A stretch of 64,000 nucleotides of DNA. Source: Paracoccus contaminans (lineage in GTDB: Bacteria > Pseudomonadota > Alphaproteobacteria > Rhodobacterales > Rhodobacteraceae). Location: NCBI RefSeq assembly GCF_002105555.1, contig NZ_CP020612.1:2534001-2598000 (forward strand), in the 5' to 3' direction. The position numbers and the translations under genes are program-made. Position 1 is the first letter of the stretch, and each line of letters begins with the position of its first letter. Of the stretch, positions 1 through 64,000 are shown piece after piece. The notes under the pieces are model-generated. The model was not told the origin of the DNA and made no database searches. It saw only the letters and a list, made by a program, of their open reading frames with translations.

Positions 1-16
1 GGGCGCCGCGCCTGCC

Positions 17-1117
17 TTATGCCAGGCCCGCACGCAGCGCCGCGACGATGCGGCCCGCCGCCTGCCCGTCGCCATAGGGCGATTCCCGCCGCGCCATGGC
101 CGCATAGGCGGCCGGGTCGTCCAGCAGCTGCTGCGCCGCGGCGCGGATCGTCTCGGCTTGCGTGCCCACCAGGCGGGTCACCCCGGCGCTGACCGCCTCG
201 GGGCGTTCGGTCGTCTCGCGCAGGACCAGAACCGGCTTGCCGAGGGCGGGCGCTTCTTCCTGCACACCGCCCGAATCGGACAGGATCAGCGTTGCCCCCA
301 TCATGGCGCCGACAAAGGCGGTGTAGTCCAGCGGCTCGCACAGGATCACGCGGTCATGGCCCGACAGGCGCGCATTCACCGACCCGCGCACGGCCGGGTT
401 GTGATGGACCGGCAGAACCATCTGCAGATCGGGGTTGTCGTTCATCAGCCGTTCCAGCGCGTCCAGGATGCGTCCAAGCGGCGCGCCGAAGTTTTCGCGC
501 CGGTGCAGCGTCACCAGCAGCGTCCTGCGCGCCGGGTCCAGCGCCAGCCCGCTGTCGGGATCGGTCGCCGCGACCATGTGCAGCGCGTCGATCACCGTAT
601 TGCCGGTGACGTGGATGCTGTCGGGGGCATAGCCTTCGGCCAGCAGCCGGTCCGCGGCAAGCCGCGTCGGGGCGAAATGCCAGCGCGTGAGGTGGCTGGC
701 GACGACGCGGTTCATCTCCTCGGGGAAGGGGTTGGACAGATCGCCCGTCCGCAGCCCCGCCTCGACATGGCCGAAGGGGATGCGGGCATAGAAGGCCGCC
801 AGGGCCGTGGCCAGAACCGTGGTCGTGTCGCCCTGCGCAAGGATCGCATCGGGCTGTTCGGCCGCCAGAACCTCTTCAAGGCGCAGCAGCAGGCGGCCGG
901 TCAGCCCGGTCAGGGACTGGCCCGGCTGCATGATGTCCAGGTCGATGTCGGGGGTGATGCCGAAGACGGCCAGCACCTGATCGAGCATCTGCCGATGCTG
1001 GGCCGTTGCCAGAACCCGGCATTCTAGGTCGGGCTGGGCCTGCAGGGCGCGGATGACGGGGGCCATCTTGATCGCCTCGGGCCGGGTGCCGACGGTGACG
1101 AGGATGCGCTTTGTCAT
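17..1117 (-). CDS. wecB: UDP-N-acetylglucosamine 2-epimerase (non-hydrolysing)
   Basis: The 366-residue protein should interconvert UDP-GlcNAc and UDP-ManNAc in the cytoplasm, supplying ManNAc units for surface polysaccharide. The usual family length is about 370, so it is full length. Visible family motifs are the N-terminal GTRPEAIKMAP at residues 10-20, QGDTTT, HVEAGLRT, TLHRRENFG near residue 205 and SDSGGVQEEAP near 280, all typical of the GT-B-fold epimerase. The ATG start overlaps the stop of the upstream sulfotransferase-like gene as ATGA. It is therefore the last gene of a translationally coupled three-gene glycan operon on the minus strand. The recognition is strong; which polysaccharide it serves cannot be told from the window. 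Confidence 0.95.
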   Translation of the reverse strand: MTKRILVTVGTRPEAIKMAPVIRALQAQPDLECRVLATAQHRQMLDQVLAVFGITPDIDLDIMQPGQSLTGLTGRLLLRLEEVLAAEQPDAILAQGDTTTVLATALAAFYARIPFGHVEAGLRTGDLSNPFPEEMNRVVASHLTRWHFAPTRLAADRLLAEGYAPDSIHVTGNTVIDALHMVAATDPDSGLALDPARRTLLVTLHRRENFGAPLGRILDALERLMNDNPDLQMVLPVHHNPAVRGSVNARLSGHDRVILCEPLDYTAFVGAMMGATLILSDSGGVQEEAPALGKPVLVLRETTERPEAVSAGVTRLVGTQAETIRAAAQQLLDDPAAYAAMARRESPYGDGQAAGRIVAALRAGLA

Positions 1118-1995
1118 GGCCGGTGGTCGCTTTCGATCAGGGCGCAGGCGCGTTCATACAGCGCCAGATCCTGCGCATTGGCAGCCTCGAACCGGCGGCG
1201 CAGCCCGGCCGGCAGCGAGGAAAGCAGCGCCTCGACACGCTGGGGGGTGGGCGCGCGGGGGGCCTCGGTGACGTTCTTGCGGGTATCGGGCGGGATCGAC
1301 AGCGTGATCGCGTGATCCTGGTCGAGGATGCGGGCAAAGCGGGCGACATCGGCATCAAAATGCTCGGTCCGGCCCAGCAGCTCGACCCCCGACAGCGTCC
1401 GCAGCGCCGTGCCCAGGTCATATTCCATTCCCGTTGCGGTGCGGCGCTGGGCCGGGCGCATCCGGTAGGGGCTGGAAAAGAACCGCACCTGGGCGTTGGA
1501 GACGTTGCCGATCTCGGCCGGGCTGCCCAGGCAGTGATCCAGCCAATCGGCAAAATCAAGGTGCCGCGCCGCCACCCCGGTCGAGGTCACGTCGATCTGG
1601 GCGGCAAGCTCCTCGGGCAGGTTCAGGGCGCGCAGGGCGGCGGGCTGCGCCTCGGGGGGCAGCGCGGCGACAGGGGTGCCGTCGCCCGTTTCCGGGCCGC
1701 GCTTGAAGCGGTAGACCGAGGCGATCCGCAGGAAGGGGTTGCGCAGGAAGATGGCCGACAGCGTGCGGTAATCGACCGAGGATGGCGGCGGCAGGACGAT
1801 CTGGTGCGAGGAGAACGCGACCGCGCCGGGGCGGCGCATGATCGTGCGGTCAAGCTGTTCCTGGTCGATCACGAAGAAGGGATAGGGGCCGTCGAAGACC
1901 TCGTGCCGGTCGCCGAAGCTGTGGCTCAGCACATGGTCGAAGGACGTGCCGGCATTCTTGTAGATGTGGTAATGCAGGATGACGGTGCGCATCAC
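1114..1995 (-). CDS. sulfotransferase-like protein
   Basis: This 293-residue protein carries the two nucleotide-binding signatures of PAPS-dependent sulfotransferases. KNAGTS at residues 13-18 resembles the 5'-phosphosulfate loop (compare the HIPKTGGTS form of the family). RNPFLRIASVY at residues 85-95 resembles the 3'-phosphate-binding segment. No signal peptide or membrane segment is seen, so it is probably cytosolic. Its start overlaps the stop of the large glycosyltransferase fusion and its stop overlaps wecB, so the three are coupled. A role in sulfating a surface glycan or its precursor follows from context only. The acceptor is unknown, and some members of this fold use other phosphosulfate or nucleotide ligands. 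Confidence 0.7.
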   Translation of the reverse strand: MMRTVILHYHIYKNAGTSFDHVLSHSFGDRHEVFDGPYPFFVIDQEQLDRTIMRRPGAVAFSSHQIVLPPPSSVDYRTLSAIFLRNPFLRIASVYRFKRGPETGDGTPVAALPPEAQPAALRALNLPEELAAQIDVTSTGVAARHLDFADWLDHCLGSPAEIGNVSNAQVRFFSSPYRMRPAQRRTATGMEYDLGTALRTLSGVELLGRTEHFDADVARFARILDQDHAITLSIPPDTRKNVTEAPRAPTPQRVEALLSSLPAGLRRRFEAANAQDLALYERACALIESDHRP

Positions 1996-4900
1996 AGCGT
2001 CCCGTCCGGCCGGCCGTCACGATAGCGGTGGGGCACCCATGGACCCCAACGCTGCTCGAACAGGGCCTTGTTGCGGTCGAACAGCGCCTGCTTTTCACCC
2101 GAGGGCAGCGCATCGAAGGTGGCCGACAGGTGATGATGGCAGAAGGCATCCTCGGCCAGGGCGATGTCCAGACCGGCGGCGCGAAAGGTCGCGCAGTGAT
2201 CGTCATCCTCGAACATGCCGCGGCCATAGATCTCGGGCAGATCGCCCAAGCGGTCCAGGTCGGCACGGCGGAACATGGCGCAGAAATAGGCGCAGACCCG
2301 CATGGGCGTCCACTGGCCGCGATGGCCGGTGGCCAGCGCGCGGGCGGCGCGGGCCATCTCGTCCATGTCGGCATAGTTTATGGCGATTCGCGCCTCGTTG
2401 CCGATGTTGTTGGTCATCGGGCCGACGATGCCGATGTCCGGGTTGCGCTGCAGATGCCGCACCATCGCCAGCAGCGCGCCGGGCGCAAGGAAGGTGTCGT
2501 TGTTCAGAAGCAGGACATATTCGCCCGTCGCGGCCGCGATGCCCCGGTTGTTGCCGCGGGCAAAGCCGAGATTCTCGCCATTCTCGACCAGGGTGATGCG
2601 CCCGTCCTGCGCGGCGCGCTCGCGCAGCACGTCCAGCACCGCGGGCGAGGAGCCGTTGTCGACCAGCACCACCTCAAGCGCGGGATAGACCTCGCCCTTG
2701 CCCAGCATCGCGTGCAGCGTGGCCAGCGTCATGGCCGTGTCCTCGCCGTAATGCAGCACGATCACCGACAGCTTCGGCTCGCGCGCGATTTCGGCCAGGA
2801 TGTCGGCGGCGCGGAAACGCCAGTCGTTGTCCAGCGCATATTGCCGCAGGCGCTGGCCGAAGGCCGCATCGCGCGCCAGCGGCGCGGCCCGGCGGATCTG
2901 CTGGGCAAAGCGGGCGGCATCGCCCGCGCGGAACACCAGATCGCCCGCCCGGTCCAGTTCCGGCAGCGCGGTCGAGACGGTCGGCCGCATCACCGCCGAA
3001 TATTCATAGAACTTGACCGGATCGCAGGCCTTGATGATCGGCAGCAGGCGGAAGGGGATCGTCAGCACATCCATCTGCCGGTGGAAGGCGGGCACATCGG
3101 CATAGGGGATTTCGCCATGCAGGGTGACATTGGGCAGATCGCCGAGGCGCAGCGGCCGTTCGGCGGAAACCGCCCCGCACAGGTGGATGTCGAAATCCGG
3201 ATTCTCGCGCGCGACCCGTTCCAGCAGGTCCACGTCGAACCATTCGGCGATCGCACCGACATAGCCGACGCGGATCGCGCCCTCGCGCAACTTGCCGGCC
3301 AGCCATTCGGGCGGCGCGCCCCCATCCTCGTCATTGACGAAGTGGCTGACATCGGTGCCGTTGCGCACCATCGTCACCGGGCGCATGGGGGCGAACTTGT
3401 CGTGCAGATACTGCGAGCTGACCAGCATCTTGTCGGCCCGCGCGATCATGTCCAGCTCGGCCTCGAGAACATGCGGCTCGGTGTTGGAAAAGCCGCCGAT
3501 GTCGTCCATGCAGTCGAAGGTGATCTGATATTCGGGCGACAGATGCCGGGCGAGGTTCCACCAGTAGGGATGCTCGACGATCACGTGACTGACGGCCGAG
3601 GCGCCCACCTCGTCGGCCAGGGCGTGGAAATGATCGACCCAGGCACGGGCCTGCGCCGGCGTGGGAACGCCGCCATAGGCCTTCAGCCCCCGCATCCCCC
3701 GGCCCGGCAGGCGGATGACCTGCACGCCCGGCGACACCGGCCGGGCCGAGCCTGAACCGGGGTTCTGTTCCATCTCGAGATAGAAGACGCGGTGCCCGGC
3801 CGCCGCCATCTCGGTCGCCAGGTGCTGCGGGCGCTGGGTGCGGAAATCCCAGTTGATGATGGACAGCACGAAGATGTCGGGCTTGTCACCCGCGCGGGGC
3901 GGAACCTCGGCATATCCCTTTGCGGCGATGGGGGGCGGGGGCAGCGGCGCGAAGGCCAGCCCGCGCGGGATCCCGCCCGGAACCGGCAGTTGCCGCTTGA
4001 TCCGTTCAACGAGGTGGCCCGGCACGATGCTGCGCAGCGTCCGCCCGCCAAGGCCGTAAAGCCTGCGGTAGATCGGCTTGAGGACCGTCCTGCGTTCCCG
4101 TTCCAGCCATGCGGCGGTTTCGGCAAGGGTCCGTTCGGTTGCTTCGATATGCGCGCTGGCCTGCGCCAGCTGTTCTTCAAGCGCAAGGATCGTTTCCTGG
4201 CGCTGTTCGGCCAGATCGGTCATCTCGTCGCGCTGGGTCTCGGTGGCGCGCAGCGTGCCGGCCATCGCGGCTCTCACCTCGTCGCGCTGTGCCTCGGCTG
4301 CGGTGATGCGCTGTGCGGCGGCGGCGGCGGCCTCGTCGCGCTGTGCCTCGGCGGCGGCGATGCGGCTGGCGGCAAGGGCCAGCGCCTCGTCACGCTGCGC
4401 CTCGGTGGCGCGCAGCATTTCGGACAGGCGGGCGCTGGCCTCGTCGCGCTGTGCCTCGGCGGCGGCGATGCGGCTGGCGGCAAGGGCCAGTGCCTCGTCG
4501 CGCTGCGCCTCGGTGGCGCGCAGCGTGCCGGTCATCGCGGCTCTCACCTCGTCGCGCTGTGCCTCGGCTGCGGTGATGCGCTGTGCGGCGGCGGCGGCGG
4601 CCTCGTCGCGCTGTGCCTCGGCGGCGGCGATGCGGCTGGCGGCAAGGGCCAGTGCCTCGTCGCGCTGCGCCTCGGTGGCGCGCAGCATTTCGGACAGGCG
4701 GGCGCTGGCCTCCTCGCGCTGGGCCTCGGCTGCGGCGATGCGCTGTGCGGCGGCGGCGGCGGCCCGGTCGCGCTGCGCCTCGGCGGCGGCGATGCGCTCG
4801 GCCCCAAGGGTGGCCATCTCGTCACGCTGCGCCTCGGTCGCCCGCAGCGCCTCAGCCATGGCGGCGGCGGTTTCGTCACGCTGTGCCTCGGTTGCGGCAA

Positions 4901-5825
4901 GCCGCTGGCCAAGGTCGCGCGCCCAGCGTTCCTGCCGGGCCAGCGCCTCGGCCCGGCGGCGATGGTGGGGGGCATGCGCCGCCTCGATCTGCCGGGCAAG
5001 GGCCGCAAGGCCGTCCAGCCGCTGCCGCCAGGGCGCAAGCGAGGCGGCATCGGGCACCGAGCCTTCGCGCGCCGCGCCGGCAAGCTCGGCGAACAGATCG
5101 CGCGCCAGATCGGCAATGGCGCCCTGCGGGCGGGGGGCCGAGGCGCCGTGGACAGCATCGGGCAGGAAGCGTTCGGCAATCACCTGCCCAGGATCGGGCA
5201 CCGGCCCGGCGCCGGGCGCCCCGGCCGTTCCGTCCAGCGCGGCGATCCGCGCCAGGGTGGGGGCGGGATCGGCCGTCCAGTCGGGAAACAGCACCAGCGC
5301 CCGCGGCAGGCCCTGCGAGCCTTCCAGGGCGGCAAGCGTGTATTCGCACCAGCTCAGGATCGCCGCATCGGTGCCCGTTCCATCGCGGCGCGACAGGGAC
5401 CAGGCGACCTCGGCCGGATCACGCAGGGCAATGAGCGCCGCCAGCCGCACCCTGCGGGCCTGCGCCCAGTCGCGCCACAGCGGCAGCGTCAGCGACAGCC
5501 GCGGATCCTTGACCATCACCCGGCCCGCCGCGCCGAAGCTGGCCCCCATCGCCGTGTCGATGGCATCAAGCCAGTTGGCGGCGGGCGGCAGGTCAAGGGG
5601 GCCGACACGGTTCCAGACTGCCCCCAGGCTGGTCAGGATCGCCTCGTTCAGCGCCACGACGGCCTGCGGCTCGAAATGGCCGCGCGGGTTGTCATCGGCC
5701 GGCCCGCCGCTGTCGCGCGGCAGGGCATAGCCCAGCGCACCGCAGCATTCGCCCAGAAAGGACGTGCCGCTGCGATGCATTCCGGCGACCAGAAGGGCGG
5801 ATGAGGGCAGGGACAAAGGCGTCAA
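1992..5825 (-). CDS. multidomain sulfotransferase / coiled-coil / GT-B and GT2 glycosyltransferase fusion
   Basis: This 1277-residue protein has four visible parts. Residues 1-270 are sulfotransferase-like, with a P-loop GMHRSGTSF at 15-23. Residues 313-546 are an Ala/Glu/Arg-rich helix built of about 13 copies of an 18-residue unit starting EAQRDE. Residues about 645-1010 are a GT-B glycosyltransferase-like domain. Residues about 1016-1277 are a family 2 glycosyltransferase, with VDNGSS, LLNNDTF and FEDDDHC marking the nucleotide-sugar site. It lies upstream of, and is coupled to, a second sulfotransferase-like gene and wecB, so it probably builds and possibly sulfates a surface polysaccharide. 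No signal peptide or clear transmembrane segment is seen. The domain combination is unusual; acceptors and sugars are unknown. The frame is uninterrupted through the repeats, so it appears intact. Confidence 0.82.
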   Translation of the reverse strand: MTPLSLPSSALLVAGMHRSGTSFLGECCGALGYALPRDSGGPADDNPRGHFEPQAVVALNEAILTSLGAVWNRVGPLDLPPAANWLDAIDTAMGASFGAAGRVMVKDPRLSLTLPLWRDWAQARRVRLAALIALRDPAEVAWSLSRRDGTGTDAAILSWCEYTLAALEGSQGLPRALVLFPDWTADPAPTLARIAALDGTAGAPGAGPVPDPGQVIAERFLPDAVHGASAPRPQGAIADLARDLFAELAGAAREGSVPDAASLAPWRQRLDGLAALARQIEAAHAPHHRRRAEALARQERWARDLGQRLAATEAQRDETAAAMAEALRATEAQRDEMATLGAERIAAAEAQRDRAAAAAAQRIAAAEAQREEASARLSEMLRATEAQRDEALALAASRIAAAEAQRDEAAAAAAQRITAAEAQRDEVRAAMTGTLRATEAQRDEALALAASRIAAAEAQRDEASARLSEMLRATEAQRDEALALAASRIAAAEAQRDEAAAAAAQRITAAEAQRDEVRAAMAGTLRATETQRDEMTDLAEQRQETILALEEQLAQASAHIEATERTLAETAAWLERERRTVLKPIYRRLYGLGGRTLRSIVPGHLVERIKRQLPVPGGIPRGLAFAPLPPPPIAAKGYAEVPPRAGDKPDIFVLSIINWDFRTQRPQHLATEMAAAGHRVFYLEMEQNPGSGSARPVSPGVQVIRLPGRGMRGLKAYGGVPTPAQARAWVDHFHALADEVGASAVSHVIVEHPYWWNLARHLSPEYQITFDCMDDIGGFSNTEPHVLEAELDMIARADKMLVSSQYLHDKFAPMRPVTMVRNGTDVSHFVNDEDGGAPPEWLAGKLREGAIRVGYVGAIAEWFDVDLLERVARENPDFDIHLCGAVSAERPLRLGDLPNVTLHGEIPYADVPAFHRQMDVLTIPFRLLPIIKACDPVKFYEYSAVMRPTVSTALPELDRAGDLVFRAGDAARFAQQIRRAAPLARDAAFGQRLRQYALDNDWRFRAADILAEIAREPKLSVIVLHYGEDTAMTLATLHAMLGKGEVYPALEVVLVDNGSSPAVLDVLRERAAQDGRITLVENGENLGFARGNNRGIAAATGEYVLLLNNDTFLAPGALLAMVRHLQRNPDIGIVGPMTNNIGNEARIAINYADMDEMARAARALATGHRGQWTPMRVCAYFCAMFRRADLDRLGDLPEIYGRGMFEDDDHCATFRAAGLDIALAEDAFCHHHLSATFDALPSGEKQALFDRNKALFEQRWGPWVPHRYRDGRPDGTL
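4188..4889 (-). repeat. in-frame 54-bp tandem repeat array inside the glycosyltransferase fusion
   Basis: About 13 consecutive 54-bp units encode 18-residue repeats starting EAQRDE. Variants alternate in a semi-regular order, with tails ending SRIAAA, QRITAA, TLRAT or EMLRAT. Blocks of several units are almost identical, for example the region near 4270-4520 against that near 4510-4700, which suggests recent unequal duplication. Eighteen residues is five alpha-helical turns (7+11), so a long rod or coiled coil is expected. Copy number may vary between strains. Confidence 0.9.
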
Positions 5826-5896
5826 CCGATACAGGGGAACAGCAAGCCGCCTGTTAGCCCGGCGCCCCCGGCCCGGTCAACCGCAAGGCGACGGGA

Positions 5897-5921
5897 CCCG
5901 GCGGCTGCGCCTGCCGCCGGG
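5897..5921. other. GC-rich stem-loop downstream of aminotransferase
   Basis: A perfect 9-bp stem (CCCGGCGGC / GCCGCCGGG) with a 7-nt loop lies in the gap between the 3' end of the aminotransferase gene and the start of the glycan operon. There is no T-run on either side, so it may be a transcript-end stabiliser or a weak terminator rather than a canonical intrinsic terminator. Confidence 0.4.
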
Positions 5922-5945
5922 CGGATGCGCCGTGGGTGTGCGCGA

Positions 5946-7322
5946 TCAGATCACGCCTTCGGCCCGCAGGCCGTCAAAGACCTGCGCCAGCGCCCCGTCG
6001 AGCTTGTCGAACATCTCGTCCATCTGCTCATCCGTCAGGATGAAGGGCGGGCACAGCACGATCGACTGGCCCAGCGGGCGGCAGATCAGCCCCATGTCGG
6101 TGCAGGTGTTGGCGATGCGCTCGCTGACCGACAGGGTGCCGGGGAACGGCTCCTTGGTTTCAGGGTTCCTGACCGCCTCGAGCGCCCACATATAGCCGAC
6201 GCCCCGCAGCTCGCCGATATTCTCGTGCTTTTGCAGGATGCGGCGCAGCCCGGCCTCCATCCGCGGGGCGCCCTTGACGACATTCTCGGCCAGCCCCTCG
6301 TTCATCACCACGTTGATCGCCTTGAGCGCGATGGCGCAGCCGACCGGATGGCCCGAGGCGGTGAAGCCATGCGGGAATTCCTCGATCGGGGCGATGGCGG
6401 CATCCAGGCGATCGGACAGCTCCGGCCCCAGGATCACCGCGCCCATGGGGAAAAGCCCGGCCGTCAGGTTCTTGGAGCTGATGATCGCGTCGGGGACAAA
6501 GCCATAGGTCTGGCAGCCCCAGGTATTGCCGGTCCGGCCAAAGCCGCAGATCACCTCGTCCGAGATCAGCGGGATGCCGTGCCGCTTCAGGATCGGCTGG
6601 ATCGCCTGGAAATAGCCCTGTGCCGGGGGGATCACCCCGCCCGCGCCCTGCACCGGCTCGGCAAAGAAGCCGGCGATGGTGTCCGCGCCCTCGCGCGCGA
6701 TCGTCGCCTCAAGCTCGGCCGCGAGGCGCTGGACAAACTCGGCCTCGGACTCGCCGGGGTTGCCCTCGCGCCAGAAATGCGGACAGGTCAGGTGGATGAA
6801 GCCGTCCAGCGGCAGGCCGAACACCTCGTTATAGGGCTTGCCGGTCATGCTGGCGCTGACGGCGGTGACGCCGTGATAGGCGTTCCAGCGGGTCAGGATC
6901 TTGCGACGTTCCGGCTTGCCCTCGGCCCGGTGCAGGAACCACAGCATCTTGACCATGGTGTCGTTCGCCTCGGACCCCGAGTTTGTGTAGAACACCTTGC
7001 CGCGTTCAAAGGGCGACACCTCGACCAGCTTTTCCGACAGCATCACGGTCTGGTCGGACATGCGCCCGAAAAAGGCGTGATAGCCGGGAAAGCGGTCATA
7101 CTGCGCCTTGGCGGCCTCGATCAGGCCCTTGTGGTCAAAGCCGGCGACCATGTTCCACAGGCCCGAATTGGCGTCGAGCCACCGGCGCCCTTCGGTGTCA
7201 AAGACATACGGGCCCTCGCCATGGGTCAGCACGATCGTCCCGCGCCGCTGGACGCTGGGCAGGTCGGTGAAGCCATACATCGAATATTCCTCGGCCCGCG
7301 CCGACCAGCTTTTATCGTCCAT
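5946..7322 (-). CDS. class III PLP-dependent aminotransferase (omega-amino acid:pyruvate type)
   Basis: The 458-residue protein is a fold-type I, class III aminotransferase. It shows the PLP-phosphate region [10 protein letters not shown], the [13 protein letters not shown] segment with the PLP-binding Asp, and the Schiff-base lysine in ISSKNLTAG. Length and wording, such as [12 protein letters not shown] and [11 protein letters not shown], closely resemble the omega-transaminase described from Paracoccus denitrificans. That family moves amino groups from omega-amino acids or amines to pyruvate. The true substrate (taurine, beta-alanine, putrescine or aromatic amines) cannot be decided here. 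It is monocistronic, divergent from miaB, and starts with an ATG preceded by a purine-rich GGAGGTTTCCACC-like leader. Confidence 0.88.
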
Positions 7323-7584
7323 GGTGGAAACCTCCGTTTGCGCGGCAGGCTATCCGGGCGGATCGCCGGGTTCAACGCCGTGCGCGGCGGCGGAATGGCG
7401 GATGGCGCGGGCAGGGTGCCGGGCGGGGGCCGTGCCGCGGCGTGCCTGCGACGGGCAGCCGGTGATCTGGGATCGCTCGGGGCCATTGCCCGCGGCCTTG
7501 GCGTCAGGGCCGCCAACGGCTTTCCCCTTGGGGGGCTTTCTGCTATCAGCGTGTATCCGACACGATCCCTCCCCGAAAGCCGCC

Positions 7585-8892
7585 ATGACCGACCAGACGC
7601 CCAAACGGCTGTTCATCAAGACCTATGGTTGCCAGATGAACGTCTATGACAGCCAGCGCATGGCCGAGGCGATGGGGGCCGAGGGCTATGTGGAAACCGA
7701 CCGCCCCGAGGATGCCGACATGGTGTTGCTGAACACCTGCCACATCCGCGAAAAGGCGGCAGAAAAGCTGTATTCCGACCTGGGCCGGCTCAAGCCGCTC
7801 AAGGCCGAACGGCCCGATCTGAGGATCGGGGTCGCGGGCTGCGTCGCGCAGGCCGAGGGCGAGGAGATCATCCGCCGGATGCCGCTCGTCGATCTGGTGG
7901 TCGGCCCGCAGGCCTATCACCGCCTGCCGGCCATGGCGCGGGGGCAGGGCCCGGCGGTGGACACCGATTTTCCGGCCGAGGACAAGTTCGACCACCTGCC
8001 GCAGCGGCGCGCCACCCGCCGCGCCCCGGCTGCCTTCCTGACGGTGCAGGAAGGATGCGACAAGTTCTGCGCCTTCTGCGTCGTGCCCTATACACGCGGG
8101 GCCGAGGTCAGCCGCCCCGCCGCCCGCATCCTGGCCGAGGCGCGCGATCTGGTCGCCCGCGGCGTGCGCGAGATCACTCTGCTGGGCCAGAACGTCAACG
8201 GCTGGCATGGCGACGGGCTGTCCGGCTTTGGCGGGCTGATCCGGGCGCTGGCGGCGATCGAGGGGCTTGACCGCATCCGCTATACGACCAGTCACCCCAA
8301 TGACATGGCCGACGACCTGATCGAGGCGCATCGCGACATCGCGCAACTGATGCCCTATCTGCACCTGCCGGTGCAATCTGGGTCTGACCGCATCCTGAAG
8401 GCGATGAACCGCCGCCATACCGCCGAGCAGTATCTGCGCCTGATCGACCGCATCCGCGCGGCGCGCCCCGACATCATGCTGACCTCGGATTTCATCGTCG
8501 GCTTTCCGGGCGAGATAGACGAGGATCATGCCGCAACCCTGCGGCTGGTCGAACAGGTCGGCTTCGGCAGCGCCTTTTCCTTCAAGTATTCGCCGCGTCC
8601 GGGCACACCCGCCCATGGCCGGCCGCTGGTCGATGACAGCATTGCCGATGCGCGGCTGCAGGAGCTGCAGGCGCTGCTGACGCGCCAGCAAAGGGCGGCG
8701 CAGGAAGGCATGATCGGCCGCAGGCTGGGCGTGCTGTTCGAAAAGCCGGGCCGGTTGCCGGGCCAGATGGTGGGCAAGTCGGATTATCTGCATTCGGTCT
8801 TTGTCCATGCCCCGCAGGCCCGGCCCGGCGATCTGGTGCAGGTGCGCATCAGGGCCAGCGCCCCGAATTCGCTTGAGGGCGAACTGGCCTGA
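7585..8892 (+). CDS. miaB: tRNA-2-methylthio-N6-dimethylallyladenosine synthase
   Basis: This 435-residue radical-SAM methylthiotransferase adds the 2-methylthio group to i6A37 of tRNAs reading UNN codons. The N-terminal UPF0004 domain begins KTYGCQMN with Cys16 and carries two more cluster cysteines (NTCHIREKA and GCVAQAEGE). The radical-SAM cluster CDKFCAFC is at residues 158-165, and a TRAM-like domain closes the C-terminus. The open frame extends further upstream, but the ATG at 7585 gives the conserved N-terminus ([16 protein letters not shown]) and the usual family length. It stands alone, divergent from the aminotransferase. Confidence 0.96.
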
Positions 8893-9348
8893 TCCCCCGC
8901 GCCGCGCCCGCGAGCGGACCGGCGGTCTGTGCGTCATGCAGCCGTCAGCCCCGGCCCGAGCTTGCGGAGGCGCGGATCAGCGGGTGCGCAAGGGGCGCGG
9001 GCGACCAGGCGCTGGCACGAGGAAACAGGATTACGGCCGCGCCTGCAGTGCCGGGAAAGAACCGGGCCGGATGCGTCCGGGCAACGAGACCGGGAAAGGG
9101 GCGGGGCGGCGCCGCGCCTGATTGCCGCGCGATCCATGGGCGCGGAGGATTGTCCTTCAGGCCGCCACACGCCGACAGGGCCTTTCCGCAACAGAGCGGC
9201 TGCATTCATCCGGCCTGGGCGGGGCAGCGGCCCGGCCCCATGATCTTCAGCCCGCCTGCGCCTGCATGGCGTCAGCAGTGATCGCAAAATCAGCCGCCCG
9301 GTCGCCAGGGGACAGCCTTGGTGCCGGCGGGGTGCCGCTTACAGGCGC
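8893..9348. other. intergenic region without a supported gene
   Basis: These 456 bases separate the convergent 3' ends of miaB and uvrB. Open frames exist on both strands, as expected at this GC content, but none has a recognisable protein, a good ribosome site or conserved wording. I see no tRNA and no clear T-tailed hairpin. It could be a degraded gene. Confidence 0.5.
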
Positions 9349-11538
<2,190 letters not shown>

Positions 11539-11595
11539 CGGAAACCTGCGCGCGGGAACAGCAAAGGGTGGGGTGCCCGGCGGGTGATTGCAAGG

Positions 11596-11628
11596 CGGGG
11601 GCAGCCGCCTGCCTTGGACGGCCGCCCC
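11596..11628 (-). terminator. imperfect hairpin downstream of sodC
   Basis: An inverted repeat GGGGGC-a-GCCG / CGGC-c-GCCCCC (one mismatch) with an 11-nt loop sits just after the sodC stop and before the uvrB leader. Only a short T pair follows on the minus strand, so termination would be partial. Confidence 0.35.
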
Positions 11629-11636
11629 CTGATGCG

Positions 11637-12212
11637 TCAGCCGGCGGGCTGGAAGACCCCGCAGGCGATCCGGTCGCCGGCCTTGCCCGCAGGCTGCGAG
11701 ACGTAATCGTCGGCCCCGCCATGCACGACAAAGGCAGCCCCGTCTGCGTCCGTCACCGCGGCAAGCTGGGTCGCGGGGATGAAGAACTCGGCCTTTGCCT
11801 TGCCATCGGCGTCGATTTCGATGTTGGGCAGATCGCCGGTATGCATCCCCTCCGCCGACAGCGCCCCGTGCTGCTTGCCGCCGGCCAGATGGCCCCCCGC
11901 GGTCTTGAAATCGGGGGCATCGCATTGGCCCGTCTCATGGATGTGAACGGCGTGGGGGCCGGGGGGCAGTCCGGCCAGATCCACCATGACATGCAGCGCC
12001 CCCGAAGGCGTCGCCGCGACAGTGGCGGTGCCCGCATCCTTGCCGGCTGCATCACGGATCGCGGCCGCCGCATGCTGCGCGGTGCCGCCGGCCGGTGATT
12101 GCGCATGGCCCAGCAGCGGGATAAGCGCGAGCGCCGCGCCCAGCATCAGGGCGCCGATCATCCCCGGAGCAGCCGGGGCGAGTGTACGAGCGAGGGCGCG
12201 GGACATGGGCAT
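11637..12212 (-). CDS. sodC: periplasmic Cu,Zn superoxide dismutase
   Basis: The enzyme disproportionates superoxide outside the cytoplasm. The 191-residue precursor starts with a signal peptide: a basic N-terminus, a hydrophobic core near residues 14-33, and probable cleavage after GHA. Metal ligands and loop motifs are present: [11 protein letters not shown] (Cu histidines and the disulfide Cys), [27 protein letters not shown] (Zn/Cu histidine and Asp) and GDRIACGV (second disulfide Cys). A longer in-frame start exists upstream, but 12212 places the signal peptide at the N-terminus; Met at 12206 is an alternative. It precedes uvrB on the same strand with a hairpin between them. Confidence 0.95.
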
Positions 12213-12419
12213 TCTCCTGTTTGCGACAGCAAGTGAACGCCTGTCCGGGCAGGCTGTTCCCGCCGCATGGCGCATCTGTCGGGCCGATGCGCCATGCGGC
12301 GCTGTCATTGCCCCAACAGCTTGCCGGGCTGCCTGGCCCCGCCGACATGCCGCGGCGCCTTGATTGCCGCGCCCGTCTGCGGCACAAACCGATCACCGTC
12401 CGTCGTCCAGGGGGAAGCC

Positions 12420-12731
12420 ATGCCGGTCCGTATCTATCAGCCGTCCCGCAATGCGATGCAGTCCGGCACCGCCCGCACCAAGGGCTGGGTGATGGTGTTT
12501 CCGCATGACGAGCCGCGCGGCATCGATCCGCTGATGGGCTGGACCTCAAGCGCCGATACCCAGGCCCAGGTCAGCCTGCATTTCGACACGCGGGCCGAGG
12601 CCGAGACCTATGCCAAGGCGCAGGGCCTCGACTATGTCGTGACCGAGCCGCACCGGCGCGCGCCCAATGTGCGCCCCCGCGGCTATGGCGAGAATTTCTC
12701 GCCCGATCGGCGTGCGCCATGGACACATTAG
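12420..12731 (+). CDS. NADH dehydrogenase accessory subunit, NDUFS4 family (ETC complex I subunit)
   Basis: This 103-residue protein begins [14 protein letters not shown], continues with KGWVMVF and [16 protein letters not shown], and ends with [19 protein letters not shown]. This is the bacterial form of the mitochondrial 18-kDa complex I subunit NDUFS4. Paracoccus complex I is known to carry such supernumerary subunits on its peripheral arm. The gene lies away from any nuo cluster in this window and overlaps the following GNAT gene by 13 bp. The ATG at 12420 was chosen because it gives the conserved N-terminus and has a GGGGGAAG ribosome site just upstream. Confidence 0.88.
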
Positions 12732-13216
12732 AGCCGCCGATGCCGATGGCCATCACGATCGCGCCGGAACGGCCCGACCAGGATGATCTCGACCGGCTGT
12801 TTGATCGCCACAGCGCCTTTTGCCATGCGGATACCCCCCCTGAATCCATCCACATGATGGACCGCGCCGCGCTGGCCGCCGAGGGGATCGAGTTTCATGT
12901 CATGCGGCAGGACGGGCTTGCCATCGGGATGGGCGCGATCAAGCGGATCGGCGCGCATGAGGGCGAGATCAAGTCCATGCATGTCCTGAACGACGAACGG
13001 GGCAGGGGCCTTGGCCGCCGCATGGTCGATCACCTGATCGCCGCGGCGCGTGCGCAGGGCATGACCCGCCTGTCGCTGGAAACCGGCGCGCAGGACAGCT
13101 TTGCCCCTGCCCGCATGCTTTATGCCGCTGCGGGCTTCGTGCCCTGCGAGCCCTTCGGCGATTATCGCCCCGACCCGATGAGCGTGTTCATGACGCTGCC
13201 TCTTGCCCAGGCCTGA
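12719..13216 (+). CDS. GNAT-family N-acetyltransferase
   Basis: The 165-residue single-domain acetyltransferase has the acetyl-CoA-binding motif A spread over [24 protein letters not shown] (cited as a region, residues about 83-106) and the motif B segment [19 protein letters not shown]. The order and the RGRGLG loop are typical of the small PhnO/YjgM-like GNATs. The substrate is unknown. The ATG overlaps the end of the NDUFS4-like gene by 13 bp, implying co-translation. A second ATG ([12 protein letters not shown]) a few codons in is a possible start. Confidence 0.85.
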
Positions 13217-13327
13217 GGCAGCGCGGAACATTCTGCTTGGCCTGACCGGCAGCATACCGGGGCATCTTGGCCCCGTTGTGATGGCGCCCGCTATGGCCCG
13301 TGCTGGCCGCAGGCCGGCGCGGCGCGC

Positions 13328-13404
13328 TGGCGACCCCGGAAGGAATCGAACCCTCAACCTTGGACTTAGAAGGTCCCTGCTCTATCCAGTTGAGCTACGG
13401 GGCC
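13328..13404 (-). tRNA. tRNA-Arg (anticodon TCT)
   Basis: A complete cloverleaf reads on the minus strand. The acceptor is GGCCCCG/CGGGGTC, the D arm GCTC...GAGC, the anticodon loop CTTCTAA with TCT, and the T arm GAGGG-TTCGATT-CCTTC. Discriminator G is followed by an encoded CCA. It reads AGA codons. Confidence 0.95.
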
Positions 13405-13466
13405 GCGCTGGCCCCTGATTGCGCGAAATGGCGGCGGCACGCAAGCGGGACATGTCCCAACGCAAA

Positions 13467-13488
13467 GGGCCGGCGCAACGGCCGGCCC
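13467..13488 (-). terminator. hairpin terminator of the Bax inhibitor-1 gene
   Basis: A perfect 8-bp stem (GGGCCGGC / GCCGGCCC) with a 6-nt loop lies 26 bp past the stop codon. On the transcribed minus strand it is followed by TTTGCGTT, a short U-tract. Confidence 0.55.
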
Positions 13489-13514
13489 CAAGGCACCGCA
13501 GTGGTGAAACCCGA

Positions 13515-14261
13515 TCAGTTTTCGCGCTGGCCCATGAAGCTCAGCAGGAAGGTGAAGAGGTTCAGGAAGTCGAGATACAGCGTCAGCGCGCCCATGATGG
13601 CCGACTTGCCGAGGAAGTCGTCACCCGAACCGGCCAGTTCCAGATAGGTGTTCTTGATACGCTGCGTGTCATAGGCGGTCAGGCCGGCAAAGATCAGCAC
13701 CCCGATCACCGACACCGCAAAGGCAACCGCGTTCGATTGCACGAACAGGTTGACCAGCATCGCGATCATCAGGCCGATCAGCCCCATCACCAGGAAGCGG
13801 CCCACACCCGACAGGTCGCGCCGCGTGGTATAGCCATAGAGCGACAGCCCCGCGAAGCCGCCCGCCGTGGCAAGAAAGGTGGTGAAGATCGAGGCATCGG
13901 TATAGCGCAGGAAGATCGAGCTGAGCGAGGCGCCCATCGCCGCGGCGAAGGCATAGAACACCGCCGTCGCGCCCTGCACCGAAAGCCGGTTCAGCGCCGC
14001 GCCGAAACCCATCACCATCAGCAGCGGCAGGAACATGATGACCCAGCGCACCGGCGACATGTAGATCATGCGGCCGAAATCGGTCCACTGGCCGGGGCCG
14101 CCGGCCATCTCGGCAAAGCCCCAGGCGATGACGGCGCTGACGGCCATGCCGCCGGCCATCATCCCATAGACCTTGTTCATATAGGCCCGCAGGCCCTCAT
14201 CATAGGCCGCTGCACGTCCCGACGTCGTAGCCGGGCGGCGGAGCGTGTTGAAGTCAGCCAT
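13515..14261 (-). CDS. Bax inhibitor-1 / YccA family membrane protein
   Basis: The 248-residue protein has about seven hydrophobic segments. The family pattern is visible: the N-terminal stretch AYMNKVYGMMAGGMAVSA, an early IYMSPVRWVIMFLPL helix, and near the end the loop LIFAGLTAYDTQRIKN with the conserved Asp pair region. Members are inner-membrane proteins proposed to act as pH-sensitive calcium leak channels and, in E. coli YccA, to modulate FtsH proteolysis; the role here is not known. The start at 14261 (MADFNTLRR) was preferred over a longer frame because it gives the conserved N-terminus. Confidence 0.92.
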   Translation of the reverse strand: MADFNTLRRPATTSGRAAAYDEGLRAYMNKVYGMMAGGMAVSAVIAWGFAEMAGGPGQWTDFGRMIYMSPVRWVIMFLPLLMVMGFGAALNRLSVQGATAVFYAFAAAMGASLSSIFLRYTDASIFTTFLATAGGFAGLSLYGYTTRRDLSGVGRFLVMGLIGLMIAMLVNLFVQSNAVAFAVSVIGVLIFAGLTAYDTQRIKNTYLELAGSGDDFLGKSAIMGALTLYLDFLNLFTFLLSFMGQREN

Positions 14262-14455
14262 GTCAATTCCTCTGCAAGGGCCGGCCGACGTGCCGGTCCA
14301 CGGGGGGAATATCGGCAATGACCTGATGTTTTTCAAGCAGCCGGGCGCAGCGTTTCCGCCTTGCCGCGCAGCGGGCGGCGCCCCCCTTTACCGGGGCGCA
14401 TGCGCCATCCTGCCCGCCCCGCCGATCAGGCCGGGCGCGGCAAGGGGCGCCGCCT

Positions 14456-15457
14456 TCATCCCCGCGCGGGGGCTGGTGCCGGCCCGGCCGGCTCGGGGGC
14501 GATCGACAGCACGACCTTGCCCACGACCCCGCGCCCGCGCAGCAGATCATAGGCCTGCGCGGCGTCCTCCAGCGGCAGGACGGTGGGGGGCGCGGGGCGC
14601 AGCCGCCCTGCCTCTTGCAAGGTCAGCAGCGCGTCGAGGCTGGCGCGCAGGCGCTCGGGCGCGAGCGTGCGATAGCCGCCCCAGTAGAACCCGTGGATCG
14701 CGATGTTCTTGACCAGCGCGTGGTTGAGCGGCAGGGCAGGCGGCTTTCCGGCCGCAAAGCCGATCAGCAGGTGCCGCCCGCCGTGGCGCAGCGCGCCGAA
14801 GGCCGCCTCGGCCGGCGCATCGCCAAGCGCATCATACAGGACATCGACCCCCCCCATGGCCCGCAGCGCCGCCCTCAGGTCGGCGGTCTCGGCGCTGTCG
14901 ATCAGCTCGGCCGCGCCTGCGCGCCGCGCCGCCGCCAGCTTGCCCGCGCCGCGGGCCACGGCGATCACCCGCGCGCCCAGGGCCGCGCCGATCTCGACCG
15001 CGGTCAGGCCGACCCCGCCGCCCGCGCCCAGCACCGCAAGCGTCTGCCCGGCCGCCAGCGCGCCCGGCCCGGTCAGGGCCAGATGGCTGGTCCCATAGGC
15101 CACCAGAAAGCCGGCCGCCGCCTCCATCGGCATGCGGTCCGGGATCGGCACGCAGGCGTCCTGCGCGAAGACCCCCCGGTCGGCCAAAGTGCCCTGCCCG
15201 CTGACCGCCACGCGGGTGCCGGGGGCAAGGGTGGCGCCGGGTCCGGCGGCCTCGACGACGCCCGCCCCTTCGATCCCTGCCACGAAGGGATAGGGCGGGG
15301 TGTCCTGGTACCTGCCATCGACCATCAGCAGGTCGGCAAAGTTCAGGGCCGCTGCATGCAGGCGCACGCGCAGCTCTCCCTCGCCCGGCGCGGGGCAGGG
15401 CTGCGAGGCCAGTTCGGGCGGGGCGCCGGCCTGCGGGATGCGGATGATTCGATCCAT
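14456..15457 (-). CDS. NADPH:quinone oxidoreductase-like zinc-independent medium-chain reductase
   Basis: The 333-residue protein has the GroES-like N-terminal domain (ALNFADLLMVDGRYQ, PFVAGIEGAGVV) and a Rossmann domain with the NADPH-binding VLGAGGGVGLTAVEIG near residues 145-160. It matches the QOR subfamily of medium-chain dehydrogenases/reductases, whose members lack catalytic zinc; no zinc-ligand cysteines are evident. It would reduce quinones or enals with NADPH. Start at 15457 (MDRIIRIPQAGAP) has an AGGAGTG site just upstream; a few extra codons are open further up. It is divergent from an XRE regulator across a 153-bp gap, so control by that regulator is possible but untested. Confidence 0.9.
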   Translation of the reverse strand: MDRIIRIPQAGAPPELASQPCPAPGEGELRVRLHAAALNFADLLMVDGRYQDTPPYPFVAGIEGAGVVEAAGPGATLAPGTRVAVSGQGTLADRGVFAQDACVPIPDRMPMEAAAGFLVAYGTSHLALTGPGALAAGQTLAVLGAGGGVGLTAVEIGAALGARVIAVARGAGKLAAARRAGAAELIDSAETADLRAALRAMGGVDVLYDALGDAPAEAAFGALRHGGRHLLIGFAAGKPPALPLNHALVKNIAIHGFYWGGYRTLAPERLRASLDALLTLQEAGRLRPAPPTVLPLEDAAQAYDLLRGRGVVGKVVLSIAPEPAGPAPAPARG

Positions 15458-15610
15458 GAACACTCCTTTCTGGTGCATGCGCAGCCTGCGGGGGGCGAAA
15501 CCCGCGGCCGGGCCTGTCTTTTTAGACAGAGCCAAGCCCTTGGCACGCAATAGTTCTCGCTGATTGCGCCGGGGAAGGCTACTGCCCGTCCAGATTGCAC
15601 GAGGTTTCCG

Positions 15611-15967
15611 ATGAAGCACATTGTTGACGAGCATGTCGGGCAGCGCATCCGCCATCGTCGCTGGACGGTCGGCATGACCCAGCAGCAGCTGGGCGAGGCG
15701 GTGGGGATCAAGTTCCAGCAGATCCAGAAATATGAAACCGGCATGAACCGGGTGTCGGCATCGCGCCTGTGGGACATCGCCCGTGCCCTGGATGTTCCCG
15801 TCGCCTTCTTCTTCGAGGGGCTGGCTGATGCCTCGGCGCTTGAGGCAGAGCGCGGCGTTCTGGCCGACAAGGAGGCGCTGCAGCTTGTCCGGGCCTATTA
15901 TGCCATCCCCGAGGCGCAGCGCCGGCAGATCTTCGAACTGGCGCGGGTGCTGTCGCAGGCGGCCTGA
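15611..15967 (+). CDS. XRE-family helix-turn-helix transcriptional regulator
   Basis: This 118-residue protein has a Cro/CI-type HTH at residues about 10-65. RIRHRRWTVGMTQQQLGEAV and IKFQQIQKYETG form the helices, and LWDIARALDVPVAFFF is the usual closing segment. The C-terminal tail is helical and lacks a recognised sensor domain. Short proteins of this exact layout are common in Rhodobacteraceae; their targets are mostly unassigned. It is divergent from the quinone oxidoreductase. Confidence 0.9.
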   Translation: MKHIVDEHVGQRIRHRRWTVGMTQQQLGEAVGIKFQQIQKYETGMNRVSASRLWDIARALDVPVAFFFEGLADASALEAERGVLADKEALQLVRAYYAIPEAQRRQIFELARVLSQAA

Positions 15968-15972
15968 CAGGG

Positions 15973-15997
15973 GCAGGGGCGGGGGTCTTGCCCCTGC
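15973..15997 (+). terminator. hairpin after the XRE regulator
   Basis: A perfect 8-bp stem GCAGGGGC / GCCCCTGC with a 9-nt loop directly follows the stop codon. The downstream run is only TTGT, so strength is uncertain. Confidence 0.45.
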
Positions 15998-16069
15998 TTG
16001 TCGGCTGGCGGCCGGGCGGCGGGGGCTGTAAAGCCGTGCTGATGCCCCTGCCAGCGCGAGGCCCTGCCG

Positions 16070-16882
16070 ATGACGGACCCCCGACCGCCTCTCGACCCCC
16101 GTCTTGTCGCCGAGCTGCGCGCCACGGCGGCCGCGATGGCCGATGCGGCGCGCATCGAGACGCTGCGCCACTTTCGCAGCGATGCGCTGTCGCCCGACAA
16201 CAAGCTTGCTGCCGGTTTTGATCCGGTGACCGAGGCCGACCGCGCCTGCGAGCGGGCGATGCGCGCCATTCTGGCCGCCCGCCGCCCGGACGATGCCATC
16301 GTGGGCGAGGAATACGGCACCGTGCCGGGCAGCAGCGGCCTGACCTGGGTGCTGGACCCGATCGACGGCACCCGCGCCTATCTGTGCGGCGCGCCAAGCT
16401 GGGGGGTGCTGATCGGTCTGGCCGATGCCGAGGGGCCGATCCATGGCATCATCGACCAGCCCTGGACCGGCGAGCGGTGGGAAGGGGGCCTGGGCGCCGC
16501 GCGCCTGTCTGCGCCGCAGGGCGAGCGGCCGCTGGGCGTGCGCCGCGGGGTGGAGCTTGACCGCGCGACGCTGATGACGACTTTCCCCGAGATCGGCACC
16601 CCCGACCAGGCGGCCGCCTTCCGGCGCGTGGCCGGCCGCGTCCGCCTGACGCGCTATGGGCTTGACTGCTACGCCTACGGGCTGCTGGCGCTGGGGCAGG
16701 TCGATCTGGTGATCGAGGCGGGCTTGCAGCCCTATGACATCGTGGCGCCCATCGCGGTGGTGCAGGCAGCCGGCGGGATCGTCACCGACTGGCAGGGCAA
16801 TCCTGCGCATGGCGGCGGCTGCGTGATCGCCGCGGCCAGCGCCGAGCTGCACGCCGCGGCGCTGGCGATCCTGGCCGGCTGA
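16070..16882 (+). CDS. hisN: inositol-monophosphatase-family phosphatase, probable histidinol-phosphatase
   Basis: The 270-residue Mg-dependent phosphatase has the family's metal sites: DPVTEADR (residues about 51-58), GEEYGT, and the signature VLDPIDGTRAY. The C-terminal motif is LQPYDIVAPIAVVQAAGGIVTDW. The wording (FDPVTEADRACE, LDPIDGTRAYLCGAPSW, GGCVIAA) matches the alphaproteobacterial HisN branch, which removes phosphate from L-histidinol phosphate in histidine synthesis. Inositol-1-phosphatase activity cannot be excluded by reading alone. It is a single gene followed by mgtE. Confidence 0.85.
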   Translation: MTDPRPPLDPRLVAELRATAAAMADAARIETLRHFRSDALSPDNKLAAGFDPVTEADRACERAMRAILAARRPDDAIVGEEYGTVPGSSGLTWVLDPIDGTRAYLCGAPSWGVLIGLADAEGPIHGIIDQPWTGERWEGGLGAARLSAPQGERPLGVRRGVELDRATLMTTFPEIGTPDQAAAFRRVAGRVRLTRYGLDCYAYGLLALGQVDLVIEAGLQPYDIVAPIAVVQAAGGIVTDWQGNPAHGGGCVIAAASAELHAAALAILAG

Positions 16883-16966
16883 GGGCGGCCGCGCGGCGTT
16901 GCCCCGCAGGCCCCGCGCGCCTATGGTCGCGCCGCGTTTGCCCCCTTGCCCAAGCCGAGTGCCGCC

Positions 16967-18352
16967 ATGACCGAAACCCACCTGCGCGATTCCGACGACG
17001 AAGACGGCGATTTCGTCCCCGCCCGCGCGCTGGTGGCCGACATCGAGGCAGCGATCGACGCAGGCGACGGCGCGGTCCTGAACGCCCTGCTCGAGCCGGT
17101 GCACGGCGCCGACATCGCCGACCTCATCGAGCAGTTGAACCCGCAGCGGCGGGCGCGGCTGCTGCGCCTTTACTCGGGCGAGATCGATGCCGAGATCCTG
17201 ACCGAGATCGACGATTCGATCCGCGAGGCGGTCATCGAGCAGCTGCCCCGCAAGGTCGTCGCCGACGCCGTGCGCGAGATGGACACCGACGACGTGGTGG
17301 ACCTGGTCGAGGATCTGGACGCGCCCGAGCGCGAGGAGATCCTGTCCGCCCTTGACGCCGAGGACCGCGTCGCGGTCGAGCAATCGCTGACCTATCCCGA
17401 ATATTCGGCCGGCCGCCTGATGCAGTCCGAGGTGGTGACCGCCCCCGAACACTGGACGGTCGGCGAGGCGATCGACTTTCTGCGCCGGGCCGAATGGCTG
17501 CCCGACCAGTTCTATCACGTCATCCTCGTCGATCCGCGCCGCCACCCGGTCGGCTATGTCACGCTGGGCCGGCTGCTGTCGGCGCAGCGGGCAACCCATC
17601 TGCGCGACATCACCGAGGACAGCTTTCGCACCATCGACGTGCTGCAGGAAGAAGGCGAGGTCGCCTATGCCTTCAACCAGTATCACCTGATCTCGGCCCC
17701 CGTGGTGGACGCGGACGAGCGGCTGGTGGGCGTCATCACCATCGACGACGCCATGGCCGTTCTGGACGAGGAACACGAGGAGGAGTTCCTCAAGCTCGCC
17801 GGGGTGGGCGAGGAATCCTCGCTGTCGGACGGGGTGGTTGAAACCGTGCGCCAGCGCGCGCCCTGGCTGCTGGTCAACCTGATCACGGCCAATCTGTCGG
17901 CCTTTGTCATCTCGCGCTTTTCAGGGACGATCGAGGCGATCGTGGCGCTGGCGGCGCTGATGCCGATCGTCGCCTCGATGGGGGGCAATGCGGGCACGCA
18001 GTCGCTGGCGGTCGCGGTGCGGGCGCTGGCGACCAAGGATCTGACCAGCTCGAACGCGGCGCGCGTCGTGCGGCGGGAAACCATCGTCGGCCTGATCAAC
18101 GGGCTGATCTTTGCAGCCCTGATGGGGATGGCGGGATATCTGGCCTATGGCTCGCCCATGCTGGGGCTGGTGCTGGCGGCGGCGCTGGTCATCAACCTGA
18201 TCGTGGCCGCGCTGGGCGGGGTGCTGGTGCCCCTGACGCTGGAAAGGCTGAATCTTGATCCGGCCCTGGCGGCAGGCACCTTTGTGACCACGTTGACCGA
18301 CGTGATCGGATTTCTGGCATTCCTGGGGCTGGCGACATGGATCCTGCTTTAG
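16967..18352 (+). CDS. mgtE: magnesium transporter MgtE
   Basis: This 461-residue inner-membrane Mg2+ channel/transporter has an acidic N-terminal MgtE_N domain (residues about 20-130, ending in EILSALDAEDRVAVEQSL). Two CBS domains follow (about 135-255, with SEVVTAPEHWTV and ISAPVVDADERLVGVITIDDA). A five-helix membrane domain (about 285-461) includes the pore segment ALMPIVASMGGNAGTQS. Acidic N-terminal/CBS residues sense Mg2+ and gate the pore in this family. ATG 16967 was chosen over an upstream in-frame start. Its 3' end overlaps the next gene by 16 bp. Confidence 0.95.
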   Translation: MTETHLRDSDDEDGDFVPARALVADIEAAIDAGDGAVLNALLEPVHGADIADLIEQLNPQRRARLLRLYSGEIDAEILTEIDDSIREAVIEQLPRKVVADAVREMDTDDVVDLVEDLDAPEREEILSALDAEDRVAVEQSLTYPEYSAGRLMQSEVVTAPEHWTVGEAIDFLRRAEWLPDQFYHVILVDPRRHPVGYVTLGRLLSAQRATHLRDITEDSFRTIDVLQEEGEVAYAFNQYHLISAPVVDADERLVGVITIDDAMAVLDEEHEEEFLKLAGVGEESSLSDGVVETVRQRAPWLLVNLITANLSAFVISRFSGTIEAIVALAALMPIVASMGGNAGTQSLAVAVRALATKDLTSSNAARVVRRETIVGLINGLIFAALMGMAGYLAYGSPMLGLVLAAALVINLIVAALGGVLVPLTLERLNLDPALAAGTFVTTLTDVIGFLAFLGLATWILL

Positions 18353-18915
18353 ACAAGGGCGCGCTGCGGGCGCGGGCGCTGGCCGCGCGGGCCGCGCAGG
18401 GCGACGGAGCGGCGCTGAGCGCCAATCTGCGCGCAGCCCTCGCGCCCTGGGCGGGCAAGGCGCTGGCCGGTTACTGGCCGATGCGGGGCGAGGCCGATCC
18501 CCGCCCCGCGATGGCCGCGCATGACGGCCCGGTATGCCTGCCCGTGGTGACTGGCCGGGCCGTGCCGCTGCTGTTCAGGCGCTGGCAGGGAGAGGCGCTG
18601 GTCCCCGGCGCGTTCGGCACCGCCCATCCCGATGATTCGATGCCCCAGATCATCCCCGAGGTGCTGATCGTGCCGCTGGTCGGGTTTGATTCGGCGCTGA
18701 ACCGGCTGGGCTATGGGGGCGGGTATTACGACCGGACCCTTCAATTGCTGCGTGCGGCCCGCCCCACGGTGGCGATCGGCCTGGCCTGGGCGGCCCAGCA
18801 GCTGCCCGCCCTGCCTGTCGAGCCGACGGACCAGCCGCTCGATGCCGTTGTCACCGAGCGTGACTTTTTTGCAAGGGCAGGATTTCCGGCCGGGCCTGCC
18901 GGGCAGCCGGGATAA
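18337..18915 (+). CDS. 5-formyltetrahydrofolate cyclo-ligase
   Basis: The 192-residue enzyme converts 5-formyl-THF to 5,10-methenyl-THF with ATP, recycling a folate storage form. The signature loop is GYGGGYYDRTL near residues 127-137, with IIPEVLIVPLVGFD before it. Length agrees with the YgfA/MTHFS family. Overlap with the mgtE end suggests co-translation. Together with fhs 5 kb downstream and the formyl-THF-dependent PurN, the region is rich in C1-folate metabolism, although they are separate transcription units. Confidence 0.93.
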   Translation: MDPALDKGALRARALAARAAQGDGAALSANLRAALAPWAGKALAGYWPMRGEADPRPAMAAHDGPVCLPVVTGRAVPLLFRRWQGEALVPGAFGTAHPDDSMPQIIPEVLIVPLVGFDSALNRLGYGGGYYDRTLQLLRAARPTVAIGLAWAAQQLPALPVEPTDQPLDAVVTERDFFARAGFPAGPAGQPG

Positions 18916-19310
18916 GCATGTGGACAGATCCGGGACGGTCAGGGACGCGCGCCGCTAAGGCTGCGAAGCGGTGTCATAATCCCGCATCCACCCGGATTTG
19001 CCCCGTATCGGGACGGCCCGGCATGGCCTCGAGTCGGCGCCGTCCGGGGGCGCGACGCGCAGCTTCTGTCAATCGGCTTTTCGATGTTCGCCCCCAAATA
19101 TTGTCCTTGAACCGTCCGCCCGCTCGCTTCAGATAGTGTGCACTGCGCCGATACAGCACCAGATGTTGTGGACGCAGCACGAGACGAGCAGACAGCCTTA
19201 CGCACCCGGCGATCCCTTGCGGGATGCCGGCCCGCAGCCCCGCAGGCCGGGCCGGGCGGCGCCATGCGCAGCAGCGGGCCGGACAGCGACAGACGAGAGG
19301 AACGGGACGG
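18916..19310. promoter_or_regulatory. nrdJ upstream region
   Basis: These 395 bases precede nrdJ and contain no supported gene. The last part holds three candidate NrdR-type half-site clusters at 19091, 19124 and 19156 and a GAGAGGAACGGGACGG ribosome-binding leader just before the nrdJ ATG. I did not see a cobalamin-riboswitch core. Confidence 0.45.
19091..19171 (+). promoter_or_regulatory. candidate NrdR boxes upstream of nrdJ
   Basis: Three 16-mers at 19091-19106, 19124-19139 and 19156-19171 have right halves TATTGTCC, GATAGTGT and TGTTGTGG. These resemble the NrdR-box half TATWGTGT; their left halves are weak (10-11 of 16 positions each). Centre-to-centre spacing is 33 and 32 bp, about three helical turns, which is the classic spacing of paired NrdR boxes in front of ribonucleotide reductase genes. 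Confidence 0.4.
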
Positions 19311-22300
19311 ATGAAGATCGAACGGCGGTTCACCAGCAACGAAGGCGGCGCTTACGGCGGCGTCGTATTCCGCACCACCACCTCGGAAATCCGCAATCCC
19401 GATGGCACCGTGGTGTTCCGCAACGAGGCCGTCGAAGTCCCCGAAGGGTGGAGCCAGGTCGCATCCGACGTGATCGCCCAGAAATATTTCCGCAAGGCCG
19501 GCGTTCCCGCCGCGCTGAAGCGCGTGCGCGAAAAGGGCGTGCCCGAGTTCCTGTGGCGCTCGGTCCCCGACGAGGCGGCGCTGGCGGCCCTGCCCGAAGC
19601 CGATCGTTTTGTCGGCGAAACCTCGGCGCGTCAGGTGTTCGACCGCTTGGCCGGGGCCTGGACCTATTGGGGCTGGAAGGGCGGCTATTTCACCGCCGAG
19701 GATGATGCCCGCGCCTATTATGACGAAATGCGCCACATGCTGGCCCGGCAGATGGCGGCGCCCAACAGCCCGCAGTGGTTCAACACCGGGCTGCACTGGG
19801 CCTATGGTATCGACGGTCCTTCGCAGGGCCATTTCTATGTCGATTACCGCACCGGCGAGCTGGTCAAGTCCGACAGCGCCTATGAACACCCCCAGCCTCA
19901 TGCCTGCTTCATCCAGTCCGTCGCCGACGATCTGGTGAATGAGGGCGGCATCATGGACCTGTGGGTGCGCGAGGCGCGGCTGTTCAAATACGGCAGCGGC
20001 ACGGGCACCAACTTCTCCTCGCTGCGGGGCGAGGGCGAAAAGCTGTCGGGCGGCGGCAAGTCCTCGGGGCTGATGGGGTTCCTCAAGATCGGCGACCGCG
20101 CGGCGGGCGCGATCAAGTCGGGCGGCACCACGCGCCGCGCGGCCAAGATGGTGATCTGCGACATGGATCACCCCGACATCGAGGCCTTCATCAACTGGAA
20201 GGTGATCGAGGAACAGAAGGTCGCCAGCCTCGTCGCCGGCTCGAAACAGCACGAAGCCAAGCTGAACGAGATCTTTGCCGCGATCCGCCAGTGGGACGGC
20301 AGCGCCGAGGGCGCGACCGATCCGGCGCAGAACACGGCGCTGAAGGCCGCCATCCGGTCGGCGAAAAAGGCGATGATCCCGGAAACCTACATCAACCGGG
20401 TTCTGCAATACGCGCGGCAAGGCTTTGATTCCATCGAGTTTCCGACCTACGACACCGACTGGGACAGCGAGGCTTATGCCAGCGTCTCGGGCCAGAACTC
20501 GAACAACTCGGTCCGTGTCACCGACGCCTTCCTCAGGGCGGTGCGCGAGGATGCCGACTGGGCGCTGATCCGCCGCACCGATGGCAAGGTCGCCCGCACC
20601 ATCAAGGCGCGCGATCTGTGGGAACAGGTCGGCCATGCCGCCTGGGCCTGCGCCGATCCGGGCATCCAGTTCCACGACACCGTCAACGCCTGGCACACCT
20701 GCCCGGCGGACGGGCCGATCCGGGGGTCGAACCCCTGTTCGGAATACATGTTCCTGGATGACACCGCCTGCAACCTGGCGTCCATGAACCTGCTGACCTT
20801 CCTGCAGGACGGCAAGTTCGATGCGGACGGCTATGTTCACGCCACGCGCCTGTGGACGCTGACGCTGGAAATCAGCGTGCTGATGGCGCAGTTCCCGTCC
20901 AGGGAGATCGCGCAGCGCAGCTATGATTTCCGCACCCTCGGGCTCGGCTATGCCAATATCGGCGGGCTGCTGATGAATCTCGGCCTTGGCTATGACAGCG
21001 ACAAGGGCCGGGCGCTGTGCGGGGCGCTGACCGCGCTGATGACCGGCGTCGCCTATGCGACCTCGGCCGAGATGGCGGGCGAGCTGGGGCCGTTCCCCGG
21101 CTATGCCCGCAACGCCGACGCGATGCTGCGGGTGATCCGCAACCACCGCGCCGCCGCCTGGGGAACCGGCAGCTATGAGGGCGTGAACGTCAATCCGGTC
21201 GAACTGGACGTGGAGAACTGCCCCGATCCGCGGCTGGCCGCCATGGCGCAGGCCGCCTGGGACGAGGCGCTGAGCCTGGGCGAGGAGCATGGCTTCCGCA
21301 ACGCCCAGACCACGGTGATCGCGCCGACCGGCACGATCGGCCTGGTCATGGACTGCGACACCACCGGGATCGAGCCGGATTTCGCCCTGGTCAAGTTCAA
21401 GAAGCTGGCGGGTGGCGGCTATTTCAAGATCATCAACCAGTCGGTTCCTGCCGCGCTGGAAACGCTGGGCTATCCTTCGGCCCAGATCGAGGAGATCGTC
21501 GCCTATGCGGTCGGTCATGCCAGCCTCGGCAACTGCCCCGGCATCAACCATGCCGCGCTGGTCGGGCACGGCTTCGGCCCGCGCGAGCTGGAAAAGCTGG
21601 ACGCGGCCCTCGCCAGCGCCTTCGACATCCGCTTCGTCTTCAACCAGTGGACGCTGGGCGAGGCGTTCTGCAAGGGCGCACTGGGCATCCCGGCCGACAA
21701 GCTGGCCGATCCGTCCTTCGACCTGCTGCGGCATCTTGGGTTCACCAGGGCGCAGATCGATGCGGCCAACGACCATGTCTGCGGCACGATGACGCTGGAA
21801 GGCGCGCCCTTCCTGAAGGCGGAACATTACAGCGTCTTTGACTGCGCCAATGCCTGCGGCAAGAAGGGCACGCGCTATCTGTCGGTGGACAGCCACATCC
21901 GCATGATGGCGGCGGCGCAAAGCTTCATCTCGGGCGCGATCTCCAAGACGATCAACATGCCGAACACGGCCACGATCGAGGATGCGCTGGCGGCCTATGA
22001 GCTGTCCTGGAGCCTCGGGATCAAGGCCAATGCCCTTTACCGCGACGGCTCCAAGCTGTCGCAGCCGCTGGCATCGGCGCTGGTTGCCGATGACGACGAG
22101 GCCGCCGAGGTGCTGGAATCGGGCAGCGCGCAGGAAAAGGCGGCCGTCATCGCCGAGAAGATCGTCGAGCGGATCATCGTCAAGGAGGCCGTCCGGTCGA
22201 ACCGCGAAAAGCTGCCCGCGCGGCGCAAGGGCTATACCCAGAAGGCGATCGTGGGCGGCCACAAGGTCTATCTGCGCACCGGCGAATATGACGATGGCAA

Positions 22301-22946
22301 GCTGGGCGAGATCTTCATCGACATGCACAAGGAAGGTGCCGGCTTCCGCGCGATGATGAACAACTTCGCCATCGCGGTGTCGGTCGGCCTGCAATACGGC
22401 GTCCCGCTGGAGGAGTTCGTGGACGCCTTCACCTTCACCCGCTTCGAACCTGCGGGCATGGTGCAGGGCAACGACAGCATCAAGAACGCGACCTCGATCC
22501 TGGACTATATCTTCCGGGAACTGGCGGTCAGCTATCTGGACCGGACCGACCTTGCGCATGTCAAGCCGAACGGCGCCAGCTTTGACAGCCTGGGCGGCGG
22601 CGAGGCCGAGGGCCGGCCCGAACTGGCCTCGGCCTCCGAGGGGGTTGCGTCCAAGTCTGTCGAGCTGCTTCGCCAGATCAGTTCGACCGGCTATCTGCGC
22701 AAGCGCCTGCCGCAGGAGCTGATGGTGCTGCAGGGGGGCGTCTCGACGGTGGCGGTGTCGTCCAGCCTGGCCGAGACGCAGGCGAGCTATGAGGTCGGGG
22801 TGGCGGTCGCGCTGGACCCGCGCGCCAAGGCCCGGATGCAGGGTTACGAGGGCGACCCCTGCGGCGAATGCGGCAACTACACGCTGGTGCGCAACGGCAC
22901 CTGCATGAAGTGCAACACCTGCGGCGGCACCTCGGGCTGCAGCTGA
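19311..22946 (+). CDS. nrdJ: adenosylcobalamin-dependent (class II) ribonucleoside-diphosphate reductase
   Basis: This 1211-residue enzyme makes deoxyribonucleotides using a B12-generated thiyl radical, so it works with or without oxygen. Visible landmarks are [12 protein letters not shown] (active-site Cys), [25 protein letters not shown], and the NPCSEY catalytic segment with the radical Cys followed by [26 protein letters not shown] completes the barrel. The C-terminus carries a cysteine-rich metal-binding/redox tail ([14 protein letters not shown]). The length matches the long alphaproteobacterial NrdJ type. ATG 19311 has a purine-rich ribosome site; the frame is open upstream but without conserved residues. 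Confidence 0.97.
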
Positions 22947-22954
22947 CAGGGCCG

Positions 22955-22972
22955 GGACGGCAAGCGCCGTCC
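22955..22972 (+). terminator. short hairpin after nrdJ
   Basis: Stem GGACGGC / GCCGTCC with a 4-nt AAGC loop begins 9 bp past the nrdJ stop. No T-run follows; probably transcript-end structure acting together with the next element. Confidence 0.4.
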
Positions 22973-22991
22973 TGACCCATGCCCTGCCTCT

Positions 22992-23039
22992 GGCGGCCGC
23001 AGGGTTTCCCCTCGATCCAGGGGAAACCCCGTGGCCGCC
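22992..23039. other. long two-tier stem-loop downstream of nrdJ
   Basis: An outer 7-bp stem (GGCGGCC / GGCCGCC) and an inner perfect 11-bp stem (GGGTTTCCCCT / AGGGGAAACCC, loop CGATCC) are separated by a 3x3 internal loop. This makes a highly stable 48-nt element between nrdJ and the next gene. No U-tract is seen. Confidence 0.6.
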
Positions 23040-23242
23040 GGGCAATCCGGCGCGGCCTTGTGCGCTCGCCTTGGGGAACGCGCGCCACAGGGCTGGTCCA
23101 GGGACATCCGGGGGCACCGCCAGAGGGCGGTTGCATCCCGCGCCGCGCGGGGGGGATTGCGGCAGCGCCGGTTTCCGCTTAGCGCGGAGTCCGGCCCATG
23201 ACATGGTGGCCCGAACGACACCGCGCCCCAAGATTTCCTGTC

Positions 23243-23746
23243 ATGGACCACCTTTCCGCCATTCTTCTGATCCTTGCTGCGCCGATCGTCGGCGGCATGG
23301 CAAGGGACGCCGCCACGTCCTCGGCACCCGCATTGCAGACGGGCCGGGTCCGCTGGCTTCACAAGCCCCGGAACCGTCCCGCGCTTTACGTGATGCGCCT
23401 TGAGGCCGACCCTTCGGTCTTCAAGGTCGGCTATACCGCCCGGCGGGTCGAGACGCGGGCCAGCGAGATCGCCGCGGTCCGCGGTCCGGTGACGGTTTCC
23501 GCCGTGATCCGGATGCCCCATGCCTATGCGGCCGAACAGCTTGCCCATCGCAGGCTGCAACGGACCAGGGGCATCCGCCCGCTGGGGGGCGAATGGTATC
23601 GCCTTGTGGACGGGCGGCGCGACAGACCCGAACGGCTGGCCCTGTCGGCCGCACGATCGGTCCGCAACCGCTCGCGCATCAGGTTTTCCTGGCCCGACGG
23701 GGCGGCGCTGAGGATATTGCGCCCCGATGGGGGCGATCACGCGTGA
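23243..23746 (+). CDS. T5orf172/MUG113-type GIY-YIG-like domain protein
   Basis: This protein of about 167 residues has a T5orf172-like core. [20 protein letters not shown] is followed by [20 protein letters not shown] and EWYRLV, the short nuclease-related pattern of bacteriophage T5 orf172 and yeast MUG113. A hydrophobic N-terminal stretch ([15 protein letters not shown]) could be a signal or membrane anchor, which is odd for a nuclease-like protein. An in-frame ATG 15 codons upstream (23198) is also possible. The function of this domain family is not settled. It is a single gene between nrdJ and fhs. Confidence 0.7.
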
Positions 23747-23883
23747 TCCCTCCGCGGCGCCCCAGGGCCCTGCGCATCGGGACGGGCGCCCGGATGCCGG
23801 GCAGGATCATCGCAGCGGCGGTGCCTGCCTTTTCGGCGCGGCCCGCAGGCTATAAGGACGGGGCGCGACCAACGGGGACCATC

Positions 23884-25548
23884 ATGCTGACCGACATCGA
23901 GATCGCCCGCGCGGCCGCCAAGCGGCCCATCGCCGAGATCGCCGCCAGACTGGGGATCGGGGCAGAGGGCATCCTTCCCTATGGCCATGACAAGGCCAAG
24001 ATTTCGCCCGAGGTCATCGCCGGGCTGGGGGGGCGGCCGATGGGCAGGCTGGTCCTTGTCACCGCGATCAACCCCACTCCGGCGGGCGAGGGCAAGACGA
24101 CCACCACCGTCGGCCTTGGGGACGCGCTGAACCGCATCGGCCAGCGTGCCACCATCTGCATCCGCGAGGCGAGCCTTGGCCCCAATTTCGGCATGAAGGG
24201 CGGTGCCGCGGGCGGAGGGCGGGCGCAGGTGGTGCCGATGGAGGACATGAACCTTCACTTCACCGGCGATTTTCATGCCGTCACCAGCGCCCATAACCTG
24301 CTGGCGGCGATGATCGACAACCACATCCACTGGGGCAACGCGCTGGACATCGATCCGCGCCGCATCACCTGGCGGCGGGTGATGGACATGAACGACCGGG
24401 CCTTGCGCGACGTGGTGCTGGGCCTGGGCGGGCCGGCGAACGGGGTGCCGCGGGAAAGCGGCTTTGACATCACCGTCGCGTCCGAGGTGATGGCGATCCT
24501 GTGCCTTGCGGGCGACCTGGCCGACCTGCAGGACCGGCTGCGCCGGATCGTCGTTGCGCGCAGCCGTGCCGGGCGGCCGGTCACCGCCCGCGACCTGCAT
24601 GCCGACGGCGCCATGACCGTCCTGCTGCGCGATGCGCTGCAACCCAACCTGGTGCAGACGCTGGAAAACAATCCCGCGCTGGTCCATGGCGGGCCTTTCG
24701 CCAATATCGCCCATGGCTGCAATTCGGTGATCGCCACGCGCACGGCGCTGCGCCTGTCGGACTATGTGGTGACCGAGGCCGGCTTCGGCGCCGATCTGGG
24801 GGCCGAAAAGTTTCTGGACATCAAGTGCCGCAAGGCAGGGTTGGCCCCGGAAGCGGTGGTGTTGGTCGCCACCGTCCGCGCGCTCAAGATGAACGGCGGC
24901 GTTGCCAAGGCCGACCTTGCGGCCGAGGATGTGGACGCCGTGCGCCGCGGCGCCATCAACCTGACGCGGCATATCCAGAACCTGCGCGGCTTCGGCCTGC
25001 CGCTGGTGGTGGCGGTCAACCACTTCGCCACCGATACCGAGGCGGAAATCGACGCCCTGACCGAGGCCGCCGCGGCCGAGGGGGTGCGTGCCATTCAGTG
25101 CCGCCACTGGGCGATGGGCGGCGCAGGCGCCGAGGATCTGGCGCGCGAGGTTGTGCGCCTGGCCGGCCAGCCGTCCGATTTCCGCCTGCTCTATCCTGAT
25201 TCGATGACGCTGTGGGACAAGATCGTGACCATCGCCACCCGCATCTATCGCGCCGGCCATGTCGAGGCATCGCCCGCCGTCCGCCAGCAGCTTGCCGAAT
25301 GGCAGGCCGATCACGGGCATCTGCCGGTCTGCATGGCCAAGACGCCCTACAGCTTTTCGGCCGATCCCGCGGCACTGGGCGCACCCGAAGGCTTTGCCTT
25401 GCCCGTGCGCGAGGTGCGCCTGGCGGCGGGGGCGGGCTTTGTCGTGGCCATCTGCGGCGACATCATGACCATGCCGGGCCTGCCGCGCGAGCCGGCGGCC
25501 AACCGCATCCGCCTTGATGCGGCCGGCAATGTCGAGGGGCTGTTCTGA
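23884..25548 (+). CDS. fhs: formate--tetrahydrofolate ligase
   Basis: The 554-residue enzyme makes 10-formyl-THF from formate, THF and ATP, feeding C1 units to purine and formyl-Met synthesis. The ATP P-loop is [13 protein letters not shown] near residues 67-79. [30 protein letters not shown] and a C-terminal [12 protein letters not shown] are diagnostic. Length is standard. ATG 23884 is selected; the open frame continues upstream through the end of the previous gene but without family similarity. The stop overlaps the start of the GAF gene (TGATG). Confidence 0.97.
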
Positions 25549-26015
25549 TGGACGATCTGGCAATCGCGCTGGCATCCGCCGATCCTGCCGCCGCGCTGCC
25601 TGCCTTCGAGGCGCTGGTTCAGGCCCGCGTGGGCGCGCGGCTGTTCACCATCATGCGATTCGATGCGGCAACAGGCCTCAGCCGCCGCATCTGGACCAAC
25701 GCCCCCGAGGTTTATCCGGTCGGCGGGGAAAAGCCGCTGCCGGACAATGCATGGACCGGCCATGTCATTCATCAGCGCAGGGATTGGGTCGCCAACACCC
25801 CGGACGAGGTTGCGGCGATGCTGTTTGATCATGAAACCATCGCCCGCCTGGGTTGCGGCGCGGCGCTGAACATGCCCGTGGTGGTGGCAGGCGAGGTGCT
25901 GGGCACGGTGAACCTGCTGGACGCGGCGGGGCATTTCACGCCCCAGCGGCTGGCCGCGGCGCGCGCCCTGCGCGTTCCTGCGGCCGCGGTGATGATGCGT
26001 GCGGCGTGGCGCTGA
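25548..26015 (+). CDS. GAF-domain protein
   Basis: This 155-residue protein is essentially one GAF domain. RLFTIMRFDAATGLSRRIW is followed by NAWTGHVIHQRRDWVANT, then GCGAALNMPVVVAGEVLGTVNLLD, the usual GAF core. No attached output domain is present. The ligand is unknown. Its start shares the A of the fhs TGA stop and its end overlaps the next gene by 10 bp, so fhs, GAF and IMPACT proteins are made from one message. A link to C1 or formate sensing is only a suggestion from context. Confidence 0.85.
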   Translation: MDDLAIALASADPAAALPAFEALVQARVGARLFTIMRFDAATGLSRRIWTNAPEVYPVGGEKPLPDNAWTGHVIHQRRDWVANTPDEVAAMLFDHETIARLGCGAALNMPVVVAGEVLGTVNLLDAAGHFTPQRLAAARALRVPAAAVMMRAAWR

Positions 26016-26365
26016 CCGTCTTTGACCGCATCATCGCCGATCGCGGATCGGTCTATGCCGTGTCCGGCGGACCGGCCTTGGGCCGCGCCGCCGTTGATGC
26101 GGCGCTGGCCGAGCTGAAAACCCAGCGCCGCTTTGCCAGGGCAACCCACAACAGCTGGGCTGCCCGCCTGGGCGGGGCGGGGACAAAGGCCGATGACGGC
26201 GAAGCCGGGGCAGGGGCGATCATCCTGCGCATGATGGAAACCGAGGGGCTGGACGATCACCTGATCATCGTCACCCGCTGGTATGGCGGCAAGCACCTGG
26301 GCGGCGATCGCTTTCGGCACGTCATCGGCGCGGTGCGGCACTATCTTGCGCACCGGCCGCGCTGA
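26006..26365 (+). CDS. IMPACT/YigZ-family (UPF0029) protein
   Basis: This 119-residue protein from a GTG start contains the UPF0029 core. RFARATHNSWAARL corresponds to the family HN-x-A region, DDGEAGAG replaces the usual DDGEPxGTAG, and IIVTRWYGGKHLGGDRF matches the VVxRYFGGxKLG block. The C-terminal domain found in E. coli YigZ (about 200 residues) is absent, so only the N-terminal fold remains. Eukaryotic IMPACT regulates GCN2; the bacterial role is unclear. The earlier in-frame codons overlap the GAF gene and give non-conserved sequence, so GTG at 26006 is favoured. Confidence 0.78.
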   Translation: MALTVFDRIIADRGSVYAVSGGPALGRAAVDAALAELKTQRRFARATHNSWAARLGGAGTKADDGEAGAGAIILRMMETEGLDDHLIIVTRWYGGKHLGGDRFRHVIGAVRHYLAHRPR

Positions 26366-26368
26366 TCG

Positions 26369-26444
26369 TGGTAGGGCCGGAGGGACTTGAACCCCCAACC
26401 AAGGCGTTATGAGCGCCCTGCTCTGACCATTGAGCTACAGCCCC
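26369..26444 (-). tRNA. tRNA with CAT anticodon (elongator Met or Ile2)
   Basis: A complete cloverleaf reads on the minus strand: acceptor GGGGCTG/CGGCCCT (G1-U72 wobble), D arm GCTC...GAGC, anticodon loop CTCATAA, T arm GGGGG-TTCAAGT-CCCTC, discriminator A and an encoded CCA. The anticodon stem lacks the three G-C pairs of initiator tRNA. The UUGGU variable loop resembles Ile2 (lysidine) tRNAs, but elongator Met is equally possible. Confidence 0.93.
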
Positions 26445-26579
26445 GCCCCTTTCGCCTAGTCATCCGCCGCGCCGGGGTCAAGCGGGCGCAGAGCCGGGCG
26501 GGCGGGGCGGCACAAGTCGGCGCGTTGCCTGCCGGGCCCCCTTGCGCTATCTGGGACCAGCCCTAGCCGGAGAGCCGCC

Positions 26580-27623
26580 ATGACCGACAAGACCGCCCTA
26601 AGCTATGCCGACGCTGGCGTGGACATCGATGCGGGCAATGCGCTGGTGGACCGGATCAAACCGGCCGCCAGGGCGACCGATCGTCCGGGCGTGATGTCGG
26701 GGCTTGGCGGCTTTGGCGCGCTGTTTGACCCGCGCGCGGCCGGCTATGCCGATCCGGTGCTGGTGGCGGCGACCGACGGGGTGGGCACCAAGCTGCGCAT
26801 CGCCATCGACACCGGGCGGGTGGACGGCGTCGGCATCGACCTCGTGGCGATGTGCGTCAACGACCTTGTCTGCCAGGGGGCCGAGCCGCTGTTCTTCCTG
26901 GATTACTTCGCCACCGGCAAGCTGGCCGTGGAACAGGCCGCGCAAGTGGTCGAAGGCATTGCCGAGGGTTGCCGGCGATCGGGCTGCGCGCTGATCGGGG
27001 GCGAGACGGCCGAGATGCCGGGCATGTATCAAGCGGGCGATTTCGACCTGGCCGGCTTTGCCGTGGGCGCGATGGAACGCGGGTGCCACCTGCCGCAGGA
27101 CGTGGCCGAGGGCGACGTGCTGCTGGGCCTTGGCTCGGACGGGGTTCATTCCAACGGCTATTCGCTGGTCCGCCGCATCGTCGAACGCACAGGGCTGGCC
27201 TGGGACGCGCCATCGCCCTTTGGCAAGGGAACGCTGGGGCAGGGCCTGCTGGCGCCGACGCGGCTTTACGTCAGGCCGGTGCTGGCGGCGATCCGGGCAG
27301 GGGGCGTGCATGCTGCCGCCCATATCACCGGCGGCGGCATCACCGAGAACCTGCCGCGCGTCCTGCCCGAAGGCATGGGCGCCGAGGTGGATCTGGACAG
27401 CTGGCAGGCCCCGCCGGTGTTCCGGTGGCTGGCCGAGGAAGGGCGCGTGCCCGAAGGCGAGATGCTCAAGACCTTCAACTGCGGGATCGGCATGATCCTC
27501 GTGGTTGCGCCGGACCGGGCCGGGGCCCTGGCCGAACAGCTGCGCCAAGAGAGTGAGCAGGTGGTGCCGCTGGGCACGGTCGGCGGGGCTGCCGGCGTGC
27601 GCTATGCCGGGGCACTGTGGTAA
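26580..27623 (+). CDS. purM: phosphoribosylformylglycinamidine cyclo-ligase (AIR synthetase)
   Basis: This 347-residue step-5 enzyme of purine synthesis closes the imidazole ring with ATP. Motifs: [12 protein letters not shown] at the N-terminus, [41 protein letters not shown], and a C-terminal [16 protein letters not shown]. Length is standard. The stop lies within the start region of purN (7-bp overlap), giving the usual purM-purN operon. Confidence 0.97.
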
Positions 27624-28207
27624 GGCGCGTCGCGATCCTGATTTCGGGCGGAGGGTCGAACATGCTGGCCTTGGCGGCCAGCATGACGGGCGATCATCCG
27701 GCGCGCCCGGTGCTGGTGCTGTCGAACGATCCGGGTGCCGCGGGTCTGGGCCGCGCGGCGGCCCTGGGCATCCGCACGGCTGCGGTCGATCATCGCCCTT
27801 TCGGCACAGATCGCGCGGCCTTCGAAGCCGCGCTTTTGCAGCCGCTGCTCGCCGCCCGGCCGGACATCGTCTGCCTTGCCGGCTTCATGCGCATCCTGAC
27901 ACCCGCTTTCGTGGACCGCTTTGCCGGGCGGTTGCTGAACATCCACCCTTCGCTGCTGCCGAAATATCCCGGCCTTCACACCCATGCCCGCGCCATCGAG
28001 GCAGGCGATGCCGAGGCGGGGGCAACGGTCCACCTAGTCACGCCGGTGCTTGATGACGGCCCGATCCTGGGCCAGGCGCGGGTGCCGGTGCTTGCGGGTG
28101 ACACGCCCGAGACGCTGGCGGCACGGGTGCTGGTATCGGAACACCGGCTCTATCCGGCGGTGCTGCGGCGCTATGCCGCTGGAAACGCCGAACGGATCGA
28201 TCTCTAA
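27617..28207 (+). CDS. purN: phosphoribosylglycinamide formyltransferase
   Basis: This 196-residue GAR transformylase uses 10-formyl-THF, the product of Fhs encoded upstream in the window. ISGGGSNM binds the GAR phosphate. [12 protein letters not shown] carries the catalytic Asn-His, and [17 protein letters not shown] carries the catalytic Asp. The start is a GTG that overlaps the purM stop, implying translational coupling. A perfect-stem terminator follows. Confidence 0.96.
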
Positions 28208-28237
28208 TTCTTCTGCACGCAAATATCCCGCGGGGGT

Positions 28238-28262
28238 CCGGGGGCGCGAAGCCCCCGGTTTC
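28238..28262 (+). terminator. intrinsic terminator of purMN
   Basis: Perfect 8-bp stem CCGGGGGC / GCCCCCGG with a GCGAA loop followed by TTTCT. It also lies against the end of the convergent livM gene and may act on both strands. Confidence 0.75.
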
Positions 28263-29606
28263 TCAGCGCTCGGGCAGCAGCCCGCGCGGCGCAAAGCGCA
28301 GCACCAGCAAAAGCACCAGCCCCATCGCGACGAAGCGCATCTGGGGCGCGCTTTCGATCAGATGCGATCTCAGCGCCCCTTCCGGCAGCGGCAGGGTAAC
28401 CAGCCCCATCAACGCCGGCCCCCACACCTCGGCCTTGATCCACAGGAACCAGATCAGCAGCGCCCCCAGCACCGCCCCCCAGTTGTTGCCCGATCCGCCG
28501 ACGATCACCATGACCCAGATCAGGAAGGTGTGCCGCAGCGGATTATAGCCGCCCGGCGCCATCAGCCCGTCCATCGTCACCATCATCGCGCCCGACAGCC
28601 CGATCACCGCCGAGCCGAGCACGAACAGCTGCAGATGGCACCGCGTCACGTCCTTGCCCATCGCCCGCGCCGCCGTCTCGTTGTCGCGGATCGCCCGCAT
28701 CATCCGCCCCCAGGGCGAATGCAGCGCCAGCTCCGACAGCAGGATCAGCGTCAGCAGGATCGCCACGAAGATGGCCAGATAGCACAGCTTGACATAGATC
28801 CCCGAGGCCGTCGCCACATCCATGCCCCAGCGCGCGGCCGCGGCGACGAAATCGGGATCGGATTGCAGCCCCAGTTCATAGGGAACAGGCCGGGGGATGC
28901 CGGTCATGTTCAGCACGCCGCGCGCCAGCCATCCTTCGTTCTTGAGAATGGTGACGATGATCTCGCCGATCCCCAGCGTCGCAATGGCCAGATAATCCGA
29001 GCGCAGCCCCAGCGCGACCTTGCCCACGCCCAATGCCGCCAGCGCCGCAAAGCCCATCCCCACAGGCCAGCTGAGCAGAACCGGCAGGCCCAGTCCGCCG
29101 ATATTGCCCGCCTTGGCGGGGTTGTTCGCCTCGATCGCGGCGACGGCGGGATCAAAGATCGCGCGCGTCACGACATAGCCCGCGATCAGGATCAGGGCGG
29201 GCACCCATAGCCGGGCCATCTGGCCCAGGCGCCGCCCCGCGGTGACCGCCAGAATCAGCGTGACCAGCCCTGCCGCCAGGGCCAGCGCCAGCCGCGGCCC
29301 ACCCGCCGCCCAGGCCCCCGCGACCGGCGGGGTCGAGACCAGCACCGGCGCCAGCCCCCCCAGCGCCACGAAGCCCACGACCCCGGCATTGAACAGCCCG
29401 CCATAACCCCAGGTCATGTTGACGCCCAGGGCCGTGATTGCCGAGATCAGACCGACATTCAGAATGGCCAGCGCGCTGTTCCACGAGCCCGAGAACATCG
29501 CATTGGACAGGCTGCCCTCAAGAATGAACAGCGCGGCCAGCGCCCCGAACAGCAGCGGCGCGCGCCACGGGCCGGCCGGGGCATCCGCCTGACGGGAATT
29601 GGACAT
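28263..29606 (-). CDS. livM: branched-chain amino acid ABC transporter permease LivM
   Basis: This 447-residue inner-membrane permease has about ten hydrophobic segments. The LivM motif block is clear: NMTWGYGGLFNAGVVGFVALGG, LRSDYLAIATLGIGEI, then GRMMRAIRDNETAARAMGKD and GGSGNNWGAVLG. It is longer than the roughly 320-residue minimum because of an insertion between the second and later helices that contains another hydrophobic stretch. It is the last gene of the operon, 12 bp after livH, and ends against the purMN terminator. Confidence 0.93.
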   Translation of the reverse strand: MSNSRQADAPAGPWRAPLLFGALAALFILEGSLSNAMFSGSWNSALAILNVGLISAITALGVNMTWGYGGLFNAGVVGFVALGGLAPVLVSTPPVAGAWAAGGPRLALALAAGLVTLILAVTAGRRLGQMARLWVPALILIAGYVVTRAIFDPAVAAIEANNPAKAGNIGGLGLPVLLSWPVGMGFAALAALGVGKVALGLRSDYLAIATLGIGEIIVTILKNEGWLARGVLNMTGIPRPVPYELGLQSDPDFVAAAARWGMDVATASGIYVKLCYLAIFVAILLTLILLSELALHSPWGRMMRAIRDNETAARAMGKDVTRCHLQLFVLGSAVIGLSGAMMVTMDGLMAPGGYNPLRHTFLIWVMVIVGGSGNNWGAVLGALLIWFLWIKAEVWGPALMGLVTLPLPEGALRSHLIESAPQMRFVAMGLVLLLVLRFAPRGLLPER

Positions 29607-29618
29607 CGGCCCCCTCGC

Positions 29619-30623
29619 TCAATAGGCCTTGCCGCGGAACAGCCCGGTGGGGCGGACCAGCAGCACGACGATAAGGATGACAAAGCTGATCGCCAGCTTG
29701 TATTCGGTGCCCAGCATCTGCAGCAGGCCGGCAGGCTCGAACCCCAGATATTCGGCGATCTTCTTCCACGGATAGGTCAGCGCGACCTCGGAAAAGGCGA
29801 TCAGGAACCCGCCGGCGATCGCGCCCAGCGGGTTGCCGAGGCCGCCCACCACGGCCGCCGCAAAGACCGGCAGCAGGATCTGAAAATAGTTGAACGCCTT
29901 GAAGGACTTGTCCAGCCCATAAAGGGTTCCTGCCAGCACGCCCAGCGCGGTTGCGATGATCCATGTCAGGCGCACGACCCTGTCCGGGTCGATCCCCGAC
30001 AAAAGCGCCAGATCTTCGTTGTCGGCATAGGCGCGCATCGCCTTGCCGGCGCGGGTCCGGTTCAGAAAGACAAACAGCGCCCATACCGCCGCCGCCGCGA
30101 TCACCAGGGTGATCGCCTGCGTGGTGCGCAGTGACAGCCCTTCGGCAAGGCCGCTCCATCTCTTGAAGTCGGCGACCGAAATGACAAAGCGCGCGCCATC
30201 GGCGAACTGGATCTCTCCGACCCCGATGACCAGGCGGGTCAGGCCGTTCATCACGAACATGACGCCGACCGACGCCATGACAACGACGATCGGTTTGGCC
30301 CGCACCCGGCGATAATAGCGATAGACCCAACGGTCGGTCAGCAGCACCAGCGCGGCCGTGGCCGCGATCGCCGCGGGCAGGGCCAGCAGCGCCGTGGGCA
30401 GCGGCCCAAGCCCGACACCCAGCGATTGCAGCAGCCACGTCAGCAGGATGCAGATCGCGGTGCCGAAGGCCATCGTGTCGCCATGGGCAAAGTTCGAGAA
30501 GCGCAGGATGCCATAGATCAGCGTGACCCCCAGCGCGCCCAAGGCAAGCTGCGCGCCATAAGCCGCAGCGGGGATCACCACGAAATTGAGGATCGCGACC
30601 AGCGCGTTCAGCATGTCCATCAA
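29619..30623 (-). CDS. livH: branched-chain amino acid ABC transporter permease LivH
   Basis: The 334-residue permease forms the heterodimeric channel with LivM. Motifs: IYGILRFSNFAHGDTMAFG near the N-terminus, VMASVGVMFVMNGL, the cytoplasmic coupling segment AGKAMRAYADNEDLALLSGID, and VVGGLGNPLGAIAGG. It has eight or so membrane helices. It follows livF after a 77-bp gap and precedes livM by 12 bp. Confidence 0.94.
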   Translation of the reverse strand: MMDMLNALVAILNFVVIPAAAYGAQLALGALGVTLIYGILRFSNFAHGDTMAFGTAICILLTWLLQSLGVGLGPLPTALLALPAAIAATAALVLLTDRWVYRYYRRVRAKPIVVVMASVGVMFVMNGLTRLVIGVGEIQFADGARFVISVADFKRWSGLAEGLSLRTTQAITLVIAAAAVWALFVFLNRTRAGKAMRAYADNEDLALLSGIDPDRVVRLTWIIATALGVLAGTLYGLDKSFKAFNYFQILLPVFAAAVVGGLGNPLGAIAGGFLIAFSEVALTYPWKKIAEYLGFEPAGLLQMLGTEYKLAISFVILIVVLLVRPTGLFRGKAY

Positions 30624-30700
30624 AGCCTTCCCCCAGGGCTGCAGGCAAGGCCCCGCGCCATGTCGTCTGCGGCATCGCCCTCCCTGGCGGTTGTCATGGA

Positions 30701-31411
30701 TCAGCCCCCCAGGAAGGTGCGGCGCACCTCGGCATCAGCCATCAGTTCGGCCCCCGTGCCGGTATAGCGGTTGGCGCCCTGCACCAGAACATAGCCGATA
30801 TCGGCGATTTCCAGCGCCTGACGGGCATTCTGTTCGACCATCAGGATGGATATGCCGGTGCGGGCAATCTCGATGATACGGTCGAACAGCTCGTCCATGA
30901 CGATCGGGCTGACCCCGGCGGTCGGCTCGTCCAGCATCAGCAGCTTTGGCCGCGTCATCAGGGCGCGCCCCACGGCAACCTGCTGGCGCTGGCCCCCCGA
31001 CAATTCGCCCGCGTTCTGGCGGCGTTTGCCGGCGATGGCGGGGAACAGGTGATAGACCTGTTCCAGCGTGGCGCGGAAATCGTCACTGCGGATGAAGGCG
31101 CCCATCTCAAGGTTTTCCTCGACCGTCATGGTCGGGAAGACATTGCCAAGCTGGGGCACAAACCCCATTCCGCGCCGGACCCGGTCCTGGGGGGACAGGG
31201 CCGCGATGTCCTGGCCGTCCAGCAGAACGGTTCCCTCGCGCAGGCTTACCATGCCAAAGACGGCCTTCATAGCGGTGGACTTGCCCGCGCCGTTCGGGCC
31301 GACGATCACGGCGATCTGGCCAGGGTCAACGATCAGGTCGCAGCCGTTCAGGATGTCGGCCTTGCCATAGCCGCCGCGCATCCCGGTCGCGGAAAGAAAA
31401 GCCTGGCTCAT
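30701..31411 (-). CDS. livF: branched-chain amino acid ABC transporter ATPase LivF
   Basis: This 236-residue ATPase shows Walker A GPNGAGKS near residues 38-45, signature LSGGQRQQVAVGRALM, Walker B LLMLDEPTAG and the H-loop-region LMVEQNARQALEIAD. These are typical of LivF. ATG 31411 overlaps the livG stop as ATGA, so the two ATPases are made in step. The longer open frame upstream lies inside livG in another frame and is not conserved. Confidence 0.95.
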   Translation of the reverse strand: MSQAFLSATGMRGGYGKADILNGCDLIVDPGQIAVIVGPNGAGKSTAMKAVFGMVSLREGTVLLDGQDIAALSPQDRVRRGMGFVPQLGNVFPTMTVEENLEMGAFIRSDDFRATLEQVYHLFPAIAGKRRQNAGELSGGQRQQVAVGRALMTRPKLLMLDEPTAGVSPIVMDELFDRIIEIARTGISILMVEQNARQALEIADIGYVLVQGANRYTGTGAELMADAEVRRTFLGG

Positions 31412-32361
31412 GGGCGCTGTTCCCCGCTTGCCGGATCGTCGCCCTGGGCTGCCAGCCATGGCCGCCCGTCCAGCCGCCGGCCGGGGGCCGCCCCGGCGGG
31501 CCGGCCGTCGCCGCCCTGACCAGCCTCGTCGCCAAGGCCCGGCTGGGCGCCATGCGCCTCGCCCAACTGTGTTTCCTCGGCAGCCTCGACCATGACCTTG
31601 TTCTTGAGGCCGCGGCCCAGATAGGCCTCGACCACCGCCTCGTTCGCCATGATCGAATCGGCCGGCCCCTCGGCCAGCACCTTGCCCTCGGCCATCACGA
31701 TGACCGGGTCGCACAGCTTGCCGATGAAATCCATGTCATGTTCGATCACGCAAAAGGTATAGCCGCGCTCGCGGTTCAGCCGCACGATTGCATCGGCAAT
31801 GGTCATCAGCAGCGTGCGGTTCACGCCCGCGCCAACCTCGTCCAGGAAAACGATCTTGGCATCGACCATCATGCAGCGGCCCAGCTCCAGCAGCTTTTTC
31901 TGCCCGCCCGACAGGTTGCCGGCCTTTTCCTCGGCGACGTGGCTGATTGTCAGGAAATCCAGCACCGCATCGGCGCGGGCGCGCAGCGCGCGTTCCTCGC
32001 CGGCAATGCGCTTGCGGCCGAACCAGCTGTTCCACAGCACCTCGCCCGTCTGTCCGCCGGGGACCATCATCAGGTTCTCGCGCACCGTCATCGAGGAAAA
32101 CTCGTGCGCCATCTGAAAGGTGCGCAGCAGCCCGCGGTGAAACAGCGCATGGGGGGGCAGGCCGGTGATATCCTCGCCGTCCATGATGACGCGCCCCGAG
32201 GTGGGCGGCAAAACGCCCGCGATCACGTTGAACAGGGTCGATTTGCCCGCCCCGTTCGGGCCGATCAGCCCGGTGATCGAGCCGGTGCGGATCGTGATGC
32301 TGGCACCGTCCACGGCGCGAAAGCCGCCGAAATGCCGGTGCAGGTCATGGACCTCGATCAT
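31408..32361 (-). CDS. livG: branched-chain amino acid ABC transporter ATPase LivG
   Basis: This 317-residue ATPase has GPNGAGKSTLFNVIAG (Walker A), LSGGQKKLLELGRCMM (signature), VFLDEVGAGVN (Walker B) and FCVIEHDMDFI (H-loop). Catalytic features are complete by residue about 250. The final 65 residues are a Gly/Ala/Asp/Gln-rich extension not usual for LivG (about 250-260 residues) and lack a recognised domain. The gene follows the second binding-protein gene after a strong stem-loop and overlaps livF. Confidence 0.93.
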   Translation of the reverse strand: MIEVHDLHRHFGGFRAVDGASITIRTGSITGLIGPNGAGKSTLFNVIAGVLPPTSGRVIMDGEDITGLPPHALFHRGLLRTFQMAHEFSSMTVRENLMMVPGGQTGEVLWNSWFGRKRIAGEERALRARADAVLDFLTISHVAEEKAGNLSGGQKKLLELGRCMMVDAKIVFLDEVGAGVNRTLLMTIADAIVRLNRERGYTFCVIEHDMDFIGKLCDPVIVMAEGKVLAEGPADSIMANEAVVEAYLGRGLKNKVMVEAAEETQLGEAHGAQPGLGDEAGQGGDGRPAGAAPGRRLDGRPWLAAQGDDPASGEQRP

Positions 32362-32386
32362 TCGTACCCCGTTCCTGTATCGCCCC

Positions 32387-32420
32387 GTGCCCGGCAGGGA
32401 TGGCTGCCCCTGCCGGGCAC
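32387..32420 (-). other. 13-bp intercistronic stem-loop between binding protein and livG
   Basis: Perfect inverted repeat GTGCCCGGCAGGG / CCCTGCCGGGCAC with an 8-nt loop and no U-tract. In ABC operons such stems after the binding-protein gene protect its message or cause partial termination, giving more binding protein than membrane subunits; that role is inferred here. Confidence 0.65.
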
Positions 32421-32439
32421 GGTCCGGCGGCCTGCGCGG

Positions 32440-33624
32440 TCAGCGGAAGCCCACGGTATTCTGCTTGCCGCCCTTGAAATCAACCTCGCGATAGGTGCCG
32501 GCGCTTTCGCCCGGTTCGACGAATTCGACGGCGCTGGCGCCGACATAGTCGATGTCCTTGCCTGCCGCGATCAGCTCCAGCGCCTTGGCCAGCTCGCCGG
32601 CCATGATCTTTTCGCCGGGCGCATTGGCGATATCCATCACCTTGTCCTTGTAGAGCTTCGGGTCGGTGGAGCCGGCCGCCTGCATCGCCATGATCAGCAG
32701 CGCCGCCGCGTCATAGGCTTCGCCCGAGAACACGGCGCTGCCGTCAAAGCCGGCCGTCTTTGCGGCGGCCAGATAGCGGTCATGGCTTTCCCCTTCGGAC
32801 GAAGGCATCTGGCCGAAGGATTTTTCCAGGTCGGCCCCGAACTTGTCCACGAGGGCCTGCGTGATCATGCCATCGACAAAGACGAAGCTGTCAAAGGCCC
32901 CGGCATCCAGCGACCCGCGCACGATGCCCGATCCGCCCTGATCGACATAGCCGGCCACCACCAGCGCCTCGCCCCCCGCCGCCGCCAGCGCGCCGACATC
33001 GGCGGAATAGTCGGCCTTGCCGTCATCATGGGCCGCAACGATGGTGATCTTGCCGCCCTTCTTTTCGAATGCGGTGCGGAACGACTCGGCCAGGCCCTTG
33101 CCGTAATCGTTATTGGTATAGGTCACAGCGACGGTCTTGATGCCGCGGCTGAGGATGATGTCGGCCATCACCTCGCCCTGGCGGGCATCCGATGGCGAGG
33201 TGCGGAAGAAAAAGCCCCTGTCCTCGATCGTCGTCAGCGCGGGCGAGGTGGCCGAGGGCGCGATCATCACCATGCCGTTCGGCACGGCCACCTTTTCAAG
33301 GCTGGCGATGGTTTCGCCCGAGCACATCCCGCCCACGATGCCGCTGACCTTGTCCGAGGTCACCAGCCGCTCGACCGCGGCGACCGAGGCGGCGGCGTCC
33401 GAGCAGGTGTTGTCGGCCTGCACGACGCTCAGACTGTCGCCCTTCAGGAACTTGCCCGAGCCGGTCGCCTCTTTCGCGGCCAGCTCGACCCCCTTCAGCA
33501 TCGGCGGGGCCATCGATTCCAGCGGCCCGGTAAAGCCCAGCGAGACGCCGATCTTGACATCCGCGGCCATCGCCCCGCCTGCGCCAAGCGCGAGGGCAGC
33601 GGCACCCATCAGAAAACGGTTCAT
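32440..33624 (-). CDS. livK: branched-chain amino acid ABC transporter substrate-binding protein (copy 2)
   Basis: This 394-residue periplasmic protein has a signal peptide (MNRFLMGAAALALGAGGAMA, cleaved after AMA) and a type I periplasmic-binding fold of the Leu/Ile/Val family. [16 protein letters not shown] begins the mature protein and [14 protein letters not shown] is the usual ligand-site region. ATG 33624 has a GGGAGAAG ribosome site. It is equal in length and nearly colinear in sequence to the upstream copy, so it arose by tandem duplication. It lies directly before livG. Confidence 0.93.
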   Translation of the reverse strand: MNRFLMGAAALALGAGGAMAADVKIGVSLGFTGPLESMAPPMLKGVELAAKEATGSGKFLKGDSLSVVQADNTCSDAAASVAAVERLVTSDKVSGIVGGMCSGETIASLEKVAVPNGMVMIAPSATSPALTTIEDRGFFFRTSPSDARQGEVMADIILSRGIKTVAVTYTNNDYGKGLAESFRTAFEKKGGKITIVAAHDDGKADYSADVGALAAAGGEALVVAGYVDQGGSGIVRGSLDAGAFDSFVFVDGMITQALVDKFGADLEKSFGQMPSSEGESHDRYLAAAKTAGFDGSAVFSGEAYDAAALLIMAMQAAGSTDPKLYKDKVMDIANAPGEKIMAGELAKALELIAAGKDIDYVGASAVEFVEPGESAGTYREVDFKGGKQNTVGFR

Positions 33625-33718
33625 CTTCTCTCCCTTTGGTGCGGGCGGGTCGGTCGTTCGTTGCCGGCCGCCTGTCATGTCGCCCGTCCGCGCCTTGCCG
33701 CGCAAGACCGGCAGTGAA

Positions 33719-33744
33719 AGGCCCCGGCCTTGCAGCCGGGGCCT
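33719..33744 (-). terminator. terminator-like hairpin between the two binding-protein genes
   Basis: Perfect 10-bp stem AGGCCCCGGC / GCCGGGGCCT, 6-nt loop, followed on the transcribed strand by TTTCACT. It lies just after the stop of copy 1, so copy 1 may be partly uncoupled from the rest of the operon. Confidence 0.65.
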
Positions 33745-33751
33745 GGCGGCA

Positions 33752-34936
33752 TCAGTGGATGCGGACGACGTTCAGCGTGCCGCCCTTGAAATCCACCTCG
33801 CGATAGGTGCCGGCGCTTTCGCCCGGATCGACGAACTCGACGGCGCTTGCGCCGTCATAGTCGATGTCTTGGCCCGCCGCGATCAGCTCCAGCCCCTTGG
33901 CCAGTTCGCCCGGTCCGATCTTTTCGCCGGGGGCGTTCGCCACCTCCATCACCTTGTCCTTGTAGACCTTGGGATCGCTGGACTTGGCAGCCTCCATCGC
34001 CAGCAGAATGAGGGCGGTGGCATCATAGGATTCGCCGGTAAAGGCCGAGGTGCCGTCAAAGCCTGCGGCCTTGGCAAGCCCGCCGAAGCTGTCGCGCCCC
34101 GCGCCCTCGGACGAGGGGTTCTGGCCGAAGGAGGTTTCCAGTTCCGCGCCGAACTTGTCCACGACCGGCTGGCCGATCATCCCGTCGGGCAGGATGAAGG
34201 TCGAGAAGGCCCCCGCATCCAGCACGCCGCGCATGATGCCCGAGCCGCCCTGGTCCACATAGCCCACGACCGCCAGCGCATCGCCCCCCGCCGCCGAAAG
34301 GGCGCCGACCTCGGCCGAATAGTCGGCCTTGCCGTCCTCATGCGCGGCAACGATCGTCACCTTGCCGCCCTTCTTCTCGAAGGCGTTCTTGAAGGATTCG
34401 GCCAGGCCCTTGCCATAGTCGTTATTGGTATAGGTGATCGCCACCGACTTGACGCCCCGCTCGGCCGCGATGTCGGCCATCACCTCGCCCTGCCGGGCAT
34501 CCGAGGGCGAGGTGCGGAAGAAGAACCCCTTGTCGTCGATATCCGTCAGCGCGGGCGAGGTGGCCGAGGGCGAGATCATCACGATGCCGTTCGGCACGCC
34601 AACCTTTTCCAGGCTGGCGATGGTTTCGCCCGAACACATGCCGCCCACGATCCCGTTGACCTTTTCCGCGGTCACCAGGCGCTCGACCGCCGTGACGGCT
34701 GCGGCCGCATCCGCGCAGGTGCTGTCGGCGCGCACGGCCTGAACCTTGCTGCCGCCCAGCAGCTTGCCCGAATCGCTGACCTCGCGGATCGCCATCTCGG
34801 CAGACTGGGCCATGTTGGGCGACATCGATTCCAGCGGGCCGGTAAAGCCCATCGACAGGCCGATCTTGACGTCCTCGGCCCAGCCGGCACCACCCGTCAG
34901 CGCCGCAACCGCCGTGGCGGCAAGCAGTTTCCTCAT
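33752..34936 (-). CDS. livK: branched-chain amino acid ABC transporter substrate-binding protein (copy 1)
   Basis: This 394-residue periplasmic binding protein has its signal peptide at residues 1-20 (ending AGWA) and mature start [19 protein letters not shown]. Much of the protein matches the downstream copy residue for residue, for example [19 protein letters not shown] and [19 protein letters not shown] blocks. Differences are scattered, as expected for an old tandem duplication with possible ligand change. ATG 34936 was preferred to a longer frame because it yields the signal peptide. It is the first gene of the transporter cluster. Confidence 0.93.
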
Positions 34937-35102
34937 CCTCGGTCCCTTCCCTGCGGGGTCGTTTTCATTGAAGGAAAGACTAGGCAGCTTGCCAACGAAA
35001 GAAAAGCGCCGCGTTCGGTCCCGCATCGTGCTGCCGGAGGCGGGCTTTATTCCGGCGGGCGGCCTGCCTATAGTCGCCAGGCCGTTCAACGAGGATCGCC
35101 CC

Positions 35103-36518
35103 ATGCCGCAGGACACCCGCACGACCCCCACCGCTGCCGCCGCGACGGGTTGGGACCGGGCCGGCTGGCGCAGCCGGCCGCGGGTGCAGATGCCAGATTA
35201 TCCCGATGCCGCCGCGCTGCGTGCGGTCGAGGGGCAGCTGTCGCGCTTTCCGCCCCTGGTATTCGCCGGCGAGGCGAGGCGGCTCAGGTCGCATCTGGCG
35301 CAGGTCGCGCAGGGGCGGGCGTTCCTGTTGCAGGGCGGTGACTGCGCGGAAAGCTTTGCCGAATTCAGCGCCGACACCATCCGCGACACCTTCAAGGTAA
35401 TGCTTCAGATGGCCGTGGTGCTGACCTGGGGCGCGCAGATGCCGGTGGTCAAGGTCGGCCGTGTCGCCGGCCAGTTTGCCAAGCCGCGCAGCGCCCCCAC
35501 CGAAACGCAAGGCGGGGTCGATCTGCCCAGCTATCGCGGCGACATCATCAACGGCTTTGATTTCACCCCCGCGGCGCGGATGCCCGATCCGCAGCGGATG
35601 CTGCAGGCCTATACGCAGGCGGCGGCCAGCCTGAACCTGCTGCGCGCCTTTTCAACGGGCGGCTATGCCGACATCCACCGGGTGCAGAGCTGGATCGCCG
35701 ATTTCACCGACGGCCCCGAGGCGGCGCGTTACCGCGACATCGCCGAGCGCATTTCCGACGCCATGGCCTTCATGCAGGCTGCGGGCGTGACGGCGGAAAC
35801 GGCGCACGAGCTGGGCACGGTCGAGTTCTATACCAGCCACGAGGCGCTGCTGCTGGAATACGAGGAGGCGCTGGCGCGGACCGATTCGACGACCGGCCTG
35901 CCGGTGGCCGGATCGGGCCACATGCTGTGGATCGGCGACCGCACCCGCCAGCCGGACGGCGCGCATGTCGAGTTCCTGCGCGGCGTGCAGAACCCCATCG
36001 GGCTGAAATGCGGCCCTTCGATTTCCGAAAGCGACCTGAAACGGCTGATCGACGCGCTGAACCCGGGCAACGAACCGGGCCGGCTGACGCTGATCGCCCG
36101 CTTCGGCGCGGGCAGCGTGGGCGATCATCTGCCGCGCCTGATCCGGGCGGTTGCCGCCGAAGGCGCGGATGTCGTGTGGTCCTGCGATCCGATGCATGGC
36201 AACACGATCAAGTCGGCCTCGGGCTTCAAGACGCGCCCGTTCGATTCGGTGCTGCGCGAGGTGCGCGAGTTCTTTGAGATCCACGCCGCCGAGGGCAGCG
36301 TTCCGGGCGGCGTGCATTTCGAGATGACGGGGCAGGACGTGACCGAATGCACCGGCGGGGTGCGCGCCGTGACCGACGAGGATCTGTCGAGCCGCTATCA
36401 TACGGCCTGCGATCCGCGCCTGAACGCCAGCCAGTCGCTTGAGCTGGCCTTCCTGGTCGCCGAGGAACTGCGCGCCCGCCGCACCGGAACGCCCGCGGGT
36501 CTGCGCCAGGCAAGCTGA
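35103..36518 (+). CDS. 3-deoxy-7-phosphoheptulonate synthase, class II
   Basis: This 471-residue DAHP synthase of the plant/microbial class II type condenses PEP and erythrose-4-phosphate as the first step of the shikimate pathway. Visible are [63 protein letters not shown] and [17 protein letters not shown], covering metal and substrate sites. ATG 35103 gives the family-length N-terminus. The gene is divergent from the binding-protein gene and stands alone. No leader-peptide attenuator was recognised upstream. Confidence 0.96.
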
Positions 36519-36540
36519 GGCAGGGCCGCGCGCCAGGGCC

Positions 36541-37269
36541 TCAGTCGTTCGAGATCACGCGAAAACGCGCGCGGCGCTCCTCGGGGGTTTCCGCGTTGTC
36601 CAGGGGCGCGCGCGGCGCAGTGGGCGGATCGAAGGCGGCGGGGCGCCAGGGTGCGGCGGGTTCGGCAAAGCCCGCGGCCGAGGGCGAGGGGGCCAGCACT
36701 CGCGCGCCCTCGATCACCGGGGCGGCGCGGTCGGCCAGGATGTCGAACCGGCGCGGCGCGCTGCCGATCACGCCTTCGGTCACCAGACAGCCCAGCGCGC
36801 GCGTCACATCCCCCAGATCCGATTTCAGCGGCAGGATCAGCATCCGGCCGGTCAGTTCCGGGCAGCCATAGGCAGAGGGCGAGATCACTTCCAGCTCGGC
36901 GATCTGCGGCCCCTTGAACACCGCCTCGAGCACATCGGACAAGCGGCCCCGCGCGCCGGCATTCATGACCGCGCAAAGCGGCATGCCGCGCACCTCCATC
37001 CCCATCAGGTCCGCCAGATGACGCCCGGCGATACGAAAGCGCGCCGCCCCCGGCGCGATGCGTTCCAGCACGAAGGCGAAATCGAGCGTGCCGCGCAGGC
37101 CGGCCGGGTCGATGTCGGCCCGTGCGGGAATGGCGCGCCCCTTGCGCAGCGACCACCAGTAATCGCGCATCTCTGCCACGACACGTCCCGGCGGGCGCCT
37201 GTCGAAATCGGCCAGATGCATCACCTGCCCCAAAGCCGACCCTTCGTCGTCATCGCTGGGGTTCATCAT
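36541..37269 (-). CDS. PAS_5 (DUF1457) family protein
   Basis: This 242-residue alphaproteobacterial PAS_5 protein has a core at residues about 25-170. MRDYWWSLRKGRAIPARADIDP is followed by LDFAFVLERIAPGAARFRIAG, the usual opening of the family, and LGCLVTEG near the end. The C-terminal 50 residues are Pro/Ala-rich. Family members are soluble and of unassigned function; links to motility or surface attachment are reported for some. It is convergent with the DAHP synthase gene. Confidence 0.83.
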   Translation of the reverse strand: MMNPSDDDEGSALGQVMHLADFDRRPPGRVVAEMRDYWWSLRKGRAIPARADIDPAGLRGTLDFAFVLERIAPGAARFRIAGRHLADLMGMEVRGMPLCAVMNAGARGRLSDVLEAVFKGPQIAELEVISPSAYGCPELTGRMLILPLKSDLGDVTRALGCLVTEGVIGSAPRRFDILADRAAPVIEGARVLAPSPSAAGFAEPAAPWRPAAFDPPTAPRAPLDNAETPEERRARFRVISND

Positions 37270-37344
37270 GGTTCGTCCCTGTGGGTTTCCGTGGCGGCAT
37301 AACCCACTCGCGACCGAATGGATGCCGCAATCTTTAACGCAAGG

Positions 37345-37920
37345 TTAAGGCCGCGTCTCGGCATTCGTCCCGTCCAGCATGTCGCGTGGCTCGCGCGGGG
37401 GGCGGCCGATGATCTCGCGCAGCGCGTCCAGTTCGATGAAGTTGTCGGCCTGCCGGCGCAGCTCGTCCGCGATCATGGGCGGCTGGCTGCGCAGCGTCGA
37501 GACGACCGATACGCGCACGCCCTGCCGCTGCAGCGCATCGACCAGGGGGCGAAAATCCCCGTCCCCCGAGAACAGCACCGCATGATCGAGCCGGGGGGCC
37601 AGTTCCATGGCATTCACCGCAAGCTCGATGTCCATGTTGCCCTTGACCCGCCGGCGGCCTTGGGAATCGGTGTATTCGCGCGCCGGTTTGCTGACGATGG
37701 CGTAGCCGTTGTAGTTCAGCCAATCGACCAGCGGCCTGATGGGCGAATAATCCTCGTTTTCCAGCACGGCGGTATAGTAATAGGCACGGATCAGTTTGCC
37801 GCGGCGCTCGAATTCCTGGCGAAGCAGCTTGTAGTCGATGTCAAAGCCTAGCGCCTTGGCGGCTGCGTGCAGATTTGATCCGTCAATGAACAGCGCAAGC
37901 CTATCGTCCTTATAAAACAA
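37345..37920 (-). CDS. NYN-domain (PIN-like) protein, LabA/DUF88 family
   Basis: This 191-residue PIN-like nuclease-fold protein shows acidic residues in the expected places: LALFIDGSNLHAAA, GNMDIELAVNAM and AVLFSGDGDFRPLVDALQ. A TTG start at 37920 gives the standard FYKDDRLALFIDGSN N-terminus and has AAGGA upstream. The longer frame upstream would overlap folK. Members are common in Rhodobacteraceae; an RNase role is plausible but unproven. The start codon shares a base with the divergent folK start. Confidence 0.88.
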   Translation of the reverse strand: MFYKDDRLALFIDGSNLHAAAKALGFDIDYKLLRQEFERRGKLIRAYYYTAVLENEDYSPIRPLVDWLNYNGYAIVSKPAREYTDSQGRRRVKGNMDIELAVNAMELAPRLDHAVLFSGDGDFRPLVDALQRQGVRVSVVSTLRSQPPMIADELRRQADNFIELDALREIIGRPPREPRDMLDGTNAETRP

Positions 37921-38528
37921 TGTCTTTTTCCTTCGATGCAGCAAAGGGCCGTCGATTCGCCTGCAAGCTAGCCTTGGTTGCGCTGGGCGCAAACCTGCCC
38001 TCTTTGGCAGGTTCCCCCGCGCGCACGCTGCGGGCGGCGCTGGCGATGATGGCGGCGCGGGGGCTGGCGCTGCGCGCTGTCAGCCGCTTCTGGCGCACCC
38101 CGGCCCATCCGGCGGGCAGCGGGCCGGATTACGTGAACGCCGCCGCGCTTGTGAGGGCCGATGCGCGGCCCGACGAGGTTCTGGCACTGCTTCACGCCAT
38201 CGAGGCGCATCTCGGCCGGACACGCGATGGCGGGCGCTGGGCCGCGCGGGGGATCGATCTTGACCTGATCGCCATGGGCGACACGGTTTTGCCAAGCGCG
38301 ATGGTGCAGGATCGCTGGCGCGGCCTTGATCCTGCCGCGCAGGCCCGCATTGCGCCCGAAGGGCTGATCCTGCCGCATCCCCGCTTGCAGGAGCGCGGCT
38401 TTGTCTTGCTGCCGCTGGCCGAGATCGCGCCGGGCTGGGTTCATCCCCGCGCGGGGAAAAGCGTGGCGGCCATGCTGGCCGCGCTAGACCCGGCGGGGCT
38501 GCGCGGCATGGTCCCTGGGGCGGGCTAG
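37920..38528 (+). CDS. folK: 2-amino-4-hydroxy-6-hydroxymethyldihydropteridine pyrophosphokinase
   Basis: This 202-residue folate-synthesis enzyme transfers pyrophosphate from ATP to 6-hydroxymethyl-dihydropterin. Motifs are LVALGANLPS, FWRTPAHPAGSGPDYVNAA, and the DLDL substrate motif in ARGIDLDLIAMGD. ILPHPRLQERGFVLLPLAEI is the C-terminal hallmark. The ATG at 37920 adds a 16-residue lead before the fold, acceptable for this group. It precedes rpoZ. Confidence 0.93.
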   Translation: MSFSFDAAKGRRFACKLALVALGANLPSLAGSPARTLRAALAMMAARGLALRAVSRFWRTPAHPAGSGPDYVNAAALVRADARPDEVLALLHAIEAHLGRTRDGGRWAARGIDLDLIAMGDTVLPSAMVQDRWRGLDPAAQARIAPEGLILPHPRLQERGFVLLPLAEIAPGWVHPRAGKSVAAMLAALDPAGLRGMVPGAG

Positions 38529-38598
38529 GCTTGACTTTGGGCACTGCGGCGGTCACTGATGCCGACTTGTCCCAGAGCCGATTCGCGAAAGGTATGCC

Positions 38599-38955
38599 AT
38601 GGCCCGCGTCACTGTCGAGGATTGCGTTGACAAGGTTCCCAACCGCTTTGATCTGGTGATGCTCGCCGCGCACCGCGCCCGTGAGATCACGGCCGGATCG
38701 CCCGTGACGGTGGACCGGGACGATGACAAGAACCCCGTCGTCGCCCTGCGCGAGATCGCGGACGAGACGCAGCCGGTCGATGAGCTGCGCGAACGCATGA
38801 TCGAACAGATCCAGACCCAGATCGAGGTGGACGAGCCGGAGGAGGACGCGATGGCGCTGCTTCTGGGGGCCGAGATCGACCGCCCCAAGCCGGCCGACGA
38901 GGAAACCGAGGAGCGCATGCTGCGCATGATGCTCGAGGCGCAGGGCCGCGGCTGA
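38599..38955 (+). CDS. rpoZ: RNA polymerase omega subunit
   Basis: This 118-residue omega subunit assists assembly of RNA polymerase and forms a ppGpp site in proteobacteria. [20 protein letters not shown] and [13 protein letters not shown] are diagnostic, with an acidic C-terminal tail. It lies 22 bp before rsh, the normal pairing of the ppGpp-binding subunit with the ppGpp synthase. Confidence 0.96.
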
Positions 38956-38977
38956 CCCGGCCGACCGGGGGCCACGG

Positions 38978-41098
38978 TTGGAGAAGATCGATGTCGATGA
39001 CCTGATCGCGCTCGTCCGCAACTATAACCCGCGGACGAACGAGGATCTGATCCGGCGTGCCTATGAATATGGCTGCCGGATGCATGAGGGGCAGTTCCGC
39101 CAGTCGGGCGAGCCCTATTTCACCCATCCCGTCGCCGTGGCCGCGATCCTGACGGAAATGCGGCTGGACGATGCGACGATTGTCACCGCGCTGCTGCACG
39201 ACACGATCGAGGACACACGCTCGACCTGGGCCGAAGTCTCGGACCTGTTCGGCCGCGACGTGGCCGACCTTGTGGACGGCGTCACCAAGCTGACCAATCT
39301 GCAACTGTCGGGCGCCCATTCCAAGCAGGCGGAAAACTTCCGCAAGCTGTTCGTCGCCATGTCGCGCGACCTGCGGGTGATTCTGGTCAAGCTGGCCGAC
39401 CGGCTGCACAACATGCGCACGATCCGCTCGATGCGGCCTGAAAAGCAGGCGCAGAAGGCGCGCGAGACCATGGAGATCTTTGCGCCGCTGGCCGGGCGCA
39501 TGGGGATGCAGTGGATGCGCGAGGAGCTTGAGGACCTTGCCTTCAAGGTGCTGAACCCCGAGGCGCGCAATTCCATCATCCGCCGCTTTGTCGTGCTGCA
39601 GAAGGAAAACGGCGACGTGATCCCGCAGATCACCGCCGACATCCGCGCAGCCCTCGAAACCGAAGGGATCGACGCCGCCGTCTTTGGCCGGGCCAAGCGC
39701 CCCTACAGCGTCTGGCGCAAGATGCAGGAAAAGCAGCTCAGCTTTTCGCGCCTGTCCGATATCTACGGCTTTCGCATCATCACCGGAACCGATCCCGACT
39801 GCTATCGCGCGCTGGGGGTGATCCACCGCAAATGGCGCACCGTTCCGGGGCGCTTCAAGGATTATATCAGCCAGCCCAAGTCCAACGGCTATCGCTCGAT
39901 CCACACGACCGTTTCGGCGCGCGACGGCACCCGCGTCGAGGTGCAGATCCGCACCCGCGCCATGCATGAGGTGGCCGAGGCGGGCGTGGCGGCGCACTGG
40001 GCCTATCGGGACGGGGTGCGATCGCGCAATCCCTTCGCGGTGGACCCCGGCGAATGGCTGACCAGCCTGACCGAACGCTTCGGCGAGGAAGATCACGACG
40101 CCTTCCTCGAAGCCGTCAAGCTGGAGATGTATCAGGATCAGGTGTTCTGTTTTTCGCCCAAGGGCGACGTGATCCAGCTGCCCAAGGGGGCGACGCCGAT
40201 CGATTTTGCCTATGCGATCCACACGCGGCTGGGCAATGCCTGCGTGGGGGCCAAGGTTGACGGCATCCGCGTGCCGCTGTGGACGCGGCTCAAGAACGGG
40301 CAGGGGGTCGAGATCATCGCCGCCGCCGGCCAGCGACCGCAGGCGACCTGGCTGGACATCGTGGTGACGGGCCGCGCCAAGGCGGCGATCCGGCGCAGCC
40401 TGCGCGAGGAGGATCGCTCCCGGTTCATCCGCCTCGGGTCCGAACTGCTGCGCGTCGCGTTCGAGCATGTGAACCGCAAGATCACCGACAAGGCCCTGCG
40501 CACCGCCGCCCGCGCGCTGGCGCTGACCGACGCGGACGAGCTGCTGGCCCGCGTCGGCGCGGCCGAACTGTCGGCGCAGCGGGTCGTGGGCGCGCTTTAT
40601 CCCGACCTGACCCCGCCAGCGGACGAGATCGACGCCGGCCGGGCCGTGGCCGGCCTTCAGGCCGACCAGGAATTCAACCGCGCCCCCTGCTGCAACCCGC
40701 TGCCGGGCGAACGGATCGTCGGCGTCACCTATCGCGGCAAGGGCGTGGTCATCCATGCCATCGACTGCCCCGTGCTGGCCGATTTCGAAAGCCAGCCTGA
40801 ACGCTGGGTGGACCTGCGCTGGCGCGAGGGGCGCCATCCGGCCGTCTATACCGTCCCGCTCAGCCTGACGATCCGCCATGATGCGGGCGTGCTGGGCCGG
40901 ATCTGCACCCTCATCGGCGCGCAGGGCGCCAATATCTCGGATCTGGAATTCCAGGACCGCAAGCCCGACTTCTACCGCCTGAGGGTGGAGATCTGCCTGC
41001 GCGATGCCGAGCATCTGCATGCGCTGATGACCGCGCTCGAGGCGGAAAGCGACGTGGCGCAGGTCGCGCGCATCCGCGACAGCTCGGCCACCGTCTGA
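38978..41098 (+). CDS. rsh: bifunctional (p)ppGpp synthetase/hydrolase
   Basis: This 706-residue Rsh protein is the stringent-response regulator. The HD hydrolase domain has HPVAVAAILTEMRLDD and the catalytic LLHDTIEDT (residues about 65-75). The synthetase domain has RFKDYISQPKSNGYRSIHTT near 305. The TGS domain has LPKGATPIDFAYAIHT, and a C-terminal ACT domain has DAGVLGRICTLIGAQGANIS. Both catalytic domains appear intact, so it is bifunctional. The start is a TTG (38978), which matches the usual family N-terminus; this may limit expression. It follows rpoZ closely. Confidence 0.95.
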   Translation: MEKIDVDDLIALVRNYNPRTNEDLIRRAYEYGCRMHEGQFRQSGEPYFTHPVAVAAILTEMRLDDATIVTALLHDTIEDTRSTWAEVSDLFGRDVADLVDGVTKLTNLQLSGAHSKQAENFRKLFVAMSRDLRVILVKLADRLHNMRTIRSMRPEKQAQKARETMEIFAPLAGRMGMQWMREELEDLAFKVLNPEARNSIIRRFVVLQKENGDVIPQITADIRAALETEGIDAAVFGRAKRPYSVWRKMQEKQLSFSRLSDIYGFRIITGTDPDCYRALGVIHRKWRTVPGRFKDYISQPKSNGYRSIHTTVSARDGTRVEVQIRTRAMHEVAEAGVAAHWAYRDGVRSRNPFAVDPGEWLTSLTERFGEEDHDAFLEAVKLEMYQDQVFCFSPKGDVIQLPKGATPIDFAYAIHTRLGNACVGAKVDGIRVPLWTRLKNGQGVEIIAAAGQRPQATWLDIVVTGRAKAAIRRSLREEDRSRFIRLGSELLRVAFEHVNRKITDKALRTAARALALTDADELLARVGAAELSAQRVVGALYPDLTPPADEIDAGRAVAGLQADQEFNRAPCCNPLPGERIVGVTYRGKGVVIHAIDCPVLADFESQPERWVDLRWREGRHPAVYTVPLSLTIRHDAGVLGRICTLIGAQGANISDLEFQDRKPDFYRLRVEICLRDAEHLHALMTALEAESDVAQVARIRDSSATV

Positions 41099-41165
41099 GG
41101 GGCGGGTTGCGGCGCGCCTTCCGTGCTGATTGACTGCCGAGGACGCCACAAAGGACCAGGGTCCC

Positions 41166-41777
41166 GTGTTCCGACGCAAGCCGCGCAGTTATGCGCAGAT
41201 CGCCAGCGACATGGTCTATCCGCGGGGCGGCTGGTCGCGAGCCGCGCGTTACACGCTCTATCGTCTGCGCCGTCTGCCCGACCAGCCCCAGCGGATCGCC
41301 CGCGGCGTCGCGGCAGGTGTGTTCATCAGCTTCACGCCGCTGTTCGGCATCCACCTGTTCGGCTCGATGGCGCTGGCATGGATCATCGGGGGCAACATGC
41401 TGGCCGCGGTGATCGGCAGCCTGATCGGAAACCCGCTGACCTTTCCCTTCATCGCGGCGCTGTCGCTGGGGCTGGGCCGCCTCATGCTGGGGATCGAAGG
41501 GCATCTCGGCCCGGTCGCCATCCTCGACAGCTTTGCCGCAGCGGGCAGCCAGCTGCTGCGCAACATGCTGGCCCTGCTGCATGGCCAGCACAGCGAATGG
41601 GACCGGCTTGAGGCGTTCAGCCGGGACATCCTGCTGCCCTATCTGGTCGGGGGCCTGCTGCCGGGGCTTGCCGCGGCGCTGGCCTTCTATTTCGTCACGG
41701 TGCCGCTGGTGCAGGCCTATCATGCCCGCCGGGCCGAACGGCTGGCCCGCCGCGGCCCGCCCCCGCCGCGCATCTGA
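41166..41777 (+). CDS. DUF2062 membrane protein
   Basis: This 203-residue integral membrane protein has the DUF2062 core: IARGVAAGVFISFTPLFGIH and IGNPLTFPFIAALSLGLG, then a C-terminal hydrophobic helix. The GTG at 41166 has AAGGA 10 bp upstream and gives the usual short basic start (FRRKPRSYAQ). A TTG at 41130 is an alternative. The function is unknown. Following rpoZ-rsh, as it does here, is a common order in this family of bacteria. Confidence 0.85.
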   Translation: MFRRKPRSYAQIASDMVYPRGGWSRAARYTLYRLRRLPDQPQRIARGVAAGVFISFTPLFGIHLFGSMALAWIIGGNMLAAVIGSLIGNPLTFPFIAALSLGLGRLMLGIEGHLGPVAILDSFAAAGSQLLRNMLALLHGQHSEWDRLEAFSRDILLPYLVGGLLPGLAAALAFYFVTVPLVQAYHARRAERLARRGPPPPRI

Positions 41778-41789
41778 AAGGGCGCGCCC

Positions 41790-43100
41790 CTAGACACCCA
41801 GCCGGTCGCGCAGGGAATACCAGCCCATGCCCGCGACCAGCAGCGGCCAGCGCAGCGCCGCCCCGCCCGGAAAGCTGCCGGCGGGCAGGGCGGCCATGGC
41901 GTCGAACCCTTCGGACTGGCCCTGCACCGCCCTGGCCATCAGCATGCCCGCCAGATTGGCCATCGCCACCCCATGCCCAGAAAAGCCGCTGGCCGACAGG
42001 CAGTTCGGCGCGGGCCGGGCGAACAGCGGCATCCGGCTCCGCGTGATCGCCAGCGTGCCGCCCCAGGCATGGGTGATCGCAACGCCCCTGAGCTGCGGAT
42101 AGACCTGTTCCAGCGGCCGGCGCACCTTGGCGGCGATGTCGTCGGGAAAGCGGTAGCTGACCGTCTCGCCGCCGCCAAAGACAAGGCGGCGGTCGTCCGA
42201 CAGGCGCCAGTAGTTCACGACGAAGCGGGTATCGTGGACGGCGATGTTTTCGGCCAGCAGGTCGGATGCGCGCTCGCCCAGCGGCTCGGTCGCGATGACA
42301 TAGTTGTTGATCGGCATGACGCGGCGGGCAACGCCCTGGTCCAGGCGGCCCAGATAGCCGTTGGCGGCCAGGATGACATGATCGCAGACCACCCGCCCGG
42401 TTCCGGTCTGCACGATGCTGGGGTCGCGCGCGGTCCTGCCATGGACGATGGCATGGACATGGCTGCCCTCGTGGATCACGGCCCCGGCCGAGGAGGCCAG
42501 CCGCGCCAGCCCCAGCGCCAGCGCCAGCGGATCAAGATGCCCCGCCCCCCGGTCGATGTCGCCCCCCGCATAGAGGGGCGCGTTCACCAGCGCCCGCAGC
42601 CCCGCCCGGTCCAGCGGCTGGACCTGGTCATAGCCATAGTCGCGCGCCAGCCGCTCGGCATTGGCATGCGCATGCCGCACCTCGGCCGCGCTCCGCGCGG
42701 CATGAGCGATGCCGGGATGGACGGCGACGCCCGCCTCATGCGCATAGTGCCGCGTCAGCGCCTTGGCCTCCTCGGCCATGTCCCACAGGCGACGTGCCGC
42801 CGGTTTCCCGGCGATGCGCTCCAGCTCGTCCACCTCAAGCCGCTGGCCCGAGCCAAGCTGCCCGCCATTGCGCCCCGAGGCCCCGAAGCCGACCCGCTGC
42901 GCCTCAATCACGACGACGCGCCGACCCGCGCGCGCCAGCGTCAGGGCCGCGGACAGGCCCGTATAGCCTGCCCCGACCACCGCCACATCGGCCCGCGTCT
43001 CGCCCCGCAAGGGGGGGAAAGGGGGCAAGGGCTCGTTCTGGTCGGCATAAAGGCTGGCGGGATAGGCGCCGCGGCGATCATTGGCGAAAAGCAGGTTCAT
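41790..43100 (-). CDS. FAD-dependent amine/amino-acid oxidoreductase, gamma-glutamylputrescine oxidase-like
   Basis: This 436-residue DAO-family flavoenzyme has the FAD-binding VAVVGAGYTGLSAALTLA at residues about 39-56 and GFGASGRNGGQLGSGQ, the variant typical of PuuB-like proteins. Later come INNYVIATEPL and GFSGHGVAMANLAG (C-terminal flavin loop). These enzymes oxidise gamma-glutamyl-putrescine or similar secondary amines in polyamine use. No other puu genes are nearby, so the substrate is uncertain. It is convergent with the DUF2062 gene. Confidence 0.87.
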   Translation of the reverse strand: MNLLFANDRRGAYPASLYADQNEPLPPFPPLRGETRADVAVVGAGYTGLSAALTLARAGRRVVVIEAQRVGFGASGRNGGQLGSGQRLEVDELERIAGKPAARRLWDMAEEAKALTRHYAHEAGVAVHPGIAHAARSAAEVRHAHANAERLARDYGYDQVQPLDRAGLRALVNAPLYAGGDIDRGAGHLDPLALALGLARLASSAGAVIHEGSHVHAIVHGRTARDPSIVQTGTGRVVCDHVILAANGYLGRLDQGVARRVMPINNYVIATEPLGERASDLLAENIAVHDTRFVVNYWRLSDDRRLVFGGGETVSYRFPDDIAAKVRRPLEQVYPQLRGVAITHAWGGTLAITRSRMPLFARPAPNCLSASGFSGHGVAMANLAGMLMARAVQGQSEGFDAMAALPAGSFPGGAALRWPLLVAGMGWYSLRDRLGV

Positions 43101-43214
43101 CGGACATCCCGAAGGCAGGGCAGTGCCCCCTTAGCATGTCCGCCCTGGCCGGGAAACCGGCCCGTCCGCGCGCAGGGGCCGGCCGGGCGCCGGCCTTTAC
43201 CATTCGCGCGCATG

Positions 43215-43238
43215 AAAAAGGGGGCCGGCGGCCCCCCT
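43215..43238 (-). terminator. intrinsic terminator of gltA
   Basis: On the minus strand a GGGGGCC / GGCCCCC stem with a 3-nt loop is followed by TTTTTC, just past the gltA stop. It is the best-formed intrinsic terminator among the core genes in the window. Confidence 0.85.
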
Positions 43239-43260
43239 TCGCAGTTTTGCGCCGCACCGA

Positions 43261-44553
43261 TCAGCGCTGCGCGACATCCACATAATCGCGCCGCCCCGAA
43301 CCGACATAGAGCTGGCGCGGACGGCCGATCTTGCTGTCCGGATCGCCCAGCATCTCCTTCCACTGGGAAATCCAGCCGACGGTGCGCGACAGCGCGAAGA
43401 TCGGCGTGAACATCGAGGTCGGAAAGCCCATCGCCGACAGGATGATGCCGGAATAGAAATCGACGTTCGGATAGAGCTTCTTGCTGATGAAGTACTCGTC
43501 TTCCAGCGCGATCCGCTCAAGCTCCTTGGCGACCTGAAGGGTCGGGTTGTTCTCGACGCCCAGGATGCCCAGCACCTCGTCGGCCGATTCCTTCATGATC
43601 TTTGCCCGCGGGTCGAAGTTCTTGTAGACGCGGTGGCCAAAGCCCATCAGGCGGAACGGATCGTCCTTGTCCTTGGCGCGGGCGATGAATTCGGGGATGC
43701 GATCGACGCTGCCGATCTGCTGCAGCATTTCCAGCGCGGCCTGGTTGGCCCCGCCATGGGCCGGCCCCCACAGGCAGGCGATGCCGGCCGCGATGCAGGC
43801 GAAGGGGTTGGCCCCGGACGAGCCGGCAAGGCGCACCGTCGAGGTCGAGGCGTTCTGCTCATGGTCCGCATGCAGGGTGAAGATGCGGTCCATCGCGCGG
43901 GCCAGGGCGGGATCGACCCTGTATTCCTCGGCCGGAACCGAGAAGCACATGTTCAGGAAGTTGCTGGCGTAATCCAGATCGTTCTTCGGATAGACGAAGG
44001 GCTGACCGATGGAATACTTGTAGGCCATCGCCGCGATCGTCGGCAGCTTGGCGATCAGGCGGTGCGAGGCGATCTCGCGCTGCTTTTCGTCGTTGATGTC
44101 GGTCGAGTCGTGATAGAATGCCGACATTGCGCCGACCACCGCCACCATCGTCGCCATCGGATGCGCGTCGCGCCGGAACCCGGTGAAGAAGCGGTGCATC
44201 TGCTCATGCACCATGGTGTGGCGGGTGATGATGTTCTCGAACTGCGCAAGCTGCGCGCTGTCGGGCAGCTCGCCGTTCAGCAGCAGATAGCACACTTCGA
44301 GATAGTGCGACTTCTCGGCAAGCTGGTCGATCGGATAGCCGCGATACCACAGCTCGCCCTGGTCGCCGTCGATATAGGTGATGGCGCTTTCGCACGAGGC
44401 GGTCGAGGTGAAGCCGGGGTCGAAGGTGAACACCCCTGCCTGGCCATACAGCTTGCGGATGTCCACGCATTCGGGACCGACCGTCGGGGTAAGCACCGCA
44501 AGGTCCAGATCCTTGCCGTTCACCGTGATGCGGGCATTCCTGGTTTCAGCCAT
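43261..44553 (-). CDS. gltA: citrate synthase
   Basis: This 430-residue type II citrate synthase condenses acetyl-CoA with oxaloacetate at entry to the TCA cycle. Active-site segments are [42 protein letters not shown] and [15 protein letters not shown] with the catalytic Asp supplied nearby. The N-terminal domain typical of the large Gram-negative hexameric form (residues 1-60) is present. It follows gltX on the same strand with a strong terminator after it. Confidence 0.97.
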
Positions 44554-44604
44554 CGCATGTTCCTTTTCGCGTGCGGTCCTGCGGGACCGGGTGTTCCTGG
44601 CGGC

Positions 44605-45999
44605 TCATCCCGCCACGTCTGACAGGCGGGACAGCGTTTCCTGGCGGCCCAGCGCAAGCATCATGTCGAATACACTGGGGGTTGAGCTGCGCCCGGCCAG
44701 AGCAGCGCGCAAGGGCGCCGCGATCTTGCCGAGGCCAAGCCCGTGCGCCTCGGCGGTCCGCTGGGCAGCGGCCTCCAGATCATCGCGGCTCCAGTTAACA
44801 TGCTGCAACGCAGCGGTCAATTCACCCAGTATGCGACGGGATACCGGATCAAGGCTGGCCGCCGCCTTGTCGTCGGCATCGACCGGGCGCTCGATAAGGG
44901 CAAAGCGCGCCTGTTCCAACAGGGCGGGCAGGGTTCTTGCCTTGGCCTTCAGCGCGCCCAGCGCGGACCCGAGCCGCGCGGCCTGCACGGCCGTCAGGGG
45001 CGGCTGGCCCGTTTCGGCCAGAAAGCGGGCCAGTTCGTCTAGCAGGGCGGCATCGCTCATGGCGGCGATATGATGGCCCGAGACATGTTCCAGCTTCTTG
45101 AAATCCAGCCGGGCAGGGGCCTTGCCGATCGCGTCCAGATCGAACCAGGCCTGCGCCTGGGCATCGTCGAACAGCTCGTCGTCGCCATGGCTCCACCCCA
45201 GGCGGGCCAGATAGTTGCGCATCGCCGCCGCCGGATAGCCCATGGCGGCGAATTCGTGCAGCCCGACCGCGCCGTGCCGCTTTGACAGCTTCTTGCCGTC
45301 GGTCCCGTGGATCAGGGGGATATGGGCAAAGACCGGCATGTCCCAGCCGTTCGCGGCATAGACCTGCGCCTGGCGTGCGGCGTTGGTCAGGTGGTCGTCC
45401 CCGCGGATGATGTGCGTCACGCCCATGTCGTGATCGTCCACCACGACCGCATGCATGTAGGTCGGCGTTCCGTCCGAGCGCAGCAGGATCATGTCGTCCA
45501 GCTGGTCGTTGCGGAAGGTCACGTCCCCCTGCACCGCGTCATGGATCACCGTGACGCCCTCGCGCGGGGCGCGCAGGCGGATCGCATATGGCGCGTCCGG
45601 CTGGGTTGCAGGGTCGGCATCGCGCCAGGGGCTTTGAAAGACGCGGTTGGGATTTGCCTCACGCCAGGCGGCGATTTCCTCGGCGGTGGTATAGCAGCGA
45701 TAGGCGGTGCCAGCCGCCAGCATCTGCCGCGCCACCTCGGCATGGCGGCCGGCACGGGCGAACTGGCTGACCGGCTCGCCGTCCCAGTCGAGACCGAGCC
45801 ATTCCAGCCCCTTGAGAATCGCCGCCGTCGCCTCGGGCGTTGATCTGGCGCGGTCGGTATCCTCGATGCGCAGCAGGAACCTGCCGCCCCGGCCGCGCGC
45901 ATAAAGCCAGTTGAACAGCGCCGTGCGCGCCCCCCCGATATGCAGATAGCCGGTCGGCGAGGGCGCAAAGCGGGTCACGACGGGGGCAGGGGATGACAT
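44605..45999 (-). CDS. gltX: glutamate--tRNA ligase
   Basis: The 464-residue class I synthetase charges tRNA-Glu, and possibly tRNA-Gln if the organism uses the amidotransferase route. The HIGH motif is [12 protein letters not shown] at residues 13-24; KKLSKRHG is the KMSKS loop; [13 protein letters not shown] and [15 protein letters not shown] are normal. The frame runs open for another 1.7 kb upstream, but that is the antisense of comEC; ATG 45999 gives the family N-terminus. It is divergent from comEC and followed by gltA. Confidence 0.96.
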
Positions 46000-46104
46000 G
46001 GGGCGGCTCCTCTCAATCTGGGCCGCGGCCGTTAACCTTTCGGTAAGGACGGGTCGGCTAGAGTCGCCGCAGGGATACGCGAAGCGGCCGGGGAAGGACA
46101 AGGA

Positions 46105-48456
46105 TTGGCGGCGATCGCCCGGCATGCGGGTCCGGCGCAACGGCCGGGTTCGCGCATCAGGGATCTGGTGCGCGCCGCCTTCGCCATGGGCGAGGCGCGC
46201 GCCGTCCTGCCGGGCGACCGGATCGCGCGGGCGGGCCTGCTGGTCTGGGCGCCGCTGTGCCTGAGCCTGGGGATCGGCGCCTGGTTTGCGCTGCGGATCG
46301 AACCCGGGATGGCCTTCTATGCCGTCCTGGCGCTTGCCGGGGCCGGCGCCTGGGCCGCCGGTGGGGCCGCGCGCCGGGCCGGCATGACGGGGCGGCTCGG
46401 CTGGGACAACGCCGATCTGGCGCGCATGATCGCACACGGGGCGGCGCTGGCGGCGCTGGGCTTTCTGTGCGCGGGGTTCCGGGCCCATCAGGTGGCCGCG
46501 CCGGTCCTGGATTTCCGCTATTACGGCCCGATCGAGGGGCGGGTGGTGGATATCGACCGCTCGGCCCGCGACCGCATGCGCATCACGCTTGACCGGGTGG
46601 TGCTGCGCGACACGCCCCCGGCCCGCACACCCGAACGCATCCGCCTGTCGCTGACGGACCAGCAGGCCCCCCCGCCGCCCGGCAGCCGCGTGATGCTGAC
46701 CGGCCATCTGGGCCCGAACCCCGGCCCAGCCGAACCGGGCGGTTTCGATTTCCGGCAGGCGGCCTTCTTTGCCCGGCTGGGCGCAGTGGGCTATACCCGC
46801 AACCCCGTGGTGATCGCGGCCCCCCCGCCCCCCGCGTCGTTCGATGCCACAGGGTTGCGGCTGCGCCTGGGCAGGGCCATGCGCGAGGCCATCGGCGGGC
46901 AGGAAGGCGCGGTGGCCGCCGCGCTGATGACCGGGGACCGCTCGGGCATCGCCGAGGCGACCAACCAGACGATGCGCGATTCCAACCTCTACCACATCGT
47001 GTCGATCTCGGGCCTGCACATGAGCATGCTGGCCGCCTTCGTCTATGGGGCGCTGCGCCTTGCGCTGGCGGCTGGGCAGGCAACCCCATGGGGTCGCCGC
47101 CATGCCGGACGGGCCGTCCACAAGGCGGCGGCGCTGGGGGCGCTGGCGGCGGCCAGTGCCTATCTGTGGCTGTCGGGCGGGGGCGTGCCGACGAACCGTT
47201 CCTTTCTGATGGTGGCGGTCATGCTGGGCGCGATCCTGATCGACCGCCGGGCCATGTCGCTGAGGACCGTGGCCGTCGCCGCGACGGCCATCCTGATCAC
47301 CGCGCCCGAGGCGCTGGTCACCCCCGGCTTTCAGATGAGCTTTGCGGCGACCGCGTCGCTGATCATGCTGTTCCCGGCCTGGTCGCGGCATGCCGATCGC
47401 TTGCCCTGGGTGCTGCGGGGCGCGGCCATGCTGGTCCTGTCCTCGCTGATTGCGGGCCTTGCCACCGCGCCCATCGCGGCGGCCCATTTCAACCGCTCGG
47501 CGCAATACGGGCTGATCGCCAACCTGCTGGTGGTGCCGGTGATGGGGGCGGTGGTGATGCCGGCCGGTGTGATCGCGGCCCTGCTTGCCCCGCTGGGGCT
47601 GTCCGCCCCGGCCCTGTGGGCCATGGGTCTGGGGACGCGCTGGATGCTGTATGTGGGCGAGATGGTCGCCGGCTGGGGCGGTTCGGTCGTTGCGGTGGCG
47701 GCGCCGCACTGGTCGGTCCTGCCGCTGGGCGGGACCGGCGCGACGGTTGCGCTGCTGGTCCTGCATGCACCGGTGCGGCGGGGCCTGTCCCGCTGCGCTG
47801 CGGCCGCGGGGATCGCTGCCGTCATTGCCGCGGCCGCCATCTGGCTGGGCGGCGAACGGCCGGCGCTGCTGATCTCAGCCGATGGCGGGGCGGCGGGTCT
47901 GATGACGGCGCTGGGGCGGGCGCTGTCGAGGCCGGCCGGCGCCTTTGTCGCCGATAGCTGGCTGCGCGCCGATGGCGATACCGCCAGCGCCGAGGCCGCC
48001 GCCGCGCGCCCCGGATGGGAAGGCGGGCGGGCCATGCGGGTGGCCAGCCTTGCCGGGGCGCCGCTGGTGCATCTGACGGGGCGGACCGGCGCGGCCCGGC
48101 TGGCCGAAACCTGTGCGGCCGGGGGCATCGTCGTGCTGCAGGGCCGGGCGCCGCCAGGCGCGGCCGGGCCCTGCCTCGTGCTGGACGAAGCCGCCCTGCG
48201 CCCAAGCGGCGCGCGCGCTGGCTGGGTGCGCAACGGGCAGATCATGTGGCGAACCGCCGCAGAGATGGAGGGAGAGCGCCTATGGACCTCGGCGCGCGTG
48301 CGGCGCGCCTGGGGGATCGGTGCCGGCGCGCACCGCCCGCCTGCCGCGGCGCATCCTTCCAAGGGCGGGCGGCGGCCGGGACGAAAAGGCATGGCGCATG
48401 CCGACATACCGGCAGGCGCGCCAGACATGCCCGCAAGCGGCCTCGCTCACCCCTGA
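46105..48456 (+). CDS. comEC: ComEC/Rec2-family competence protein
   Basis: This 783-residue polytopic membrane protein is related to the DNA-uptake channel. A DUF4131-like N-terminal region carries an OB-like extracytoplasmic part ([18 protein letters not shown]). The Competence core has [20 protein letters not shown] and [19 protein letters not shown], followed by eight or so helices. The C-terminal part has no metallo-beta-lactamase HxHxDH motif, as in many alphaproteobacterial versions. The tail from about residue 715 is Arg/Pro/Gly-rich and may be unstructured. The start is TTG at 46105 with GGAAGG upstream. Whether the organism is naturally competent cannot be told. Confidence 0.88.
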
Positions 48457-48570
48457 TGCACCCGGCGCGCGCAGCTGCCTGCACCGCACCAGCCCCTGCG
48501 CGGCTGCGCCAAGGGGGCCGGCGCCCCTGAAACGGTTCCTTGCCCTGCCGCGCGGTCCGGGCTTGCGGCC

Positions 48571-49380
48571 TCAGGCGCGGTGGGCGCCTTCGGCCAGGCT
48601 GCGCACGAAATCAAGCACCGCGGCAACCGGGTGCCCCTCGCCGATACGGCGGACGATCGCGCTGCCCACCACGCAGCCATCGGCGACACGCGCCACGCTC
48701 TCGGCTGCCTCGGGGGTCGAGATGCCAAAGCCCACGACGACAGGCAGCCCGGCGGCCGCCCGGATGCGCGCGACTTCGGGGGCGACCTCGGCCGGATCGG
48801 CGGCAGCCCCCCCGGTCGTGCCCGTCACGCTGACGTAATAGACAAAGCCCGAGGTGTTCGCGACCACCGCCGGCAGGCGGCGATCATCCGTCGTGGGCGT
48901 GGCCAGGCGGATGAAGCTCAAGCCCGCGGCCTGAGCGGGCAGGCAAAGCTCGGCATCCTCCTCGGGCGGCAGGTCCACCACGATCAGCCCGTCCACCCCT
49001 GCCGCCGCCGCGGCGGCGAGGAAGCCGGACACGCCGCCCGGACCGGCATAGACCGGGTTGAAATAACCCATCAGCACGATGGGCGTCGTGTCGTCTTCGG
49101 CGCGGAAGGCCCGCACCATGTCCAGCGTGCGGGCAACGCTTCCCCCTGCCGCCAGGGCACGCTGGCCGGCGGCCTGGATGACGGACCCGTCCGCCATCGG
49201 GTCGGTGAAAGGCATCCCGAGCTCGATGATGTCCACGCCCGCGGCGGGCAGGCCGCGCATGATCGACAGCGACGTATCCGGATCCGGGTCGCATGCCATC
49301 ACATAGGCAACGAAGGCCTTGCGCCTTTCGGCGCCCAGGCGGGAAAACAATGCGTCGATGCGCGTCTGCAAAGCGGTCAT
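48571..49380 (-). CDS. trpA: tryptophan synthase alpha subunit
   Basis: This 269-residue TIM-barrel enzyme cleaves indole-3-glycerol phosphate and passes indole to Trp[21 protein letters not shown] contains both catalytic acids (Glu and Asp); [10 protein letters not shown] and [20 protein letters not shown] line the phosphate site. Length is standard. trpB is not in the window, so the trp genes are split in this genome or trpB lies elsewhere. It is divergent from ychF. Confidence 0.96.
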
Positions 49381-49505
49381 GGCATGTCCTTGCGGTTTGC
49401 GCGCCTTATTAGGCCGGGGTTGGCGGCAGGGAAAGGGCGGCGCGGCTGGACGCGGCCGGGGCGCTGGCCTAGAAGCCGCGGGCCGGGCAGAAAAGGGGAT
49501 GCAGG

Positions 49506-50603
49506 ATGGGCTTTCGCATGGGGATCGTCGGGCTGCCGAATGTGGGCAAGTCCACCTTGTTCAACGCCCTGACCCGCACCGCCGCGGCGCAGGCGGCAAA
49601 CTTTCCCTTCTGCACGATCGAGCCGAATGTGGGCGAGGTCGCCGTCCCCGATCCCCGGCTTGACAGGCTGGCCGCCATCGCCGGCAGCCGGCAGATCATC
49701 CCCGCCCGCATCACCTTCGTGGACATCGCCGGGCTGGTGAAGGGCGCCAGCCGGGGCGAAGGCCTGGGCAACCAGTTCCTCGCCAATATCCGCGAGGTTG
49801 ACGCCATCGCCCATGTCCTGCGCTGTTTCGAGGATGGCGACATCACCCATGTCGAGGGCCGCGTCGACCCCCTCGCCGATGCCGAGACGATCGAGACGGA
49901 GCTGATGATCGCCGATCTGGAATCGGTCGAGCGGCGCCTGGCCAACCTTCAGCGCAAGCTGAAGGGGGGCGACAAGGAGGCCGCGGCGCAGGAACGGCTG
50001 CTGAAATCCGCGCAGGCTGCCCTGGAGGCCGGCCGGCCTGCCCGCAGCGTCAGCATCGCCGAGGATGACCGCAAGGCCTGGGACATGCTGCAGCTGCTGA
50101 CCGCCAAGCCGGTGCTTTACGTCTGCAACGTGGCCGAAAACGATGCCGCCGCAGGCAATGCGCTGTCTGGTGCCGTGGCGGCAATGGCGGCCGGGCAGGG
50201 GGCGGGCCATGTGGTGATCTCGGCCCGCATCGAGGAGGAGATCAGCCAGCTGCCGCAGGACGAGGCGCAGATGTTCCTTTCGGAAATGGGGCTGGAGGAG
50301 GCCGGCCTGGACCGGCTGATCCGCGCCGCCTATGCGCTGCTGGGCCTGCAGACCTACTTTACCGTCGGCCCCAAGGAGGCGCGGGCCTGGACCATCACCC
50401 GCGGCACCCTGGCGCCGCAGGCGGCGGGCGTGATCCACGGCGATTTCGAAAAGGGCTTCATCCGCGCCGAGACGGTCGCCTATGACGACTATATCGCCGG
50501 CCAGGGGGAGGCCGGCGCACGTGAGGCCGGCAAGTTCCGCGTCGAGGGAAAGAGCTATGAGGTCAAGGACGGCGATGTCCTGCACTTCCTGTTCAATGCC
50601 TGA
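49506..50603 (+). CDS. ychF: redox-regulated ATPase YchF (Obg-family)
   Basis: This 365-residue Obg-family P-loop NTPase shows [15 protein letters not shown] at residues 10-24. [19 protein letters not shown] is the switch region, and the C-terminal TGS/DUF933 domain has [13 protein letters not shown] and [10 protein letters not shown]. YchF binds ATP rather than GTP and associates with ribosomes; it affects catalase and oxidative-stress responses. Length is standard. It is the last core gene before tRNA-Ser. Confidence 0.96.
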
Positions 50604-50702
50604 GACGATTGCCCGCGCCGCCCCCCGGCCAAGGGCATTTCCCTGACCGCGCGACGTTTTTTCCCTTGTTCCCCCGCACCGCCTGCTGCTAGACCCGCCG
50701 GC

Positions 50703-50792
50703 GGAGTGGTGGCCGAGTGGTCGAAGGCACACCCCTGCTAAGGGTGCAGGCGGGAAACCGTCTCGAGGGTTCGAATCCCTTCCACTCCGCCA
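50703..50792 (+). tRNA. tRNA-Ser (anticodon GCT)
   Basis: This 90-nt class II tRNA has acceptor GGAGTGG/CCACTCC, anticodon stem CACCC/GGGTG around CTGCTAA (GCT), a long variable arm, T arm GAGGG-TTCGAAT-CCCTT, discriminator G and encoded CCA. The accessory region begins directly after it. Confidence 0.97.
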
Positions 50793-51231
50793 TTTGCCCT
50801 CGCGAAAGCGTTCTCTTGATCCGGCTGCGGCCGGATTTTTCCGTTGTATTCGAGGGTTATGCGGGAGGGGCTGAGCACTGGCCCTGGCACCGGGCGGGCC
50901 GGAAGCGGTCTCTCAGGGCCGATATTCTCCGGACCTCATGACTGCGCGAATTTGGTGAATAGCTTGCAACAGATTGAAATTACTTGTTAGTTTTCGACCA
51001 AGTTCCGAACACTTCGACGACAGGGGTGTTCGTTAGATGGAACTGAAATCAAACCCTTCGCAGCGCGATGCAAACGCATGATACCAAGCGCGCGGAGAAG
51101 GTTTTCTTATAGCGGCCCGCCCGCGAGGCCCACTTCCCGGTTGAGGCAGCCCCCACACTATCTCTTGCTGCTTGTGCTTTAACATAAGCGGCTGTTATTC
51201 GTACCACATCCCCCGACCGGAGTGAGTACCC
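50793..51231. other. intergenic region between tRNA-Ser and the PLD endonuclease gene
   Basis: These 439 bases contain a tRNA terminator in the first 50 bases and then a switch, near 50940, from GC-rich to visibly AT-richer sequence that continues through the restriction genes. No gene is supported. The final part supplies the leader and a GGAG ribosome site for the TTG-started endonuclease. A TTGCAA ... TTAGTT pair near 50960 could be a promoter but is weak. Confidence 0.5.
50819..50840 (+). terminator. intrinsic terminator of tRNA-Ser
   Basis: Perfect 7-bp stem ATCCGGC / GCCGGAT with a TGCG loop followed by TTTT, 26 bp past the tRNA. Confidence 0.85.
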
Positions 51232-52626
51232 TTGAGATACATCGACTCAGCATCTCGAAACACGTCTGACGTTCTTGGAGAATGGCTCGCCAGCTTCAGT
51301 CCCCTGGCTGTCGACGCCCTACGTTGGCAAACGGGATACTTTAGTGCAGACGGACTGGCTCCTTTGGCGCCAGTAATAAATGAGCTGAAGTCGCAAGATA
51401 GATTGACGAATTGTGTAATTGGGTCAAACGGCGGAGAAACCGGAGAGCCAGATATCGAAACGCTGGTTAATCTCGTTGGAACCCCAAGAGCAAACGCAAG
51501 GATCGGGGTTGTTAGCTTCTCTGCGGGGCTATTTCACCCAAAGGTATATCACTTCACAAGGCAGGACGGCACTCAGGCCGCCTATGTTGGATCGGCAAAT
51601 CTGACTACGCCGGGCATTTCTGGGATGAACATCGAGGCAGGTTTGCTCTTGGATTCATCGACCGGCGATTCCGATCACGTCCTTTCAGACGTCGCGGCAG
51701 CAATTGACGCTTGGTTCAATGGACCTCGGCCCGGGCTCTCAACTGTGACGGCACTTGCCGACCTCGCACCTCTAGTCGCCGCCGGAGTGCTTGGCGTGGC
51801 CCCTACGCCACGTACAACGCAATCCAGTTCTGGAAGCAGCGGGGCGGCATCAAGCAAAATCGGACTCAAGCCGCTAATCAAGTTCCCCCCTGTCTCGGTT
51901 AAGAGCGGCACTGTAGCAGCTTTGGGTTCAGCGGCAGCAGCGCCTTCCGCCCCGCCCAGCACAGCGACGGTTGCTCCATCTGCCGGACCGCTTACCTCAA
52001 GCCCGCGCCCGCCCTTCCCCCCATATGTACTCTTCGCACCAGGCATCGCGACACCGACACTCGGGGCAGCAGCCTTGACCGGATCCACGCTAGCGGGCGG
52101 CGCTGCTGGATTGGTCATTCGCCTCAACCGAGACAGTGCAAGGCACTTCTCCGGAGGCAGTGGCACAGCAAACGTAAGCGTACCAGTTGCGACCATCGGC
52201 ACGATGAGGTTCGGCGTATTTCAAGGAAAGTATCAGAGGCCTCGCGCCGAGTTCGACCTTCGCATGCGTTATGTCTCAAACTTGGGAGCCTACGAAGTAG
52301 CATCCTCTAGCACCAATGTAATGGTCTACGGATACGCTCCTGGTGAATCTGGCCATGGTGACGTGAGGATGGTCGTGCCGGCCGCGCCTGCTCGTGCCAT
52401 TCGCGATCATGCCGCAGCACACGGATTCCATGTCCCGACAGCAAACGACCCAATGATCTTAGAGTGGCCGACGCCAGCCGATCCAACTTTCAAGGCAACA
52501 TTCATCGATCCAGCTGACCCACTCTTCGCCACGGTAGACGGGATGCTCGCCACTGCTTCAGCCGGTGGTGCGCTCGTGGGTCAAGGTGCGTGCTGGTTAC
52601 CCGCAGGTATTTCGCCGAACTGGTAA
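51232..52626 (+). CDS. phospholipase-D-fold restriction endonuclease, BfiI-like
   Basis: This 464-residue protein has a catalytic N-terminal domain with a single PLD-type site: FHPKVYHF (His102, Lys104), YVGSANLT (Asn123) and NIEAG (Glu135). The residue set and spacing closely parallel the metal-independent type IIS enzyme BfiI (His105, Lys107, Asn125, Glu136). One site per chain implies a dimer. Residues about 175-290 are an Ala/Pro/Ser/Thr-rich low-complexity linker, after which a C-terminal domain (MRFGVFQGKYQRPRAEFDLR and on) would be the DNA-recognition part. The start is TTG with GGAG 9 bp ahead. Its end faces the two methyltransferase genes 24 bp away. Restriction is inferred from fold and context; the recognition site is unknown. 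Confidence 0.75.
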   Translation: MRYIDSASRNTSDVLGEWLASFSPLAVDALRWQTGYFSADGLAPLAPVINELKSQDRLTNCVIGSNGGETGEPDIETLVNLVGTPRANARIGVVSFSAGLFHPKVYHFTRQDGTQAAYVGSANLTTPGISGMNIEAGLLLDSSTGDSDHVLSDVAAAIDAWFNGPRPGLSTVTALADLAPLVAAGVLGVAPTPRTTQSSSGSSGAASSKIGLKPLIKFPPVSVKSGTVAALGSAAAAPSAPPSTATVAPSAGPLTSSPRPPFPPYVLFAPGIATPTLGAAALTGSTLAGGAAGLVIRLNRDSARHFSGGSGTANVSVPVATIGTMRFGVFQGKYQRPRAEFDLRMRYVSNLGAYEVASSSTNVMVYGYAPGESGHGDVRMVVPAAPARAIRDHAAAHGFHVPTANDPMILEWPTPADPTFKATFIDPADPLFATVDGMLATASAGGALVGQGACWLPAGISPNW

Positions 52627-52650
52627 AAACAACGATTGAAGATCGGCGTG

Positions 52651-54138
52651 CTATTCTTTCCGAAGTATGATCAGCGTTTCTGCTGCAACCGCATTACTCA
52701 CATGATATCCGTAGCGCCGGTAGGTTTGCAGCGGAATGAGTTCTTCTACTTTCCAGCCGACCGCATTAGCCAGTCGCGACAAGTGTTCGGGGGTATCGAT
52801 GTCATGACGAACGCCCCCGATTGTAGTGTGGTTGTGGCCAACAATCAAAGCGTAGGGAGCTCCCTCTCTCATCAGCCTGTTCACTGAGCTGAAGTTTGCT
52901 TTCATCGACGCGAAGTATCGATACAGAAGCGACGGAACGGCACGCCTGCGAAACCCGTCTTCTTCACCGAGCAAATCCTCGAGCTTGATGCAAAGTTCGT
53001 ACTCTTGATCCGGCAATTCTGCCTCGTTTGATGCGAGCAATTGAGGCAGTTCCCGCTTTGAGTTTCCACGAAGCTCTCTACTTCCGATCAGTGATGCCTC
53101 GAGTTCGAGAATTTGATTGGGCGCCAGGAGATCAAGCCAAACCAACGAAAGGCGTTGCGTGTCAATATACGGGAGTGCCATGGCATATGGCGGGCTGGTA
53201 ATGGCGGCATCGAACTTCCGCATTGCGCTATCTGCCGTCAACTCGGATACGTCACAGAGTACCGCTCGACCGAGAGGTGCCCGTGAACCAATGAGTTCTC
53301 GCGCGGAAAGTATCCGATCAATAATTTGTGGAAGCGCATCCAAGAGCGCAGATGTGAACGAATTCGACGGAAGTGGCGAGGTCCTCCTCCTGATCCGCAA
53401 GTCTCGTGGGTCCTGCTGGGAATACTCACGAAGAAGGTTGCTAGCTACAGATAGAAAAATTGGCGACATCTCGCCGGCAATGTCGAGGATGATGGCCCGA
53501 ACGCCTTCGATTTCGTCGTAGATTTCAGGATCAAACCATTTCAGTAGGTATTCGCGACGCGCAGCAGAAGACTGAGGGGCTTTCCTTCCATCAAAAGATC
53601 GAAGCTGGGCCGAAATGTTCTTGTGCGCTTTTCGGAGTTCACAGGGCGGGACCGACAAGCCAAGTAGCTTTGCGTTCGACAAGAAGACTGCGAGTGGATT
53701 TATGTCAGTGCCGACCGCGTCGACACCCAAATGGCAACACTCAATGAGAGTCGTGCCGCTACCACAGAACGGATCAAGGACAGTCTGCCCAGGCTCAACC
53801 TTGAAAATATTAAGAAGCGCCTTGGCGACTTGCGGATTAAATTTCCCTTTGTATTCATGCAGGCCATGAACTGAATAACGTGTCGCCTGGCGGTTTTTTC
53901 CGTTTCGTGCCGTTTCCTCCAGCTCAGCTTGCACCGTTGAAGTAAACCCAGAGCCATTCTCGTAGCCCTTGAAATAGGTCAGGCGTTCCGCTCCGGAACC
54001 GGGCCTTGCTTCGCGCAAATCCAGGCCATCTTGTACTTCATTGGCTCCTGACGGGCAGATCAGTGAAGTCACCTCCCGAGAAGCGAGCTCTTTCTCGTAG
54101 GGGTAGTACTTGTAGTTATGCCAACGGAGCCGCATCAC
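52651..54138 (-). CDS. DNA methyltransferase, SPPY type (second of pair)
   Basis: This 495-residue amino-methyltransferase has the AdoMet motif LDPFCGSGTT at residues 121-130 with TDINPLA following. The catalytic motif TSPPY is at 314-318, in the order AdoMet site then SPPY. SPPY is common in N4-cytosine methyltransferases, though N6-adenine cannot be excluded. The HEYKGKFNPQVAKALL block before the AdoMet site matches the equivalent PYPAKFIAEIPRAL of its partner. The start overlaps the partner's stop (ATGA). A pair of distinct methyltransferases beside one endonuclease fits a system with an asymmetric recognition site, each enzyme treating one strand. Confidence 0.85.
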   Translation of the reverse strand: MMRLRWHNYKYYPYEKELASREVTSLICPSGANEVQDGLDLREARPGSGAERLTYFKGYENGSGFTSTVQAELEETARNGKNRQATRYSVHGLHEYKGKFNPQVAKALLNIFKVEPGQTVLDPFCGSGTTLIECCHLGVDAVGTDINPLAVFLSNAKLLGLSVPPCELRKAHKNISAQLRSFDGRKAPQSSAARREYLLKWFDPEIYDEIEGVRAIILDIAGEMSPIFLSVASNLLREYSQQDPRDLRIRRRTSPLPSNSFTSALLDALPQIIDRILSARELIGSRAPLGRAVLCDVSELTADSAMRKFDAAITSPPYAMALPYIDTQRLSLVWLDLLAPNQILELEASLIGSRELRGNSKRELPQLLASNEAELPDQEYELCIKLEDLLGEEDGFRRRAVPSLLYRYFASMKANFSSVNRLMREGAPYALIVGHNHTTIGGVRHDIDTPEHLSRLANAVGWKVEELIPLQTYRRYGYHVSNAVAAETLIILRKE

Positions 54139-55319
54139 TCGACCTCCTTCCGCAGCACCAAGACGGTTTCTGTCTTAATGTTTGCATGAGAAAGGTTGAA
54201 TGATTTTCGGTTCGCTGACAGTTCCCGCTCTGTTACGAAGAACGGAGTGAAGCCAAGCGGTGCAGCTTCATCTGTGATGATTTCCGAGTTGTCGTAAATC
54301 TTCCCATGGATCTTCGAGCGGCCAACCACGAAACTTGCAAAGCCCCCCTTCACCAACACGTTTCCCAGAAGCTTTAGCGTCTGTCTCATTTGCCGTGCAA
54401 AATCTTCGGCCGTGTGGTGGTTCTTCTTGAAGAAGTGAGCCCGCGCACCAATCTCGTCAGCTTTCACCTTCAATGGGTCATACCCCAACCACCACATCCG
54501 GTATTTGTGATAAAGCCAATACTCATATGCGTTCGGGTATGGAGGAGATGTTACGACCAATCCAATCGGTCGCCCAATCATGCTCGGCTCTACCTTCAGG
54601 ATGTCGTTCTCAATTACATCCACGGAGGTCAAGGGATATGGTCTATTTTGGAGAGCGGCGTTGATGCGGTTGACCGCGCGCAAAAAAAGCGTGGGGACGG
54701 CGGAAGGATCGATATCCTTCTGTACCGCCGCATATCGGGTATCGCTTTCCTGATTAGAGACTCTGACAATAATACTCGAAAGTGCTAGCTTCAGCGCATC
54801 GCGAGCCTCACTTGGGGAAGTCGCGATAGAACGAGCAATCTTATTGATCTCCACCTGGACATTTGGCTGGAACCAGTGATCAAGATTAGGAATTTCAGGA
54901 ATCTCGCCATCAGAAGCTGTCTCTGAGCTCGCTACAATCCGAGCAGCAAGCTGCTCGATATCGGTCGGGCAGGCCGAGGTCTTAACGCGAGACATTAGGC
55001 AAGCGATTGGGTTCAGGTCGACTCCGACAGCGGGAATGCCTAGTCGCTGGCTTTCAACTAAACTGCTACCGCTCCCGCAGAACGGGTCCAGCACACCGCT
55101 GTGGGGAGGCAGTGGCAAGCAGTTGATGAGTGCTCGCGGGATTTCCGCAATGAATTTGGCAGGATAAGGGTGGACGCCTTCGATCTCGCTATGGCTGCGC
55201 CGATCGGGGAAGCCCCAATCAACCTCTGACAAAGACGACCTTGCTGCTGTTTCCGGATCTAGCGAAGCTGACCAGCTATCCGTCTTTTGGGGGGTGGGTT
55301 CGTGTGTTCCGTGCGCCAT
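54135..55319 (-). CDS. DNA methyltransferase, SPPY type (first of pair)
   Basis: This 394-residue amino-methyltransferase has LDPFCGSGSS at residues 77-86, VDLNPIACLMSR after it, and the catalytic TSPPY at 257-261 followed by PNAYEYWLY. It shares architecture with the downstream gene but little detailed sequence, so the two are not recent duplicates. The start overlaps the stop of the ribbon-helix-helix gene (TAATG) and the stop overlaps the next methyltransferase (ATGA), so all three are translationally coupled. Base composition is AT-richer than the core genome. Confidence 0.85.
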   Translation of the reverse strand: MAHGTHEPTPQKTDSWSASLDPETAARSSLSEVDWGFPDRRSHSEIEGVHPYPAKFIAEIPRALINCLPLPPHSGVLDPFCGSGSSLVESQRLGIPAVGVDLNPIACLMSRVKTSACPTDIEQLAARIVASSETASDGEIPEIPNLDHWFQPNVQVEINKIARSIATSPSEARDALKLALSSIIVRVSNQESDTRYAAVQKDIDPSAVPTLFLRAVNRINAALQNRPYPLTSVDVIENDILKVEPSMIGRPIGLVVTSPPYPNAYEYWLYHKYRMWWLGYDPLKVKADEIGARAHFFKKNHHTAEDFARQMRQTLKLLGNVLVKGGFASFVVGRSKIHGKIYDNSEIITDEAAPLGFTPFFVTERELSANRKSFNLSHANIKTETVLVLRKEVE

Positions 55320-55531
55320 TAGTGGTCTTCTCTTTGCGGGCGCACGAACGGGAGCGAGCCTTGATCTATTGTTGGTTCGACGCGATTGAGGAAGTCCACG
55401 ACCGCCTTTCGAGCAACCTGCGCCACCGGGGCGTCGTCACGCTCCGCGAAGGCGAGCAACAGGGCGTACGCTCGTTCGTCCAGGTTAATCGTGACCCTGG
55501 CTGTCTTCGTTCGTCCCTTCGGTCGCGCCAT
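55319..55531 (-). CDS. small ribbon-helix-helix (CopG/Arc-type) DNA-binding protein
   Basis: This 70-residue protein has a basic N-terminus (MARPKGRTKTARVTINLDE) whose RVTINL forms the beta strand that inserts in the major groove. AYALLLAFAERDDAPVAQVARKAVVDFL makes the two helices. It resembles CopG/Arc-type repressors. Coupling to the first methyltransferase through TAATG suggests it regulates the modification/restriction genes, replacing the HTH controller proteins of many R-M systems; this is inference. The gap to the recombinase operon upstream is only 44 bp, so transcription could also read through from there. Confidence 0.75.
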   Translation of the reverse strand: MARPKGRTKTARVTINLDERAYALLLAFAERDDAPVAQVARKAVVDFLNRVEPTIDQGSLPFVRPQREDH

Positions 55532-55575
55532 GATGTGTGTTTAGTGCAGCAAAAAACGGTCAGCAAGTCGTATTC

Positions 55576-55974
55576 TTACGTCATGCGGCTATTGCGAAGG
55601 GAAGGCAACTGGTCGTTCCACTCCACCGGGAACGGCTCCATCACCCGCACCAGCGTCACCAATGGCCCCTGCTTCCCGTCCAGGATCGCCTCGACGATGT
55701 CGGGCGCGAGCAGTGTCAGACGCAGGACGCGGGTCATGTAAGAGGGCGCAATCCCCTCGCGCTCGGCCAATTCGGCGACCGTTGCGTACTCGCTAGACTC
55801 CAGCATCCGCTTCCAGCGAAACGCGCGGGCCAGTGCCTTGACGAGTGCGTCATCGGGGCGGCGCGGGGTGGACGCGCCTTCGGGCAACTGCATCTCCTTC
55901 CGCCCCCCACGCTTCACGAGGCGGAACGGGACATGGATGGTGACAGTATCGGGGACCGGGGTGGCGCGGGTCAT
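55576..55974 (-). CDS. HTH protein of the recombinase operon
   Basis: This 132-residue protein has a ParB/KorB-like helix-turn-helix in the middle: TVAELAEREGIAPSYMTRVL, residues about 66-85, followed by LTLLAPDIVEAILDGKQ. The N-terminal part (VTIHVPFRLVKRGGRKEM) is conserved wording in proteins found after this type of recombinase. The start overlaps the recombinase stop (ATGA). It may repress the operon or act as a recombination directionality factor; neither is shown. Confidence 0.75.
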   Translation of the reverse strand: MTRATPVPDTVTIHVPFRLVKRGGRKEMQLPEGASTPRRPDDALVKALARAFRWKRMLESSEYATVAELAEREGIAPSYMTRVLRLTLLAPDIVEAILDGKQGPLVTLVRVMEPFPVEWNDQLPSLRNSRMT

Positions 55975-57293
55975 GCGGCTGCTCCTATGTCGGCGGTGAT
56001 TTCGCGCGCCAGCCCGGCCAGTCCGTCCATACGCAGCCGGACGTTCAGGCCTTCCGTGACGATCTCGACCCGCTCGACCAGCAGCGCCACGATGCGCGCC
56101 TGCTCGGCCGGGAACAGATCGTCCCACAGCGGGTCGAGCCGAATCAGCGCCGCGCGCGCGTCGGCCTCGGTGATCTCACCGTACTGCACCCGCGCCGCCT
56201 TCCATGTGCCCGCGACAATCTCAGGCTGGCGGAACACGGCGCGCAACTGCTCGATGACGGCCGCTTCGATCTCGCCGGCGGGCACGCGGCCGATGGGACA
56301 CGACGCCGCGCCATGCTTCAGCACCGTCTGGCTGACGTAGTAGCGGTAGAGCCGCCCGGCCTTGCGCGTGTGGGTCGGCGAGAAGGCCGCGCCGTCGGGG
56401 CCGTAGAGCAACCCCTTCAGCAGCGCGGGCGTGTCGGCGCGCGTGCGCGCGGCGCGCTTCCGGGGGCTCTCCTGCAGGATGGCGTGAACCTTGTCCCACA
56501 GCTCGCGGTCGATGATGGCGTGGTGCTCGCCGGGATAGCTGTCGCCCTTGTGGACCGCCTCGCCGATGTAGGCGCGGTTGCTGAGCATCCGATAGATGTA
56601 TTTCTTGTCGATCCGGTTGCCGCGGGGCGTCCGAAGTCCCCGCGTGCCGACCTCCCGCGCCAGTTCCGTGCAGGACCCGATCTCGAGGAAGCGGGCGAAG
56701 ATCCAGCGCACATGCGCAGCGTGCTCTTCGTCGACCACCAGCTTCCGGTTCTCGACACGGTAGCCGAAAGGCGGCACCCCGCCCATCCATATGCCCTTCT
56801 TCCGGCTGGCGGCGACCTTGTCGCGGATCCGCTCGGCCGTGACCTCCCGCTCGAACTGGGCGAAGCTGAGCAGGATGTTCAGGGTCAACCGCCCCATCGA
56901 CGTGGTCGTGTTGAAGGACTGCGTGACCGAGACGAACGTCACGCCATTGCGGTCGAACACCTCGACCAACTTGGCGAAGTCGGCCAGGGAGCGGCTGAGG
57001 CGGTCGATCTTGTAGACCACCACCACTTCGACCAGCCCGTCCTCGATGTCCTCCAGCAGCCGCTGCAGGCCGGGGCGATCCAGCGTGCCGCCGGAGATGC
57101 CGCCGTCGTCATACTGATCGCGGACGAGTACCCAGCCCTCAGACCGCTGGCTGGCGATGTAAGCCTCGCAGGCCTCGCGTTGGGCGTGGAGCGAGTTGAA
57201 CTCCTGCTCCAGTCCTTCCTCGGAGGATTTCCGGGTGTAGACCGCGCAACGCAGCTTGCGTACGAGCTTCGATTTATCCGGCGGCTTCGTCAC
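55971..57293 (-). CDS. large serine recombinase
   Basis: This 440-residue recombinase has an N-terminal resolvase catalytic domain with YTRKSSEEG and the nucleophile at Ser23. DQYDDGGISGG, VYKIDRLSRSLADF and FAQFEREVTAERIRDK are the family motifs. The recombinase domain (WIFARFLEIGSCTELAREV, YIYRMLSNRAYIGEAVHKG) is followed by a zinc-ribbon-like region around GLLYGPDGAAF and a C-terminal tail. It is shorter than phage integrases of 500-600 residues because the coiled-coil region is reduced. GTG 57293 overlaps the DUF2924 stop (GTGA). It probably integrates or excises the element; the attachment site is not visible. Confidence 0.92.
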   Translation of the reverse strand: MTKPPDKSKLVRKLRCAVYTRKSSEEGLEQEFNSLHAQREACEAYIASQRSEGWVLVRDQYDDGGISGGTLDRPGLQRLLEDIEDGLVEVVVVYKIDRLSRSLADFAKLVEVFDRNGVTFVSVTQSFNTTTSMGRLTLNILLSFAQFEREVTAERIRDKVAASRKKGIWMGGVPPFGYRVENRKLVVDEEHAAHVRWIFARFLEIGSCTELAREVGTRGLRTPRGNRIDKKYIYRMLSNRAYIGEAVHKGDSYPGEHHAIIDRELWDKVHAILQESPRKRAARTRADTPALLKGLLYGPDGAAFSPTHTRKAGRLYRYYVSQTVLKHGAASCPIGRVPAGEIEAAVIEQLRAVFRQPEIVAGTWKAARVQYGEITEADARAALIRLDPLWDDLFPAEQARIVALLVERVEIVTEGLNVRLRMDGLAGLAREITADIGAAA

Positions 57294-57745
57294 TTCCGCC
57301 CCCTGTGGTTCTTGAGCCCGAAGAAGACCCAGCCGTTCCAGCGCGTGCCGGTGATCGCGCGGGCGATCGCGGACAGCGACTTGTACGGCCGCCCCTGCCA
57401 TTCGAAGCCGTCAGCGGTGACCGTGACGATGTATTCGACGCCCTGCCATTCGCGCAGGAGGCGCGTGCCGGTGATGGGGCGATCGCGGTCGAGGCGCATG
57501 CCGCGCTTCTTCTTGTCGCCTCCGTCCAGTTCCTCGCCGAGCCGTTCCAGCCGCCGGATCGTCTCGGGCTTCAGCCCGCCATAGGCGAGTTCCTGGATGC
57601 GATAGGCGATGCGGCTTTCGAGGTAGCGGCGGTTGAACGGCGGCGGCTCGCTGTCGAACAGGTCGCGCCACTGTTGCTTCAGGTCGGGCGTCGGTGTGGT
57701 CTTGAGCGCGGCCAGGCGCGCGGGGATGGGATCGGGCTTATTCAT
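57290..57745 (-). CDS. DUF2924 protein
   Basis: This 151-residue basic protein has FNRRYLESRIAYRIQELAYG and GVEYIVTVTADGFEWQGRPY, then SLSAIARAITGTRWNGWVFF. This is the DUF2924 pattern, consistently found just before this recombinase type in alphaproteobacterial elements. The C-terminal module resembles small DNA-binding wings. ATG 57745 has GGAG upstream and overlaps the preceding small gene's stop. It may be a recombinase accessory factor. Confidence 0.85.
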   Translation of the reverse strand: MNKPDPIPARLAALKTTPTPDLKQQWRDLFDSEPPPFNRRYLESRIAYRIQELAYGGLKPETIRRLERLGEELDGGDKKKRGMRLDRDRPITGTRLLREWQGVEYIVTVTADGFEWQGRPYKSLSAIARAITGTRWNGWVFFGLKNHRGRK

Positions 57746-57945
57746 GCATTTCTCCGGTGAGTTGGAGTTGCATGACGGCATTGGTCGGGCGGATAGTGTA
57801 GGCAACGTTCTCCAGTATCGTCAGATACTTCGCCCGTCTCCCGCATCCGCAACCGGACCAGCCCGAGCGCCAGCAGGCCGCACAGCTCGGCGCGACGCTC
57901 TGCGGGCGTCATCTGGTCGGGCGGGAGGGGGTTGGGGCGTTTCAT
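57742..57945 (-). CDS. small protein leading the recombinase operon
   Basis: This 67-residue protein has a conserved-looking helix (MTPAERRAELCGLLALGLVRLRMRE). Similar short proteins precede DUF2924 and the recombinase in related elements. The stop and next start overlap as ATGA. No domain or function is recognised; the regular position suggests it is real. Confidence 0.65.
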   Translation of the reverse strand: MKRPNPLPPDQMTPAERRAELCGLLALGLVRLRMRETGEVSDDTGERCLHYPPDQCRHATPTHRRNA

Positions 57946-57984
57946 GCGGGCCTCGGAGTGGTCGTCTCCTCTGGCCTCTACTCA

Positions 57985-57996
57985 TCGCGATCGCGA
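57985..57996. promoter_or_regulatory. 12-bp perfect palindrome in the divergent promoter region
   Basis: TCGCGATCGCGA lies 40 bp before the recombinase-operon start and 114 bp before the plus-strand operon. Its place between divergent operons suits an operator, but self-complementary GC-rich words also arise by chance. Confidence 0.3.
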
Positions 57997-58109
57997 ACCG
58001 TCCCATGGCCGCTGTCAGTGCACGGATCGCGCCCATCTGGACTCGACTCAGGGTTGTTCGGACTGCTAGAACATAGAGTGAACAATCAGGTCTGAAAGAA
58101 AGGGGTTCC

Positions 58110-59345
58110 ATGGGTTCCGACATCAAGAAATTCGTAAATCCGAAGTTTCTCAACAGCATTGATGTCGTGCTCATGCGCGACCTCTTCGCTCGCCATTTCA
58201 AGGACGAAGGTCTCCCTGTCGCGTTCGATGGCGACGTCGCCGAGATTCGCAAACGGATCACCGACTATTTCGCGACACCGATCACCGAATGGTCCGAAGG
58301 CTTGATCGCCGATCTGCATCGGGTCGCCGAACTTGGGACCGGCGAAGGAATGCAGCTCATTCTGAACGAGGCCAGGCGCCAACGCGTTGTCCTCTATTCC
58401 GAGCCAGACGACGAAGAGGCCGACTCGGCTCCGGTAAAGCACGAGCCCAAGCATGTGGCGCTGCACGCCTATCTGCATCATCACCGGATCTTCGAGGCGG
58501 CGGCCGATTTCCAGGCGCTGCGGGCGCCGACCGCGATGGCGGAGTTTCGCGGGCCGCAGCGCGATGTCGGAGCCGATCTGACGGAGGAGGCGTCGGCGGC
58601 ATTCAAGGCCGCCATCGTGAAGCTGTTCGCGCAGGACCTGCAGGGCGATTACTGCCGTCTCGGCCCTTATGAGGAGGATGGCGAAATCAACCTCGTCGTC
58701 AGCCATGGCGCGCCGGTGACGACCACGCCCATCGTGGCGGGCGACCGCGAACAGATCATCACCCTGCGAGCGGTGAAATATGCGGCGCTCCGCTATTCAT
58801 CGAACGAAGGGCTCTTGCGCATCGGCGGCGTGCCGAGAGCGCAGCAGGCCGAAGTGGCGGGCATCTTTGCCGAGCACATTCTGGGGCGCCCCGGTTTCTT
58901 CGCAGGCAAGGACGCGCGCGATCTCTACACCCTCGATCCCATCACAGCATTCGGTCCGGATTTCGCATTCCAGCATGCGTTCGACGAGAGGATCCTCGAA
59001 GTTCGGATCGTGGCGGCAGCGGCCGATTTCTTCGCCGAGGATGAGGATGGCGAGTGGCGTTATGTGCGCAGTTGGGAATCGAAGGACGCATCCGGCGCGG
59101 CGCTCCGGCATTTCAAGGCCAGCGAGGTGCGGTTCGGCCGCGGGTGGCGCCTGGGAGAAATCACGTTCCGGGTGTTTTTCAAGAGCGATGCGAAACAGCC
59201 CGCCAAGGTGACCGTGCGTTTGAAGCCGCCCGGCACGCTCGCCTTCCGTCGCACCCGGTTCGAAAAGGCGATCCACGCACTGGTCGCGCGCAACGGACTC
59301 GAGAAGGATCGCGATGCTGATCTGGTTGTGGAAGCGGCTGAGTAA
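58110..59345 (+). CDS. uncharacterised 411-residue protein
   Basis: I do not recognise a family. Residues 1-75 are helical (DIKKFVNPKFLNSIDVVLMRDLF). An acidic linker near 105-115 follows, and residues 145-400 look like a mixed alpha/beta globular region. No nuclease, ATPase or membrane motif is apparent. The ribosome site AAAGGGG precedes the ATG. It overlaps the following winged-helix gene by 32 bp, so the two are expressed together and probably work together. Composition is GC-rich, like the recombinase side of the element and unlike the restriction genes. A defence, regulatory or host-takeover role is possible; none is supported by motif. Confidence 0.6.
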   Translation: MGSDIKKFVNPKFLNSIDVVLMRDLFARHFKDEGLPVAFDGDVAEIRKRITDYFATPITEWSEGLIADLHRVAELGTGEGMQLILNEARRQRVVLYSEPDDEEADSAPVKHEPKHVALHAYLHHHRIFEAAADFQALRAPTAMAEFRGPQRDVGADLTEEASAAFKAAIVKLFAQDLQGDYCRLGPYEEDGEINLVVSHGAPVTTTPIVAGDREQIITLRAVKYAALRYSSNEGLLRIGGVPRAQQAEVAGIFAEHILGRPGFFAGKDARDLYTLDPITAFGPDFAFQHAFDERILEVRIVAAAADFFAEDEDGEWRYVRSWESKDASGAALRHFKASEVRFGRGWRLGEITFRVFFKSDAKQPAKVTVRLKPPGTLAFRRTRFEKAIHALVARNGLEKDRDADLVVEAAE

Positions 59346-60255
59346 CGGCGGGGCTGAGGCCAGTGTCTCCGGCCGAGCGCTGCGCCGCTTCCCCGCGCGG
59401 GAGATCGAAGGGCTGCTTCGGGCGCGGGTTCTGATCGAGCAGCGGAAGGCCGACAGCTGGTCCGTCTGCGTGCATTGCGACTGCGGGCTCGATGCACGAC
59501 CGATCCGTGCCGTAGGAGATCGGCTACTTGCCTGCTGTCCGCGCGACGTCGCAGCGGACGTGGTGCTGGAGCCGGACGACCTCCGCCGGTTCGGGATAGA
59601 AGCCGACAAACTGATCTCGGCCATAGCAGCATCCGGCGGATTGCTGGCGGCGGCCACTGTCGTTTCGGACGGGCTGTGGCTGCTGGGACGGCTGCCAACG
59701 GGTATCTGCGTCTTTCTCTGCCGCGAAACGCATGTGCTGATGGCGCCTGCCACCATCCTCGCGACCAGGATGGCCGCCGGATCGGCACCCATCACCATCA
59801 TCACCATCGAACTCGACCCGGCAACCGAACTGCAGTTGCGTGCGGCCGGTATCGAAGCCCGCTCGCTCACCGAATGCGTTCTGGTGGACGATCACGGCAC
59901 GGAACATCTTGCGCTTGACCGACTCTCGTCGATCGCCGTCACCGCGCCCCGCCTTGTCCTGAGCCGGAGCCGCCAGTCGGCAATGTTCGACGGACGCCGC
60001 CTCGATCTCACGCCGCAGATGTTCGCACTGATCCGGCTTTTCGCGGAACAGGCCGGGCAGCGCGACCCCGTGCTGCGCAAGGAGACCATCGACGCGCAGA
60101 CCGGGCGTCCGGCGAACGAGATCGTGCGGGATCTGCGCAAGGCTCTGGTCGGATGCGGCCTGTCGCGGGCGGCCGCCGACGCCCTGATCGTGACCGTGCG
60201 TGGCTACGGCTATCGCCTCGGCATCGCTCCCGCAGAGGTGGCCGTCGAGGACTGA
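59314..60255 (+). CDS. cysteine-cluster protein with C-terminal PhoB/OmpR-like winged helix
   Basis: This 313-residue protein has at its N-terminal end a cysteine group CVHCDCG ... CC (residues about 51-75) that could bind zinc or another metal. A middle alpha/beta region with hydrophobic strands (TGICVFLCRETHVLMAP) follows. The last 90 residues carry an OmpR/PhoB-type DNA-binding fold: FDGRRLDLTPQMFALIRLFAE, NEIVRDLRKAL and the hallmark VRGYGYRLG near the end. There is no receiver domain. AAGGA stands just before the ATG, inside the preceding gene. It is likely a transcription factor working with the 411-residue protein; the signal is unknown. Confidence 0.65.
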   Translation: MLIWLWKRLSNGGAEASVSGRALRRFPAREIEGLLRARVLIEQRKADSWSVCVHCDCGLDARPIRAVGDRLLACCPRDVAADVVLEPDDLRRFGIEADKLISAIAASGGLLAAATVVSDGLWLLGRLPTGICVFLCRETHVLMAPATILATRMAAGSAPITIITIELDPATELQLRAAGIEARSLTECVLVDDHGTEHLALDRLSSIAVTAPRLVLSRSRQSAMFDGRRLDLTPQMFALIRLFAEQAGQRDPVLRKETIDAQTGRPANEIVRDLRKALVGCGLSRAAADALIVTVRGYGYRLGIAPAEVAVED

Positions 60256-60364
60256 GTCCTCCGCACACAATCCACACACAACAAGCACACGCCAAACACA
60301 CCGAAAGCGTCGGCGGGTCCGGCAGTCTTGGAACAACAGCAATGATGTTCCGAGGCACCTGGAC

Positions 60365-60958
60365 ATGCACCCACCGATTACCCCCGCCGACCTTTCCACG
60401 CTGATCGCTGAAGCCGATGCCGCAGCGCGCCGTCTGCGCCGCAAGCTGGTTCTGCCCGCCACCGATCATGACGATCTCCGCCAGGACCTTCTGGTCGACC
60501 TGATCTGCCGCCTGCCTGGCTTCGACGCGCGGCGCGGCAGCATCGGCGCTTTCGCAAACATCGTCCTGCGCAACCAGTCCGCACGGATCGCGATGCGCCA
60601 TCACCGCCAGCGCCGTGCGCAGGGTGGGTCGCTGCTCTCGCTCGAGCTGCCGTTGACCGGAGACCGCGAGCCGGTCGGCGACACGCTGACCGAGGACGAC
60701 GGGCTTGCCGCCTGGCACGGCCAGATCTGCTGCGCCGCCGCTGTCACTGAACTTCACCACGCCCTGCAGGCCGCCCTCGCGCGGCTGCCGACCGAGGATC
60801 GCCGGTTCTGCGCGGCGCTGGCGCATCGCCCCGTCACCGCGCTCGCGGCCGAGGGTTTCGGCAGCCGGTCCGCGCTCTACCGCCGCCTCGCCGATCTCCG
60901 CCACGTCCTCACCGTCCACGGTCTCGGTCCCGCCTGGGACGATCTCGCGGCGGCCTGA
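60365..60958 (+). CDS. sigma-70-like factor carried by the element
   Basis: This 197-residue protein resembles a small ECF-type sigma. DHDDLRQDLLVDLICRLPGF followed by RRGSIGAFANIVLRNQSARI matches region 2. LPTEDRRFCAALAHRPVTAL and GFGSRSALYRRLADLR resemble region 4 with its HTH. An Arg-rich connector lies between. ATG 60365 has GAGG upstream; longer in-frame starts exist. It may direct transcription of the following phage-like genes or act as a DNA-binding adaptor only. No anti-sigma gene is adjacent. Confidence 0.7.
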   Translation: MHPPITPADLSTLIAEADAAARRLRRKLVLPATDHDDLRQDLLVDLICRLPGFDARRGSIGAFANIVLRNQSARIAMRHHRQRRAQGGSLLSLELPLTGDREPVGDTLTEDDGLAAWHGQICCAAAVTELHHALQAALARLPTEDRRFCAALAHRPVTALAAEGFGSRSALYRRLADLRHVLTVHGLGPAWDDLAAA

Positions 60959-60980
60959 GTAGAGGCGAAAGGAGGAGATC

Positions 60981-61334
60981 ATGTTCATGGGCACCACCCC
61001 CTTCATCACGGTCCGCGCCCGCCGACCGCTCACCGAGATCGAGTTCTGCGCCTGGGTGGCGCAGGCCGTGCCGGGTGACCGGCTCGAATACCATCGCGGC
61101 TTTCTGGTTCTCGACATCTTCCCGATGTTCGCCCGGTTGCCGGATCCGCAGCGCGCGGAACTGGCACGGCTCGGGTCGCGCGCCTTCTGGGCCGCCGAAC
61201 AGGGCCTCGTGCACCTGGTGCAGGAGCGCACGGGCCCCGACCAGTTCGCCTACATCGCCGTCGCCCGCCCCAAGCCGAAGGCCGCGGCAGTCTCGCTGTC
61301 CGCGCTCCTGCTCGCCGAGCAAGAGGCCGCGTGA
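60981..61334 (+). CDS. small phage-type protein, winged-helix-like
   Basis: This 117-residue protein is preceded by an excellent AAAGGAGG ribosome site. The middle (LARLGSRAFWAAEQGLVHLVQE) looks like the recognition helix and wing of a small winged-helix fold, but no family is assigned. The stop and next start overlap as TGATG. It heads the recombination/replication gene set. Confidence 0.6.
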   Translation: MFMGTTPFITVRARRPLTEIEFCAWVAQAVPGDRLEYHRGFLVLDIFPMFARLPDPQRAELARLGSRAFWAAEQGLVHLVQERTGPDQFAYIAVARPKPKAAAVSLSALLLAEQEAA

Positions 61335-61867
61335 TGACCGCCTTCCAATCCCTTTTTGCCGATCACGGAGACCCGTACATGCCGTTCCCCACGAACACCC
61401 CCGCCGTCGACGACCTGCCGGGCCTCGGCCTGCAGGACATCGCCCAGCTGCCCGTCGAACTGCTGGCCATCCTTCAGCGCGAGCTCGACGAGCGCATGGC
61501 GCGGACCAAGGCCGCGAAGGCCCGCCTCGATGGCGCGCTGACCGTCCGCTACGCCACCCGCGCCGCCGAGGAACGGCAGGCGGCGGGCAAGGACACAGGC
61601 ACGATCCGGTTCGACGACGGCGATTTCACCGTGGTCGCCGATCTGCCGAAACGGGTCGATTGGGATCAGGATCGCCTCGCCGCCATGGTCGAGCGCATCA
61701 CCGCCGCCGGGGACGATCCCGCGCAGTATGTCGACATCGCCTTCAAGGTGCCCGAGCGCAAATACGCCGCCTGGCCCGATGCGATCCGTGCCGGGTTCGA
61801 GCCCGCGCGCACCGTCCGGCCCGGCACGCTGAAGATCGAGATCGTCCCGCAGGGGGCCGATCAATGA
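61334..61867 (+). CDS. uncharacterised phage-module protein
   Basis: This 177-residue protein has no signal or membrane segment. Residues 55-75 are helical (LLAILQRELDERMARTKAAK). The second half has a compact alpha/beta look with KVPERKYAAWPDAIRAGFEP. Proteins of this kind occur just before Sak4-like ATPases in related prophages, so a recombination accessory role is possible. Start and stop overlap both neighbours by 1-4 bp. Confidence 0.6.
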   Translation: MTAFQSLFADHGDPYMPFPTNTPAVDDLPGLGLQDIAQLPVELLAILQRELDERMARTKAAKARLDGALTVRYATRAAEERQAAGKDTGTIRFDDGDFTVVADLPKRVDWDQDRLAAMVERITAAGDDPAQYVDIAFKVPERKYAAWPDAIRAGFEPARTVRPGTLKIEIVPQGADQ

Positions 61868-62736
61868 GCCTCCCGATCATCAGCGCCGACCAGCGGCTGG
61901 CCGAGCCGCGGGGCATCAAAGGCTGCATCTTCGGCAAATCCGGCATCGGGAAGACCTCGCTCCTCTGGACGCTGAACGCGTCGACCACCCTGTTCATGGA
62001 TCTCGAGGCGGGCGATCTCGCCATCGAGGGCTGGGCGGGGGACAGCATCCGGCCGCGAACCTGGACGGAATGCCGGGATTTCGCGGTGTTCATCGGCGGG
62101 CCCAACCCGGCGCTGCGCGACGAGCAGCCCTACAGCCCCGCGCACTACAGAGCGGTCTGCGACCGCTTCGACGATCCGACAGCACTCGACCGCTACGACA
62201 CGATCTTCGTGGACTCGATCACCGTCGCCGGGCGGCTGTGCTTCGGCTGGTGCAAGGGTCAGCCCGAGGCGCTGTCGGAGAAGACCGGCAAGCCGGACGT
62301 GCGCGGGGCCTACGGTCTGCACGGCCGCGAGATGATCGGCTGGCTCACGCATCTCCAGCACACGCGGGCGAAGAACGTCTGGTTCGTCGGGATCCTCGAC
62401 GAGAAGCTCGACGACTTCAATCGCAAGGTTTTCCAGCCGCAGATCGACGGCTCGAAGACCGGGTTGGAGCTGCCGGGGATCGTCGACGAGGTGATCACCA
62501 TGGCGGAGCTGAAGGCCGATGGCGATCCCTATCGCGCCTTCGTTTGCCAGACGATCAACCCCTGGGGCTTTCCGGCCAAGGACCGCTCGGGGCGTCTGGA
62601 TCAGGTCGAGGAGCCTCACCTCGGCCGCCTGATGACGAAGATCCGCGCCCCCGTCGCACCAGCGCCCAAGCGCCTGACCTACACGCCGCCGCCCGCCGAT
62701 CCGGCGGCTGACGCCCAATCCCAACCGCAATCCTGA
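61864..62736 (+). CDS. Sak4-like phage recombination ATPase (AAA_24)
   Basis: This 290-residue RecA-fold ATPase has Walker A GKSGIGKTSL near residues 22-31, FMDLEAGDLAIEGW after it, and Walker B DTIFVDSITVAGRL near 118. It matches the phage nucleotide-binding family that includes Sak4-type single-strand annealing recombinases. The C-terminal 30 residues are Pro/Ala-rich. It overlaps the preceding gene (ATGA) and precedes a putative ssDNA-binding protein and a helicase, a standard phage recombination set. Confidence 0.82.
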   Translation: MSLPIISADQRLAEPRGIKGCIFGKSGIGKTSLLWTLNASTTLFMDLEAGDLAIEGWAGDSIRPRTWTECRDFAVFIGGPNPALRDEQPYSPAHYRAVCDRFDDPTALDRYDTIFVDSITVAGRLCFGWCKGQPEALSEKTGKPDVRGAYGLHGREMIGWLTHLQHTRAKNVWFVGILDEKLDDFNRKVFQPQIDGSKTGLELPGIVDEVITMAELKADGDPYRAFVCQTINPWGFPAKDRSGRLDQVEEPHLGRLMTKIRAPVAPAPKRLTYTPPPADPAADAQSQPQS

Positions 62737-62755
62737 TCAGAAAAGGAGGTTCCCC

Positions 62756-63385
62756 ATGGGTTCCTGGAACGATTTCAACGACGCGCAGAGCAACAGCAAC
62801 CTGATCCCGAAGGGCACGCTGGCCAAGGTGCGCCTGACCATCCGTCCGGGCGGTTTCGACGACGCCTCTCAGGGCTGGACCGGCGGCTATGCCACCCGCG
62901 GCTCGACGGGTGCTGTCTATCTGAACGGCGAGTTCACGGTGACCGAGGGGCAGTACGCCCGGCGCAAGATCTTCACGCTGATCGGGCTCTACAGCCCCAA
63001 GGGACCGGACTGGGCGAACATGGGCCGCAGCCTCGTGCGCGGCATGCTGAACTCGGCCCGCGGGATTTCCGACAAGGACATGTCGGCCGAGGCGCAGGCG
63101 GCGCGGCGCATCAACGGCTTTGCCGATCTCGACGGGATCGAGTTCATCGCCCGCATCGACATCGGCACCGACGCCAGCGGCGACGACAAGAACGAGATCC
63201 GTAGCGCGGTCACGCCGGATCATCGCGATTACGCACAGGTCATGGGGACTGCACCGCTGCAGTTCGGCGGACACGGTGCAGCCGGGCACGCCGCGCAGCA
63301 CACCACCCCTGCGGCACCGGCACATCAGCCCAGCCAGCCCGCTTCCGCCCCCGGGTTCGCCGGTCGGCCGAGCTGGGCGCAGTAA
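62756..63385 (+). CDS. DUF669-like putative single-stranded DNA-binding protein
   Basis: This 209-residue protein resembles DUF669 phage proteins: NLIPKGTLAKVRLTIRPGGF, VYLNGEFTVTEGQYARRKIF and GPDWANMGRSLVRGML, then a conserved ARIDIGTD strand. The C-terminal 45 residues are Gln/His/Ala/Pro-rich and flexible, as in SSB tails. AAAGGAGG precedes the ATG. Position between a Sak4-like ATPase and a helicase supports an ssDNA-binding role; not proven. Confidence 0.75.
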   Translation: MGSWNDFNDAQSNSNLIPKGTLAKVRLTIRPGGFDDASQGWTGGYATRGSTGAVYLNGEFTVTEGQYARRKIFTLIGLYSPKGPDWANMGRSLVRGMLNSARGISDKDMSAEAQAARRINGFADLDGIEFIARIDIGTDASGDDKNEIRSAVTPDHRDYAQVMGTAPLQFGGHGAAGHAAQHTTPAAPAHQPSQPASAPGFAGRPSWAQ

Positions 63386-63399
63386 GGGGGAGACCGGCC

Positions 63400-64000
63400 A
63401 TGCGCCTGCGCCCCCGCCAGAAGACCTTCGTCGAGCGTAGCGTTGCTGCGCTCGCCTCCCGCGGCAACACGCTGGGCGTGGCGCCCACCGGCGCGGGCAA
63501 GACCATCATGCTCTCGGCGGTCACAGGCGAGATGATCGGCGACGGCGCCAAGGCCTGCGTGCTGGCCCATCGCGACGAGTTGACGGCGCAGAACCGTGCC
63601 AAGTTCCAGCGCGTGGTGCCGGGCGTCGCCACCTCGGTCATCGACGCCACGGAGAAATCGTGGGGCGGCCAAGTCGCCTTCGCCATGGTGCCGACGCTGG
63701 CACGGGCTTCGAACCTCGCCGACATGCCGCGCCTCGACCTGCTGGTCGTCGACGAGGCGCACCATGCCGTCGCCGACAGCTACCGCCGCATCATCGACCG
63801 CGTGCGCGAAGCCAATCCCGACGCCCGCATCTTCGGGGTCACGGCGACGCCGAACCGTGGCGACAGGAAGGGCCTGCGCGAGGTCTTCGACAATGTCGCC
63901 GACCAGGTGCGGCTGGGCGAGTTGATCGCCTCGGGCCACCTGGTGCCGCCGCGCACCTTCGTCATCGATGTGGGCGTGCAGGACGAGTTGCGGTCCGTCC
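63400..64000 (+). CDS. DEAD/DEAH-box helicase (partial, cut by window end)
   Basis: The first 200 residues of a superfamily 2 helicase are present: Walker A APTGAGKT near residues 29-36, motif II VVDEAHH near 116-122 and motif III-like VTATPNRG near 147-154. The remainder lies beyond the window. It starts at an ATG with AAGGGGGAGA upstream and is the last visible gene of the phage module. It may serve replication or recombination of the element. Confidence 0.85.
   Translation, partial: MRLRPRQKTFVERSVAALASRGNTLGVAPTGAGKTIMLSAVTGEMIGDGAKACVLAHRDELTAQNRAKFQRVVPGVATSVIDATEKSWGGQVAFAMVPTLARASNLADMPRLDLLVVDEAHHAVADSYRRIIDRVREANPDARIFGVTATPNRGDRKGLREVFDNVADQVRLGELIASGHLVPPRTFVIDVGVQDELRSV

Follow-up and report, generated by a model that had tools for sequence, protein, structure and literature searches.

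A stretch of 64,000 nucleotides was analysed here (the window), and it holds a trio of genes, encoding an endonuclease (R) and two methyltransferases (M1 and M2), that very probably forms a restriction-modification system of the BfiI type (probably type IIS), is carried by a cassette, and works as proposed below from BfiI. By its surroundings, the trio looks like the cargo of a cassette at a tRNA-Ser gene with a serine recombinase gene and a DUF2924 gene (Table 1). The trio itself is an ordinary member of the known BfiI-type systems, in which only the length of its linker stands out, and the cassette family is of greater interest as a lead. An earlier note on this DNA had already read the genes as a BfiI-like restriction-modification system, and the active site, the fold, the B3-like half, and the presence of two methyltransferases all agree with that reading. 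Its gene positions were right, with the qualification that its end point, 55531, takes in ∼200 bp 5' of M2.

Table 1. Features of the trio and of the surrounding cassette (positions in the window)
Feature	Position	Strand	Remarks
tRNA-Ser (GCT)	50703-50792	+	ARAGORN; Rfam tRNA 50703-50789; left cassette edge at its 3' end
Conserved left end of the cassette	50777-50970	+	∼190 bp; starts at the last 16 bases of tRNA-Ser
R, predicted PLD-B3 restriction endonuclease	51232-52626	+	Open frame, 464 aa, TTG start
R, PLD nuclease domain, residues 1-185	51232-51786	+	
R, active-site stretch	51535-51636	+	H102 51535-51537, K104 51541-51543, N123 51598-51600, E135 51634-51636
R, Pro/Ala/Ser-rich linker, residues 191-262	51802-52017	+	Mostly disordered
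R, predicted B3-like recognition domain, residues 263-464	52018-52623	+	From fold comparison of the model; as in BfiI
M1, SPPY methyltransferase, 495 aa	52651-54138	-	GTG start at 54138 or overlapping ATG at 54135
M2, SPPY methyltransferase, 394 aa	54135-55319	-	TGA overlaps the possible M1 start codons
Small ORF of the recombinase module	55576-56127	-	Start uncertain; relatives in L009, L010, and L012; no Pfam match
Large serine recombinase, 476 aa	55971-57401	-	Resolvase, Recombinase, and Zn_ribbon_recom domains
DUF2924 protein of the recombinase module	57290-57805	-	PF11149, 1.7e-52

R has the active site and the predicted fold of BfiI

A GGAG stretch lies just 5' of the start of R (read by eye). 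The four catalytic residues claimed for R in the earlier note, H102, K104, N123, and E135, are present at those positions and are unchanged in 81 of 81 aligned relatives; the HxK formed by H102 and K104 is the only one in R, which leaves one HxK...N...E site per chain. In a phmmer search with E values up to 1, BfiI (2c1l) was the only PDB sequence to match R, at an E value of 0.085 that is weak alone, and the alignment placed the four residues at BfiI 105, 107, 125, and 136 (positions counted along it). Further, the Pfam family PF09565 (RE_NgoFVII) matched residues 30-143 of R with 37.1 bits (gathering cut-off, 23.8 bits; E 2.5e-9), and the C-terminal half of R had no Pfam match. Because BfiI was not recovered among PDB sequences by the R family profile A1, the link to BfiI rests on Pfam, phmmer, and the fold.

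The fold was examined in the AlphaFold2 model of P0001. This protein, from congener G007, is identical to R except at two residues, 147 and 199. The model has a mean pLDDT of 89.7 and a pTM of 0.53, and because of the latter its predicted domain arrangement is not trusted. The top Foldseek match of the model in the PDB is BfiI 2c1l (E 1.9e-11), with both the PLD half and the B3-like half matching BfiI, and restriction enzymes fill the four best rows; together with the PF09565 score, this places the match of R well beyond chance. The N-terminal domain is thereby predicted to have a PLD fold. The new architecture that had been proposed for R holds for the long linker, where pLDDT is below 50 at residues 192-207 and 225-249 of the model and which, counted over residues 190-261 of R, corresponds to a median of 71 aa (range, 45-105 aa) in 81 relatives, but not for the supposedly distinct C-terminal domain, which is B3-like as in BfiI. 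Likewise, PLD-fold restriction systems had been called rare, and the published description of them is "far from rare".

These results also bear on whether R could be a PLD lipase, an accessory protein like DrmC of DISARM, or a methyl-dependent nuclease, with M1 and M2 as orphan methyltransferases. We consider this extremely unlikely: some homologues are automatically named "phospholipase D family protein", R gives weak DrmC matches, and phospholipases and other PLD proteins appear lower in the fold lists, but the best four Foldseek rows are restriction enzymes, the DrmC equivalog NF038319 gives 15 bits compared with a cut-off of 133, and R has a predicted B3-like recognition domain and is co-inherited with M1 and M2.

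M1 and M2 are diverged paralogues beside R

SPPY is a sign of N4-cytosine methylation, and it is N4-cytosine methylation that the methyltransferases of BfiI carry out. In M1 and M2, motif I precedes SPPY (computed for the relatives and read by eye in the window's proteins). PADLOC MTase_II models cover nearly all of each protein (M1, PDLC03377, 6.6e-146; M2, PDLC03364, 1.1e-127), and both proteins match Pfam N6_N4_Mtase (41.9 and 47.3 bits, respectively); their PDB matches comprise several kinds of methyltransferase. M1 and M2 lie convergent to R, with 24 bp between the stop codons of R and M1. This is the layout given in the earlier note, which had also called the two methyltransferases dissimilar; they are, however, not unrelated, because each finds the other's gene at 24-33% identity at the relatives' loci, and by sequence they are diverged paralogues. 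Two such paralogues would fit a modification of one strand by each. The pair cannot count as a novelty of the trio, because BfiI itself has two methyltransferases: the BfiI system is described as R, M1, and M2, with each methylase acting on one strand (PMC4267653).

Relatives of the trio and possible domain exchange

At least 323 relatives of R were found by protein search, none of them in the phage or plasmid collections searched at the protein level, and a scan of genome contigs for R gave 19 loci. Ten loci (L009-L017 and L021) share the C-terminal domain of the window's R and form type A; M1 and M2 are present in the same order and orientation in the window and in all 10 complete type A relatives. 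By a motif scan of the available sequence, only one of the 11 type A loci, L014, has a helicase-like ORF within 4 kb, located upstream; the window and the nine other relatives have none.

The neighborhood bears on a further alternative, namely that R is an enzyme of the NgoAVII/CglI type, which would bind its site and cut it only with a separate ATPase. NgoAVII and CglI require an ATPase for cutting (PMC4267653), and because R.NgoAVII has both of the same folds, the fold alone is no proof of ATP-independent cleavage by R. However, the known systems of this type have a C5 methyltransferase and an adjacent helicase gene, as far as they are described in PMC4267653, whereas two SPPY methyltransferases with N6_N4_Mtase matches and no nearby helicase-like ORF (in the scan above) are found here. 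In addition, BfiI was placed above NgoAVII in both fold comparisons of the P0001 model. We therefore regard an NgoAVII/CglI-type R as very unlikely. Overall, the identities of PLD lipase, DrmC, and NgoAVII-type enzyme were rejected for R on fold rank, the DrmC score, and the lack of a helicase-like ORF within 4 kb of the trio in the window.

Other relatives keep the PLD domain of this BfiI-like family and differ in the remainder. Type B loci (L019 and L020) have another C-terminal domain and diverged SPPY methyltransferases, and type C loci (L022 and L027) combine a third C-terminal domain with one D12-class and one N6_N4-class methyltransferase. In L025, a fourth C-terminal domain occurs, and the PLD-type R lies between an Eco57I-like methyltransferase on its upstream side and an MrfA/HRQ1-like helicase on its downstream side; this arrangement (L025:8244-13934) may represent an ATP-dependent form of the PLD family. 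The remaining four loci (L018, L023, L024, and L026) are either broken or truncated at a contig end. Clustering of 172 proteins, of which 11 were set aside by the motif used in the script and two more were too short C-terminally, divided the C-terminal parts into seven groups of 121, 24, 7, 4, 1, 1, and 1. Judged by these comparisons, the family has one conserved PLD nuclease module, and the predicted B3 domain and the methyltransferases differ together among relatives.

A scan of viral contigs for R gave three loci, L040, L041, and the distant L042. L041 has R, a diverged M1, and a piece of M2. The R frame of L040 (L040:2688-4172) has 495 codons and matches the family only to residue 384, with M1 and M2 absent from the 11.9 kb available; in L032 (genome G211), the R frame has 306 codons, and M1 and M2 are absent from the 3.7 kb available. 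Apparently, an R that looks altered or short can occur without M1 and M2.

The trio as probable cargo of a cassette

The GC content per kb is 0.515-0.565 in the trio compared with 0.649-0.756 in the 7 kb upstream. Full-length R was found in 2 of 36 same-genus genomes (G007, 99%; G031, 85%), with a short, weak match in G003, and any R match in 6 of 394 genomes of a family-wide draw, the host genome (G000) included. In G007, 6503 bp (50654-57155) are 99.8% identical, compared with 77.9% in the 2-kb left flank, which points to recent transfer; no match of more than 100 bp was seen to the right flank in the stretch compared. The G007 recombinase (G007:C1:3100639-3101823) matches only residues 82-476, and this copy of the cassette looks truncated on the right. 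In G031, a block from 50777 to 57949 is 83% identical (L067, probably the same place as L009), and a second copy (L066) shares both ends with the trio cassette and has different cargo.

The left end is 80-91% identical in 21 sister cassettes (below) and 85-86% identical in L009, L010, and L011, and many congeners match it among the matches listed. It also lies 5' of R in L010 and L011 and, in part, in L018 and L023. The recombinase has matches at E ≤ 0.001 in at least 57 of 61 same-genus genomes (G000 included), many of them distant, and matches to the left end and to the recombinase pair up in many congeners (among the matches listed; pairs by eye). We found no direct repeats that would mark the ends, as regions 50690-50990 and 54000-64000 have no word of at least 11 in common, and the window has a single occurrence of the left-end pattern; the right end is therefore set only by where similarity stops, at 57949 (L067) or 58004 (L066).

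Proposed mechanism

We propose, by analogy with BfiI, a homodimer with a single catalytic site and C-terminal domains like those of B3 transcription factors, that R would dimerize via its PLD domains and build a single metal-independent active site from two HxK half-sites. The dimer's two B3 domains would bind a short asymmetric sequence, and cleavage would occur outside the bound site via a covalent phospho-histidine step; the long linker may shift the cut position. M1 and M2 would each modify one strand of the site, probably at cytosine N4, and so protect the host. Dimerization, metal independence, the cut outside the site, and the assignment of one methyltransferase to each strand are carried over from BfiI. 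The comparison of copies further suggests that the trio would have arrived as cargo of a cassette inserted by its serine recombinase at the 3' end of tRNA-Ser. The proposal builds on the predicted fold, the active-site residues, the gene order, the co-inheritance, the covariation of B3 domain and methyltransferases, and the near-identical copy in a diverged congener.

A trio of BfiI type that is inactive in its present host, a mere passenger of the cassette, would agree with the broken copies L018 and L023, but the frames of R, M1, and M2 are all open, R keeps its four catalytic residues, and the nearly identical stretch is found in another species, and we consider such a passenger unlikely. 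The trio reads as a real and probably working BfiI-type system.

The sister cassettes examined carry mostly defense-like cargo

We compared 21 sister cassettes (20 fetched and L066), which were chosen for having both ends and are not a random sample; seven come from genome G022 and four from G462. Both ends were present in all 21, 5.0-12.3 kb apart. A tRNA-Ser gene lies directly upstream in nine, with four different anticodons, and the other 12 (L069, L072, L073, L075, L077, L080, L081, L083-L085, L087, and L088) have a common other upstream context, which precedes the same CCC...CTCCGCCA core and may be the right end of an earlier cassette or a second class of site.

In 17 of the 21 cassettes, the largest cargo ORF had a PADLOC match of 1e-15 or better, mostly to type I and type III restriction-modification proteins, with one Hma helicase and one ZorD-like helicase; the matches of L069, L075, and L079 are partial and possibly generic. 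Among control stretches from the same genomes, mostly 60 kb away, the largest ORF matched in 1 of 18 (Fisher p 2e-6), in a comparison where control ORFs are somewhat shorter (446-1322 compared with 514-1401 aa), one control stretch is only 3.6 kb, and second ORFs were scanned in the cassettes alone. In two of the four cassettes without a match, L070 and L085, type III restriction-modification models were matched by a second ORF, while the cargo of the other two has other functions: a protein of the MCRA family in L081 and a copper oxidase, cation efflux, and P450 in L074.

L069 (G000:C1:2655000-2664700) is a second cassette in the host genome, outside the window, and its cargo comprises an Eco57I-like methyltransferase and a T5orf172/ResIII protein as well as a protein of 706 aa that has no Pfam match. 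Two large cargo proteins are candidate undescribed defense genes, one without Pfam match (L069:5556-7673) and one without PADLOC match at 1e-15 (L085:5112-8921).

No account of the cassette turned up in the literature searched, which was mostly without subscription papers. We see an even chance that these elements are an undescribed family of small site-specific cassettes of this genus and related alphaproteobacteria, with a tRNA-Ser 3' end or a second class of site on the left, recombinase, DUF2924, and small ORF on the right, 5-12 kb of mostly anti-phage cargo, and several copies in some genomes; the trio would be one exchangeable cargo, and PLD-B3 enzymes would likewise swap their recognition domain with their methyltransferases. 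If true, the cassettes would be a shared and swappable store of immune systems. If sister cassettes do mainly carry defense, their unannotated cargo genes are candidates for new systems, and the spread of immune systems in these bacteria becomes testable. The trio, in turn, belongs to a large BfiI-like family in which recognition domain and methyltransferases vary on a constant PLD module, so that relatives with different targets could be found and cut-site rules tested against linker length.

Comparison with known systems

R resembles BfiI/BmrI (ACTGGG, type IIS; PDB 2c1l and 3zi5) in its PLD domain with one HxK...N...E per chain and in its predicted C-terminal B3-like domain, and the trio resembles the BfiI system in its two separate methyltransferases and, to the extent of the description in PMC4267653, in the absence of an ATPase gene. 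R differs in its length (464 compared with 358 aa), in its disordered linker of ∼70 aa, and in showing little sequence identity beyond the active site. NgoAVII/CglI (GCCGC) likewise have a PLD and B3 endonuclease, but with one C5 methyltransferase and a DEAD-family ATPase (as described in PMC4267653), whereas the trio has two SPPY methyltransferases and, in the window, no helicase-like ORF within 4 kb. To Pfam RE_NgoFVII, the likeness is that of the PLD domain of R, above the curated cut-off and limited to the matched residues given above.

For the cassette, Wolbachia prophage WO also has a DUF2924 gene downstream of a large serine recombinase, and the gene pair is therefore not unique to the cassette; as described in PMC11376236, however, the module starts a whole prophage there, whereas that of the trio flanks a few-gene cargo at tRNA-Ser. 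The trio cassette can also be likened, by description, to one more class of element. Staphylococcal cassette chromosome (SCC) elements have serine recombinases and exchangeable cargo that includes restriction systems; unlike them, the trio cassette is found at the 3' end of tRNA-Ser, and its recombinase gene is paired with one for a DUF2924 protein.
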